Positions 1-64,000 of a DNA stretch of 64,000 nucleotides are shown one piece after another (within the stretch, counting starts at the first letter, position 1; every line of letters begins with the position of its first letter). Location of the stretch: contig JALBUN010000010.1 of NCBI GenBank assembly GCA_025174535.1, forward strand, positions 2,170,001 to 2,234,000. The letters are read 5' to 3'. The notes under the pieces were generated by a model that ran no database searches, was not told the origin of the DNA, and worked only from the letters and a program-made list of their open reading frames with translations. The position numbers and the translations under genes are program-made. This DNA is from Cantharellus purpuraceus (lineage: Eukaryota > Basidiomycota > Agaricomycetes > Cantharellales > Hydnaceae).

Positions 1-119
1 ATGCAGAAATGAGTCTACAAACTTATTGTTCTGCTGGGCGAAGTTTTGGGACCCACATGGACCCACAAACCTTCGCAGATGTCAGCAGCCTCAAAGTCAG
101 CCGGAGTCACCCGGACAAC

Positions 120-481
120 TGACTCATTGTCGATCACATGACTCATTTCAATCTCCGACTCAATCTGGTCACCACTGCCAGTAAATGCTCAATATCTTCG
201 CAACCACTGCACCTCCTGACTCCATTTTCAGTGGAGAGTTCAATAGAAGCCATGCCTACCCATAGCTGTGCTAATCAGCCTGGGAAACGAAGTATTGACC
301 GAGTTATTTGAGTAATGGTGACTCATGCAATGACTCCTGCCATGACTCATGCAATGACTCCTGCCATGACTCATGCTATGACTCCTTCCATGACTCATAC
401 CATGACTCCTGTGATTACTCATACTATGACTCCTGCTCTGAGTCACACTATGACTCCATCCATGACTCATGCCATGAGTCA
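120..481 (+). promoter_or_regulatory. Array of nine TGA(C/G)TCA sites in LTR-B U3
   Basis: Perfect 7-mers lie at 120-126, 139-145, 319-325, 343-349, 367-373, 391-397, 439-445 (TGAGTCA), 463-469 and 475-481 (TGAGTCA). Near matches (TGACTCC, TTACTCA) lie between them with a 24-bp periodicity. TGA(C/G)TCA is the consensus of Gcn4/AP-1 bZIP factors. The array ends about 130 bp upstream of the TATA box, where enhancers sit in LTR U3 regions. Full LTR-B copies at 42180-42350 (reverse) and 47020-47360 carry the same array with one unit fewer. Binding by a bZIP factor is inferred. Confidence 0.7.
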
Positions 482-612
482 GAGCAAATCAAGCAGCTCA
501 TTGGCTAGGAAACTTCCACCCCCTTCTCACATATTCCACTAGCTTCCAGTAGTTTCCATCTATTAATAGGTAGAAGTTTCCAGTAGTATTAGTCAGCTCC
601 TGTAAATACAAT

Positions 613-621
613 ATAAAAGGA
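613..621 (+). promoter_or_regulatory. TATA box of LTR-B
   Basis: TATAAAAGG sits in an AT-rich context about 130 bp after the TGASTCA array. The related LTR-A family has TATATAAGG at the equivalent place (34787-34795). It is the likely start of the R region. Confidence 0.6.
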
Positions 622-1316
622 GCCCATTCTGCCTCTGAATAAATAACCATTTTTCTACCCCATCATTTGCACATCAGTGTGACTAGAGTGACATACAGTG
701 TCATCCTCTATATCTCAGTAACTGTTGATTGTCCAGTTCAAGGGTCGCTTACAGTTGTGTAACTGTATTCGATTGCACTCGAAGTAGTGATTGTCCTGCT
801 TTGGGCGTGAGTGTAGTATCTACCTCGCGTGACTACGAATCTACAGGGTGAGATTGTCTGTCGATAGTCCTGCCATTAGTGCTCTTGTTTAAGTTACTAG
901 TGTGTACTGCCTTTGCAGAGCATTAGAATCTTGAACTCGTGTGAAGCAGTTGCTAGACTACTTCACACATCGCTGTTACCCGCTTCAGAGTGTCACTGGT
1001 TGGACGGTCGGATTCATCCACCTACTTCCTCTAGCCTCTAAGTGCATTCCCCTCTTTTTGGAATATCTGGACCCCTAAGTGTCCGTGAACTCTAGACTCT
1101 GGAAGTCTTATTCATTCCCTACTGCTAAGAAACGTATTACCTTCCTGCGTATCGTCTGCATTGACCATTACAACGGATTGTAACCAAAGTACAAACGTTA
1201 AATCGTTTCTGGAGTTGTGCTGCAGTAGGATTTGATATTCTTCTCAGCTGTTCATTCACGGAATTGTGGTGATTTAGAGTTTGCCCTAACACCATAATTT
1301 TGCGGGTTCCAAAACA

Positions 1317-3180
1317 ATCCCCGACATCACCAGCAACTTTAGGTGTGAAACTATCTTCCACCTCCGCTGACTCTGCTCTGATAGATACTCCGTCTACCCT
1401 GCCGTTTATATCACTGGTGGACGCTATGGTCTTTGCCAGACTGAGCAAACTGGATGGTTCTCACACATTCCAGGTTCACCTCTCCAACCCGATATTCCTC
1501 GCCGCTCGTTCCGCCCGATCAACTCCACCAGACCTATCTATGGTTCCTAAGGAGTATCATGAGTTCACCAATGTGTTCAGCAAGTCTAAAGCCGACTCCC
1601 TAGCAGAACACCGACCATACGATCTCAAGATCGAACTGGATGACAACTCCGCCCCTCTGCTTGGCCCTATCTACTCGCTATCCCAAAAAGAGCTACTGGC
1701 CCTCCAAACATTCATAGATGAGAACTTGGCTACGGGCTTCATCTGCCCATCCCTATCTCCTCATGGAGCTCCGGTCCTATTTGTCCGCAAAAAGGACAGA
1801 TCACTCTGTCTATGCGTCGACTTCTGTAGACTCAACAAGATCACCAAGAAAGACCGATACCCAATACCCCGCACCACAGACCTACTTGAGAGTCCTCGAA
1901 AGGCTAAGATCTATTCCAAAATAGATCTCCAACATGCCTACCACCTAGTCCACATCCGAGAAGGCAACAAATGGAAAATGACCTTCCACACATGATATGG
2001 ATCTTTCGAGTGGTGCGTCATGCCCTTTGGACTAACCAATGCTCCGGCCGCCTTCCAGAGGTTCATGAATGATACCTTCGCCGACCTCCTCGATGTGACC
2101 GTCCTCATTTACTTAGATGACATTTTGGTATATTCGGACAATGAAGAAGAACATCGGACACATGTCCGAGATGTACTCTGACGTCTCCAAAAACATCGCC
2201 TCTTTGCCCGCACTGACAAATGCAAATTCCACTCCGACTTGGTCAAATACCTAGGCTATATCCTCTCCCCGGCAGGATTGACAATGTCTGATGACAAAAT
2301 CAAAGCCATACAGGAATGGCCGGAACCCCGGAAAGTCAAGGACATACAGTCCTTCCTAGGGTTCGCCAACTTCTACTGCCGCTTCATTCACGGCTACTCC
2401 AATATCACTGTTCCACTCACCCGACTCACTAGGAAGGGTATCCAATGGAATTTCACTGACGAATGTAGACAGAGCTTTGAGACCTTGAAAAAGGCCTTTA
2501 CTTCTGCTCCGATACTGACTCATTGGGTTCCAGACGTTCCTATCCTATTAGAGACCGACACCTCCGACTATGCACTTGCCACGATCCTATCCATCATCTC
2601 TCTGGACGATGGACAAGTCCATCCGATCGCTTTTCGCTCGCGTACATTTACGCCCCCTGAACTGAACTATGACATCCATGACAAAGAGCTCCTTGCCATA
2701 TATGAAGCCTTCCAGATATGGAGACACTACCTTGAAGGTCCCTCCGATCCGGTGGACGTCATAACTGACCACGAAAACTTGGAATACTTCTCCACAACGA
2801 AACTGCTCACCCGGAGACAAGTCCGATGGTCCGAATACCTATCTCAGTTCAATCTCGTTATCCGTTTCCGCCCAGGTCGACTCAGAGCAAAGCCCGACGC
2901 TTTAACTAGACGATGGGATGTCTACCCTAAAGAGGGGAATAGCGACTATGCCACTGTAAACCCACACAACTTTCGTCCTGTGTTTACTAACGAGCAGCTG
3001 GCATCGTCCCTACGAGCATCCACCCTCATGACTACCACCCTCCGAGCTGTCACCCTTATGGACATTGACCAACTCCGCTCCGACATCCACTCATCACTCC
3101 GATCCGATCCAGTTGTAGTTAAATACTTGGACAACCCTTCCGATCTGAAATGGTCACTTGACCCTGAAGGACACCTCTGA
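1317..3180 (+). pseudogene. Gypsy-1 pol fragment: reverse transcriptase and RNase H (decayed)
   Basis: A single reading frame gives a gypsy reverse transcriptase (from about 1540, VPKEYHEF) with the catalytic YLDD at 2110-2121, then the RNase H domain (LLETDTSDYALA near 2548; ITDHENLEYF near 2761). Only three in-frame TGA codons break the frame, at 1993-1995, 2179-2181 and 3178-3180. Each is CGA in at least one other copy here, so all three are C-to-T changes at CpG. The first residues of the open frame upstream of 1317 come from LTR-B and are not native. It copied element RNA into cDNA in the element's particle; now inactive. Confidence 0.92.
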
Positions 3181-3471
3181 CACAACAACTGGATATATGT
3201 CCCCAACGCCAACGGTCTCCGACTCCAAGTTTTGCAGTATTATCATGATCACCCAATCTCCGGCCATTTCAGGCAAAATCGCACACAAGGATTAATCCGA
3301 CGAGACTATGTATGGCCAAAAATGCGGGAATACATTCAACACTACTGTAACTCCTGCACCACGTGTATGCGCTCAAAATCGCAAAGGCACAAACCCTACG
3401 GAATGCTTAAGCAACTTCCGGTCCCAGAGCAACCATGGAACTTCATCTCCATGGATTTCATAGAGAAGCTC

Positions 3472-3498
3472 TGTTTTAGAACCTGCAAAATTATGGTG
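3472..3498 (-). repeat. 27-bp LTR-terminus patch inside integrase
   Basis: Starting TGTTTTAGAACCTGC and ending ATTATGGTG, this matches the terminal bases of the LTR-A/LTR-B families with one mismatch. It replaces about 36 bp of integrase seen in other copies (for example near 54181-54218). It shares the CCTGC variant with the LTR-A copy that starts 111 bp downstream. It has no target duplication of its own. Confidence 0.65.
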
Positions 3499-3609
3499 TC
3501 GACAGGTTCACCAAACAGTCACTATTCATTCCAACGCATGACACCATCACCTCCGCCTCACTAGCTAAATTGTTCGTTCTCCACATATTCTCTAAACACG
3601 GAGTCCCAT

Positions 3610-5041
3610 TGTTTTGGAACCTGCAAAATTATGGTGTTAGGGCAAACTCTAAATCACCACAATTCCGTGAATGAACAGCTGAGAAGAATATCAAACCCTG
3701 CTGCAGCACAACTCCAGAAACGATTTAACGTTTGTACTTTGGTTACAATCCTTTGTATTGGTCAATGCAGACTATACACAGAAAGGTAATACGTTTCTTA
3801 GCAGCAAGAAATGAATAAGACTTCCAGAGTCTAGAGTTCACGGACGCTTAGGGGTCCAGATATTCCAAAAAGAGGGGAATGCACTTAGAGGCTAAAGGAA
3901 GTAGGTGGATGAATCCAACCGTCCAACCAGTGGCACTCAGAAGCGGGTAACAGCGATGTGTGAAGTAGTCTAGCAACTGCTTCACACGAGTTCAAGCTTC
4001 TAATGCTCTGCAAAGGCAGTACACACTAGTTACTTAAACAAGAGCACTAATGGCAGGACTATTGACAGACAATCTCACCCTGTAGATTCGTAGTCACGTG
4101 AGGCAGATACTACACTCACGCCCAAAGCAGGAATATCACTACCTTGAGTGCAATCAAGTACAGTTACACAACTGTAAAAGATCCTTGAACTGGTAATCAA
4201 CAGTTACTGAGATAGAGGATGACACTGTATGTCACTCTAGTCACACTGGTGTGCAGAAGATGGGTAGAATATGATGATATGTTATTCTTTCAGAGGCAGA
4301 ATGGCCTCCTTATATATTGTATTTACAGGGGCTGACTAATGCTTCTGGAATATTCTACCTATTAATAGATGGAAGCTACTGGAAGGTTGTGGAAGGTGGA
4401 AGAAAGGGGTAGAATATTCCAAGCCAATCACAGGATCTGATCACAGCACTAACACTGATCAGGAGCTGAATAATGGTTCTGGAAAGTTCTATCTAATAAT
4501 AGAAGGAAACAGCTAGAATGTTATGGAAAGGGGTAGAATATTCCAAGGCAATCACCTGATTTGATCACCCATCAGCTGATCTGATCCCTGAGCTAGGCAC
4601 TGATCAGGCAAAAAGAAGGGTGTCCACCCTGTTTTCTGCACTGGTTTGGACAGCCATGGATAGCCACATGTCATGTGATGATCTCCACGGAAAATAGTGC
4701 CCTGAGAGGCTGTGGTTGTTAAGTTACAGAATATTTATTGATCAGAGACATCTGAGCTTGAATTGAGGCCAAATGCCTGATCCAAAAGGGGAGAGCCGGC
4801 TGCGCGAAGGTTTGTGGGCGCCTATGGGTCCACAACTGTAGCACAGCAGAAATAAATGATTCTGGGCCGAGTTCTGCATGGAATATTCCCAGAAAAATAT
4901 GGAAAAATAGAGAATATTTGAATAAGTCCATTCCAGGTACAAGCATCAAATATATGCTGATATTTAGGAATGGAAAAGCAAAGAATAGCACATTGGTGCT
5001 GCATAAATGGAATTTGATAGGGAAAAGGTGATTCCCATACA
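3610..5041 (-). repeat. LTR-A solo LTR, TSD CCCAT
   Basis: A 1432-bp unit runs from TGTTTTGGAA to TTCCCATACA on this strand, i.e. TG...CA when read in reverse. It is flanked by the 5-bp duplication CCCAT at 3605-3609 and 5042-5046, inside the integrase of gypsy-1 copy 1. It has the same length as the LTR-A copy at 34062. There is no internal region, so it is a solo LTR left by recombination, or a non-autonomous unit. A 110-residue hydrophobic open frame near 4719-5051 recurs in other LTR-A copies but lies in U3. Confidence 0.9.
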
Positions 5042-6109
5042 CCCATTGCATGTCACATCCGATCGAGGCTCAGAGTTCGTGTCCTCCTTCTTCCACACAT
5101 TAGGAAAGGCTCTTGACATGAAGCTTCATTTCACCTCCAGATACCACCCTGAAGGAGACGGACAAACGGAACGAATGAATCAGTCCCTGGAACAATACCT
5201 CCGAATCTATTGTAACTATCAACAAGACAACTGGGTTGATCTACTTCCGATCACAGAGTTTGCCTACAACAACACTCCGAACGCGACTACTGGCATCTCT
5301 CCGTTTTTTGCTAATAAAGGCTATCACCCGAACATCTCTGTCCACCCTGAAAAAGAACTTGCCTCAACCAAAGCCCGCCAATTCGTAACCGACCTCGATC
5401 AACTACACCAACATCTCTGAGAAACCATCTCCGATGCCCAGAAACAATATCAAGTCTCCACAGACCGACGTCGCATTCCGGCTCCGGACCTGAAAAACAG
5501 AGACAAAGTATTCGTTAAGGCCGAACACTTCCGGACCACCCGCCCATCAAAGAAACTCTCTGAGAAATACTTAGGTCCTTATGAGGTCATTGCTCGCGCA
5601 GGCAGCAGGTCCTTCACCCTCCACCTCCTGGACCACTTCCAAGCAGTTCATCCGGTTTTCCATATATCAATGCTCGAACCCGCTACTATGAATGAGATCT
5701 CCAGTTGCATGCAACCCCCACCTCCCCCGATCATCATCGAAGGAGACAATGAATATGAGATCTCTGAGATCCTGGACTCGAAGATCGACCGTCGATACAA
5801 GTGCAAGCTCCAGTACTTAGTCAAATGGACTGGATACAAAGGCACCAATGAAGAGTCCTCATGGATCTCCATGTCCGAACTCGATCATGCATCCGAATCC
5901 GTCTCCGACTTCCACTCCACTTATCCAGACAAACCTGGCCCTCTTATGAATCTTTAAGTTTGATTACTAATGCTAATTCTATTATTTCACATCATCATTT
6001 TATTACAAGTCACAAAGGAAATTACAAGCCTGCCCAAAAAACTCCGAAGGAATCACTCCGACTCATTTGTCTCCGCTCTGAATTTATAATCATTTTCATT
6101 TTTTATTTT

Positions 6110-9100
6110 ATACATCGTTTCCTTTTTCCCTTCCCCTTATTTACCTCAGGCTCCGTCTCCGACTCATCATCACTCTCTACATCCGACACCCAATCTTTCT
6201 CATCCCCCATGTCCGAATCCTCATCCAAAGGGGCCATGAACTTCCGCAACCGACATAACTCGGCTGTCCGCCGACCCTCCAGAACCTCCTTCTGTTTTCA
6301 TCATCTTCACCAAGTCCACTAGTAACCCCTCCATCCACCGGAGATGCTCCGACTGCAGGTTAACCAGCCGGATAAGCTGGCCCACGGTACTATTGGGCGC
6401 AGAGATGTGCCCTGTACCTGCACCGGTCGTTGCCCCTTCTGATCCAACACTGCTACCCCCGGCTGCCACAGCACCTGTCTCCGTCCGCCGCTTTTTGGTC
6501 GGACGACCTTCCGATTCTTTCTCTGCCCCTCCTTGTACCACTAGTTGGGGCTTGACGCTCCGACTCTGGGGATCAAACTTTCCATCAATCCTACACCCTC
6601 CTTTCCGACCCCGACAACGATCGCAGGACCGAAGGTGGCAAGTTGGGCCGGTAGGCCACACGCACTCCACGCCCGCTGACAAGCCAGGACGCATCGAGGA
6701 TGTATATCGAACCACTCTGACAGTCCAACTCCACCAGCGTCTTTTCATATCAACCTTTAAATAGCACCGCAACTCCCTCTCCACCTCAGTCTCTAATTCT
6801 AGCCATTGATCGTCACTCGAGTTTCATCGCCATCGATCATTATCAGCTTCAATTCACACCAATCCTTTCATCATCATTCACATGGCTTCCAATTCTATTC
6901 CCCTCTCCAACATCTCTTCTAATAATACGTCACACTGGTCTCTGGACACAGAGGACTATCAAAAATATGCCGAGCTCCACGGACATGTTAAGCCACCTCC
7001 ATGTGTCAAAATACTTCCCAAACTCTTTCAACGTCCAAGATCCCCACCATGTCTCTCTTATGCCATTGGCGATCCCATATTCTTTCACAATTCCGTTGAA
7101 CCATATACATTCCTCGGCATTTCACCTCTATATCGTAACATGGATAGACGAGTTGAACGTGAGGTAGAATTTCAGTTGCCATCGCCGACCTATCCTCCCA
7201 CTTCAATCCAACTCAGGTTACATCATGTCAGGCAAAGGGACCGAATATGGAGACGTATCACTAAGACAATAAGGAGTATTTGTTGTGGATGCTGACTGAA
7301 GTCCTCATGTGACTCAGGGTCAATTTACCTTCGGAGCCGTATGGAAGATGGTATTGGTGGACATTTCTATTGTTCTTTTATATGACTCACCCCTGTTTCA
7401 TCTTTTAATTCATTCATACACGACTTACTCATCCTTGTTCTATTTTTGGTTCTTTTATTACTCATCAACCCCTATTCTTACAAAGATTACCCCTATCTGT
7501 CGTTTCATTTCTCCATGATTTCCCCATTAGTAGTTCAACTTCACATGCTTTGTCAGCTGGCTTGATCAGCATTTCTTGCATCATATCGCATCATTTGCTC
7601 CTCATATTGTGTCGTTGTGCCCTGGGGATTTGTATATAAAAGGGCACTAGTTTTCGCCTTTGGAATGAATCAACAAGTTTTCAGCCAACGTTCTAAAGTC
7701 AAAGTCCATGCTCTAAGTCTACGCTCTACGCTCCATCATCTCTACACTGAGGTAAAACACCTTGGTTCAATGATCAGATTTCCCTCCGCCACCGAGAGGT
7801 TGCTTCTCTTGAAACCAGCTTTCGTGTACCTCCCAACCGGGCTCCGCATTGTCATCCAGTCACAGAGCACGATCAGCCATCGGGACCGACCTTTTGCTCC
7901 CATCCTCATCCAACCACAGAGCACTATTCCACTTTCCTGTTACTCAGTGCTACCTCTACCCCTTGACCTGATTGATCTTTGGAGTGCTGAACAACTGCGT
8001 TACACACTGTCTGTTTGCTAGGACCATTGCACGCAGGCTTATAGGATCTATTCCTTAAGCAAACCGACACCGCATCATGACACAAGTTGCATGTTACATC
8101 GGGCCCGCCAAATGGCTCCGTTGGAGCCAGAGCCTTGGGTGGTCCGCCCCTTCTCGCTGTGGCCTCCAAATGTTCCCTCTCCTCCTCCTTGTCCTGCTGT
8201 TCTGCTGCTGCCTTCTCCATCTCGCACTTGCGAAGCTGGATCGCCGACCTAGCGACACGCAGCTCCTTCTTACAGGTCACCAAAACATGACTCTCCACCT
8301 TACACCATATGACCCTCCAATCCACCTCCCGCTTCTCCGTATCAGCACTCGGGTACGCCTTCAATGAAAAGACTGCGACATCAAGATTCTTCTTGGTGGT
8401 CGCGGCATAGAGCTCCACCCTTTTGCGAGCCTCAACTGCGGCTACCCAAGCCATCTCCTCATAACAATTTGAAGTTGGATCTGGCTCTGCATCCGTCCCA
8501 ACATCCACACCCACCTCGGGTTCCGCATTTGTGTTGAGCTCCATATTGGCATCAGGATCCACCTCCACCTCTGCCCTCTCCGCCTCCGTTGCTTCATCTT
8601 CCTCAGCCACACCCAACCCAAACAATGGCCGTACCCACGGATGTAACGGCGAGTCCTCCGCGGTGACAGTTTTCGGATGAGTTGTCTCCATCCGTGTAAT
8701 GGAAATGATGGTGACTTCAGGGGTCCCTGTCCGTATTGGCAGAGGTCTCCTGGACTGGTCGCCCCTGCCCCGGTCACCTCCTCCTCCACCTCCATGGTGG
8801 CTTCTAGCTCGTACACCTGCTCCTCCACTTCCTTCAGTCTCGTGGCCTCCATCGCAGCCGCAAGTTCCTTGACCCTGCGGGCTCTCTCAGCCTTTGCTTC
8901 CTCCTCTTTCCTTCTCCGTTCCATCTCCACCGCCTCTTTCCGCCTCTGCTCCTCGTTCTCCTTGCGTCTCCGTTCCACCTCCTCCTCCTCCTTCCGTCTC
9001 CGTTCTGCCTCCTCCTCCTCCTTCCATCTCCGTTCCACCTCCTCCTCCTCCTTCCGTCTCCGTTCTGCTTCCTCCTCCTCTTTCCGTTTCCGCTCCTCTT

Positions 9101-9173
9101 CCTCTTCCTTCTGTCGGGCCAAGAGCAACTGCTCAAGCTCGGCCACGCTCATGCTTGCCAAAGGGTTTGACAT
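6110..9173 (-). pseudogene. Gypsy-1 antisense accessory gene, copy 1 (coiled coil plus Zn2Cys6-like cluster)
   Basis: This gene runs opposite to pol, between pol and the 3' LTR. ATG at 9173-9171 opens MSNPLASMSVAELEQLLLAR. Next comes a long E/K/R coiled coil built from 33-bp units (EEEAERRRKE type, about 8900-9130), an acidic segment, then a basic region. Six cysteines read C-x2-C ... C-x12-C-x2-C-x6-C with RGRKGGCRIDGKF. The first two cysteines lie near 8085, the rest near 6600-6660, because LTR-C (6677-8069) is inserted inside the cluster. A leucine-rich segment (VGQLIRLVNLQSEHLR) and an acidic tail follow. The cysteine spacing fits a fungal binuclear zinc cluster, suggesting a DNA-binding nuclear protein; function unknown. 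Frameshifts and the insertion make this copy broken. Confidence 0.75.
6677..8069 (+). repeat. LTR-C, solo LTR-like insertion
   Basis: This 1393-bp segment begins TGACAAGCC and ends ACCGACA. CCGC flanks it on both sides (6673-6676 and 8070-8073). The same place in the full gypsy-1 copy (near 55915) is continuous, which defines the insertion. TATATAAA at 7633-7640 and the TG...CA ends suggest an LTR. A 137-codon open frame at 6882-7295 has no recognisable domain and is probably chance. No other copy is in the window. Confidence 0.6.
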
Positions 9174-9313
9174 CGTTGAGGATAAGACCTCAAGCATGCC
9201 CCTCCTTTTATATGTCTCCAGACCCCAGTATAACTCCAACTGCGCCCAACCGTCTCACCTATTCAATCCACGGACATGAGGCCTCAGGGGCTCAGCCTTA
9301 AATGGGGAGATAC

Positions 9314-9852
9314 TGTTATGACTATATTCATTAACACCCAGATCCCCGTCCGATCCACTCAGATCCCCACGCATATGAAATCTATACTCCATTTGGAAAC
9401 TGCCATCTCCATCTACCTGTCCAATTGTCACCGCTGATTCCGCCCATCCATCTCTGGTTCTGATTGATGCATCAGCATCACCATAGGAACCTGGACATCT
9501 GTCCCCATCAGACTCGGACATACTCATGTAAGGCCTTCGGCCTCAGATACCCATCACTGGAGTAATTATTATTAGATTTCAAAATATGTATTTAAGTTGC
9601 CTGACTGGGGACTTCATTCCCCAGTTTGAATATCAAATCACACCTAGTTCCTAAGTCCAATCCTAACTCTCCAAGTCGTACTCCGTCTCCAAAATCCCGG
9701 ACACTGGTATTAGTGAGGGTGCAGCACATAAGCTGAAGCCAAGTCTGTCCCGACCCCCACGACGTGCTCCGACTCTGACCCAACCTCTGACCCAACCTCC
9801 GACCCAACCTCCGACCCAATCTCCAACCCCCAATTGGACCTAGTGCATAACA
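9314..9852 (+). repeat. Gypsy-1 3' LTR of copy 1
   Basis: The 539-bp LTR begins TGTTATGACT and ends GTGCATAACA (others end GCGTAACA). A purine-rich stretch (AAATGGGGAGATA) just before it is the likely polypurine tract. Near 9770-9825 it carries a 12-bp minisatellite (GACCCAACCTCC type), the main cause of LTR length differences between copies (515-551 bp). Confidence 0.9.
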
Positions 9853-10226
9853 ACAAAGCTGTTTGTTGGGAGTGTCCTTGCAGCAGGTGACTGTTTATAT
9901 ACCTCAGTCTTGCTTTTGATTCGCTAGGTGTGCATTCTTACCAGATGCGGTGTAAAAATGTGCCATGTGTCCCAATGTGGTGAACGCATGGAGACCTTCT
10001 CTTGGGTGGCAGAACTCCCAAATTGCACTCATCAGCATATGACTTACTTGGTTGGAGGTTTGGTACTGTTTTGAGTCTGGCAAAAAGGACTAATCTAGGA
10101 AGATGCTTCTGGGAACCTGCCATGAGTCTTGAGGGATTGAAAAGAAATTTCATCTTACTGAAAGAGAATTGAAAACACTTGATATCTCTGAAATTTTATA
10201 CTTTCTGTACATACACTAGGAAGGTG
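9853..10226. other. Intergenic, nothing recognised
   Basis: Host sequence between the gypsy-1 3' LTR and the stop codon of the HNH gene. No coding frame of note, RNA gene or repeat was recognised. It probably holds the 3' untranslated region of the HNH gene. Confidence 0.4.
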
Positions 10227-11629
10227 TCAGCTTGAAGTTGAAGGCACGCCTTGTCGCCACTGCTCCATATAGTCACTGCGCTCCTGCTCTTTCCTGCGAT
10301 AGCGTTCCACTGCGGCTGGAGAATTGGCCCAGAAGAAGAGCATTATATCATCTTCATCCCATTGTGCATGGTCATCTTTTGAGTCCATAATCTCCCCAGG
10401 CTGGTCTCTGGTTGCAACATTCCCAGCACCACCTTCCCTTGCACCACTTGCTGCATCACATTTTTGGATTGTGGATTCCCTATCATGCACTGTCCTAGTA
10501 GGTACCATGGAAGCTGGAGCAGGCACAGTTTCACAAGGGATGTTGGGGCGCGTCTCAAGGACTTCTTTCCTGTGTCCCCACCACTTGACAGCAGCAGCAC
10601 CATAGTTGTAGTCCAGTAACAGGCCTGACGGCTTTGGTTCTAGGGTATTTCTCTTGAAAGCAGCGTCAATATTGTTTGGGATGGCCATGACTGCAACCTG
10701 GTCTGGTTCTACCAGCCACTGCAGCGTATAACGCATGTTGTCAGGGTAGACAGCCTCTTCAGGTGGCTCAAAGGGTCGGTTGCGCTGGGGAATGTCATTT
10801 GTGGCAAGAAAGCGGTTTGGAGTCTGAGAGGTGATGGGGTTAGAGAGGGACAAAGTAAATTTGGTCTGAAGAGATGAACCTTGAGTATTACAACTCGGCG
10901 TGGATCAAACCGGGTGTGTACCAAATTCTCTGCAAGGACACCATTGCGAATATCGTTGATGTTCGTCATATCGCCCACTTGCTCCTCATATGTTGGACGA
11001 TTCTCGATGATCCGCCGAAACCACTGAGGTGGAAAAAGGAAGGGCAGGTGATCAGATATCATCCCAGCGCAATAATACTATTGGGCATACCTCAGAGCCC
11101 CTGCTATAGGGAATGATATGTAACCCACTTGTATAACTGGGGTGATTTGCTGTGAACACACAACACGCATCACGTTCGAGCAGGTTTGTACGGAAATAAT
11201 CGCGAGTGTCTGTACTTTCCACAGGCACGCTTGACCGTTGCTTAATTACTTCTGGGTCGATTGCGTGGTCAAGTTCTTCCCTCGACAGCGAACACGTCAG
11301 TGTTCCCTTGCACTGGGAACAACAACTACAGTTTAAATGAAAACTCACCCGTACCCACCGGTGTGTCATAGTAGTACAAGCCTCCGTCATCCAGATCGCC
11401 GTCGAGGTCCAACGGTGTAGTACTTTCACCTTCCATCAATACTCCCTCAGCCCTAAGGACGCACCAGCTAAGGTAGGCAAGGTATTTCCGAGGTTTCAAA
11501 CACAAAGAAGAGATGATGTCCAGGGGTATTTGGAGGTAGAACGGCGCGTGGCGCACAAGCACCAGGCCAACGTGGTTTGAGGGAATATCATTTTCGATAG
11601 ATTCGGATCTAGAAGTGGCGGTGGACATG
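10227..11629 (-). CDS. HNH_2-domain protein, Agaricomycete type
   Basis: A multi-exon gene of unknown cellular role. The chosen ATG (11629-11627) opens MSTATSRSESIE; the stop is at 10229-10227. Exon 1 encodes a conserved N-terminal block (VGLVLVRHAPFYLQIPLD, CLKPRKYLAYLSW). Exon 2 holds the HNH motif region (RDYFRTNLLERDACCVF ... GLHIIPYSRGSE, about 11090-11220), matching HNH_2 proteins in which a ...ERDxxCVxTG... strand precedes AHLIPxS. The usual AH dipeptide is LH here. Exon 3 (WFRRIIENRPTYEEQ) and the last exon (from TPNRFLATNDIPQ, ending VPSTSS) form the C-terminal domain. Introns are about 46-70 nt with GT-AG ends: near 11313-11360 (boundaries tentative), after GSE near 11090, and near 10830-10885. 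Many such paralogues occur in mushroom genomes; nuclease activity is not shown. Confidence 0.75.
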
Positions 11630-11675
11630 GTCGTCACTAGAATCAGAAGTTGTAGATAAAGGTGGACTAAGACAG

Positions 11676-12026
11676 CTAACTGCAGTCTAATCCAGCGCTC
11701 GGTGTTTCAAACCTGTAATCAGCTTTGCATTCCGACGCGCATTGATTATATACCTTGGTAGACTTGAAGGGCCCCTTGCTCGTCCTTGCGTTAGAATATT
11801 GGTCACAGGCCCAAACACTGAGATGTGGTATTCTTGTGGGAAAAGTTTGGAGAAAAATAATGATCATGACTTTCTCACCAATTCTCACATCCCGGACGAA
11901 AGGGATATATCTATCATAGTTGGTGCTCATTATCATACGTTGTTCACCGTGATGCAGTGCACCGGACCGCTCATACCTCAAGAGCTCTCTGTACTTACTT
12001 GCTTGAATATAGACATGAGGATTCAT
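11676..12026 (-). CDS. Hypothetical open frame upstream of the HNH gene
   Basis: A 116-codon frame (MNPHVYIQASKYRELLRYER at the start) encodes a moderately charged peptide without recognised domain. It lies divergent to nothing and 47 bp upstream of the HNH gene's start region on the same strand. It could be an exon of an unrecognised gene or an extension of the HNH transcript; it could also be chance. The rest of 12027-12264 shows nothing. Confidence 0.25.
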   Translation of the reverse strand: MNPHVYIQASKYRELLRYERSGALHHGEQRMIMSTNYDRYIPFVRDVRIGEKVMIIIFLQTFPTRIPHLSVWACDQYSNARTSKGPFKSTKVYNQCASECKADYRFETPSAGLDCS

Positions 12027-12264
12027 GTACTTTGCTGGCAGATGTGGGGTTATCGATGTATCGTTCTATTGTCGCATCTGACACCACAATTGCACGACGC
12101 ATCACACAGCGTAAAAGCTAGATAAAAATGGATAAAACGGCGTAATCGTCAGATAATCCCAACATCGCCATGCATCCCAGACGTAATAAACGAAAACGTC
12201 GTCGTAACATACAACCACACCGTGAACTGTCATATCCCACTCGTATATGTATTACATAGGTTCT

Positions 12265-14724
12265 TCAAACCTGAGACACAGGGCCCTTGGGAGACTTTTC
12301 GTCGGCGTTGAGCTGTGTGAGCGTAGTGGCGCTGTCGTAGCGACGCTCTTTGCCAATCGCGTTCTCGACCTCCTCTGCAGCGTCACCAGATACAAGTGAG
12401 CTCATAAAACAGAAAAGTATGCGATGGATAGGGCCTTACCGATACGGTCGCGCTTGTGGAACAACCAGTAGAAGGAGCATCCCGAGATGAAGCTCGCTAC
12501 GGCAATACCTGTGTAGTTGCCTACTAGCTTCGGGTCGATAGCGACAGGTCTGCAGGGAGAGAAAGAGTGAGATAATTTATTGACTGAAGCGTACTAAAGC
12601 GGGACTCACGCCAATGCAGCGTTGATAGCCTGTAAACAAAGATAAGGTGTTAATAACAGAGTTTTTGTACAAAACGACCGCAAGAACGTACGTTTCCGAT
12701 GGCAGTGGTGAAGAGGAATGTAGCCATAACCAGTGACTTCATACGCTTAGGCGCCTTGTTGTAAGCGTACTCCAGTCTATGTAGTCACTCAATCGGAAGT
12801 CGGTGCGAACAGGAAGGAAAAAACATACCCAGTGATGGATGCAAAGATTTCGCTGGTAGCAATGAGGACATACGCAGGAACTTGGATCCACACATTAATT
12901 GTGGATGGGGTGGGGTTGCCTGCTGCATCTGAGCACCCAGTAACAAAGTCACCACATGGGTTTGTCTTGTAGATGAAGTGCTGCGAGGGGAATTACTATG
13001 CTATCTCGGTTACTAACGAAATAGCTGCATATACGCGTACCTGTAAGACAGCAGAGTATATCATGGCTACTGCAGCGAACATGAACCCGAGGAAGATACG
13101 GAAGATGGGACGGGGGATGAAGCCCATGCGGCGCACACCCGGGTAGACGATTATGTCCATGATCTGTTGCAGATTGACATGACAAATGTTCAAATCATGA
13201 AACGCGTGATGACATTAAGACTAACTGGGATAAAGATGATCAAGGCAATGGGGTCAAAGTTTTGGAACAAATCGTTTGGTACTCCGTGCAATGACATGTC
13301 AGCTGCCATCGATACCAAGTTGGTCGTAATCTGATTGTATGAGATCCAGTAGAGCTGTTGCAAGCAAGGAGAGTCAATACAAAGGCAATAAACGCATGCA
13401 AAAATGGCGAACAGGGAAGAACAGGAAGATCTGGCACGCCTTAGCAGTACGCTTGACCTCATCCACAAATGCATCATCTGTATGAAAATGTCAGCATACC
13501 CGTCACGTGATGCATGACAAGAACCCGTGTGGATTCACCCCAAGTAAGCCACTGGTTCTTTTCGGCAACTTCCTTCCTGTCCTTCGCATGCGCATCTCCG
13601 AGTACGAAGGAAGGTTTAGCACGGTTCCACACACCCGTCGTGCGACTTTCTTGAATGTACTTGATGGGGTGTGTCCAAAATCCGCGTAAGGCAATTTTCC
13701 ATACACGGTAAGTCTCGATCAGGACCGAGCCACGTGGCGGAACTTTGTGATACGTTGAGCGCGCAGATATCAGGACGATGGGGGTGCAGATGAACACGAC
13801 GGTCGGCAGAATGAAGGCCGCCCAAAATCCGACCCGGTGCTCGAGTTCAGTGGTAGCAATAGACGAGAGCGAGCCCGCGTTGATGCACCAGTAGAACAAG
13901 TTGTAGATACGTGTGATCGTGACATTGGGGTCAACAATAACGCGTTCTCCAGACGGTTGTGTCTTGATGAACATACGCGTCTTACGGTATTGGTCCGCGA
14001 CGAGGGGGGACACATTTGACTTGATACCTCCAGTGCCAAAGGCGACAATAATTGAACCAACTATCCAACCAGCGAGTCCACTGCCATGTGACAAGGCGGA
14101 CGGGATGGACGTTAAGAGAATGATCAATAAGCCCACGAAGTAGATACCGCAGCACACACAAATCGTCTTATACCGTCCCCACTTGGCGTCAGCAATCATA
14201 CCGCCGAAAATTGGAGTGATGTAAGCCAAGAATTGGAACATGTTTTGCAGGCCAGTGGCAGCAGTCTGTCCTTGGTTGAGTGCACCTGCAGTCCCAGCAT
14301 CACCATTCAAGGGGGCACCGGTAGTAGAGCCGGGAGGAAGTGGGTTCTGCAAATAATTTTGGAATGGACCAGATAAACCTAAAAATTGACATTTATCAAG
14401 AACCAAATTGGAAATATTATTGCGTCAGAACGCACCATAGAACGCAAACCGCTCGGACAACTCGACGATGACGATGGCAAATGCACCAATGGGCATTTTG
14501 TCCGCGACACGGCGAAGCGTAGCTATCTCCTCGTCTGTTGGAAACTCCACATCTTCTCCGTAAAGCTCAAAATCATGCTCAGTTGGGATGAGAGACTTGG
14601 GATTGCCATCGGCTGAGAGAGACTCCTCTGAGGCATGCTTCTCGTCCATAGAGGTGGCTTGCGCGACTTCGAGAGCCGCAACGTCTGTTGCAGGGACTGT
14701 TGCAGGGACTGTTGCAGCGGCCAT
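12265..14724 (-). CDS. PTR2: POT/PTR2 family proton-coupled oligopeptide transporter
   Basis: A plasma-membrane symporter that imports di- and tripeptides with protons. ATG at 14724-14722; the stop TGA at 12267-12265 follows GPVSQV. The N-terminus has an alanine/threonine/proline repeat (VPATVPAT), then the family's first-helix motif ExxERFxxYG (VELSERFAFYG, split by an intron in the final G). Next come the PTR2 signature region FGGMIADAKWGRYKTI, FGTGGIKSNVSPLVADQ and FYWCINAGSL. Later exons give ISYNQITTNLVSMAA, NDLFQNFDPIALIIFIP, VYPGVRRMGFIPRPIFRI, a KTNPCG loop, APKRMKSLVMATFLFTTAIGN, and a cytosolic tail. About eight short introns break the gene. All core motifs are present, so it is probably functional. 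It is one of the few intact host genes in the window. Confidence 0.93.
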
Positions 14725-14884
14725 GGCAGCAGGATGTGGTGGTCAAAGAGAAGCCAACGAAGCCGAAAGTTCCTGGATCCGACCGCGTATGCGGTATTGT
14801 TATCACGCGATAACGTGTGAAGTCTCCACAGGGGGCAGGGGGAAGTACCATGAGGTTGTATCACGGTCACCGGAGTCGCCGTGA

Positions 14885-16795
14885 GCTGCCGCTAGCGCCA
14901 AGGATATTAAATACAACGCGTTCAGTATGATCAAACGGTTATACAACATCGGCCATGGAATAACCTCGTAACCGTTCCAGACACTTAATCTTTATGCCTG
15001 TGGGTCTAGAGGCGTGAAAGGGTAATGGTCTATGTGAACACAGTTAGATTAATACCATATACGCAGAAAGGTCAAAAATCTTCACCCGAACCTTACCGAG
15101 ATCGGCAAAATCACGTGAGTGACGCGCCTTGTAGCATCGGTTTGGGACCGCCCGATTTTCCGCTCCGTTTGGCTACAAAGCCGAGATGCATGTTAACGAT
15201 TATCAATATCTCTGAGCTATTCTTCCATATTCTCCATGCTGATATACTAAATTATCTGTGTATCCTTTGCATTATTATCACACGTTGACAAATGCTGCCG
15301 TCGACACTGTACCTGATTTGATATTCGACGGTAAGCGCACGCTGATCTTTGCCACGGCTCTCAACATGGAACTACTGGAACCTAAGGCCCTCCGCGGCAC
15401 AACTCCTCATATACCCAAACCTACAAAGCGGTCAGCTTTGGAAACTCACTCTCCTCTTGTTGGCTGGACGCGCGCGCACGACCACTCAGAGACACGCTCC
15501 ATAAGTGATGACGCTCACGCTATATACGTGATGACGCTCCATACGTGATGATCTTATTCGTCACTGCAGCGGCACTGCTCATTGTCTCGGCGATATTTCC
15601 AACGTGTGTATGTTAATTGCAACCGCAATGCAAGTGCTGCTCGCGTGCCTGTCGCCGAGAGTATTCATCAAAATTTTGCTCCGAATCGGACTGACGAGTA
15701 GGAGCCTTTGATTCTATCCATTGACACGAGACACGACTGATCAATCAGCCCCACTCATAGCCTCGACCGTGCTCGCAGACAAATACCGGCATGCGCCCTT
15801 AGTTAGCTAGTCCACATTGACATTTGGAAAGTCAACGGATCAGTGATCCATCATTCGGAACTCACATGCCCAACACCCAGCTATTAACATGCATCAAAGA
15901 CCCATGGACCACTCTTTTGGATTCGGAACCTATACTAATTCTTAGATTCTCATGTCTGTGCTAGAAGCTACATGGTCTGGGTGAACAGAGCTGCTCTGCG
16001 ATTTTGACCCTTTTGAGGCTGTCACCTCCCCCCATGAACATTACCGACGTTCGGTCTGCAATGCGGCGATCCTAAGGACCCAAACCGAGACAGGCTACGG
16101 GCTCCAAGGTATCTTACCAATGCTGCCATGTGTGGAAAGAGCATTGTTAGAGCCTCACGAAGTGAGTTGGTGCTCAGTGGCCAGAATGGTAATGATCAAG
16201 GTGATGATTCCGGCAATGATGCAGACCTAGTCAAACCCCCTGTCAAGCACTTGAGTTGATATTCACCTTGTACTCGGGGCCCATGAGTTCTCTCGACTAG
16301 CTCACCAGTCCTGTCAACCGCAGATGAAATTGCAGTATTGCCGTCGGCTCAAGCCGAGAAACTTCCCACGACCTATATTTGTGAAGCTATTTACAGAATT
16401 CTTACCAAACATTCGGCTTGAAAAGGATTGCCTTACTGTAAATAAGATTGAGAGACCTCCCCGCATTTGCCTCAGCCTTTTAAGGTGGTCGGCTCGCCCC
16501 CAAAAGCCGGACCGAGCCTACTTTTAGCCGAGCCGCGACATCACTAAGATGAAGTCGTCGAATACAACATTGTGTGATGGTTGGTATGGCTCAGCTAAAA
16601 CACAACTGGATAATGAGAGCGACAAATGGGGTAAACAAATTGAGGAACAGCAACAGAGTGCTCAAGTGCCCATGAATGACCTCAACACGTATAGACGCTC
16701 ACCCACACAGCCGAGATCCAAGCGCCTGGCGCACCCAGCCTCTTATTGTACCAACACAAGAAGGAAACAAAACAGTGTGGCACGAAGGCTGCAGC
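14885..16795. other. Intergenic, nothing recognised
   Basis: Host-like sequence between the divergent transporter and membrane-protein genes. Open frames at 15025-15548 and 16324-16950 are short and match nothing I recognise. A short direct repeat (GTGATGACGCTC..., near 15506-15550) is the only structure seen. It probably includes both promoters. Confidence 0.4.
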
Positions 16796-18548
16796 ATGGC
16801 GTTCCCATTTTGTATCCTACGCATCTTCCCCTTTACGACCACCCTTCTACATATCTCTGCTTCCTTGCTACTACCATCCTTCGTACTACTCCTTTTCCGA
16901 AGCTCTGTCGGTCATGTCAGGGAAATCCTCTGACGCCACCAGCGCCGTAGTAGTAGATGACTTAGACCAAAGCATCGTTTTCTCCCCAATCGGTGCATGG
17001 CAGCGGTCAAACCAAGGGCAGGGACTTACTGGTGGAACCTTTGCATTCTCCGATACCGAGAATGCCACTGCTGTTATTCATGTTCCCCGTGCGTTTTAAT
17101 CCCTCCAACGGTACCTTTTCAGGAGGGAATTGAAGTGATTTACAGAGAACACGACGGCATTTTCGTGGAGAGGCTTTTTGCGCTCTGGTCCAGCTTTGTT
17201 TTCAGTGTGCATTGATTGCACTGGACCAGGACAGGCGACTCTTGTCGATGGTCACGCGTGGAATCAAAAATCCACAGACGTCTCAGTTAGTTATATCCTA
17301 CGCTCCATCTTAACGCATCGCTCATCGCCGTCCTGCTGTCAGACCACTCTTTTCACTAAGACCGGTCTCCCCATGTCCGGCCATACGATCACGATCACGA
17401 ACCTCCTTGACCCACGATTCGGAAACATCAGTCAAATGACTATCGATAGTTTCATTCTCTCTGATGTAGCGGCAGTGGCAGCATCGTCTTCTTCCTCTAT
17501 TATACCCACATCCACGCCTTCATCACAATCCACACAAACTACTACAGAGGTTCCAATGCCTACCTCATCCACAGCGGAGTTATCACCATCATCCGTCGTA
17601 CAAACCTCCATGTCACCTGGTTCATCCTCATCGAACACAGGGTACTGGTCCAGCTCTAATGCCTCAAAAAAGTCATCCAACGGTGTCGTTGTGGGCACTG
17701 CATGTGCAAGCGTAATTGGATTGGTAGGTGTGTTGATGCTTGCGTGGTGGATAGTGAGAAAGAAGCATGTGTATGGAAAAGTGTCTAATGGGGGTTATGG
17801 GAGAAGAAAAGTTGTTGATGATGTGGAGTCGCCGATGTCGAGTGCTGTAAAGCTGCCTCCTTCCATGGATGGAAGTAATTCCATAATTCAGGCTACTTTC
17901 CCGTCCATGGGGGAAGCAAGTCGTGGTTTCATCCAATGTATGTCATAATTCACACAGTAACTTCACAATTACTAACGAAATATACATTATCTAGGTCCGT
18001 CAACTGCCATCGGCTCCAACCGTAGCTCAGGGGACCATTCCCCACATCCCCGTACCCAAAATACCCCTTCCTCTTATAATTCTCCCTCTGCTGGCACTCA
18101 TCATACCCCATTACCCCAATGGGGCATCATACCCCTCCGCCTCAGCCCCAGTACCAGTTCCAATCCTAGTCCCTCACCCAACAACAAAGAAACAAACCAT
18201 GTAGAAGCACACGCCACCGTTGCAGCCCCTCCTGCCAATGATCCTATCGCTGACGGCGACTCTGACTTTGACTATACGACGCCGCTTCCGAGCTCGGAGA
18301 TTGGGACGTCGTCGTTCATGGTGCCAGAGACGGCGCAAGGGCACGAGTCTGAGACTATGAAACATGGGCAGAAGACAGTATCTGTTCCTCGTGACGATGA
18401 GCGTCAGCGACGCGTAGAGGAATGGGTAGGGAGGAGGGATGAGATGTCTGGGACGAGCCCTGCACGTGGGGATCTGGCGTTGACACGAGGAGGAACTCGT
18501 TTGCAGCAGGGACAATCGAATGTATCGCGAGGGTGGAGAAGATTGTGA
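16796..18548 (+). CDS. Secreted-domain, single-pass membrane protein, S/T-rich
   Basis: ATG at 16796 starts a hydrophobic signal peptide (MAFPFCILRIF ... LLLPSF). A beta-rich extracellular domain follows (VVVDDLDQSIVFSPIGAW near 16945; ATLVDGHAWN near 17238; LFTKTGLPMSGHTITITN near 17350). After a Ser/Thr-rich stalk (about 17480-17690) comes one transmembrane helix (VVVGTACASVIGLVGVLMLAWWIV, of which GTACASVIGLVGVLMLAWW is the core, near 17695-17755) and RKKH as stop-transfer. An intron (about 17940-17996) leads to a cytosolic tail ending GWRRL at 18548. The 5' exon joins (near 16883-16920, 17089-17122 and 17215) could not be fixed in frame by eye. This layout is common in mushroom genomes; a cell-surface or carbohydrate-sensing role is only a guess. 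Confidence 0.6.
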
Positions 18549-19575
18549 ATGGGTGGAGTAGGTGATGGTACCAGTGGACTAGGACATGCGCGTGGCTCTG
18601 ATGGAAAAACGACTGTTGATGCATTGATGATTAGTGGCTGGCTGGCTTCCGGCCTATATCCCTTCCTTAAGTTTCATCTTCATTTCCTTCGGACGAATAC
18701 TATCTTTTCTTCTTTGTAGCTATCATTTCACAGACTGTATTGTTGAGACCCTATTTTGCTCCGCTCAGTCGTACATATGGCCATTCGTATTACTGGCCCT
18801 CGTGCACCGGCGTGGCCCTGGAGGACAACATGAACCATGCATGTGGGGAATACTTAGCAGTGCCATCAGGTGGTTTTCACTAAGCAGCTATATATAGGCA
18901 CAATTAAAATCACCACGTGAAGTCATATCCTAAAAACGAGAGTGCTAGTGATTCAGAAGCACTGGCTCCATGAGGTACATGCACTGTGGTTGAATTGATG
19001 TTTCTTCAATCTAGGGTTGGAAGGGAGGTATGTCAAAGATATACCCTCGGGCGTGCGGACTTGACAAGGTTGAGACCGACTTGTTGTGACACCCTGCAGT
19101 GTCTGCCCGAGTCCTTTCCACTTTCACCATGCTCACGGAGGTTACCAGTAGACCCCGTCGGGAAAGTATACTCTCGTCACCTAAAACCGGCCACCTCTTC
19201 CCGTTTTCTAGGGTAGTCGCCGATTTTTTATTACAGGTTGCTGCAGCACACTGTAGGAAAAGAAGCCGCTCAGTTTCAGTTCTATTTGCACTAACGCTGT
19301 TTTGCAGTACATATTTACACTTCAAAAGCAGTACTCAAATTCTCGAGTAATATAGAACTGAAAACAAGTATCATTCTGCACTTAAATACAGTACTGAAAC
19401 CCGTTTGTGAACAAGTCAATATGCGATGAGTCCGGGGACCGGCGAGCACTAAATTTCAGTGTTGGGTGAAACAGCTCCACTTTTGAGAATGCTAGAACAA
19501 CACAATATTTGTCAGTGAGAATATTTAAGTCCATAGGTTCACACCTATAATTTCACCGCTGTCATCGACTCAATG
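18549..19575. other. Intergenic, nothing recognised
   Basis: No convincing gene or repeat. Short open frames on both strands lack recognisable domains. The start presumably holds the 3' untranslated region of the membrane-protein gene. Confidence 0.35.
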
Positions 19576-20100
19576 CTAATCCTCGTCATTCTGCGCATCC
19601 ACAAATACCGTACGTGCATAATCACCGCTCCGATTGACTATCCCCCACTCGCTTCCACGCTGTACTCTACCAACAACGCACTCTATTGTACGAAGATCAA
19701 CAACGACCTGAGTCGTGGTCTCCGTGTATGTTGTGAGCTCCTGTGTTGCGTCTTTACCGCCGGTTGAGCATGGCTTGACCAGAGCCAGTAGATAGCGCGT
19801 TGTGGAAGATATGTCGAGGCTTGGTGCACGTGGGAATAATATATCGTGATGCAATCAAGCCTGCCGTAAAAGACTTGTCATAGTCGAGCAGGCTGGTCAC
19901 GTCCACGGCGGTTATTGGCGACCATGAGAGTGGATTAGATTACAGTGGTTAGTCTACATGTTCAAGTTATACTCACCTGAACATATGAAGAGTCTCTGGT
20001 AGTTTGCGTCTGCGCATCCCTCACATGCGTAATGCGAAGGCACTAATGTTGTCCAGATCTGTATCGGTCAGTTCAGAGTCCCCTGAAAAGACCTAGCACT
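19576..20100 (-). pseudogene. C-terminal fragment of a repeated Agaricomycete protein
   Basis: A 92-codon frame (19854-19576) reads RYLLALVKPCSTGGKDATQ, VVVDLRTIECVVGRV and WGIVNRSGDYARTVFVD, ending DAQNDED. From memory this resembles the C-terminus of a repeated transposon-related protein class in mushroom genomes; I cannot name the family. Upstream sequence to about 20100 looks like a further decayed exon (LDNISAF ... RRRKLPETLHMF). The rest is absent beyond a truncated gypsy-1 LTR at 20155, so the gene is a relic. Confidence 0.45.
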
Positions 20101-20154
20101 TAAAACATGACAATTAGGCTTATAGTCCTATTACTCACGAAGAACATGCAACTG

Positions 20155-20487
20155 TGTTACGCACTTGGTCCGTTGGGTGGGTCGGACTTTGGGGTCAGAG
20201 TCGGAGTCGGAGTGGGTTGTGATGATCAGAACGGACTTGGCTTCAGCTTATGTGCTGTGCCTCACTAATACCGGTGTCTGAGATTTTAGAGACAGAGTAC
20301 AACTTAGTTAGTTTTGGATTGGACTTAGGACCTAGACATGATCTGATATTCAAACTGGGGAATGAAGTCTCCAGTAGTATGAGTTAAATACATATTTGAA
20401 ATCTAATAATAATTACTCCAGTGGTGAATCTCTGAGGCTGATGGCCTTACATGAGTATGGCCAAGTCCAATGGGGATGAGTGTGGTC
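20155..20487 (-). repeat. Truncated gypsy-1 LTR
   Basis: It begins TGTTACGCAC, the reverse complement of the gypsy-1 LTR end, and follows that LTR with many differences as far as about 20487 (CATGAGTATGGCC). There it jumps directly into the coiled-coil part of the antisense gene. About 50 bp of LTR and the leader of the antisense gene are missing. Confidence 0.8.
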
Positions 20488-20666
20488 AAGCTTGGGCAGT
20501 TGCTCCTGGCCTGATGGAAAGAAGAGGAGGAAGAATGGAAGCAGAAGGAGGAGGTAGAGGAGTGGAAATGGAAGGAGGAGGAGGGGGAGTGTAGATGGAA
20601 GGAGGAGGCAGAGGAGTGGAAATGGAAGGAGGAGGAGGAGGGGGAGCATAGATGGAAGGAGGAGGA
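20488..20666 (+). repeat. Expanded coiled-coil minisatellite from the gypsy-1 antisense gene
   Basis: The segment begins with the LEQLLL part of the antisense gene (GCAGTTGCTCCTGGCC) and continues as GGAGGAGG/GTGGAAATGGAA repeats, in units of roughly 30-45 bp. It is a third, deleted copy of that gene. A gypsy-2 LTR interrupts it at 20667. Confidence 0.6.
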
Positions 20667-20936
20667 TGTAAGAATTGTGACTTAGTTCACACTGACACAG
20701 AACTCAACCAAATTTATTGGTTGTGCTATGTGGTGTGGTTAAAATCTAAGTTCTCTAACTACATGTGGACCCACACATATACTTGGGTCCACTGATTATA
20801 TAATAACTGTATATATGCACCCCATGGGTGCATATAGCTATCAAGGAAGCAACATTCCTTAAGGGAATGCTGTAGATACAAATACATATGCATATTTATA
20901 ATATTCTACTGTAAGTAAGTACCTAGGGTACTTACA
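20667..20936 (-). repeat. Gypsy-2 3' LTR
   Basis: A 270-bp LTR running TGTAAGAATT ... GTACTTACA on this strand. Read in reverse it begins TGTAAGTACC and is preceded by the polypurine tract AAAAAGGAGAGGG (20937-20949), which fixes its orientation. It contains perfect hairpins such as TAAGTACC/GGTACTTA. Confidence 0.75.
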
Positions 20937-22162
20937 CCCTCTCCTTTTTAAATGAGGCATGACCTCATTCACTAATTAGTCATACAACTCCTTATGGAGC
21001 TGTTTGGATGAGTTGGTGTCCATATGATCATCTTGATCATATGGCTCTGGAGGGGGATGGCTCTCAGTTGTCCCCAACATTGTCATAGTAGCCTCATCCA
21101 CTTGAATGGATGAGGAAGAGGCAACCACTAATGTGGTGGCTTGATCAAGACACTTGTTTGGAATGATGTCATTAAACAATATTCTGATGTATATGAGATA
21201 TACATCAGAATTTCAATGATACATAAAGCCAGGGAGTTACAATTTGGATATCTCAAAAGATTTTGGATGTGTGAAATTTTCATAAATATAAACATATATT
21301 CTATATTTTAATAAACTTCAAAAGATAAGACATTCAGTTGAGATGAATGTAATTGTTTATATGAATATAACAGTAATGTATGTATTAATATAATTGGTAT
21401 TATATAGGTTATTTAGATATCCAAATACCAGGTGGGGATTAAAGATAGTTCAAATTATGTTACAAGTATTGTATAAGAAAGAATCAATGATATTTGGATG
21501 TTCCCTCAAGAGAGTTGCCACCAGTAAATGGGGAAAAAACAATTATTTTTGAGAATTATGCCAAAATATCAAAATATGTTTTTAATCTAGTATATTGTGT
21601 AAAATTTGAGAATCATGTTGAAATATGAAAATAAGTTTTAATCTAAGTGTGTTGTGTAAAATTTGAGGAAAATAGGTTGTATATACATATTTGTTGTATT
21701 TCTGAACAAGCATCATGGGCTTTGAGTATCTCATAGGGCCCAATAAACTTAGGTGCTAGTTTGCTGGCTCTACCCTTGGGTAGAGTCAACTTTTTCATGG
21801 AGAGGTAGACTTTGTCACCTCTCTGGAAGGTTGGACCTTCACAGTGTTTCTTATTAGCATGGAACATCTGGCCAACATGACTTTCTATGATTGCGTCATG
21901 TGCCACTAGCAGGTTCAATTGAGCCTGCTGTGCAAACTGTTTGACACCCTTGAATTTGGTGTTGTTATTCATGGATATGCCTATCCTAGGCATATACCCA
22001 TAGTTGAACTCAAATGGCATAAACCCCATTGTTGAGCTTATATTGGAGTTTAGTGAAAACTCCACCATTGGACACTTATGTGCCCAATCTTTCTGATCGC
22101 TTTGTACTATTATATGGAGTATTAAGTCCATGAAGTGGAGAGAGGTCCTAGAAGGGTGGCAG
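20937..22162 (-). pseudogene. Gypsy-2 integrase C-terminal fragment, split by a TIR element
   Basis: From 22162 downward the frame encodes the end of a Ty3/gypsy integrase (QKDWAHKCPMVEFSLNSNIS, GFMPFEFNYGYMPR, QRGDKVYLSMKKLTLPKGRA, KLAPKFIGPYEILKAHD). It is a different family from gypsy-1 and lacks a chromodomain. A TIR element (21149-21714) interrupts the frame; beyond it a tail ends at 20976 (SSKQLHKELYD). The polypurine tract and 3' LTR follow. The upstream part of pol is lost at a junction with an oppositely oriented gypsy-2 LTR at 22163. Confidence 0.75.
21149..21714 (+). mobile_element. TIR element (MITE), copy 1
   Basis: A 566-bp AT-rich non-coding element with decayed inverted ends: GACACTTGTTTGGAAT at the left and TTCTGAACAAGCATC at the right. 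It matches the copies at 22248 and 56238 along its length. Its inverted ends have CpG-type changes (GACGC to GACAC, GCGTC to GCATC). No clear target duplication remains. It sits in gypsy-2 pol. Confidence 0.75.
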
Positions 22163-22996
22163 TGTAAGTATCCAAGGTACTTACTTACTATAGTATGTAA
22201 TTATAATTAATGTATGCAGCATTCTGTTAAGGAATGCTGTCCTCTTGGACGCTTGTTCAGAAATACAACAAATACATATATACAACCTATTTTCCTCAAA
22301 TTTTATACAATACACTTCAATTCAAACTTATTTTCATATTTCAACATGATTCTCAAATTTTACACAATATACTAGATTAAAACATATTGTGATATTTTGG
22401 CATAATTCTCAAAAATAATTCTTTTTTTCCTGATTTAGTGGTGGCAACTCTCTTGAGGGAACATCCAAATATCATTGATTCTTTCTTATACAATACTTGT
22501 AACATAATTTGAACTATCTTTAATCCCCACCTGGTATTTGTATATCTAAATACCCTATATAATACCAATTATATTCATATATACATTCCTATTATATCCA
22601 TGTAAATAATTATGTTCATCTCAACCAAATATCTTATCTTTTAAAGTTTATTAAAATATAGAATATATGTTTATATTTATGAAAATTTCACACATCCGAA
22701 ATCTTTTAAGATATCCAAATTGTAACTCCCTGGCTTTATGTATCATTGAAATCCTGATGTATATCTCCTATACATCAGAATATTGTATACTGACATGATT
22801 CCGAACAAGCGTCTTGGTAAATATATGTGCCCATAGGGTGCATATGTATAGTTATTATGTAGGCCAGTGGACCCAAGTACATGTGTGGGTCCACATATAG
22901 TAGATAGACCTTAGTAAACAACCACACTGTACATTGCACAACCAATATACTTGGTTGAGTTCTGTGTAACAGTGTGAACTAAGACACCCATTTACA
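22163..22996 (+). repeat. Gypsy-2 5' LTR, interrupted by a TIR element
   Basis: It begins TGTAAGTATCC and ends CATTTACA, and is about 268 bp without the inserted 566-bp element. It is immediately followed by TGGAGCTACCATTG, as expected of a primer-binding site starting TGG. It therefore belongs to a plus-oriented gypsy-2 copy, opposite to the fragment on its left. Confidence 0.7.
22248..22813 (-). mobile_element. TIR element (MITE), copy 2, TSD TTG
   Basis: 566 bp with terminal inverted repeats GACGCTTGTTC...GAACAAGCGTC, flanked by the 3-bp duplication TTG (22245-22247 and 22814-22816), inside a gypsy-2 LTR. Reversed relative to copies 1 and 3. A subterminal hairpin (TGATGTATA/TATACATCA) is shared by the family. 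Three-base T-T-R targets suggest PIF/Harbinger-like transposition (inference). Confidence 0.85.
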
Positions 22997-23474
22997 TGGA
23001 GCTACCATTGCTGATGGTAGCTCAATAAGAAGGGGAGGAAAACAGTAGGCAGCTCAACAGTAGTACAAACTGCTCCCATAGGGAGCAGTTCAACTTCACA
23101 CTACCCATGGTAGCATGAAGGGCATAAGCAATAATTAATCATGTTATGCCTACATGACTCAGTCACTAAGAAAAAATTCCCAATAGGAATTCAGGTATAG
23201 CCATAAAAAGGCTAGGTGCTTCTTTGAACCACCACCACCCCACACCATGTCATCTCCCAGAAGGGAGATGATGGATGCTCAAGATGAGCATCCAATGGAG
23301 GTCAAGCAACCTTCCATGTCCACAGCACCCATAATGAGTGCTGCTCAATTGATCCAAGGTCATCAAGACAAGATGACCTGGAAGATCAGCAGATGGCATG
23401 GAGGTGCTGCCATCCATCACCCTCAGGGGTGTCAAAAGTGCAATGCAACAAATTCCAGATTTACAGAGTCATGA
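22997..23474 (+). pseudogene. Gypsy-2 leader and gag-start fragment, rich in hairpins
   Basis: Downstream of the gypsy-2 5' LTR, a leader with many short perfect hairpins is followed by a 75-codon frame at 23247 (MSSPRREMMDAQDEHPMEV). Its position makes it a likely gag start, but no capsid or zinc-knuckle motif is seen before it stops at 23474. The rest of the element is absent. Confidence 0.5.
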
Positions 23475-24010
23475 TTGTCATCCTTAAAGACCATCAGAAG
23501 CCATAATGCCCCTTCGTCCCCTGTCCTGATTTTTAGCTGACTTGGAATGTCAAATTGGATCTAATGGATCATTAAGCAATGGAAGCCTGTTAGTAAAAAT
23601 GGTGGAGGGGCAGCAAAGTGCTTGTTACTAGTCCTCTTGACCATTGTCCTGGGAGTCCCTGCATCGACCAACCAGTTTATTGCCAAGTGCTTCGACGGGG
23701 GCATGAATCTAGCGACAGCTCTGTCTGTGCTTCTGGTGCGTACGTTGATGTGGGAACTTGCGAAGCTAACAATATTTCTCTCCTTGACAGGACTTGACCA
23801 CATTCCAATACGACTCTTAGGTGCTGCGAACTGCGTGGAATATTATGCCTGAAGATCAAGCAATTTCGGATTCAATTGCAGGGTGCAGTTCCCGAATATG
23901 TCAATATAGAAACCATACATGGCAGTGCACATGTACGGCAGAATGCAACGTGCTCTAGCATTGATCACACCATTTAGCTTTGGTGATGGTGAAAGGGGAG
24001 GTGCGACAAG
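23475..24010. other. Unrecognised sequence up to the copia insertion
   Basis: No domain recognised. ATG at 23986 opens a short frame that runs to the copia target site (24010) and, with copia and one duplication removed, continues in phase into the kinase-like gene on the other side (see the kinase entry). Confidence 0.4.
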
Positions 24011-24333
24011 TATTGGAGTATGTGAAGTGTGTGCATGTCGTTGACACATCACAGTGTATCATGCACATTACTGCCGCATTTCAAGCCTCAATATATTACG
24101 TATACACACTTAAAATTTTCACCACCGCAGACATATATAACACGTCTGTGGTTGCTCGTTCTCCCTCAGCCGTATTCACAATATACAGGCTGAGGTGAGG
24201 AGCACTAGAATATGCATTCCCCGCCCACTTGCTTATTTCTTTTGTTATATAGTCTTGATCATTATCAGGTATATATAACCCAGCCGTATTCACAATATAT
24301 GGGCTGAGTCTTGATCATTATCAGACTTCAATA
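24011..24333 (+). repeat. Copia 5' LTR (323 bp)
   Basis: TATTGGAG...TTCAATA followed by GGTTATGGGCCC, the likely primer-binding region. It contains the block CAGCCGTATTCACAATATA twice (near 24169 and 24283), flanking about 114 bp absent from the 3' LTR. Confidence 0.85.
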
Positions 24334-24349
24334 GGTTATGGGCCCTGTG

Positions 24350-25490
24350 CCACACTTTTGAAAAACAAAAGGGCTACTGCGCAAAAGCACTTCAGTATGA
24401 TGGACATCAGACTTACTGAAAAGACCGTTGGCGTACTCACTGCTGGCACCTGGCCTCAATGGTCCAGGAAATGCCATGCAATACTTTGAGCGAATGGTAC
24501 ATGGACCTACGTCAATGGGGACAAAAAGGTACCTCTGACAGATGCAGCCAAGAGGGTTGAATGGAATGAAATGAACAACAGAATTGTTGGGACACTGTGT
24601 CAGGTCGTTGGAGACTCGCTTGCCCAGGAAATAGAATGATACTCTTCGGCCTCTGAAGCTTGGGAGCACCTTAAGAGGAAGACATACCAGAGTGGCATCA
24701 ATGCCAAATTCAACGCACTTCAAAATGCTATGCAACTGTGCTTTACCATCACGGCAACCACCTCATCGGTACTCACAGATCTCAGAGATTACATGGATGC
24801 GATATACAGTGGTGAACCCCCAACAAAGGAAGAATGGACCATTGGTTTACTACTCCATGCGATGTGCAACAGTGAATTTGAAGGGCTGCGAAAGATCCTC
24901 ATCGCCTCATCATTGGCACTCACCCCCTCTGCTATCATTCAACGCATTGAAGCCAAGGCACAGGAATCCAGACATTGCGAACTGATCAAGAGTGAAGATG
25001 TCCTACTCATGACAAAGCAGAAGAATGTGAAAGCAGTGAATAAGCCCATGAAGTGTTCAAACTGTGACAAAAAAGGACATACGATCGAAAAGTGTTGGGA
25101 AAAGGGTGGGGGAAGTGAAGGCAAGGCACCAGACTGGTGGAAGACTGTGAAAGAGAAACAACGGAAGGAGGATAAGAAGAAGGAACAAGCTCACGCAGCC
25201 ATCTCAGAGGTCACTGATGATGACTCAGGGTCAGAATTTTGTGCAGTGCTCCAAGATCTACTCAACCACCCAAATGAATCGTCAGTGGACTGGGAAAATA
25301 TTGCAGCATGCGCAACAGACCAACTGCCATACTACTTTGACTCAGGAGCAACAAGCCACTGTTCCCCAATAAAAGAAGATTTTGCAGATCTTCGTCCGAT
25401 AACACCTTGCTACGTACATGGTATAAATGGTTCAAGCATACAAGCAATGGCTCAAGGCACCATTTGGCTGCGATGTGGGAAAGGCTGCTA
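24350..25490 (+). pseudogene. Copia gag and protease start
   Basis: Gag can be followed from about 24390 (GTWPQWSRKCHA) through AWEHLKRKTYQSG near 24657, with an in-frame TGA near 24638, to a CCHC zinc knuckle (CSNCDKKGHTIEKCW, about 25054-25098). The retropepsin active site DSGATSH lies at about 25339. TAA at 25488-25490 then stops the frame. Gag packages element RNA; the protease matures the polyprotein. Confidence 0.85.
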
Positions 25491-26553
25491 ACTACTATTA
25501 CAAAACGCCCTCTACATACCAGACGCCAGACTGTGACTCATCTCTGTCGGCAGACTCAGCGATATGGGTCTAGAAACCATATTCTCCGCAAACAAATGCA
25601 CCATCTTGCAAGGACCCAAGACCATCGTACAGGGCGCTAGGCGTGGTGCAGGCCTATACCATCTGACAGAAAGTACTACAAGAGAACACTTCCTCCTCGC
25701 TCATGCTGCACCGACCCTGGAGACATGGCATCGGTGACTCGGTCACATCAACTATGACTCAATCATATACATGGCCAAAAACCACCTCGCTTCAGGTATG
25801 CCCACCAACCTCTCTGAACTCCCGCAAACATGTGACCACTGTATCCTTGGCAAACAGACAAGAACGCCAGTGCCAAAGATGCAGGAGGGAGGGAGGGCAA
25901 AGAGGGTACTGGATAAAATATTTTTGGACATTACGGGTCCGGAAGATGTGCACACATCACATGGCGAGCTATACACGCTAAATTTTATAGACGACTATTC
26001 CCAAAAAACCTGGGTATACATCCTCAAACAGAAGGGGGAAGCATTCGAATATTTTAAGCAGTGGAAGGCTCTTGTCGAACGTGAAACCCAGCTCGCCATC
26101 AATGTGTTCAGAACAGAAAATGGAGGAGAATATACGTCAAAAGAATTTGAAAAATACATAAAGGATTATGGTATCAAACATCAGACGACGGCTCCATACT
26201 CCTTGGCACAAAATGGGAAGGCGGAAAGAGTACACCGAACCCTTTTTAATCGAGCTTGGGCAATAATGTCAGACAATGGATTTCCCCCCAAACTCTGGGG
26301 AGAATGCATCAAAACCTGCACGTACATTAAAGACCGCACTCCCACTCGAACACTCAAGAATGTCACACCTTATGAGGTGTACTACGGTACTAAACCTGAT
26401 GTTTCGCATCTGAGAGAGATCAGATGTAGAGCATTCATCTTTGAAAAGCCTGATCACCGCCCAAAAATATATGCCCGATTGGTCGAAGGAATTCTGATTG
26501 GTTATTCAGACCACTCAAAAGCATACAGGTGCTACTACCCACCTACGGGATGA
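25491..26553 (+). pseudogene. Copia integrase
   Basis: The zinc-binding N-terminus (CDHCILGKQTRTPV near 25830) is followed by the core catalytic region: D in FLDITGPEDV near 25924, D in NFIDDYS, ENGGEYTSKEF near 26118, and E in SLAQNGKAERVHR near 26200. It then runs through PYEVYYGTKPDVSHLR to a TGA at 26551. A TGA near 25738 (after ETWHR) breaks the upstream frame. Related to plant and fungal copia integrases; inactive. Confidence 0.85.
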
Positions 26554-26999
26554 ATTATGATCTCTAGACATGTAACATTCATTGAATCGCAGGATGCGAA
26601 GCCACACCCCTACTGTCCTGGTGTTGAAGTTGGAGTAGATGAACAGAACCCACCTGACAACCTTGAACCACAACCCACTATCACACACAATGCCATGGAG
26701 TCTCCTGATGAAATGGAGGAATCTCAACCAATAGATGACATGCCAGGCAATCCCCCTGAACCCACAGATGACACAATGGCAGATCAATTGGGTGACAGCA
26801 CACCCACAGATGCGACACCCTCAGTAACCCTCCCACGCTGATCTGCTCAAGCTAAGAAGATGTCAGTGGCAGGAGCTGCTATGCATGGACTGCCTCACAA
26901 ATCACTCATTGAATGAGCCAAACGTGAAATTAGGGAACTCTCAGATCAACAGTCCACGAACTTAGATCACCTACACCCACTATTTGACACTGAATCCAT

Positions 27000-28548
27000 G
27001 AATGAGATACTTGGTGTGGCACAAGATGATCCTCATACCTATAAACAGGCCATGGAGTCATACGATGGCCCACAATGGGATGAAAGCTATGATGATGAGA
27101 TGGGCTCAATTCATCACCATAACATGTGGACATTGGTACCTCACTCCAGCATACCAAAAGGTCACAAGATCATAGGAAGTCGCACCATATTCCTACGAAA
27201 ATGAGATGAGAACAATGAAGTATCTAGGCGTAAAGTGCAAGTAGTGGCGAAAGGATACTCACAAGTGGAAGGAGTTGATTACACAGATACATTTGCTCCT
27301 GTCGCCAGATTGGAATTGGTGTGTGCGGTCCTTGGAATTGCAGCTTCCCTAGACTGGGAAATACATCAGTTTGATGTCAAGACTGCATTCCTGCATGGGG
27401 ACCTTACCGAAGAAATTTATATGGAGCAACCAGATGGCAGGAAGGAGGTTGGAAAGGAGGACTGGGTATGCCGACTACACAAGTCACTATATGGCCTGCG
27501 ACAGGCGGGACACTGCTGGTATGAACGGTTATGCAATGAAATGATCAGGGTGGGATTCACCCGAGTGAGTGTTGATCACAGTGTATTTGTCAAGCGATGC
27601 AAGTCAGGCAATGCTATGGTTACGATACATGTTGATGACATGGCTGTCGCCACAAGCAATCAATGGATGATGTCTACCACTCTTGAAGACTTACGCAAGA
27701 TCATTGACGTAGTCGACATGGGCGATATCAAATGGTTCCTTGGTATGGCCGTAACTTGGGACCACGAAGCTCGCACCATATTGTTCTCCCAAGGGGCCTT
27801 CATTGACACAATCATAAAACGTTTTGGGATGGAAGACAGCTATGATGTCTCCACCCCCCTTGACCCAAATGTAGTTCTGTCAAAATCAATGTCCCCCACA
27901 TCAGACACTGAATGGACACGCATGACAAAGGTGCCATACATGGTGGGTGTTGGATCGCTGATGTATATATCACTGGCGACCCGACCAGATATCACCTATG
28001 CGACAAACAAATTGAGTCAGTTCAACTCAAATCCCAGCCAAGCTCACTGGACAGCCCTGCAGTGCGTCCTACGATACTTGAAATGTACTCGAAACCACGT
28101 TCTTGTCCTAGGTGGAAAAGGGGGAGTCATTCTTTGTGGATACACCGACTCAGATTATGCTGGATGTACCGATACTCGCCGATCCACCTCAGGATACGTA
28201 TTCACACTGGGATATGGAGCAATTTCTTGGAGTTCAAAACGACAAGCTATAGTCACTACGTCGAGCTGTGAGGCGGAGTATGTGGCCAGTTGCCACGCAA
28301 CGAAAGAAGCCATGTGGCTGCATCGACTATTGGATACCTTGGGCCAAAAGCAAGATATGACTACAATATACAGTGATAACACAGGTTCAATCTCCTTGAC
28401 GAAAGACCCCACGTTCCATGCGCGATCTAAACACATTGATGTGCAATACCATTACACACGCGAACGTGTTGAGGACAAGGACATACATTTCCAATATATC
28501 CCAACGGCCAATATGACTGCAGACGTTCTGACGAAGGCACTGGATTGA
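27000..28548 (+). pseudogene. Copia reverse transcriptase and RNase H
   Basis: From about 27118 (WTLVPHSSIPKGHKIIGSR) the frame gives the copia RT: QVVAKGYSQVEGVDYTDTFAPV at 27238 (first 15 residues shown suffice), QFDVKTAFLHGDL, QAGHCWYERL, and the catalytic HVDDM at 27629-27643. RNase H follows with YTDSDYAGC near 28141 and SSCEAEYVA near 28261. The frame ends at 28548 (DVLTKALD). A TGA at 27202-27204 separates the start. The RT portion is the best kept part of the element. Confidence 0.9.
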
Positions 28549-28650
28549 CAGAAACATGAGAAATTTACATTGGAACTTGGACTACGTGACGACGCCGTCG
28601 AGCGACACTCTGAACACTGAGCCGTCCAACGACACCACAGTGAGGGAGGG

Positions 28651-28859
28651 TATTGGAGTATGTGAAGTGTGCGCGTGTCGTTGACACATCACAGCGTATC
28701 ATGGACATTACTGCCGCATTTCAAGCCTCAATATATTACGTATACACACTTAAAATTTTCACCACCGCAGACATATATAACACGTCTGTGGTTGCTCGTT
28801 CTCCCTCAGCCGTATTCACAATATACGGGCTGAGTCTTGATCATTATCAGACTTTAATA
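28651..28859 (+). repeat. Copia 3' LTR (209 bp)
   Basis: TATTGGAG...CTTTAATA, followed by the right target duplication ACAAG. It lacks the 114-bp internal segment of the 5' LTR. Confidence 0.88.
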
Positions 28860-28864
28860 ACAAG

Positions 28865-30195
28865 TAGTAGCAAAATCCGGCGTGGCCTCCAGAAATTGTG
28901 CTAGCAGAAGCTATCTTGAGATATCTGCGACAGGCACCACAGCTGCCGGAGCCCAGAAGGCAGGAGCGACGCCCGTTCTAACAGAGGTAAATTAGACGCC
29001 TGCCTTGCGTATTACAAATCATAAAGCTGAGCCAGAACGCAAAGAGCGCTGGGTAGGTGTCCGAGTTTAAGTGTGATCCAAACGTTAACAACTTCTCTAC
29101 GAGCCCAATTGGAACTAACAGCTATGTTTATGGTAATGAGATGTAAATCATAAATCCTATATTGCCTGATTTTCTCCACAGCCTTCAAATGCATTTTCAT
29201 CCATCGTGATTGACGGCCTCGTCAAAATCAACGATGTTCACATCCCGCTGACTTGCTCCAGAACAGTAACCAAACCTGCAATACCAATCATTCCTTCAGT
29301 AGAATACTTCAGTAGAGCCGAGGGGGTCCCTGTTCGCCCACCCTCCAAAAACCCTCCCCCCGGCGACCTTAGCCTCCGTGTTTCTATAGAGCCGGAGCGA
29401 CTCGGCTACGGCAGAGTGGGGACGGTATACCCCATCTGCATAGACAATCTCAATCAACTCTCCCTACCACCCCTTGTCATCAAAGTTGCTGCTCGGCGCC
29501 GTTCAGAGAACCTGGCTCGTGAAGCATGGTTCTACGAAGAGATGGAGCACCTCCAAGGGGTAGCCATCGCACGGTGCTACGGCCTGTTCACAACAGAGAT
29601 TGACAGTAACTGCGAGGTTTTGGGATGGTTGGAATATGATGCAGAGCATGGCCTTGATGAGCCCGACGACTTTCAAGACGAGTATGAGGTCACTGGCGAC
29701 ACGGCCCCCGATACCCTAGAATCTCATCCGCATGAAGACGAGAATGCAATGAAAGAAGAGTCGGTCGAACTTCCTCTTTTTTCAAAGGATAATGAGAGGA
29801 CATTCGTCTCCCTAATTGTGCTGGAAAGGCTCGGTGAATTGATACCTATGGATGTCCCAATAGATTCCATCAGGCAAGTCTCCTAATGCATCCACCTACA
29901 CTTTTCTATAGGCCCCTTTTCACAGGCCGGATATCTATGAGATTTATCACGACATTGGTCGATTCGGGATCGAGCACATTGACGTGCGGCGGAGAAATAT
30001 TCTAGAGGCACCCTCCCCTCATAGTTCTCTTGTCTGTACACATCATGGACACAAACATCAATGGCGTCTAGTGGATTTCGATCTTGCGAGAAAGTCCGGC
30101 TTAACACTCAGTCACATTGACGACACTCATGATTCATGGCTTTCGCCATTATTGGATGGATTGCCCAAAGGATACGTCGTCGAACCGTGGGATTA
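28865..30195 (+). pseudogene. Protein-kinase-like gene, first exon split by copia
   Basis: Exon 2 (29182-29873) carries a kinase N-lobe: glycine-rich loop GYGRVGTVYPI near 29404, an ATP-site lysine in LVIKVAARR near 29475, and a helix-C region (REAWFYEEMEHL). Exon 3 (29926-30195) holds the catalytic loop HIDVRRRNIL near 29978 and a DFG-like LVDFDLAR near 30068. It ends GYVVEPWD. The intron between them is of the rare GC-AG class (AG|GCAAGT ... CACAG|G). Exon 1 seems to be 23986-24010 plus 28865-28986, interrupted by copia: the parts sum to 49 codons and join exon 2 in phase. The catalytic residues look kept, so without copia it would be a plausible Agaricomycete kinase; its target is unknown. 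Confidence 0.6.
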
Positions 30196-30359
30196 GAGTT
30201 TGTCGTCTCTGGTTCTCAGGACACGAGAGAGTTCATTCATGAAGCAGGGATATACTGATACTATAGAGCTCGTGCACGCTACAGCACTTCGAGTCTGATA
30301 CATAGTTTACAGTAGTCTATGAAACCTCAGTGAGAAAGGGGGATGGGTATACAGATATC

Positions 30360-30658
30360 GACAAGTCGCCTTCTCACACAAGGGTGACCTCTTCATTGTG
30401 TCTGAATCGGGGGACGGCCTATTTTACGTCTGGAACCACGGGATGAATACGGTAGAATGTGATTGGTGGGCACATTCACGTGGCGTTCGTGCCGTCGCCT
30501 TCTCCAACGATGAAAAACGTGTTGTGTCTAAATCAAACGACAAAACCATTCGAATGTGGAGCTGTGGCGCAGCAAGCGAGGTCAGTCCAGTATCGGCATT
30601 CAGATCAGGTGCTCAGTGGACATATTGGACACTAACTGGAATCAACATGATACTATAG
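30360..30658 (+). pseudogene. WD40-repeat fragment
   Basis: The frame reads VAFSHKGDLFIVSES, GLFYVWNHGMNTVE, then GVRAVAFSNDEKRVVSKSNDKTIRMW, of which VAFSNDEKRVVSKSNDKTI shows the WD40 pattern (GH-like start, S-x-D-x-TI-x-W end). Only about two blades are present and the frame ends at 30658. Probably a relic of a larger WD40 or NACHT-WD40 protein; these are abundant in mushrooms. Confidence 0.6.
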
Positions 30659-30659
30659 A

Positions 30660-32430
30660 ACGCTCTCTGCTCCGCTTGCGCCCGTCTGGTTCACTCTAAT
30701 GTGGTTTCTTGTGGATTGTGACTATTTCAGCACTTCGATGGGATCGGTGCACTCCCCTTAGCCTCCTGTCAGTTTTTTTACGCTCTGGTGGTCAATCAGC
30801 ATCAATTTTCCTCCGATCATTATTCACAGTGAATGAGGATATTACTTTGTGCACCCTGACACCTTCGAATATAATTTTTGCAAGTGCTGCACCTTATTTT
30901 CATTTAAATTCTCCACTGATATGGTTTCATACACTGTAGGTGCGTACACTCACAGGCCAAAAATTGCATGCTAAGGCTCCTGGTGTACCCGCAGAGTACA
31001 CTAAGTGGCAGATATGGTGTGATCTATGCAGTCATAATTCTTGCACCGGGGTGAGAACACTTGGTTTGCAAGCTTTGTACCTTGGGTAGGTCTAGGTCAA
31101 GGAGGCCTGTACCTAAAATAATTTTAGCTGCCAGAGTGATGTCGCTGCCTTCCCTCCAAGTCGCGCAGTTCCTTCAAGCTCTCTCGGTCGCTGGCATTCT
31201 ATGTGGTTGTTCCCATGATCTGAGCAGACTGAGAACACACAAATGTGTCAAATGTCAAGTACGTCCTACAAACTTGGCACATGTTGGTACACGTTTACAA
31301 AACTATACGGATGTTGGAAGGAACGCGTAGACGCGTTGCTGGATACACAACGGTCCACAACATCTGTTGTGGTTACAACTCCGGGCTTACCTGAGTGTGC
31401 TGTTTCGGCCCATGCGGCCGTATAAAAGGAAAATAAATTTTTCTTATAGTTCCCTCAGTCTTCACTTTAACAAGACTAAGGTTTGTGCTATTGTCGTTTT
31501 TAGTTATATTCATAGTCTAACCCTGCCTTCTAGTTCACACTCTAGCTTTTGCTATGCTAAGTTGCATGACAGGTTATGGCCCCCACTGCCTAACCATAAG
31601 TCATCAATTGAAGTTAATAGCATATTCTCTACATTCTTAAAAGATCATGATGGGCTCAAGATCTACAACTTCACCGACTCAGCAATCTATCTCAGATCAC
31701 CTCTACAATATGTTATTTGGAAAACCGGACTTCTGGGGAGAAAAAGGAGAGGGGGGAACAGAGGGGATAGGAGGGACAGGAGCATATAGGAGGCTCAGGA
31801 GGTTTGGAGGGGCAAAGGGGGTAAAGGAGGACGGTTACAGGAATGGAATAGGGAACAGGAGAAGCCCCTGTGAGTTCCAGAACTTCCTGGACATTATTTC
31901 ACTTTTATTTTCATTATTTCATCATCATGGACACTCCCCCCCATCATCATCTCATCATCCATCCCATCATTGACTCAGGACATTCACGAATGACTTCATT
32001 CATTCATAGGACTTAGTATCATATATAAATCACATCTGTAATGCCCTTGAAAAGACAGAGTAATTATCTCTCACCTATTCTGTCTGTGTGTCTGAATCTA
32101 TTTGTATCTGGAATAACTCCAGAACAAACACATATTTCTATTAGCTTTTGCATGTTCTATTAGAATATTGCATATCACACTCGAATCTCGAATTACGAAG
32201 CCATACAATCACTGGCTACGTTTTTATTAAGCATTTACCTGAAATCAATTCACCTACTCCTGCTACCTGCTGAATCAGCTTGTATCCAGACGAGGACTTA
32301 TCCAAATCACTCCAAAGCTCACATAAAGATACTAATCAAGCCTGTCTCTCACACGACTGCGCATACATTGTATTCCCATCACTGCTCCATTTTCTATTTG
32401 ACTTCTACTCATCACTACACCCCAGCAAGG
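30660..32430. other. Unassigned sequence
   Basis: No gene recognised. A G-rich stretch at about 31735-31860 (GGGGAGAAAAAGGAGAGG... type) encodes a glycine-rich frame without a known domain. CATCAT-rich sequence occurs at 31915-31970. Some of this may be remnants of further LTR elements. Confidence 0.35.
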
Positions 32431-32969
32431 TGTTACGCACTAGGTCCGATTGGGGGTCGGAGATTGGGTTGGAGGTTTGGTTGGAGGTTTGGTTGGAGTC
32501 AGAGAAGGAGTTGGGTACGTCGTGGGGGTCGGAACAGACTTGGCTTCAGCTTATGTGCTGTGCCCTCACTAATACCGGTGTCCGAGATTTTGGAGACGGA
32601 GTACAACTTAGAGAGTTAGGATCGGACTTAGGAACTAGGCGTGATTTGATATTCGAACTGGGGAATGAAGTCCCCAGTTGGGCAACTTAAATACATATTT
32701 GAAATCTAATAATAATTACTCCAGTGATGGGTCTCCAAGGCCAACGGCCTTACATGAGTATGTCCAAGTCTGACGGGGACAGATGTCTGGGTTCCTATGG
32801 TGATGCTGATGCATCAATTGGAACTGGAGATGGATGGGTGGAATTGGCAGTGACAATTGGACAGGTAGATGGAGACGTGGCGGTTTCCAAATGGAGTATA
32901 GATTTTATATGCGCAGGGATCTGAGTGGATCAGATGGGGATCTGGGTGTTAATGAATATAGTCATAACA
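32431..32969 (-). repeat. Gypsy-1 solo LTR, TSD CAAGG
   Basis: 539 bp from TGTTACGCAC to GTCATAACA, flanked by CAAGG at 32426-32430 and 32970-32974. The perfect duplication and lack of internal sequence show a solo LTR from intra-element recombination. Confidence 0.93.
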
Positions 32970-32974
32970 CAAGG

Positions 32975-33125
32975 CGATTATTCACATCATTCTTAATAAC
33001 AAAATATACCATATCTGGATGATGATGGCTCAAATTATCAGGCATGGAAATATCATGTCCAAACCATTCTGGAGATCTGAGGCCTATGGAGGGCTGTGGA
33101 GGGTACCGAAACCAATTCTGTGAAG
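32975..33125 (+). pseudogene. Copia-type gag N-terminal fragment
   Basis: With one or two frameshifts it reads as DGSNYQAWKYHVQTI and LEIRGLWRAVEGTET, the typical N-terminal block of copia gag proteins (NY-x-x-W ... L-x-x-x-x-LW-x-x-V-x-G). A gypsy-2 LTR cuts it at 33126. It is not part of the 24011 copia element. Confidence 0.6.
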
Positions 33126-33411
33126 GTCCAAGACTGTAAGAAGTGTGACTTAGTTCACACTGACACAGAACTCAACCAAGGTTTATTGGTTGTGCTATGT
33201 GCAACAGTGGTGTGGTTAAATCTAAGTTATCTAACTACACATGGACCCACATGTATACTTGAGTCCACTGATTATATAATAACTGTATATATGCACCCCA
33301 TGGGTGCATATAGCTACCAAGAAGCAGCATTCCTTAAGGGAATGCTGTAGATACAACTACATATATATATAGATCTATAATATTTTACCATAAGTAAGTA
33401 CCTAGGGTACT
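33126..33411 (-). repeat. Gypsy-2 LTR, end-truncated
   Basis: It matches 20667-20936 from TGTAAGAAGTGTG to CTAGGGTAC, then breaks off a few bases before the expected end and joins gypsy-1 integrase. It contains perfect hairpins ATATGCACCC/GGGTGCATAT and CAGCATTCC/GGAATGCTG. Confidence 0.75.
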
Positions 33412-33665
33412 TTGGAACTCCATCTTCATGGATTTCATAGAGAAGCTCCCTCCATCACTCAGATACGACACTATACTTGTGCTCATTGACAGGTTCACTA
33501 AACAGTCACTATTCATTCCAATGCACAACACCATCGCCTCTGCCTCACTAGCCAAGTTGTTGGTCCTCCATGTGTTTTCTAAACATGGAGTCCCATTGCA
33601 TGTTACATCCAATTGGGGCTTGGAGTTCATATCCTCCTTTTTCCAAACATTAGGAAAGGCCCTTG
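33412..33665 (+). pseudogene. Gypsy-1 integrase core fragment
   Basis: It encodes FMDFIEKLPPSLRYDTILV, FTKQSLFIPMHNTIAS and the degenerate HVTSNWGLEFISSFF, where the catalytic TSD reads TSN. The fragment ends at CCTTG, the target site of the gypsy-1 LTR at 33666, so it belongs to an older gypsy-1 copy. Confidence 0.8.
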
Positions 33666-35641
33666 TGTTATGACTATATTCATTAACGCCCAGATCCCCG
33701 TCCAATCCACTCAGATCCCCGTGCACATGAAATCTATACTCCATTTGGAAACCACCACATCTCCATCTACCTGTCTGATTGTCACTGCCAATTCTGCCCA
33801 TCCGTCTCCAGTTCCGATTGATGCATCAGCATCACCATAGGAACCCAGACATCCATCCCCATCAGACTCAGACATACTCATGTAAGGCTGTTGGCCTCAG
33901 AGACCCATCACCAGAGTAATTATTATTAGATTTCAAATATGTATTTAAGTTGCCTGACTGGGGACTTCATTCCCCAGTTCGAATATCGAATCACACCTAG
34001 TTCCTAAGTCCGATCCTAACTCTCTAAGTCGTACTCTGTCTCCAAAATCTCGGACACCGGTTGTATGGGAATCACCTTTTCCCTATCAAATTCCATTTAT
34101 GCAGCACCAATGTGCTATTCTTTGCTTTTCCATTCCTAAATATCAGCATATATTTGATGCTTGTACCTGGAATGGACTTATTCAAATATTCTCTATTTTT
34201 CCATATTTTTCTGGGAATATTCCATGCAGAACTCGGCCCAGAATCATTTATTTCTGCTGTGCTACAGTTGTGGACCCATAGGCGCCCACAAACCTTCGCG
34301 CAGCCGGCTCTCCCCTTTTGGACCAGGCATTTGGCCTCAATTCAAGCTCAGATGTCTCTGATCAATAAATATTCTGTAACTTAACAACCACAGCCTCTCA
34401 GGGCACTATTTTCCGTGGAGATCATCACATGACATGTGGCTATCCATGGCTGTCCAAACCAGTGCAGAAAACAGGGTGGACACCCTTCTTTTTGCCTGAT
34501 CAGTGCCTAGCTCAGGGATCAGATCAGCTGATGGGTGATCAAACCAGGTGATTGCCTTGGAATATTCTACCCCTTTCCATAACATTCTAGCTGTTTCCTT
34601 CTATTATTAGATAGAACTTTCCAGAACCATTATTCAGCTCCTGATCAGTGTTAGTGCTGTGATCAGATCCTGTGATTGGCTTGGAATATTCTACCCCTTT
34701 CTTCCACCTTCCACAACCTTCCAGTAGTTTCCATCTATTAATAGGTAGAATATTCCAGAACCATTAGTCAGCCCCTGTAAATACAATATATAAGGAGGCC
34801 ATTCTGCCTCTGAAAGAAGAATATATCATCATATTCTACCCATCTTCTGCACACCAGTGTGACTAGAGTGACATACAGTGTCATCCTCTATCTCAGTAAC
34901 TGTTGATTACCAGTTCAAGGATCTTTTACAGTTGTGTAACTGTACTTGATTGCACTCGAAGTAGTGATATTCCTGCTTTGGGCGTGAGTGTAGTATCTGC
35001 CTCACATGACTACAAATCTACAGGGTGAGATTGTCTGTCGATAGTCCTGCCATTAGTGCTCTTGTTTAAGTTACTAGTGTGTACTGCCTTTGCAGAGCAT
35101 TAGAAGCTTGAACTCGTGTGAAGCAGTTGCTAGACTACTTCACACATTGCTGTTACCCGCTTCTGAGTGCCACTGGTTGGACGGTTGGATTCATCCACCT
35201 ACTTCCTTTAGCCTCTAAGTGCATTCCCCTCTTTTTGGAATATCTGGACCCCTAAGCGTCCGTGAACTCTAGACTCTGGAAGTCTTATTCATTTCTTGCT
35301 GCTAAGAAACGTATTACCTTTCTGCGTATAGTCTGCATTGACCAATACAAAGGATTGTAACCAAAGTACAAACGTTAAATCGTTTCTGGAGTTGTGCTGC
35401 AGCAGGGTTTGATATTCTTCTCAGCTGTTCATTCACGGAATTGTGGTGATTTAGAGTTTGCCCTAACACCATAATTTTGCGGGTTCCAAAACACCGGTAG
35501 TAGTGAGGGTGCAGCACATAAGCTGAAGCCAAGTCCGTTCCGACCCCCACAATGTAACCGACTCCTTCTCCGACTCCGAGCAAACCTCCGAGTAAACCTC
35601 CGACCCAATCTCCGCCCTCCAATTGGACCTAGTGCGTAACA
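33666..35641 (+). repeat. Gypsy-1 5' LTR of the left arm, split by LTR-A
   Basis: Begins TGTTATGACT after CCTTG and ends GTGCGTAACA at 35641, immediately before the element's leader. LTR-A plus its duplicated CCGGT (34062-35498) is inserted in it, leaving an LTR of about 539 bp. Confidence 0.88.
34062..35493 (+). repeat. LTR-A solo LTR, TSD CCGGT
   Basis: 1432 bp from TGTATGGGAA to TTCCAAAACA, flanked by CCGGT at 34057-34061 and 35494-35498. TATATAAGG at 34787-34795 gives rightward orientation. It shares its 3' half with LTR-B, but its 5' half (U3) is different and lacks the TGASTCA array. Confidence 0.93.
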
Positions 35642-38600
35642 GTATATTCGAACTGCCATACTCACTCCTACCAATGCCACAATCCACCGCCAACTTCGAA
35701 CGCGCACGAACCATTGAGGTGCCTGCTCCCAGCATCAACACCATCCCCGAGGTTGTCAAAGAACCGATGGACCATATAGAGGCCGTCAATGAAGAAGACG
35801 ACACCCCACCCTCTCCAAATCTGGCGCAAGCCATCTCCCTGCTCGCCAGCAGCATCCGTAACCCAAGCCCCTAAGTCCCAGACCAAGGTCCGAGAACCTG
35901 ACCCCTTCAATGGCTCCGATCCGCGAAAGCTCCAGCCATTCTTGGTGCAATGCCGGTTGAATTTCCGCAACTGCCCCGACACGTTCACATCCGATCGGGT
36001 GAAGGTCACCTTTGCCATGTCCTATCTCAAGGGCACCACACTGGACTACTTTGAGCCAGCGCTCATGGACGACTCCGATATGGTCAGAAGACTACTCCGA
36101 CTTCATCTCCAAACTTCGGACCAGTTTCAGTCCTTACAACCCTGAGGCCAATGCTGAGAATGAACTTGATTGACTTTGGATGAAGGAAAATCACAAAATC
36201 GCAAAATACATTGTGAGTTTCCAGCAGCTAGCCCTGAAAGTCCAATGGGGTGACGCTGCACTCCGACGTCAATTTTACATTGGACTCCCATCCCGCATCA
36301 AGGACGAGATATCACGCATCGGTAAGCTGGATACTTTGGTTACCCTTCGCAAGCTCGCCTAATCCATCGACGCCCGTTATTGGGAACATCAATCCAAGGT
36401 CTCCCGCGAAAATTTGGCTAACAACAAATCAGACAAATCATCAGACAAGACCCCAAAGTCCAACAACCTCTGTCTGTTCTGTGGAAAGCCTGGCCACCAA
36501 GCCAAGGATTGCAACAAGGCAACCTCATCCGCAGCAAAGGCAAAGGGCTGTGCCACCAATGCCACGATGGACCAAAAAAAATAGTAAGCAGTCCTATAGC
36601 CTCCGTACGGGCTGAGGGCTGCATTGGTACTCCCCGTACGACAAACAAGGTCCGCCTGAACACATCCACTCTTTCCCACTCCAACTCCCTTACCCTCCTC
36701 ATCTACTCCAACTCCATTCCTGGTACTGCTATTCAAGCATTAATTGACTCCAGTTCTACTCATTGTTTCCTTGATTCCTCTTTTTCCAATTTACATAAAC
36801 TCCATACCTACACCATAACTCCAATATTGCTCTGATTATTTGATGGCACTACTAATGCTGTTATTTCACAAGCTATAGATCTGTCTATCCATTTTTCTGT
36901 CGGAGAAATCCAGAACCTTACATTCTATGTTACTCCGCTTGACTCCAGCTGTTCTGTGGTTCTCGGACATAACTGGCTCACCTGCTACAATCTGTTGATT
37001 GACTGGGCATTGGGGCATATCACATTCCATTCTCCAGTACAGGCTGTGTCATTCCCGATGTCACCAGCAACTTTAGGTGCGAAACTATCTTCCACCTCCA
37101 CTGACTCTGCTCCGATAGATACTCCATCTACCCTGCCATTTATATCAATGGTGGACACTGTCAGGGTTCAAATAAGTCATATTCTATTTTTAGTATTTTC
37201 TCTTGACACCCCTATCAGCGCAGCCTGTCAGGGTGCGTCTCCCCTATTTCATTGCCCCTATCACTTCCCCTATCCTTCCTCCCCTATCTTGGTTCTCCTA
37301 TCCGTCTCCATCATTTAGTATAAAGACTCGCCTTGGTGCAGTGTGATCCCCTCAGCTTGATCTCTGAGGATATCCGCTGTACCAGCTGGCATTATTTCTT
37401 ATCGGCTCTCACTTATTGAGTATCTTGTTGTTGTGGCCTCGTCATCAGTGTTGTCCTCACAGACGCTATGGTCTTTTCCAGACTGAGCAAACTGGATGGT
37501 TCTCACACATTCCAGGTCCACCTCTCCGATCCAATATTCCTCGCTGCTCGTTCTGCCTGATCAACTCCACTGGACCTATCTATGGTTCCTAAGGAGTATC
37601 ATGAGTTCGCCAACGTGTTCAGCAGTCTAAAGCTGACTCCCTAGCAGAACACCGACCATACGATCTCAAGATTGAACTGGATGACAACTCCACCCCTCTG
37701 CTTGGCCCTATCTACTCGCTATCCCAAAAAGAGCTACTGGCTCTCTGAACATTCATAGACAAGAACTTGGCCACGGGCTTCATCTGCCCATCCCTATCGC
37801 CCCATGGAGCTCCGGTCCTATTTGTCCACAAAAAGGACGGATCACTCCGTCTATGCATCGACTTCCATGGACTCAACAAGATCACCAAGAAAGACTGATA
37901 CCCAATACCCCGCACCGCAGACCTACTCAAGAGTCCTCGAAAGGCTAAGATCTATTCCAAAATAGATCTCCGACATGCCTAGTCCGCATCTGAGAAGGCG
38001 ACGAATGGAAAATGACTTTCCACACATGATATGGATCTTTCGAGTGGTGCGTCATGCCCTTTGGACTAACCAATGCTCCGGCCGCCTTCCAGAGGTTCAT
38101 GAATGATACCTTTGCCGACCTCCTCAATGTGACTGTCCTCGTTTACTTAGACGACGATTTGTTATATTTGGACAACAAAGAAGAACATCAGACACATGTC
38201 CAAGATGTACTCCGACATCTCCAAAAACATGGCCTCTTCGCCCGCACTGACAAATGCAAATTCCACTCCGACTCGGTCGAATACCTAGGCTATATCCTCT
38301 CCCTGGCAGGATTGACAATGTCTGATGACAAAATCAAAGCCATACAGGAATGGCCAGAACCCCGGAAAGTCAAAGACGTACAGTCCTTCCTGGGGTTCGC
38401 CAACTTCTACCGCTGCTTCATTCATGGCTACTCCAATATCACCGTTCCGCTCACCCGACTCACTAGGAAGGGTATCCAATGGAATTTCAATGACGAATGT
38501 AGACAGAGCTTTGAGACCTTGAAGAAGGCCTTTACTTCCACTCCGATACTGACTCATTGGGTTCCAGACGTTCCTATCCTATTAGAGACCGATGCCTCTG

Positions 38601-40230
38601 ACTATGCACTTGCTGCGATCCTGTCCATCATCCAGAGAGATGATGGACAAGTCCATCCGATCGCTTTTCACTCGTGTACATTTATGCCCCCCGAACTGAC
38701 GTCCATGACAAAGAGCTCCTTGCCATATATGAAGCCTTCCAGATATGGAGACACTACCTTGAAGGCCCCTCCGATCCGGTGGACATCATAACTGACCACA
38801 AAAACTTGGAATACTTCTCCACAACGAAACTGCTCACCCGGAGACAGGTCTGATGGTCCAAATACCTATCTCAGTTCAATCTCATTATCCATTTCCATCC
38901 TGGTCGACTTGGAGCAAAGCCTGACGCGTTAACTAGATGCTGGGACATCTACCCTAAAGAGGGGAATAGCGACTATGCCACTGTAAACCCACACAACTTT
39001 CGTCCTGTGTTTACTAACGAGCAGCTGGCATCGTCCCTACGAGCATCCACCCTCATGACTCCCACCCTCTGAGCTGTCACCATTATGGACATCGACCAAC
39101 TCCGCTCCGACATCTGCTCATCACTCTGATCCGATCCTATTGCAGTTAAACACTTGGACAACCCTTCTGATCCAAAATGGTCACTTGACCCTGAAGGACA
39201 CCTCCGACACAACAACCGGATATACGTCCCTGACGCCAATGGTCTCTGACTCCGAGTTTTGCAGTATTATCATGATCACCTGATCTCAGGCCATTTTGGG
39301 CAAAATCGCACACAAGGATTAATCCGACGAGACTACGTATGGCCAAAAATGCGAGAATACATTCAACACTACTGTAACTCCTGCACCACGTGTATGCGCT
39401 CAAAATTGCAAAGGCACAAACCCTACGGAACGCTTAAGCAACTTCCAGTCCCAGAGCAACCATGGAACTCCATCTCCATGGATTTCATAGAGAAGCTCCC
39501 CCCATCGCTCAGATATGACACCATACTCATGATTGTCGACAGGTTCACCAAACAAACACTATTTATTCTGACGCATGACACCATCACCTCCGCCTCACTA
39601 GCTAAATTGTTCATTCTCCACGTATTCTCTAAACACAGAATCCCATCACATGTCACGTCCGATCAGGGCTCAGAGTTCGTGTCCTCCTTCTTCTGCACAT
39701 TAGGAAAGGCTCTCAACATGAAGCTTCATTTCACCTCTGGATACCATCCTGAAGGAGATGGACAAACGGAACGAATGAATCAGTCCCTGGAGCAATATCT
39801 CTGAATCTATTGTAACTATCAACAAGACAACTGGGCCGATCTACTTCCAATTGCAGAGTTTGCCTACAACAATGCTCTGAACACAACTACTGGCGTCTCT
39901 CCTGCTAATAAAGGCTATCATCCAAACATCTCCGTCCACCCTGAGAAAGAACTTGCCTCCACCAAAGCCTGCCAATTCGTAACTGACCTCGATCAACTAC
40001 ACCAACATCTCCGAGAAACCATCTCCGATGCCCAGAAACAATATCAAGTCTCCACAGACCGACGTCGCATTCCGGCTCCGGACCTGAAAAACAGAGACAA
40101 AGTATTCGTTAAGGCCGAACACTTCCGGACCACCCGCCCATTGAAGAAACTCTCTGAGAAATACTTAGGTCCTTATGAGGTCATTGCTTGTGCTGGCAGC
40201 AGGTCCTTCACCCTCCACCTCCCTGACCAC
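35642..40230 (+). pseudogene. Gypsy-1 left arm: gag-pol (decayed, 3' end missing)
   Basis: Gag starts at ATG 35674 (MPQSTANFERARTIEV) and includes a CCHC knuckle (CLFCGKPGHQAKDC near 36475). The A8-TAG junction lies at 36574-36584. Protease-like LIDSSSTHCFLD is near 36745, RT YLDDD near 38145, RNase H near 38585, integrase HHCC near 39270, and the core TSDQGSEF near 39655. It ends in the C-terminal barrel (HLPDH) at 40230, where LTR sequence begins. Chromodomain, antisense gene and 3' LTR are missing. Numerous TGA stops occur. LTR-D (37159-37461) is inserted. RT and integrase are near-mirror images of the right arm. Confidence 0.88.
37159..37461 (+). repeat. LTR-D solo LTR, TSD GAC(A/G)C
   Basis: 303 bp from TGTCAGGGTT to GTCCTCACA, flanked by GACAC (37154-37158) and GACGC (37462-37466), one CpG-type mismatch apart. 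TATAAAG occurs at 37319-37325. The other gypsy-1 copies are continuous here. Only one copy is seen. Confidence 0.85.
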
Positions 40231-41356
40231 TGTTTTGGAACCCGCAAAATTATGGTGTTAGGGCAAACTCTGAATCACCACAATTCCATGAATGAACAGC
40301 TGAGAAGAATATCAAACCCTGCTGCAGCACAACTCCAGAAACAATTTAACATTTGTACTTTGGTTACAATCCTTTGTACTGGTCAATGCAGACTATACGC
40401 AGAAAAGTAATACATTTCTTAGCAGCAAGAAATGAATAAGACTTCCAGAGTCTAGAGTTCACAGACACTTAGGGGTCCAGATATTCCGAAAAGAGGGGAA
40501 TGCACTTAGAGGCTAGAGGAAATAGGTGGATGAATCCAACCGTCCAACCAGTGGCACTCAGAAGCGGGTAACAGCAATGTGTGAAGTAGTCTAGCAACTG
40601 CTTCACACGAGTTCAAGCTTCTAATGCTCTGCAAAGGCAGTACACACTAGTAACTTAAACAAGAGCATTAATGGCAGGACTATCGACAGACAATCTCACC
40701 CTGTAGATTCGTAGTCACGTGAGGCAGATACTACACTCATGCCCAAAGCAGGAATATCACTACTTTGAGTGCAATCAAGTACAGTTACACTACTGTTTTG
40801 GAACCCGCAAAATTATGGTGTTAGGGCAAACTCTAAATCACCACAATTCCATGAATGAACAGCTGAGAAGAATATCAAACCCTACTGCAGCACAACTCCA
40901 GAAACAATTTAACATTTGTACTTTGGTTACAATCCATTGTAATGGTCAATGCAGACTATACGCAGAAAAGTAATACATTTCTTAGCAGCAAGAAATGAAT
41001 AAGACTTCCAGAGTCTAGAGTTCACAGACACTTAGGGGTCCAGATATTCCGAAAAGAGGGGAATGCACTTAGAGGCTAGAGGAAATAGGTGGATGAATCC
41101 AACCGTCCAACCAGTGGCACTCAGAAGCGGGTAACAGCAATGTGTGAAGTAGTCTAGCAACTGCTTCACACGAGTTCAAGCTTCTAATGCTCTGCAAAGG
41201 CAGTACACACTAGTAACTTAAACAAGAGCATTAATGGCAGGACTATCGACAGACAATCTCACCCTGTAGATTCGTAGTCACGTGAGGCAGATACTACACT
41301 CATGCCCAAAGCAGGAATATCACTACTTTGAGTGCAATCAAGTACAGTTACACTAC
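40231..41356 (-). repeat. Tandem duplication of 563 bp (40231-40793, 40794-41356)
   Basis: Both units run from TGTTTTGGAACCC to CAGTTACACTAC and are nearly identical. The second is a mosaic: some positions (CTACTGCAG, CCATTGTAATGG) match the adjacent LTR-B, others (GACTATACGC, CAGAAAAGT) match the first unit. Confidence 0.85.
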
Positions 41357-42809
41357 TGTTTTGGAACCCGCAAAATTATGGTGTTAGGGCAAACTCTAAA
41401 TCACCACAATTCCGTGAATGAACAGCTGAGAAGAATATCAAATCCTACTGCAGCACAACTCCAGAAACGATTTAACGTTTGTACTTTGGTTACAATCCAT
41501 TGTAATGGTCAATGCAGACGATACGCAGGAAGGTAATACGTTTCTTAGCAGTAGGGAATGAATAAGACTTCCAGAGTCTAGAGTTCACGGACGCTTAGGG
41601 GTCCAGATATTCCAAAAAGAGGGGAATGCACTTAGAGGCTAGAGGAAGTAGGTGGATGAATCCGACCGTCCAACCAGTGACACTCTGAAGCGGGTAACAG
41701 CAATGTGTGAAGTAGTCTAGCAACTGCTTCACACGAGTTCAAGATTCTAATGCTCTGCAAAGGCAGTACACACTAGTAACTTAAACAAGAGCACTAATGG
41801 CAGGACTATCGACAGACAATCTCACCCTGTAGATTCGTAGTCACGCGAGGTAGATACTACACTCACGCCCAAAGCAGGACAATCACTACTTCGAGTGCAA
41901 TCGAATACAGTTACACAACTGTAAGCGACCCTTGAACTGGACAATCAACAGTTACTGAGATATAGAGGATGACACTGTATGTCACTCTAGTCACACTGAT
42001 GTGCAAATGATGGGGTAGAAATGGTTATTTATTCAGAGGCAGAATGGGCTCCTTTTATATTGTATTTACAGGAGCTGACTAATACTACTGGAAACTTCTA
42101 CCTATTAATAGATGGAAACTACTGGAAGCTAGTGGAATATGTGAGAAGGGGGTGGAAGTTTCCTAGCCAATGAGCTGCTTGGATTTGCTCTGACTCATGG
42201 CATGAGTCATGGATGGAGTCATAGTGTGACTCAGAGCAGGAGTCATAGTATGAGTAATCACAGGAGTAATGGTATGAGTCATGGAAGGAGTCATAGCATG
42301 AGTCATGGCAGGAGTCATTGCATGAGTCACCATTACTCAAATAACTCGGTCAATACTTGGTTTCCCAGGCTGATTAGCACAGCTATGGGTAGGCATGGCT
42401 TCTATTGAACTCTCCACTGAAAATGGAGTCAGGAGGTGCAGTGGTTGCGAAGATATTGAGCATTTACTGGCAGTGGTGACCAGATTGAGTCGGAGATTGA
42501 AATGAGTCATGTGATCGAAAATGAGTCAGTTGTCCGGGTGACTCCGGCTGACTTTGAGGCTGCTGACATCTGCGGAGGTTTGTGGGTCCATGTGGGTCCC
42601 AAAACTTTGCCCAGCAGAACAATAAGTTTGTAGACTCATTTCTGCATGGAAAATTCCCGAAAAAATATGAAAAAATAAAGAATATTTGAATGGCCCTGAA
42701 TCAAGAGAAAGCAGCAGATATATGCTGACATTTTAAGGCCATCAAGTGGAATTGTACAGTTTCGGGACTTTAAACAAGATCTTTTTAAGGGAAAACCAGT
42801 TCCCATACA
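41357..42809 (-). repeat. LTR-B solo LTR, complete, TSD ACTAC
   Basis: 1453 bp, TGTTTTGGAA to TTCCCATACA on this strand, flanked by ACTAC (41352-41356 and 42810-42814), nested in LTR-A. Near-identical to 46742-48194. It carries eight TGASTCA sites in U3 (reverse strand). Confidence 0.92.
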
Positions 42810-43686
42810 ACTACTGTAAAAGATCCTTGAACTGGTAATCAACAGTTACTGAGATATAGAGGATGACACTGTATGTCACTCTAGTCACACTGGTGTGCAG
42901 AAGATGGGTAGAAGTGGTAGAATATGTTACTATTTCAGAGGCAGAATGGCCTCCTTATATATTGTATTTACAGGGGCTGACTAATGCTTCTGGAATATTC
43001 TACCTATTAATAGATGGAAACTACTGGAAGGTTGTGGAAGGTGGAAGAAAGGGGTAGAATATTCCAAGCCAATCACAGGTTCTGATCACTGGACTAACAC
43101 TGATCAGGAGCTGAATAATGGTTCTGGAATGTTCTATCTAATAATAGAAGGAAACAGCTAGAATGTTATGGAAAGGGGTAGAATATTCCAAGGCAATCAC
43201 CTGATTTGATCACCCATCAGCTGATCTGATCCCTGAACTAGGCACTGATCAGGCAAAAAGAAGGGTGTCCACCCTGTTTTCTGTACTGGTTTGGACAGCC
43301 ATGGATAGCCACATCTCATGTGATGATCTCCATGGAAAATAGTGCCCTGAGAGGCTGTGGTTGTCAAGTTAGAGAATATTTATTGATCAGAGACATCTGA
43401 GGTTGAATTCAGGCCGAATGCCTGGTCCAAAGGGGGAGAGCCGGCTGTGGGAAGGTTTGTGGGCACCTATGGGTCCACAACTGTAGCACAGCAGAAATAA
43501 ATGATTCTGGGCCGAGTTCTGCATGGAGTATTCCCAGAAAAATATGGAAAAATAGAGAATATTTGAATAAGTCCATTCCAGGTACAAGCACCAAATATAT
43601 GCTGATATTTAGGAATGGAAAAGCAAAGAATAGCACATTGGTGCTGCATAAATGGAATTTGATAGGGAAAAGGTGGTTCCCATACA

Positions 43687-46600
43687 CTGAGCCCTGATCG
43701 GACGTGACATGTGATGGGATTCTGTGTTTAGAGAATACGTGGAGAACGAACAATTTAGCTAGTGAGGCGGAGGTGATGGTGTCATGCGTCGGAATAAATA
43801 GTGTTTGTTTGGTGAACCTGTCGACAATCATGAGTATGGTGTCATATCTGAGCGATGGGGGGAGCTTCTCTATGAAATCCATGGAGATGGAGTTCCATGG
43901 TTGCTCTGGGACTGGAAGTTGCTTAAGCGTTCCGTAGGGTTTGTGCCTTTGCAATTTTGAGCGCATACACGTGGTGCAGGAGTTACAGTAGTGTTGAATG
44001 TATTCTCGCATTTTTGGCCATACGTAGTCTCGTCGGATTAATCCTTGTGTGCGATTTTGCCCAAAATGGCCTGAGATCAGGTGATCATGATAATACTGCA
44101 AAACTCGGAGTCAGAGACCATTGGCGTCAGGGACGTATATCCGGTTGTTGTGTCGGAGGTGTCCTTCAGGGTCAAGTGACCATTTTGGATCAGAAGGGTT
44201 GTCCAAGTGTTTAACTGCAATAGGATCGGATCAGAGTGATGAGCAGATGTCGGAGCGGAGTTGGTCGATGTCCATAATGGTGACAGCTCAGAGGGTGGGA
44301 GTCATGAGGGTGGATGCTCGTAGGGACGATGCCAGCTGCTCGTTAGTAAACACAGGACGAAAGTTGTGTGGGTTTACAGTGGCATAGTCGCTATTCCCCT
44401 CTTTAGGGTAGATGTCCCAGCATCTAGTTAACACGTCAGGCTTTGCTCCAAGTCGACCAGGATGGAAACGGATAATGAGATTGAACTGAGATAGGTATTT
44501 GGACCATCAGACCTGTCTCCGGGTGAGCAGTTTCGTTGTGGAGAAGTATTCCAAGTTTTTGTGGTCAGTTATGATGTCCACCAGATCGGAGGGGCCTTCA
44601 AGGTAGTGTCTCCATATCTGGAAGGCTTCATATATGGCAAGGAGCTCTTTGTCATGGACGTCATAGTTCAGTTCAGGGGGAGTAAATGTACGCGAATGAA
44701 AAGCGATCGGATGGACTTGTCCATCGTCCGGAGAGATGATGGACAGGATCGCAGCAAGTGCATAGTCAGAGGCATTGGTTTCTAATAGGATAGGAACGTC
44801 TGGAACCCAATGAGTCAGTATCGGAGTGGAAGTAAAGGCCTTCTTCAAGGTCTCAAAGCTCTGTCTACATTCGTCAGTGAAATTCCATTGGATACCCTTC
44901 CTAGTGAGTCGGGTGAGCGGAACGGTGATATTGGAGTAGCCGTGAATGAAGCAGCAGTAGAAGTTGGCGAACCCTAGGAAGGACTGTACGTCCTTGACTT
45001 TCCAGGGTTCTGGCCATTCCTGTATGGCTTTGATTTTGTCATCAGACATTGTCAATCCTGCCAGGGAGAGGATATAGCCTAGGTATTCGACCGAGTCAGA
45101 GTGGAATTTGCATTTGTCAGTGTGGGCGAAGAGGCCATGTTTTTGGAGACATCGGAGTACATCTTGGACATGTGTCTGATGTTCTTCTTTGTTGTCCAAA
45201 TATAACAAATCGTCGTCTAAGTAAACGAGGACAGTCACATCGAGGAGGTCGGCAAAGGTATCATTCATGAACCTCTGGAAGGCAGCCGGAGCATTGGTTA
45301 GTCTGAAGGGCATGATGCACCACTTGAAAGATCCATATCATGTGCAGAAAGTCATTTTCCATTCATCACCTTCTCAGATGCGGACTAGATGGTAGGCATG
45401 TCGGAGATCTATTTTGGAATAGATCTTAGCCCCTCGAGGACTCTCGAGTAGGTCCACGGTGCAGGGTATTGGGTATCAGTCTTTCTTGGTGATCTTGTTG
45501 AGTCCATGGAAGTCGACACATAGATGGAGTGATCCATCCTTTTTGCAGACAAATAGGACCGGAGCTCCATGGGGCGATAGGGATGGGCAGATGAAGCCCG
45601 TGGCCAAGTTCTTGTCTATGAATGTTCAGAGAGCCAGTAGCTCTTTTTGGGATAGCGAGTAGATAGGGCCAAGCAGAGGGGTGGAGTTGTCATCCAGTTC
45701 AATCTTGAGATCGTATGGTCGGTGTTCTGCTAGGGAGTCAGCTTTAGACTGCTGAACACGTTGGCGAACTCATGATACTCCTTAGGAACCATAGATAGGT
45801 CCAGTGGAGTTGATCAGGCAGAACGAGCAGTGAGGAATATTGGATCGGAGAGGTGAACCTGGAATGTGTGAGAACCATCCAGTTTGCTCAGTCTGGCAAA
45901 GACCATAGCGTCCACCAGTGATATAAACGGCGAGGTAGACGGAGTATCTATCGGAGTGGAGTCAGTGGAGGCGGAAGATAGTTAGTTTCACACCTAAAGT
46001 TGCTGGTGACATTGGGGATGACACAGCCTGTACTGGAGAACGGAATGTGATATGGCCCAATGCCCAGTCAATCAACGGATTGTAGCAGGTGAGCCAGTTA
46101 TGTCCGAGAACCACAGAACAGCTGGAGTCAAGCGGAGTAACATAGAATGTAAGGTTCTGGATTTCTCCAACAGAAAAACGGATAGACAGATCTATAGCTT
46201 GTAACAGCATTAGTAGTGCCATCAAATAATCGGAGCAATATTGGAGTTATGGTGTATGTATGGAGTTTATGTAAATTGGAAAAAGAGGAATCAAGGAAAC
46301 AATGAGTAGAACTGGAGTCAATTAATGCTTGAATAGCAGTACCAGGAATGGAGTTGGAGTAGATGAGGAGGGTAAGGGAGTTGGAGTGGGAAAGAGTGGA
46401 TGTGTTCAGGCAGACCTTGTTTGTCGTACGGGGAGTACCAATGCAGCCCTCAGCCCGTACGGAGGCTATAGGACTGCTTACTATTTTTTTTGGTCCATCG
46501 CTTTTGCGTTGGACTTGTCCGTCATGGCATTGGCGGCACAGCCCTTTGCCTTTGCTGCAGACAAGGTTGCCTTGTTGCAATCCTTGGCTTGGTGACCAGG

Positions 46601-49083
46601 CTTTCCGCAGAACAGACAGAGGTTGTTGTCCATGCGGCGCTGGCATTTCTGCTGGGTAAGTTTTCTGTCCTTCCCCAGCTTGGTGGAGAGGTCCAGAGTA
46701 CTCTTGCGAGCTCTGGAGTTATTGCTGGTGCTGGAATTGTTTGTATGGGAACTGGTTTTCCCTTAAAAAGATCTTGTTTAAAGTCCCGAAACTGTACAAT
46801 TTCGCTTGATGGCCTTAAAATATCAGCATATATCTGCTGCTTTCTCTTGATTCAGGGCCATTCAAATATTCTCTATTTTTTCATATTTTTTTGGGAATTT
46901 TCCATGCAGAAATGAGTCTACAAACTTATTGTTCTGCTGGGCAAAGTTTTGGGACCCACATGGACCCACAAACCTCCGCAGATGTCAGCAGCCTCAAAGT
47001 CAGCCGGAGTCACCCGGACAACTGACTCATTTTCGATCACATGACTCATTTCAATCTCCGACTCAATCTGGTCACCACTGCCAGTAAATGCTCAATATCT
47101 TCGCAACCACTGCACCTCCTGACTCCATTTTCAGTGGAGAGTTCAATAGAAGCCATGCCTACCCATAGCTGTGCTAATCAGCCTGGGAAACCAAGTATTG
47201 ACCGAGTTATTTGAGTAATGGTGACTCATGCAATGACTCCTGCCATGACTCATGCTATGACTCCTTCCATGACTCATACCATTACTCCTGTGATTACTCA
47301 TACTATGACTCCTGCTCTGAGTCACACTATGACTCCATCCATGACTCATGCCATGAGTCAGAGCAAATCCAAGCAGCTCATTGGCTAGGAAACTTCCACC
47401 CCCTTCTCACATATTCCACTAGCTTCCAGTAGTTTCCATCTATTAATAGGTAGAAGTTTCCAGTAGTATTAGTCAGCTCCTGTAAATACAATATAAAAGG
47501 AGCCCATTCTGCCTCTGAATAAATAACCATTTCTACCCCATCATTTGCACATCAGTGTGACTAGAGTGACATACAGTGTCATCCTCTATATCTCAGTAAC
47601 TGTTGATTGTCCAGTTCAAGGGTCGCTTACAGTTGTGTAACTGTATTCGATTGCACTCGAAGTAGTGATTGTCCTGCTTTGGGCGTGAGTGTAGTATCTA
47701 CCTAGCGTGACTACGAATCTACAGGGTGAGATTGTCTGTCGATAGTCCTGCCATTAGTGCTCTTGTTTAAGTTACTAGTGTGTACTGCCTTTGCAGAGCA
47801 TTAGAATCTTGAACTCGTGTGAAGCAGTTGCTAGACTACTTCACACATTGCTGTTACCCGCTTCAGAGTGTCACTGGTTGGACGGTCGGATTCATCCACC
47901 TACTTCCTCTAGCCTCTAAGTGCATTCCCCTCTTTTTGGAATATCTGGACCCCTAAGCGTCCGTGAACTCTAGACTCTGGAAGTCTTATTCATTCCCTAC
48001 TGCTAAGAAACGTATTACCTTCCTGCGTATCGTCTGCATTGACCATTACAACGGATTGTAACCAAAGTACAAACGTTAAATCGTTTCTGGAGTTGTGCTG
48101 CAGTAGGATTTGATATTCTTCTCAGCTGTTCATTCACGGAATTGTGGTGATTTAGAGTTTGCCCTAACACCATAATTTTGCGGGTTCCAAAACATTGTTC
48201 TGACTGGAACCGGAAGCGGCAGCGTTACCAGTGTTTGACTTCTGGCCTGAGTTGGCGGTGGTCCTCTTATCGGACCCCTTGTTGGACTTTGGGGTCTTGT
48301 CTGATGATTTGTCCGATTTGTTGTTGGCTGAATTTTCGTGGGAGACCTCGGATTGATGTTCCCAATAACGGGCGTCGATGGATTGGGCGAGCTTGCAGAG
48401 GTTAACCAAAGTATCCAGCTTACTGACATGTGATATCTCGTCCTTGATGCGGGATGGGAGTCCAATGTAAAATTGGCGTTGGAGTGTGGCGTCGCCCCAT
48501 TGGACTTTTGGGGCTAGCTGCTGGAAACTCACAATGTATTTTGCGATTTTGTGATTTTCCTTCATCCAAAGTCAATCAAGTTCGTTCTTGGCATCGGCCT
48601 CAGGGTTGTATGGACCGAAATTGGTCCAAAGTTTGGAGATGAAATTGGAGTAGTCTTCTGACCATATCAGGTCATCGGAGTCGTCCATGAGCGCTGGCTC
48701 AAAGTAGTCCAGTGTGGTGCCCTTGAGATAGGACATGGCAAAGGTGACCTTCACCTGATCGGATGTGAATGCATCGGGGCGTTCGTGGAAATTCAACCGG
48801 CATTGCACCAAGAATGGCTGGAGCTTTCGCGGATCGGAGCCATTGAAGGGGTCAGGTTCTCGGACCTTGGTCTGGGACTTAGGAGCTTGTGGGTTACGGA
48901 TGCTGCTGGCGAGCAGGGAGATGGCTTGCGCCAGATTTGGAGAGGGTGGGGTGTCATCTTCTTCATTGATGGCCTCTATGTGGTCCGTCGGTTCTTCGAC
49001 GACCTCGGGGATGGTGTCAATGCTGGGAGCGGGCACCTCGATGGTTCGTGCGCGTTTGGAATTGGCGGTGGATCGTGGCATTG
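43687..49083 (-). pseudogene. Gypsy-1 right arm: gag-pol in reverse (decayed)
   Basis: Reading leftward: gag begins at the ATG near 49081 (MPRSTANSKRARTIEVPAP), broken by TGA after KNELD at about 48572. LTR-B interrupts it at 46742-48194. The CCHC region and A8-TAG junction (46484-46491 in reverse) follow, then protease, RT (YLDDD near 45210), RNase H ([12 protein letters not shown] near 44770), and integrase HHCC to TSDQGS at 43687. There an LTR-A end cuts it. The remainder of integrase, the chromodomain and the antisense gene are missing. Its 5' LTR lies at 58564-59114, displaced by LTR-E. Confidence 0.88.
46742..48194 (+). repeat. LTR-B solo LTR, complete, TSD TTGTT
   Basis: 1453 bp from TGTATGGGAA to TTCCAAAACA, flanked by TTGTT (46737-46741 and 48195-48199), inside gag of the gypsy-1 right arm. 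Near-identity with 41357-42809 indicates recent movement. The TGASTCA array lies at about 47020-47360. Confidence 0.93.
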
Positions 49084-49598
49084 TGTTTTGGAACCGTGAA
49101 CTTCAACCTAAACTGTGGTGTTAATCACAATCTAAGTTTAGCCCGAGGATGTATGACCTTTCAAGGCTAGCAATAAGCTTGAAACTATTTTAACGGAGAA
49201 CCCAATTAAGAAATTATACTCCGGTGAACAATCACAATCAATGTTGCCACAGGAAGTGAAGCAATAGAGATTTATGCTTGTCACGTGTAGTTCACGCTTT
49301 ACTGCTGATGCAATGTAAAGTCAAAGATTGACAGGCGTTCAAGGGTTCAGATACTTCAAAGGGGGAAGTAACCTAGTGCCTTAGTACCGCAGGTTGAGTG
49401 GATTAAAGCTAACAATAATCCCTTCAACATAAAAAGATAGATACGCACTTGAACACTTCCTTCTGAACAAGCGTATTCACTGTACGTGTTTATCCGTGAT
49501 AGAATCAACAGTCAAGGGATATTAATCTTGTCTCAAAGAGGTGAGTTAATAGACTGTGTTGTTGATTTATTGAAATGCCCACAATTGAACCAACCGAT

Positions 49599-49811
49599 CA
49601 ATAGCAAAGTACGTGTTAACCTGACTAACCTCAGAGTCTCAATTAAATGTGCAGTATTCTTGACCAATCAATAGCCTAGTACGTATTAACCTGACTAACC
49701 TCAGAGTCTCAATTAAACATGCAAGATTCTTGATTATAACCAATAGCCCAATACGTGATAATTTGGCTAACCTCAGAGTCTCAATTACACGTGTAAGGTT
49801 CTTGATCAATG
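49599..49811 (+). repeat. Tandem repeat, about 70 bp x 3, within LTR-E
   Basis: Units start at 49599, 49669 and 49741 with CAATAGC(C/A) and share AACCTCAGAGTCTCAATTA. The third unit is the most diverged. Confidence 0.85.
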
Positions 49812-49934
49812 AATAACAATTAATACACTTCAAGTTACTGCTCCGAGTGGGCTTGTAGTGTGTTAATTACTAATCAGTTACTCCGTATTAACCTCTTCTC
49901 CGAGTTTGATTAATATTAGAGCCTGCTGCACTTG

Positions 49935-50449
49935 TGTTATGACTATATTCATTAACGCCCAGATCCCCGTCCGATCCCCTCAGATCCCCGCGCACATGAA
50001 ATCTATACTCCATTTGGAAACCACCACGTCTCCATCTACCTGTCCAATTGTCACTGCCGATTCCGCCCATCTGTCTCCAGTTCCAATTGATGCATCAGCA
50101 TCACCATAGGAACCTGGACATCCATCCCCATTGGACTTGGACATACTCATGTAAGGCCGTCGGCCTCGGAGACCCATCACCGGAGTAATTATTATTAGAT
50201 TTCAAATATGTATTTAAGTTGCCCGACTGGGGACTTCATTCCCCAGTTCAAATATCAAATCACGCCTAGCTCCTAAGTCCGATCCTAACTCCCTAAGTCG
50301 TACTCCGTCTCCGAAGTCTTGGACACCGGTATTAGTGAGGGCGCAGCACATAAGCTGAAGCCAAGTCCGTTCCAACCCCCATGACGTACTCCGACTCCAA
50401 CCCGACCTCCAACCCAATCTCCAACCCCAATCGGACCAAGTGCGTAACA
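49935..50449 (+). repeat. Gypsy-1 5' LTR
   Basis: TGTTATGACT to GCGTAACA, 515 bp. It is followed directly by GTATATTCGAACTGCC, which is not a TGG-type tRNA primer site. Tf1-like chromoviruses self-prime from their own 5' end; whether that applies here is not shown. Confidence 0.93.
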
Positions 50450-50481
50450 GTATATTCGAACTGCCATACTCACTCCTACCA

Positions 50482-51597
50482 ATGCCACGATCCACCACCA
50501 ATTCCGAACATGCCCAAATCGTCGAGGTACCCACCCCCAGCATCAACACCATCCCCGAGGTCGTCGAAGAACCGACGGACCACATAGAGGCCATCAATGA
50601 AGAAGACGACACCCCACCCTCTCCAAATCTGGCACAAGCCATCTCCCTGCTCGCCAGCAGCATCCATAACCCACAAGCCCCTAAGTCCCGGACCAAGGTC
50701 CGAGAACCTGACCCATTCGATGGCTCTGATCCACGCAAGCTCCAGCCATTCTTGGTGCAATGCCGGTTGAATTTCCACGATCGCCCCGATGCATTCACAT
50801 CCGATCGGGCGAAGGTCACCTTTGCCATGTCCTATCTCAAGGGCACCGCACTGGACTACTTTGAGCCAGCGCTCATGGACGACTCCGATGACCTGATATG
50901 GTCAGAAGACTACTCCGACTTCATCTCCAAACTTCGGACCAATTTCGGTCCGTACAACCCCGAGGCCAATGCCGAGAATGAACTCAATTGACTTTGGATG
51001 AAGGAAAATCACAAGATCACAAAATACATTGTGAGTTTCCAGCAGCTAGCTCTGAAAGTCCAATGGGGCGACGCCGCACTCTGACGCCAATTTTACGTTG
51101 GACTCCCATCCCGCATCAAGGACGAGATATCACGCATTGGTAAGCCGGATAGTTTGGCTACCCTTCGCAAGCTCGCCCAATCCATCGACGCCCGTTATTG
51201 GGAACGTCAATCCAAGGTCACCCACAAAAATTTGGCTAACAACAAATCGGACAAATCATCGGACAAAACTCCAAAGTCCAACAAGGGGTCCAATAAGCGG
51301 GCCACCACCAACTCAGGCCAGAAATCAAACACTAACGCTGCCGCTTCCGGTTCCGGTCAGAACAACTCCGGCACCAGCAATAACTCCAGAGCTCGCAAGA
51401 GTACTCCGGACCTCTCCACCAAGCTGGGAAAGGACGGGAAACTTACCCAGCAGGAACGCCAGCGCCACATGGACAACAACCTCTGTCTGTTCTGTGGGAA
51501 GCCTGGTCACCAAGCCAAGGATTGCAACAAGGCAACCTCGTCCGCAGCAAAGGCGAAGGGCCACACCGCCAATGCCACGACGGACCAAAAAAAATAG
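50482..51597 (+). pseudogene. Gypsy-1 gag, full-length copy
   Basis: The structural capsid protein. ATG at 50482 (MPRSTTNSEHAQIVEVPTP). The capsid region has FDGSDPRKLQPFLVQCRLNF near 50719 (shown from F to F) and FAMSYLKGTALDYFEPAL near 50820. A Ser/Asn/Lys-rich linker leads to a CCHC zinc knuckle (CLFCGKPGHQAKDC near 51485). It ends TDQKK at the TAG 51595-51597 right after eight As. TGA at 50989-50991 and 51082-51084 interrupt it; the second is CGA in the left arm. Gag binds element RNA and forms the particle. Confidence 0.9.
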
Positions 51598-51652
51598 TAA
51601 GCAGTCCTATAGCCTCCGTACGGGCTGAGGGCTGCATTGGTACTCCCCGTAC
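51587..51652 (+). promoter_or_regulatory. Candidate gag-pol -1 frameshift site with downstream stem
   Basis: A8 (51587-51594) directly precedes the gag TAG; the -1 frame continues into pol (KKIVSSPIASVRAEG). A perfect 7-bp inverted repeat GTACGGG (51618-51624) / CCCGTAC (51646-51652) follows. The A8 and TAG are kept in the left arm (36574-36584) and right arm (46481-46491, reverse). The 23-nt spacer is longer than typical for -1 sites. Confidence 0.65.
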
Positions 51653-53816
51653 AACAGACGAGGTCCGCCTGAACGCATCCGCTCTTTCCCACTCCAACTC
51701 CATTCCCGATACCACTATTCAAGCATTAATTGACTCCAGTTCTACTCACTGTTTCCTCGATTCCTCTTTTTCCAATTTACATAAACTCCATACATACACC
51801 ATAACTCCGATACCACTCCGATTATTTGATGGCACTACTAATACTGTTATTTCATGAGCTATAGATCTGTCTATCCGTTTTTCTGTCGGAGAAATCCAGA
51901 ACCTTACATTCTATGTTACTCCGCTTGACTCCAGCTGTTCTGTGGTTCTCGGCCATAACTGGCTCACCCGCTACAATCCGTTGATTGACTGGGCATTGGG
52001 CCATATCACATTCCATTCTCCAGTACAGGCTGTGTCATCCCCGACGTCACCAGCAACTCTAGGTGCGAAATTATCTTCCCCCTCCACTGACCCCGCTCCG
52101 AAGATACTCCATCTACCCCTCCATTTATATCAATGGTGGACGCTATGGTCTTCGCCAGACTAAGCAAGCTGGACGGTTCTCACACATTCCAGGTCCACCT
52201 CTCCGACCCGATATTCCTCGCTGCTCGTTCTGCCCGATCCACTCCACCGGACCTCTCTATGGTTCCCAAGGAGTATCATGAGTTCACCAACGTGTTCAGC
52301 AAGTCTAAAGCCGACTCCCTAGCAGAACACCGACCATATGATCTCAAGATCGAACTGGATGACAACTACACCCCTCTGCTTGGCCCTATCTACTCGCTAT
52401 CACAAAAAGAGCTACTGGCTCTCTGGACATTCATAGACAAGAACTTGGCCACGGGCTTCATCTGCCCATCCCTATCTCCTCATGGAGCTCCGGTCCTATT
52501 TGTCTGCAAAAAGGACGGATCACTCCGTCTATGCGTCGACTTCCGTGGGCTCAACAAGATCACCAAGAAAGACTGATACCCCATACCCCGCACCGCAGAC
52601 CTACTCGAGAGTCCTCGAAAGGCTAAGATCTACTCCAAAATAGATCTCCGACACGCCTACCATCTAGTCTGCATCCGAGAAGGCGACGAATGGAAAACGA
52701 CTTTCCGCACACGATATGGATCTTTCGAGTGGTGTGTCATGCCCTTCGGACTAACCAATGCTCCGGCCGCCTTCCAGAGGTTCATGAATGATACCTTCAC
52801 CGACCTCCTTGACGTGACCATCCTCGTTTACTTAGACGACATTCTGGTATATTTGGACAACGAAGAAGAACATCGGACACATGTCCGAGAGGTACTCCGA
52901 CGTCTCCGAAAGCATGGCCTCTTCGCCCACACTGACAAATGTGAATTCCACTCTGACTTGGTCGAATATCTAGGCTATATCCTCTCCCCAGCAGGATTAA
53001 CAATGTCCGACGACAAAATCAAAGCCATACAGGAATGGCCAGAACCCTGGAAAGTCAAGGATGTACAGTCCTTCCTCGGGTTCGCCAACTTCTACCGCCG
53101 CTTCATTCACGGCTACTCCAATATCACTGTTCTGCTCACCCGACTCACTAGGAAGGGTATCCAATGGAATTTCACTGACGAATGTAGACAGAGTTTTGAG
53201 ACCTTGAAAAAGGCCTTTACTTCCGCTCCGATACTGACTCATTGGGTTCCAGACGTTCCCATCCTATTAGAGACCAACGCCTCTGACTATGCACTTGCTG
53301 CGATCCTGTCCATCATCTCTCCGGACGATGGACAAGTCCATCCGATCGCTTTTCACTCACGTACATTTACGCCCCCCGAACTGACGTCCATGACAAAGAG
53401 CTCCTTGCCATATATGAAGCCTTCCAGATATGGAGACACTACCTTGAAGGTCCCTCTGATCCGGTGGACGTCATAACTGACCACAAGAACTTGGAATACT
53501 TCTCCACAATGAAACTGCTCACCCGGAGACAGGTCCGATGGTCCAAATACCTATCTCAGTTCAATCTCATTATCCGTTTCCGTCCAGGTCGACTCAGAGC
53601 AAAGCCTGACGCACTAACTAGACGCTGGGACATCTACCCTAAAGAGGGGAATAGCGACTATGCCACTGTAAACCCACACAACTTTCGTCCTGTGTTTACT
53701 AACGAGCAGCTGGCATCGTCCCTATTAGCATCCACCCTCATGACTCCCACTCTCCGAGCTGTCACCATTATGGACATTGACCAACTCCATTCTGACATCC
53801 GCTCATCACTCTGATC
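51594..53816 (+). pseudogene. Gypsy-1 pol: protease, reverse transcriptase, RNase H
   Basis: In the -1 frame relative to gag. Aspartic protease with ALIDSSSTHCFLD near 51721 (the usual DSG/DTG reads DSS). RT from about 52253, with [22 protein letters not shown] before a TGA at 52574, and catalytic YLDD at 52829-52840. RNase H lies near 53270 ([12 protein letters not shown], with the first acidic D changed to N as compared with copy 1's ETDTSDY) and is frameshifted by a 7-bp deletion at about 53381 that the left arm shares. The next frame runs [10 protein letters not shown] to the TGA at 53812. Confidence 0.9.
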
Positions 53817-53943
53817 CGATCCTGTTGCAGTTAAACACTTGGACAACCCTTCTGATCCGAAATGGTCACTTGACCCCGAAGGACACCTCCGACACAACAA
53901 CCGGATATACATCCCTGACGCCAATGGCCTCTGACTCCGAGTT

Positions 53944-55213
53944 TTGCAGTATTATCATGATCACCCAATCTCCGGCCACTTCGGGCAAAATCGCACACAA
54001 GGATTAATCCGACAAGACTATGTATGGCCAAAAATGCAGGAATACATTCAACACTACTGTAACTCCTGCACCACGTGTATGCGCTCAAAATTGCAAAGGC
54101 ACAAACCCTACGGAACGCTCAAACAACTTCCAATCCCAGAGCAACCATGGAACTCCATCTCCATGGACTTCATAGAGAAGCTCCCCCCATCGCTCGGATA
54201 TGACACCATACTCGTGATTGTCGACAGGTTCACCAAACAGTCACTATTCATTCCGACGCATGACACCATCACCTCCGCCTCGCTAGCTAAATTGTTCATT
54301 CTCCACGTATTCTCTAAACACGGAGTCCCATCACATGTCCTCCTTCTTCCGCACATTAGGAAAGGCTCTCAACATGAAGCTCCATTTCACCTCCGGATAC
54401 CACCCTGAAGGAGACGGACAAATGGAACGAATGAATCAGTCCCTGGAGCAATATCTCTGAATCTATTGTAACTATCAACAAGACAACTGGGCTGATCTAC
54501 TTCCGATTGCAGAGTTTGCCTACAACAACGCTCCAAACGTGACTACCAGCATCTCTCCATTCTTTGCTAATAAAGGCTACCATCTGAACATCTCCGTCCA
54601 CCCCGAGAAAGAACTTGCCTCCACCAAAGCCCGCCAATTCGTAACCGACCTCAATCAACTACACCAACATCTCTGAGAGACCATCTCCGATGCTCAGAAA
54701 CAATATCAAGTCTCCACAGACCGACACCGCATTCCAGCTCCGGACCTGCAAATCGGAGACAAAGTATTCGTTAAGGCCGAACACTTCCGGACCACCCACC
54801 CATTGAAGAAACTCTCCGAGAAATACTTAGGTCCTTATGAGATCATTGCTCGCGCGGGCAGCAGGTCTTTCACCCTCCGCCTCCCAGACCACTTCCGAGC
54901 AGTTCATCCGGTCTTCCATATATCAATGCTCGAACCCGCTACCACAAACGAGATCTCCGGTCGCACGCAACCTCCACCTCCCCCGATCATCATTGAAGGA
55001 GATAATGAATATGAGATATCCGAGATCCTGGACTCGAAGATTGACCGTCAATACAAGTGCAAGCTCCAGTACTTAGTCAAATGGACTGGGTACGAAGGCA
55101 CCGACGAAGAGTCTTCATGGATCTCTGCATCCGAACTCGATCACGCATCCGAATCCGTCTCCGATTTTCACTCCGCTTATCCAGACAAACCTGGCCCTCT
55201 TATGAATCTTTAA
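53944..55213 (+). pseudogene. Gypsy-1 integrase with chromodomain, full-length copy
   Basis: HHCC domain (HDHPISGHF ... CNSCTTCMRSK, 53953-54090). The core begins ISMDFIEKL. At about 54340 a 29-bp deletion between TGT repeats removes the segment that encodes TSDQGSEF, including the second catalytic aspartate, and shifts the frame. Further TGA codons lie at 54458 and 54674, both CGA elsewhere. The barrel (YLGPYEIIARAG) is near 54826, and the chromodomain at about 55010-55170 (EYEISEILDSKI, LQYLVKWTGYEG, DEESSWI). The frame ends at 55213. Cannot be active as it stands. Confidence 0.92.
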
Positions 55214-55361
55214 GTTCGATTACTAATGCTAATTCTATTATTTCGCATCACCATATTATTACAAGTCAAGGGAAATTACCAGCCTGCTCAAAAAGCTCCG
55301 AAGGAATCACTCCACCTCATTCTTCTCCGTTCCAAAATTGATAATCATTTTCATTTTTATT

Positions 55362-57323
55362 TTATACATTGCGTTTCCTCTTCCCCTTTCCCTTATCTAC
55401 CTCAGGCTCCGTCTCCAACTCCTCATCACTCTCTACATCCGACACCCAATCCTTCTCATCTCCCATGTCTGAATCCTCGTCCAATGGGGCCATGAATTTC
55501 CACAACCGACGTAACTCAGCTGTCCGACGACCCTCCAGAACCTCCTTCTGTTTCATCATCCTCACCAAGTCTACCAACAACCCCTCTGTCCGCCGAAGGT
55601 GCTCCGACTGTAGGTTAACCAGCCGGATAAGCTGGCCCACAGTGCTATTGGGCGCTGAAACGCGCCCCGTACCTGCACTGGTCGTTGCCCCTTCCGATCC
55701 AACGCCGCTACCCCCGGCTGCCATGTCCACCTCTTTTTGGTCGGACGACCCTCCGATTCCTTCTCTGCCCCTCCTTGTACCACTAATCGGGGCTTGACGC
55801 TCCGACTCCAGGGATCGAACTTCCCATCGATCCTACACCCTCCTTTCCGACCCCGACAACAATCGCAGGACCAAAGTCGGCGAGTTGGGCCGGTAGGCCA
55901 CACGCACTCCACACCCGCATCACGACATAAGTCGCAAGTTACGCCGGGTCCACCAAATGGCTCTGTTGGAGCCAGAGCCTTGGGTGGTCTGCCCCTTCTC
56001 GCTGCGGCCTCCAAGCGTTCCCTCTCCTCCTTGTCCTGCTGTTCTGCCGCCGCCTTCTCCATCTCGCGCTTCCGAAGCTGAATCGCCGACCTCACGACAC
56101 GCAGCTCCTTCTTATGGGTCACCAACACACGACTCTCCGCCTTGCACCATATGACCCTCCGGTCCGCCTCTCGCTTCTCCGTATCAGCACTCAGGTACGC
56201 CTTCAGGGAAAAGACCGTGACGTCAAGGTTCTTCTTAGACGCTTGTTCGGAATCATGTCAGTATACAATATTCTGATGTATAGGAGATATACATCAGGAT
56301 TTCAATGATACATAAAGCCAGGGAGTTACAATTTGGATATCTTAAAAGATTTTGGATGTGTGAAATTTTCATAAATATAAACATATATTCTATATTTTAA
56401 TAAACTTTAAAAGATGAGATATTTGGTTGAGATGAACATAATCATTTACATGGATATAATAGGAATGTATGTATTAATATAATTGGTATTATATAGGGTA
56501 TTTAGATATACAAATGCCAGGTGGGGATTAAAGATAGTTCAAATTATGTTACAAGTATTGTATAAGAAAGAATCAATGATATTTGGATGTTCCTTCAAGA
56601 GAGTTGCCACCACTAAATGGGGAAAAAACAATTATTTTTGAGAATTATGCCAAAATATCACAATATGTTTTAATCTAGTATATTGTGTAAAATTTGAGAA
56701 TCATGTTGAAATATGAAAATAAGTTTGAATTGAAGTGTATTGTATAAAATTTGAGGAAAATAGGTTGTATATACGTATTTGTTGTATTTCTGAACAAGCG
56801 TCTTAGTGGTAGCAGCATAGAGCTCCACTCTTTTGCGAGCCTCGACTGCAGCTACCCAAGCCATCTCCTCATAAGAATTCGAAGTAGGATCCGGCTCCAC
56901 ATCAGTCCCAACATCCATGCCCGCCTCGGGCTCCACAGTTGCATCGAGCTCCACATTGGCATCGGGATCCGCTTCCACCTCCACCCTCTCCGTCTCCGCC
57001 GCATCATCTTCCTCAGCTGCCCCTAACTCAAATAAGGGCCGTGCCCGCAGGCGTAACGGCGAGTCCTCCGCAGTGACAATCCTCGAATGAGTCGCCTCTG
57101 TCCGTGTAACGGAGATGATGGTGACTTCCGGGGTCCCTGGCCGTATTGGCACACTCGGACTTCCTGGGTGGCTGGTTTCCCCTGCCCGGGTCACCTCCTC
57201 CTTCCGTCTCCGTTCTGCTTCCTCCTCCTCTTTCTGTTTCTGCTCCTCTTCCTCTTCCTTCCGTCGGGCCAAGAGCAACTGCTCCAGCTCGGCCATGCTC
57301 ATGCTTGCCAAAGGGTTTGACAT
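55362..57323 (-). pseudogene. Gypsy-1 antisense accessory gene, copy 2 (coiled coil plus Zn2Cys6-like cluster)
   Basis: Opposite strand to pol, ending 149 bp past the pol stop. ATG at 57323 (MSNPLASMSMAELEQLLLAR); a shorter E/K/R coil than copy 1 (about two 33-bp units); an acidic middle (EADPDANVELDATVEPEAG); EEMAWVAAVEARKRVELYAAT, where a TIR element (56238-56802) interrupts. Then VTHKKELRVVRSAIQLRKRE, a second charged helix, and the cysteine cluster near 55840-55920: C-x2-C-x6-C-x12-C-x2-C-x6-C, ending GGCRIDGKF. The C-terminus has VGQLIRLVNLQSEHLRRTEG and an acidic/basic tail (VDKGKGKRKRNV). Six cysteines with Zn(II)2Cys6 spacing plus a helix suggest a DNA-binding regulator. No known transposon protein is recognised with certainty. 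Confidence 0.78.
56238..56802 (+). mobile_element. TIR element (MITE), copy 3, TSD TTA
   Basis: 565 bp, ends GACGCTTGTTCGGAA and TTCTGAACAAGCGTC, flanked by TTA (56235-56237 and 56803-56805). Inserted in the antisense gene of gypsy-1. Non-coding. The best-preserved termini of the three copies. Confidence 0.9.
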
Positions 57324-57464
57324 CGTTGAGGATAAGACCTCAATCATGCCCCTCCTTTTATATGTCTCCAGACCCCCAGTATAACTCCAACCGCGCCCAA
57401 TCATCTCACCTATTCAATCCACGGACATGAGGCCTCAGGGGCTCGGCCTTAAATGGAGAGATAC

Positions 57465-57979
57465 TGTTATGACTATATTCATTAATGCCCAGATCCCTGT
57501 CTGATCCCCTCAGATCCCCGCACACATGAAATCTATACTCCATTTGGAAACCGCTACGTCTCCATTTACCTGTCTGATTGTCACCACCGATTCCGCCCAT
57601 CCGTCTCCAGTTCCAATTGATGCATCAGCATCACCATAGGAACCCAGACATCCGTCCCCGTTGGACTCGGACATACTCATGTAAGGCCGTCGGCCTTGGA
57701 GACCCATCACCGGAGTAATTATTATTAGATTTCAAATATGTATTTAAGTTGCCCAACTGGGGACTTCATTCCCCAGTTCGAATATCAAATCACACCTAGC
57801 TCCTAAGTCCAATCCTAACTCCCTAAGTCGTACTCTGTCTCCGAAGTCTTGGACACCGGTATTAGTGAGGGCGCAGCACATAAGCTGAAGCCAAGTCCGT
57901 TCCAACCCCCACGACGTACTCCGACTCCAACCCGACCTCCAACCCAATCTCCGACCCCAATCGGACTGAGTGCGTAACA
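57465..57979 (+). repeat. Gypsy-1 3' LTR
   Basis: 515 bp, the same length as the 5' LTR. The purine-rich AAATGGAGAGATA just upstream is the likely polypurine tract. Confidence 0.93.
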
Positions 57980-58563
57980 GCTTGTAATATAATAACTTCT
58001 GGCTTCTCCGAGAGTCAATCAAAGTTAATATACACTAAGAGTAGCTGATATAAGCGTGATGCTTATGTGATGATTACTCAATGCTTGAGTAGACACTGCT
58101 GTGTGTGAGTGGTAAAAAGATATCACCCCCGCACTGCTGTTGCAGCCCTTTTTATATACATGGACTATCTAGCTTATGTAACTAATCAGAGAACATTCCT
58201 GGCGCTTAGGGAAGCCCCTGGAAGGAAAGAGAAGGCCGGGGAACCTTGTGGAAGGTCCAGGAAGGTGTCAGAACCTTCTGTGGCCGCTTTTGGCTGAAGT
58301 GTGCAAACTCCGATGATTATGTAATGCGCGCGTCGTTCGCTCGCGCGCGAGTGCTCGTCGGAGTTGAATGACAGATTATATCAGCAACCGACCCCTTGTG
58401 TACACTTGTGGGCTCAAATACACAAAAAAGCAAAATATAAGTACATTCAATAGAACATTTGAAATACCTTTAAACTACTAAATAATAGTCCTTATTTGAA
58501 GTAGTTTAGAACTGCATATACCCCAACACATTGGTAGGAGTGAGTATGGCAGTTCGAATATAC

Positions 58564-59114
58564 TGTTACACACTAGGTCCGATTGGGGGTCGGAGATTGG
58601 GTCAGAGGTTGGGTCAGAGGTTGGGTTGGAGGTTGGGTCGGAGTCGGAGCACGTCATGGGGGTCGGAATGGACTTGGCTTCAGCTTATGTGCTGTGCCCT
58701 CACTAATACCGGTGTCCGAGATTTTGGAGACGGAGTACGACTTAGAGAGTTAGGATCGGACTTAGGAACTAGGTGTGATTCGATATTCAAACTGGGGAAT
58801 GAAGTCCCCAGTCGGGCAACTTAAATACATATTTTGAAATCTAATAATAATTACTCCGGTGATGGGTCTCTGAGGCCGACGGCCTTACATGAGTATACAT
58901 GAGTATGTCTGAGTCCAATGGGGATGGATGTCCAGGTTCCTATGGTGATGCTGATGCATCAATCGGAACTGGAGACGGATGGGCAGAATTGGCAGTGACA
59001 ATCAGACAGGTAGATGGAGACGTGGTGGTTTCCAAATGGAGTATAGATTTCATATGCACGGGGATCTGAGTGGATTGGATGGGGATCTGGGCGTTAATGA
59101 ATATAGTCATAACA
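58564..59114 (-). repeat. Gypsy-1 5' LTR of the right arm
   Basis: 551 bp from TGTTACACAC to GTCATAACA, separated from its gag by the LTR-E insertion; 58534-58563 is the element's leader. The longest gypsy-1 LTR here, owing to extra GGGTCAGAGGTT minisatellite units (about 58590-58640). It is followed by CAAGG (59115-59119) and then the Plavaka transposase coding sequence. Confidence 0.9.
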
Positions 59115-61426
59115 CAAGGTGGCACATCGAATGAGGATGGAATAAATGGACAGCATGCAGCCACCTCCTCTCCATGCTGCTTCCAGACCTCTGCTTTCAA
59201 AACTGCCCAATCCCAATTGGCTACCTCATCTGTCGATTCACATGTGAATGTACCTCACCACAATGGAACCAACAGATCACCAAGGTTCAGCATAGGGATG
59301 TGCATGGAATCACCAGCGAGCCAAGAGATAGTTGGCAGACGATGGCCAACAGGTAATCCATCAAATAGACTCAGTTTCACAATCCCTGTATCTCGGCATC
59401 ACAATCTGTATTCTGAAGGGCTGTGGGACTGCATGAGATAAATGAGCTTCTGGTTGTAGTCTTGTGTGGAACCTCCACATATGTCAGTCACACTGACATC
59501 GGGATGGTTGCATCCCTCCACATTGTAATGATATGGCTTGAGGAGTGCTGGGTAATGGTGTGATCCACCAGGTTTCCATCTCCCTTTTATTCCACAGAAA
59601 AGCCGACAGGGGAATGCACCCTGGTGTCCAACCAGCCCTGTAAAGTGTACGCTCCCAGGGCTATCAGCCATACCTAAATAATATAATTAAATTTCAATAA
59701 TAGTACAGTAGATGCTTCTTACTGATGTAGAAACATATATTTGTATCTATAATCTGCCTAGTCAGCACATTCCAAACACAGAGGCCTTCTTTCTGCACTG
59801 ATGCGAGGTGATGTACTCCTGGAAATAAAAAGGATTCGACATCCCTTGGATTGTTTGGACCTGGAATAAATCCACCAGGGAGTACAAACTGTTTTTTATA
59901 CCAGAATTGTGAATCCAGATTGATAATTATCCATATGTATATCCAACAATCTGACTCTTTGTCACGGTAAAGCTGAGCGCCGTCTATCGAAAACATGACA
60001 ACTGTATCATGCAGGCCAATCTCTCCTCGCTTGCAGGCCTCTAAGTACTCCCATCCATGGCATAAATCATCATATGTTTTGAGAACTTCTCCATTTGCCT
60101 TCAGATCGTCCCATACTTGCTGTGTGCGATTTCGTAGATAGCTCATTCGTTCTGCACTCTCTGGTGCTCGCCAAAGTGCCTGGACCTGTGGTCCAATAGG
60201 AATTGTATAGAAGTGTTGTGCAGGAATTGTTTTACGGCCTTTGCTGTTCTCCAGTTGAAAATTGTCCCATCGACTCCGTGAGCATTCCGGGCAGACTTCA
60301 AGATCTGAAAAAGCCCCTGCATATGCGACACATGAATCGGGGCACATGTCACTCTTGATGAGATCCACTCCACTCCACTCCACTCCACTCCACTCCACTC
60401 TGCTACTTTGTTTTTGATTTGTTCATATGAAAGCATAGGCCGATCTGGAAATTCTTCGCAATGATTGTCACGGATATCCATATAGACCCATTGCGAGGCA
60501 GATTGAGTGCTGAGGAACTGTTTGAGCAAGTATTTTTCATTTGGATCTGAAATCTCCAAGACGGTTTGTGGTGGATGACGCAGGCGGTGAAGAGTCCGAG
60601 CACTGAGATCGCCGTTGTCAAGAGATGCGTTCTGAACGAGCCTGATGTGCTCCCAGGCCACCTTCAGTTCAGGTATCTGAGGTATGAAGTCCCCCGGTAG
60701 CCCTGGCAAATAATGGTTGGGGTTGAACGGTTCAGGATTTATTTCGTGGTTCTCTTCGAGCTCGTTGTCTATAGGTATATCCATTTGCAGTGTCGAACGT
60801 GGTTCACGCTGCCATTCATCAGCTATGCTTCCTGGATCTGGCTGGTTGCGCTCAGTAGGTTCCTCGTCATCTGCGCACACCATGTTCAGTGTCATCAATC
60901 ATGTCAGAAGAATACTTACCAGCATCAGGTATGACCCTTGCATCTCCATGTGAGTCGAGACCTGGATCTGTTTGCACATCAAACTGACAAAAGCTGGTTA
61001 GCATGGGTATGTCAAGTGAATGTAGCAGCGTGATAGGACAATACATACAATGTGTTCATCTTTGTCAGGTGGTACCGCATCGGGTATGTTCACGTCTTCG
61101 TGAGCTTGCCTCCCCTCAGGTACGTTGTGATGTTCATGAATGGAGCCATCGGTTTGATTGTTCTCGCCTTGCATAATAGATGGACCGTCCATGTCCATGT
61201 TCATGTCAGGCTCAGTATATGCTGTCTCCGAGTCTTCTATTCGCTGCCGTTTGCTTAGAGGTGCTTGCTCTGGATCACATTGGGTCGAGGATCCTGTCGT
61301 CTTCGACAGTGCACTGGGGACAAACGTGGGAACCGCTGTCTTAGGGCGCAGTGCAGCGTGTTTGTACCACGTTGACTTAGCAATGCGTTTGCCTCCCTGA
61401 CAGTACGCGGGGCAGTTACACCACAT
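59115..61426 (-). pseudogene. Plavaka-type (CACTA-like) transposase, truncated by gypsy-1
   Basis: It catalyses cut-and-paste movement of a DNA transposon. Exon 1 (about 61426-61075) has a cysteine/histidine N-terminus (CNCPAYC ... WYKHA), then an acidic low-complexity region. Further exons give LPGLPGDFIPQIPELKVAW, DMCPDSCVAYAGAFSDLEVC, CSRSRWDN, TIPIGPQVQALWRAPESAE, DTVVMFSIDGAQLYRDKESDCW, of which SIDGAQLYRDKESDCW holds likely catalytic acids, LPGGFIPGPNNPRDVESFL, GHQGAFPCRLFCG, KPGGSHHYPALLKP and, after a TGA near 59390, DSMHIPMLNLGDLLVPLW and TDEVANWDWAVLKAEVWKQHG. It is cut at 59115 by the gypsy-1 right arm; the C-terminal part is not found in the window. A pentanucleotide array at 60364-60401 shifts the frame. 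Confidence 0.85.
60364..60401 (-). repeat. (CACTC)n microsatellite in transposase coding sequence
   Basis: About seven CACTC units encode the repeated peptide WSGVE on the minus strand. Because 5 is not a multiple of 3, all three frames encode the same cyclic peptide. The upstream frame runs through the array into a wrong frame, while the correct downstream frame (SDMCPDSCVAYAG) is open in another. Confidence 0.85.
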
Positions 61427-61539
61427 CGCGCGTGGCGGCGGACTAAGTAAAAACTGAAATTGAAAACTGAAACGAAAGCTGATAAATGCTTCCTAAGTCC
61501 TGTCTCGATCGTATCTGCTCGTCTCGGCATGATCCGAGG

Positions 61540-63372
61540 ATCTACAGAAATAGCAATGTATTTTCCCGAGAGACTTCGACTGCTCCCGAGCTTACATATC
61601 TATGCCGCAGTATCCCGGACACTTCAGTGTCGATTCTCACTGGGACTGATGATTTGATACTGTGGACCACTGGAGGCATGAATCCAGAGAATCAATTAAT
61701 CAACGCCAAGTGATTTATACGGCGCGATCCTCAGGCCCTGGCTGCTCGTCGATTGGACTCCTGGTGGAGCTCGGTATAGTCTCCAATCCCGCCCTGTACA
61801 ATCAAGGGTGCCAACAGCACAACATTCAACCCCTACTCCTGGAACACAAACGCAAATATCATACTCATCGACCAACCTGTTGGTGTTGGCTGGAGTAACG
61901 CCAAGTATAGGCAAAGTGTTGTATGTGTGTATTCAATATGCAAACTGATCGTGTTTCAATAATGCGCAAACTTAGGGAACCACGGAAGACGCAGCCACGG
62001 ATGTCGCGGCGTTCGTTAGGATCTTTTTCGATACTTTTACCAAGTTCAAAGGACGGGCATTCCATATTGCTGGTATTCCAATGGGGTAGGTTAGGTCGGA
62101 ACTCGCAAGAAGGTATTACTGACATGTTTCTAGGGGCGTTTTGTCCGTCTTCGCTGCGCAAGTATACGACGAGAACAAGCAGTCGAAGCCGGAGCCACCT
62201 CTATCAACCTTGTCTTGATTATCATTAGTGCGTTTCTTCTGGTCAAATTTGGAAAATTCTGAAACATCAGGATAGGAAATGGGATCACGGATTCCGCTCG
62301 GTTAGTGAGATATTTGTAGATGCACATGCGCTGGGAGCTCCTACGTGCGTAGCACGCTACTGTCATACTACGATGTGCAGTGCACAGGTGCTAGTGTAAC
62401 GCCATTCCAAGACATCTCGACATACGTTCGAATGAAAAAAGCTGCAAGGCACAAGTGACATTGACGGCTGCTTATGATCTTTCCGATCACTAGTTTTTTC
62501 GATGCCAACGTATGATACAGGAGTCTTGCATCGACGAAGTTGATGCAATGAATTGTAATGACGCCATATTATCCTGTGACTCTGAAATATCGACTCCATT
62601 CGAGATGACTGGTGAGAATGAACTGATGTCTTCGCTGGCATTGATGTTCACGTCGCAGGCAAGAATCCGTATGATGTGTCGAGAGATTGTTTGGGTGAAC
62701 TCAAGCAGTCGCTTTGCTATCCCGAACTAACGTGAATCACGTTTATCTCATGCCCCAGCCGAGCTAACCTATCCACGCGTCTAGCGACGTTGTCAATCAC
62801 ATGAACACACCAGCGAGGGGCACGATGCTCGGTGTTGATCCTTCCGCCGGAAATTTTACTGCTTGCGACCCCAAAATTTCATCCTTGTTTCACCGGAGCA
62901 TGGACTAATATACCCACCAGAACCAAATCTATAGTTTGTGGGGGGAATCTATTTTATTTCTCAGAAATTCTCAATTCCTTCTCAAGATCATCTACGAATT
63001 CTTTTACGTCGCAGAATTGCCAGAACGTGGAATCAGAGTGCTCGTCTACGCCGGGACGTATGACTGGATTTGCAACTGGGTGGGCCCCTTTGTGCTGTTA
63101 GACGCACCCGAATGCCAGCGCGGCACTGATCCAGATATACTTTAGGTCGCCAATGAACGCTTTACGCTTGCCATGGAACGGCCGGGACAGAGCAAGTTCA
63201 CCTCGCAACAGCCGCACGAGTGGAGTATCGATGGCAAGAGAGTCGGACTCACCCGGGCCGCGGAGGGGTTGACTTTTGTCACGGTCTAGGGAGCAGGACA
63301 TATGGTTCCGCATGATAAGCCGGCGGAGGCGTTGGTTCTTTTGAAACGTTGGTTAGCCGGTGAAGAAATGTA
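61540..63372 (+). pseudogene. S10 serine carboxypeptidase (CPY-like), decayed
   Basis: A vacuolar or secreted peptidase that removes C-terminal residues. Blocks in order, over several frames and introns: ILWTTGG and GPGCSSIGLLVELG near 61735 (substrate-binding GGPGCSS); TTFNPYSWN and ILIDQPVGVGWS near 61820-61895; AAFVRIFFDTFTKFKGRAFHIAG near 62010 (core FFDTFTKFKGRAF); VFAAQVYDENKQ near 62145; CIDEVDAMNCNDAI near 62526; NPYDVSRDC near 62664; GIRVLVYAGTYDWICNWVG near 63030 (catalytic Asp in YDW); ERPGQSKFTSQQPHEWSIDG; and GAGHMVPHDKPAE near 63292 (catalytic His), ending LAGEEM. The catalytic-serine block GESY appears to be missing after HIAG, and several stops occur (62727, 62905, 63286). The product is inactive. 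Confidence 0.85.
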
Positions 63373-64000
63373 AAATGGAAAATATAGACATCGGTCGAAT
63401 TGTCTCCCATGAGCTTCTGCTTTGCCAAGACTGCGTTGCTTTATCTTGGCAAAATGAATATACCTTTATAGCCCCCCCCATGCACTCACACAAATTCTAT
63501 GGGAGTACAACATCACTAGAGAAGACCCTGAAATGGACTGTGTGTGCAATGGTTATAGATAAAGCTAGATTATACGTCATCAAGGTATAACAATGAACAA
63601 TACATGCCTGAGATAATACCTGGTATGCTTCTTGATTCTTGATGGCGAAGAGTATGAATCCATCCTCAGGAAGGTTATCTCGAGCGATACGAGTAAATGA
63701 ATACCATCGGTGACCCATATAACGGAAATCTGCAACGGTGTTAGGGAAACGATCGATCGATCGGAATGAGTGAAATCTTCAGGTACCGGCTTTAAACGTC
63801 GCTAGCTTGCGAAACATAGAAGAAAGGGTGTGAATTGATGTTTTTTAAATCCAAAGAGGAGACCATAGGAGTCCTTGGCAGTCTAACATGCAGCCCGTAT
63901 GAGCGCATCGTGAAACACAAGCGTACATATTTTGATAACCCTCCAAGTCATGCACCATCAACATGCCATGAGCAGACTTTAGGATTTCAGCGTGAAAATT
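63373..64000. other. Unassigned sequence at window end
   Basis: A minus-strand frame at 63718-63600 (GHRWYSFTRIARDNLPEDGF) may be an exon of an unrecognised gene leaving the window, as sequence just after it looks like a splice donor. No domain identified. Confidence 0.3.

Follow-up and report, generated by a model that had tools for sequence, protein, structure and literature searches.

A six-cysteine antisense gene in a chromodomain Ty3 retrotransposon of Cantharellus purpuraceus

A long open frame lies on the strand opposite to pol, between the end of pol and the 3' LTR, in a retrotransposon of the fungus Cantharellus purpuraceus. The element is part of a window of 64,000 nucleotides (the whole stretch of DNA that was analysed) from a genome of 40.15 Mb in 50 contigs. 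Is this antisense frame a gene that the element maintains, and if so, what might its protein do?

The element and its opposite-strand gene

The features of the window are collected in Table 1. The two LTRs of the focal element, each 515 bp long, run from TGTTA to TAACA and differ at 27 positions, always by a transition and in 17 cases by one of the CpG type. The element is flanked by ACTTG and GCTTG, possibly the decayed remains of a 5-bp target duplication. The full set of pol domains was pooled from the ORFs of three copies: the focal copy itself contributes the SH3-like part and the chromodomain, L010 a reverse transcriptase (RVT_1, 9e-38) and RNase H, and L025 RNase H, Integrase_H2C2, rve and Chromo (9.5e-7). 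With reverse transcriptase, RNase H, integrase and a C-terminal chromodomain in pol, and paired LTRs on either side, the element is a chromovirus, as the first-pass annotation had called it. In the copy L011, a Gag-like frame lies 3' of a family LTR; it has a match resembling the Ty3 capsid as well as a zinc knuckle (zf-CCHC, 21.9 bits vs 20.8). L011 and L032 are near-identical copies located about 7.4 kb apart on the same contig, likely a tandem or segmental duplication. CpG-type transitions are common among the differences between family copies as well as between LTRs, and their frequency suggests methylation of cytosines or a process akin to RIP. Elsewhere in the window, a repeat with 563-bp spacing is present in three tandem copies at 40226-41651 and is related to 3605-3904.

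Table 1. Features of the window (positions are those of the 64,000-nucleotide stretch)
Feature	Position	Strand	Remarks
LTR retrotransposon, about 8 kb	49935-57979		chromodomain Ty3 element
5' LTR (TGTTA...TAACA)	49935..50449	+	94.8% identity to 3' LTR
pol C-terminal end, SH3-like part and chromodomain	54803..55213	+	SH3_Tf2-1 7e-15, Chromo 4e-9
Antisense gene	55362..57323	-	ATG 57323, stop 55362; interval from pol end to 3' LTR
Six-cysteine stretch C-x2-C-x6-C-x12-C-x2-C-x6-C	55835..55936	-	part of the focal antisense gene
MITE-like insert inside antisense gene, 563 bp	56239..56801	.	short terminal inverted repeats, CTAAG target duplication
TATAAAA, putative promoter	57356..57362	-	39 bp upstream of antisense ATG
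3' LTR	57465..57979	+	pairs with 5' LTR 49935..50449
Second antisense-gene copy	6108..9197	-	two pieces, about 1.39 kb between
3' LTR adjoining second copy	9314..9805	+	end approximate
Remnant	20476..20666	+	coil start only, 76.5% identity

The opposite-strand gene is present where it had been claimed, between pol and the 3' LTR, and the MSNPLASM start, the E/K/R coil and the six-cysteine spacing attributed to it are all found in the focal frame. The focal copy itself is disrupted twice, by the 563-bp insert and, near 55.73 kb, by a frameshift. The insert is AT-rich, its terminal inverted repeats are alike at 14 of the 20 end bases, and stretches related to it, 565-575 bp long, occur at three other places in the genome. 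Two further features had been annotated in the window. The copy placed at 6110-9173 exists, but it is split; the remnant placed at 20488-20666 matches the coil start, but its frame reads SPMGMSVVKLGQLLLA and not MSNPLASM. Intact versions are found in other members of the family, as single-exon frames of 577 aa (L019), 592 aa (L022) and 585 aa (L028), lengths that are counted from an ATG eight codons upstream of MSNPLASM. The length of the N-terminal coil differs among L017, L019, L022 and L028 by whole repeat units, KEEEEAERRR being one of them. When the genome was searched with a 465-aa query, 46 of the 90 copies matched in a single row (best candidates) had no stop within the matched stretch; the stops in the remaining single-row copies are TGA or TAG, with one TAA.

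The association of the gene with pol was followed by searching the genome with the pol end (at least 150 places) and with a 140-aa stretch of the antisense gene (at least 150 places). Merging the 465-aa and 140-aa searches gives at least 168 distinct places listed for the gene. On the 140-aa list, the gene lies within 3 kb downstream of pol and on the opposite strand in at least 74 of the 150 listed pol ends; the count rises to at least 89 of 150 when 17 further places are added, which were selected by hand from other genome searches and do not represent those lists in full. The gene falls in two offset ranges in 86 of the 89 gene-bearing pol ends because different stretches of the gene were matched, and a same-strand neighbour was seen at one pol end. 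The other 61 of the 150 listed pol ends had no listed partner. Eight of the first nine of these were fetched, and in seven of the eight the gene is there, whole or in pieces. In L044 (1-604), pol reaches the LTR after 88 bp, and the antisense gene is missing together with the usual pre-LTR sequence. From the 89 listed ends and the seven of eight inspected, the antisense gene looks like a normal component of the family. In place, prevalence and constraint it matches the antisense additional ORFs called aORF-3R: it runs against pol in the interval before the 3' LTR, occurs in most copies examined, and is constrained like the other genes of the element, yet less than pol; a conserved TATAAAA is its putative promoter.

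Selection on the antisense frame

Selection was measured on an alignment of 430 codons, excluding the repeat-rich coil, with counts over 24 copies. The focal copy, the segmental duplicate L011 and partial matches (L004, L025 and the window copies) were kept out of the antisense-gene counts. Changes were classed as CpG-type or other, and by the number of copies carrying them, a change in three or more copies being called shared. Shared changes have mostly gone through replication whereas private changes mostly arose after insertion; the contrast between them therefore separates selection from decay.

Synonymous changes are in excess among the shared non-CpG changes of the 24 copies, both for transitions (S 34/327, N 10/657; w 0.15, p 1e-9) and for transversions (S 11/522, N 5/2054; w 0.12, p 4e-5), which is the purifying selection that the first-pass annotation had proposed to look for. 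The private changes of the 20 closest copies are near-neutral, with w of 1.04 for transitions and 0.76 for transversions. In the same 20 copies, the ratio of nonsynonymous to synonymous changes is 50/21 for the private class vs 9/29 for the shared class (Fisher p 6e-6). The private-change count omits four divergent copies (the second copy of L018, L029, L030 and L036), and the contrast depends on this omission, since private changes counted over all 24 copies depart from neutrality (w 0.46 and 0.38). In our own reading, the lower private values with 24 copies are as expected if the long branches of the divergent copies also bear selected changes.

CpG-type changes behave differently from the rest: shared CpG changes have a w of 1.00, and the shared nonsynonymous variants comprise 143 CpG vs 15 non-CpG. 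Many of the amino-acid differences between copies are thus CpG decay without constraint. Of the 144 cysteine cells in the alignment (six positions in 24 copies), 143 hold a cysteine, so that the cysteines proved conserved among copies. As a control, the 3' part of pol gave a w of 0.04 for shared transitions. The pol control retained both L011 and L032 plus all divergent copies, so that the private changes of pol (w 0.33, 0.43) do not make a clean baseline.

A sense-strand gene was also considered as the selected frame, and was rejected: of 181 possible changes silent in the antisense frame only, 13 are seen as shared variants, vs 1 of 322 silent in the sense frame only. The sense frame compared here, which has its third positions in register with those of the antisense frame, looks mildly constrained (0.32, 0.58).

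These counts show that the antisense frame is a real protein gene, under purifying selection while the element replicates. Splitting changes both into shared and private and into CpG and non-CpG offers a way to part selection in the replication phase from decay after insertion.

Relatives, six-cysteine region and candidate promoter

Residues 235-585, used as the query of a protein search, retrieved a single metagenome protein (E 3e-49, 39% identity over 81%). The onward search from this protein brought the relatives to 16 including itself, 15 of the 16 having been reached through the first protein alone. Their identity to the genome family is 34-43%, apart from the chimaeric-looking P0019 at 29%. 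Relatives in which the start is present begin with a common MS..-..NMS-ADIEKLL followed by a charged coil, and most relatives have in common a helical middle, the cysteines, a basic patch and a coil at the C-terminus. The complete six-cysteine spacing occurs in 12 of the 16; in the other four, a cysteine is lost or the region is absent. The relatives are known as proteins only; their genes may lie in retroelements, as those of the genome family do. A profile search of proteins gave two matches, both among the relatives already found, and a pattern search of viral contigs gave six matches with no relative among them.

The cysteines of Zn2Cys6 proteins are spaced C-x2-C-x6-C-x(5-12)-C-x2-C-x(6-8)-C, and those of the antisense protein satisfy this spacing. 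The zinc-cluster architecture claimed for the region at the outset is therefore upheld as far as spacing goes, but formal membership in the family is not: the best Zn_clus score is 9.3 bits against a cut-off of 21. Zn_clus matched three of 15 members, in each case with E>1 only, and a Pfam search with four short cysteine fragments gave no match to it. In the genome as a whole, 27 Zn_clus places were found, vs none in 14 control genomes, in keeping with a fungal host, and none of the 27 is within 3 kb of the listed antisense-gene copies. Both half-sites of the antisense protein are closer to the first than to the second half-site of GAL4 (in 14/15 and 15/15 proteins). The idea that the half-sites are reversed relative to GAL4 was discarded; the swapped order scored better in three of the 15 proteins only. 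Taken together, the motif and its conservation make it likely that the six-cysteine module binds zinc.

AlphaFold2 was run on P0007 with 13 sequences and no metal. The model contains long helices at 10-78, 114-147, 153-222 and 353-411, which flank a disordered cysteine-rich middle on either side. The cysteine region of this metal-free model is unfolded, with a pLDDT of about 30 and a mean of 58.6 for the whole protein. The fold search returned generic long helices alone, with no Foldseek match at E<=0.001 and no zinc-cluster protein among the matches listed, an absence that carries no weight against a cluster; searches of the PDB by sequence and of NCBIfam yielded nothing useful.

A candidate promoter precedes the antisense gene. 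TATAAAA is present in 29 of the 30 listed rows, and its distance to the ATG is 39 bp in 27 of the 30. In L018, a divergent copy at 6291-8058 whose antisense gene is 82% identical, the LTR directly adjoins the TATA box and the 39-bp spacing is retained. The metagenome relatives P0008 and P0018 extend upstream of the start and have Tyr-Lys exactly 13 codons ahead of Met. At the protein level, this is a hint that the dipeptide sits where the genome copies have TATAAAA.

Proposed role and comparison with known systems

The opposite-strand gene is best explained as an accessory gene that a chromodomain Ty3/gypsy retrotransposon carries convergent with pol; a TATA promoter of its own, on the side of the 3' LTR, would drive its transcription. 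Its protein would enter the nucleus by means of the basic patch KKRR/KRRR and dimerise through the helical coils. The six-cysteine module would bind zinc, and then DNA or chromatin, and the protein would presumably act back on the element that encodes it, regulating its expression, its copy number or its integration. An extra gene on the opposite strand, with six cysteines, that selection has preserved is a probable self-encoded regulator of the element; regulatory roles have been suggested for the antisense genes of plant elements and are established for those of HTLV. Taken whole, from selected accessory gene to a nuclear, dimeric, zinc-binding self-regulator of its own element, the proposal stands at about an even chance. 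A more specific version is offered tentatively, and is more doubtful than the first: the proteins may constitute a new family of element-encoded six-cysteine-zinc DNA-binding proteins in one fungal chromovirus lineage, which control the element's own transcription or target its integration and are expressed from a convergent promoter.

The protein could instead be a coiled-coil, nucleic-acid-binding factor of the particle or the pre-integration complex, and not a DNA-binding regulator. Highly charged coils around a cysteine-rich basic middle also fit RNA or capsid binding, and the selection seen is that expected of any protein required for replication. However, the Gag-like frame 3' of the family LTR in L011 already carries a zinc knuckle, and separate antisense expression would fit a regulator better than a bulk structural protein. 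A particle factor is considered unlikely.

Somewhat less likely again is the suggestion of the first-pass annotation that the gene is a captured host Zn2Cys6 transcription factor. GAL4-type proteins have a zinc cluster followed by a coiled coil, and the antisense protein is predicted to have the same order; its cysteine spacing is compatible with Zn2Cys6, and the scores of both half-sites toward the first half-site of GAL4 are also in keeping with such an origin. The Zn_clus score below the cut-off speaks against it. No host relative was found outside the element, in searches that could not separate one from element copies.

That the antisense RNA, and not a protein, is the functional product, pairing with the gag-pol transcript and either feeding RNA silencing or dampening expression, appears improbable. 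The layout convergent with pol would suit such an RNA, and the idea has been raised before (PMC7264820). Nevertheless, the amino acids of the antisense frame are selected, the other five frames provide no explanation, and a function in the RNA only would give no synonymous excess; an antisense RNA as sole function is thus disfavoured. Finally, although E/K/R-rich sequence opens several frames, with long overlapping ones on both strands, a chance open frame devoid of function is scarcely credible and is refuted by the shared vs private contrast and the frame test, and relatives that keep the layout at mostly 34-43% identity, together with purifying selection, likewise make the gene more than chance.

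The self-encoded regulator proposed here has counterparts among known elements. Zhao et al., in 2011, are said to have described Boty-like elements of Botrytis cinerea with an antisense gene, brtn. Several plant elements, namely Grande, RIRE2, Retand and PvRetro13, have antisense genes in the interval from pol to the 3' LTR, and beyond plants the same is described for Boty of Botrytis and Sclerotinia (PMC7264820). The antisense gene brtn is reported for Boty of Botrytis (PMC7264820, PMC8365987), and Boty-like elements carry a CHROMO domain (PMC4227169). Fungal chromoviruses with an antisense gene are therefore not new, and the first-pass annotation put the novelty too high. By published description, Boty with brtn is like the present element in being a fungal Ty3 element that has a CHROMO domain and, past pol and ahead of the 3' LTR, an extra antisense gene (PMC4227169, PMC7264820).

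In maize, gene23 of Grande is antisense between pol and the 3' LTR, has its own upstream promoter and encodes a nuclear product (PMC7264820). By description, the present gene has the same position; Grande differs in being a plant element. Retand, with the antisense TRP28 (PF04195), differs in belonging to a non-chromovirus lineage of plants. PF04195 had no match at E<=10 in P0001-P0004, P0007, P0008, P0010 and P0011, scanned one by one, and is absent among the 25 families listed for 15 members. An 'add. ORF' of unknown function appears in a figure legend of another study (PMC2864245). The antisense proteins HBZ and APH-2 of HTLV are nuclear proteins of a provirus (PMC11963269); the likeness is in function only, an analogy for which homology is not claimed. 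The GAL4-type Zn2Cys6 proteins (PF00172) share the six-cysteine spacing, a basic second half-site and a downstream helical coil with the antisense protein, which differs in its profile score, far under the cut-off, and in that both its half-sites resemble the first of GAL4.

A literature search, covering titles and abstract openings among the matches listed, with subscription papers mostly outside its reach, returned no zinc-cluster antisense gene of a retrotransposon. What the antisense accessory genes of LTR retrotransposons do is still unsettled (PMC7264820). Here the gene is under selection at the amino-acid level, some of its copies are intact, and both a promoter and a discrete domain can be proposed for it, which makes the question testable in a fungus, outside plants. 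The six-cysteine antisense gene is a new form of the known antisense accessory genes, and one for which there is clear evidence that the protein matters.
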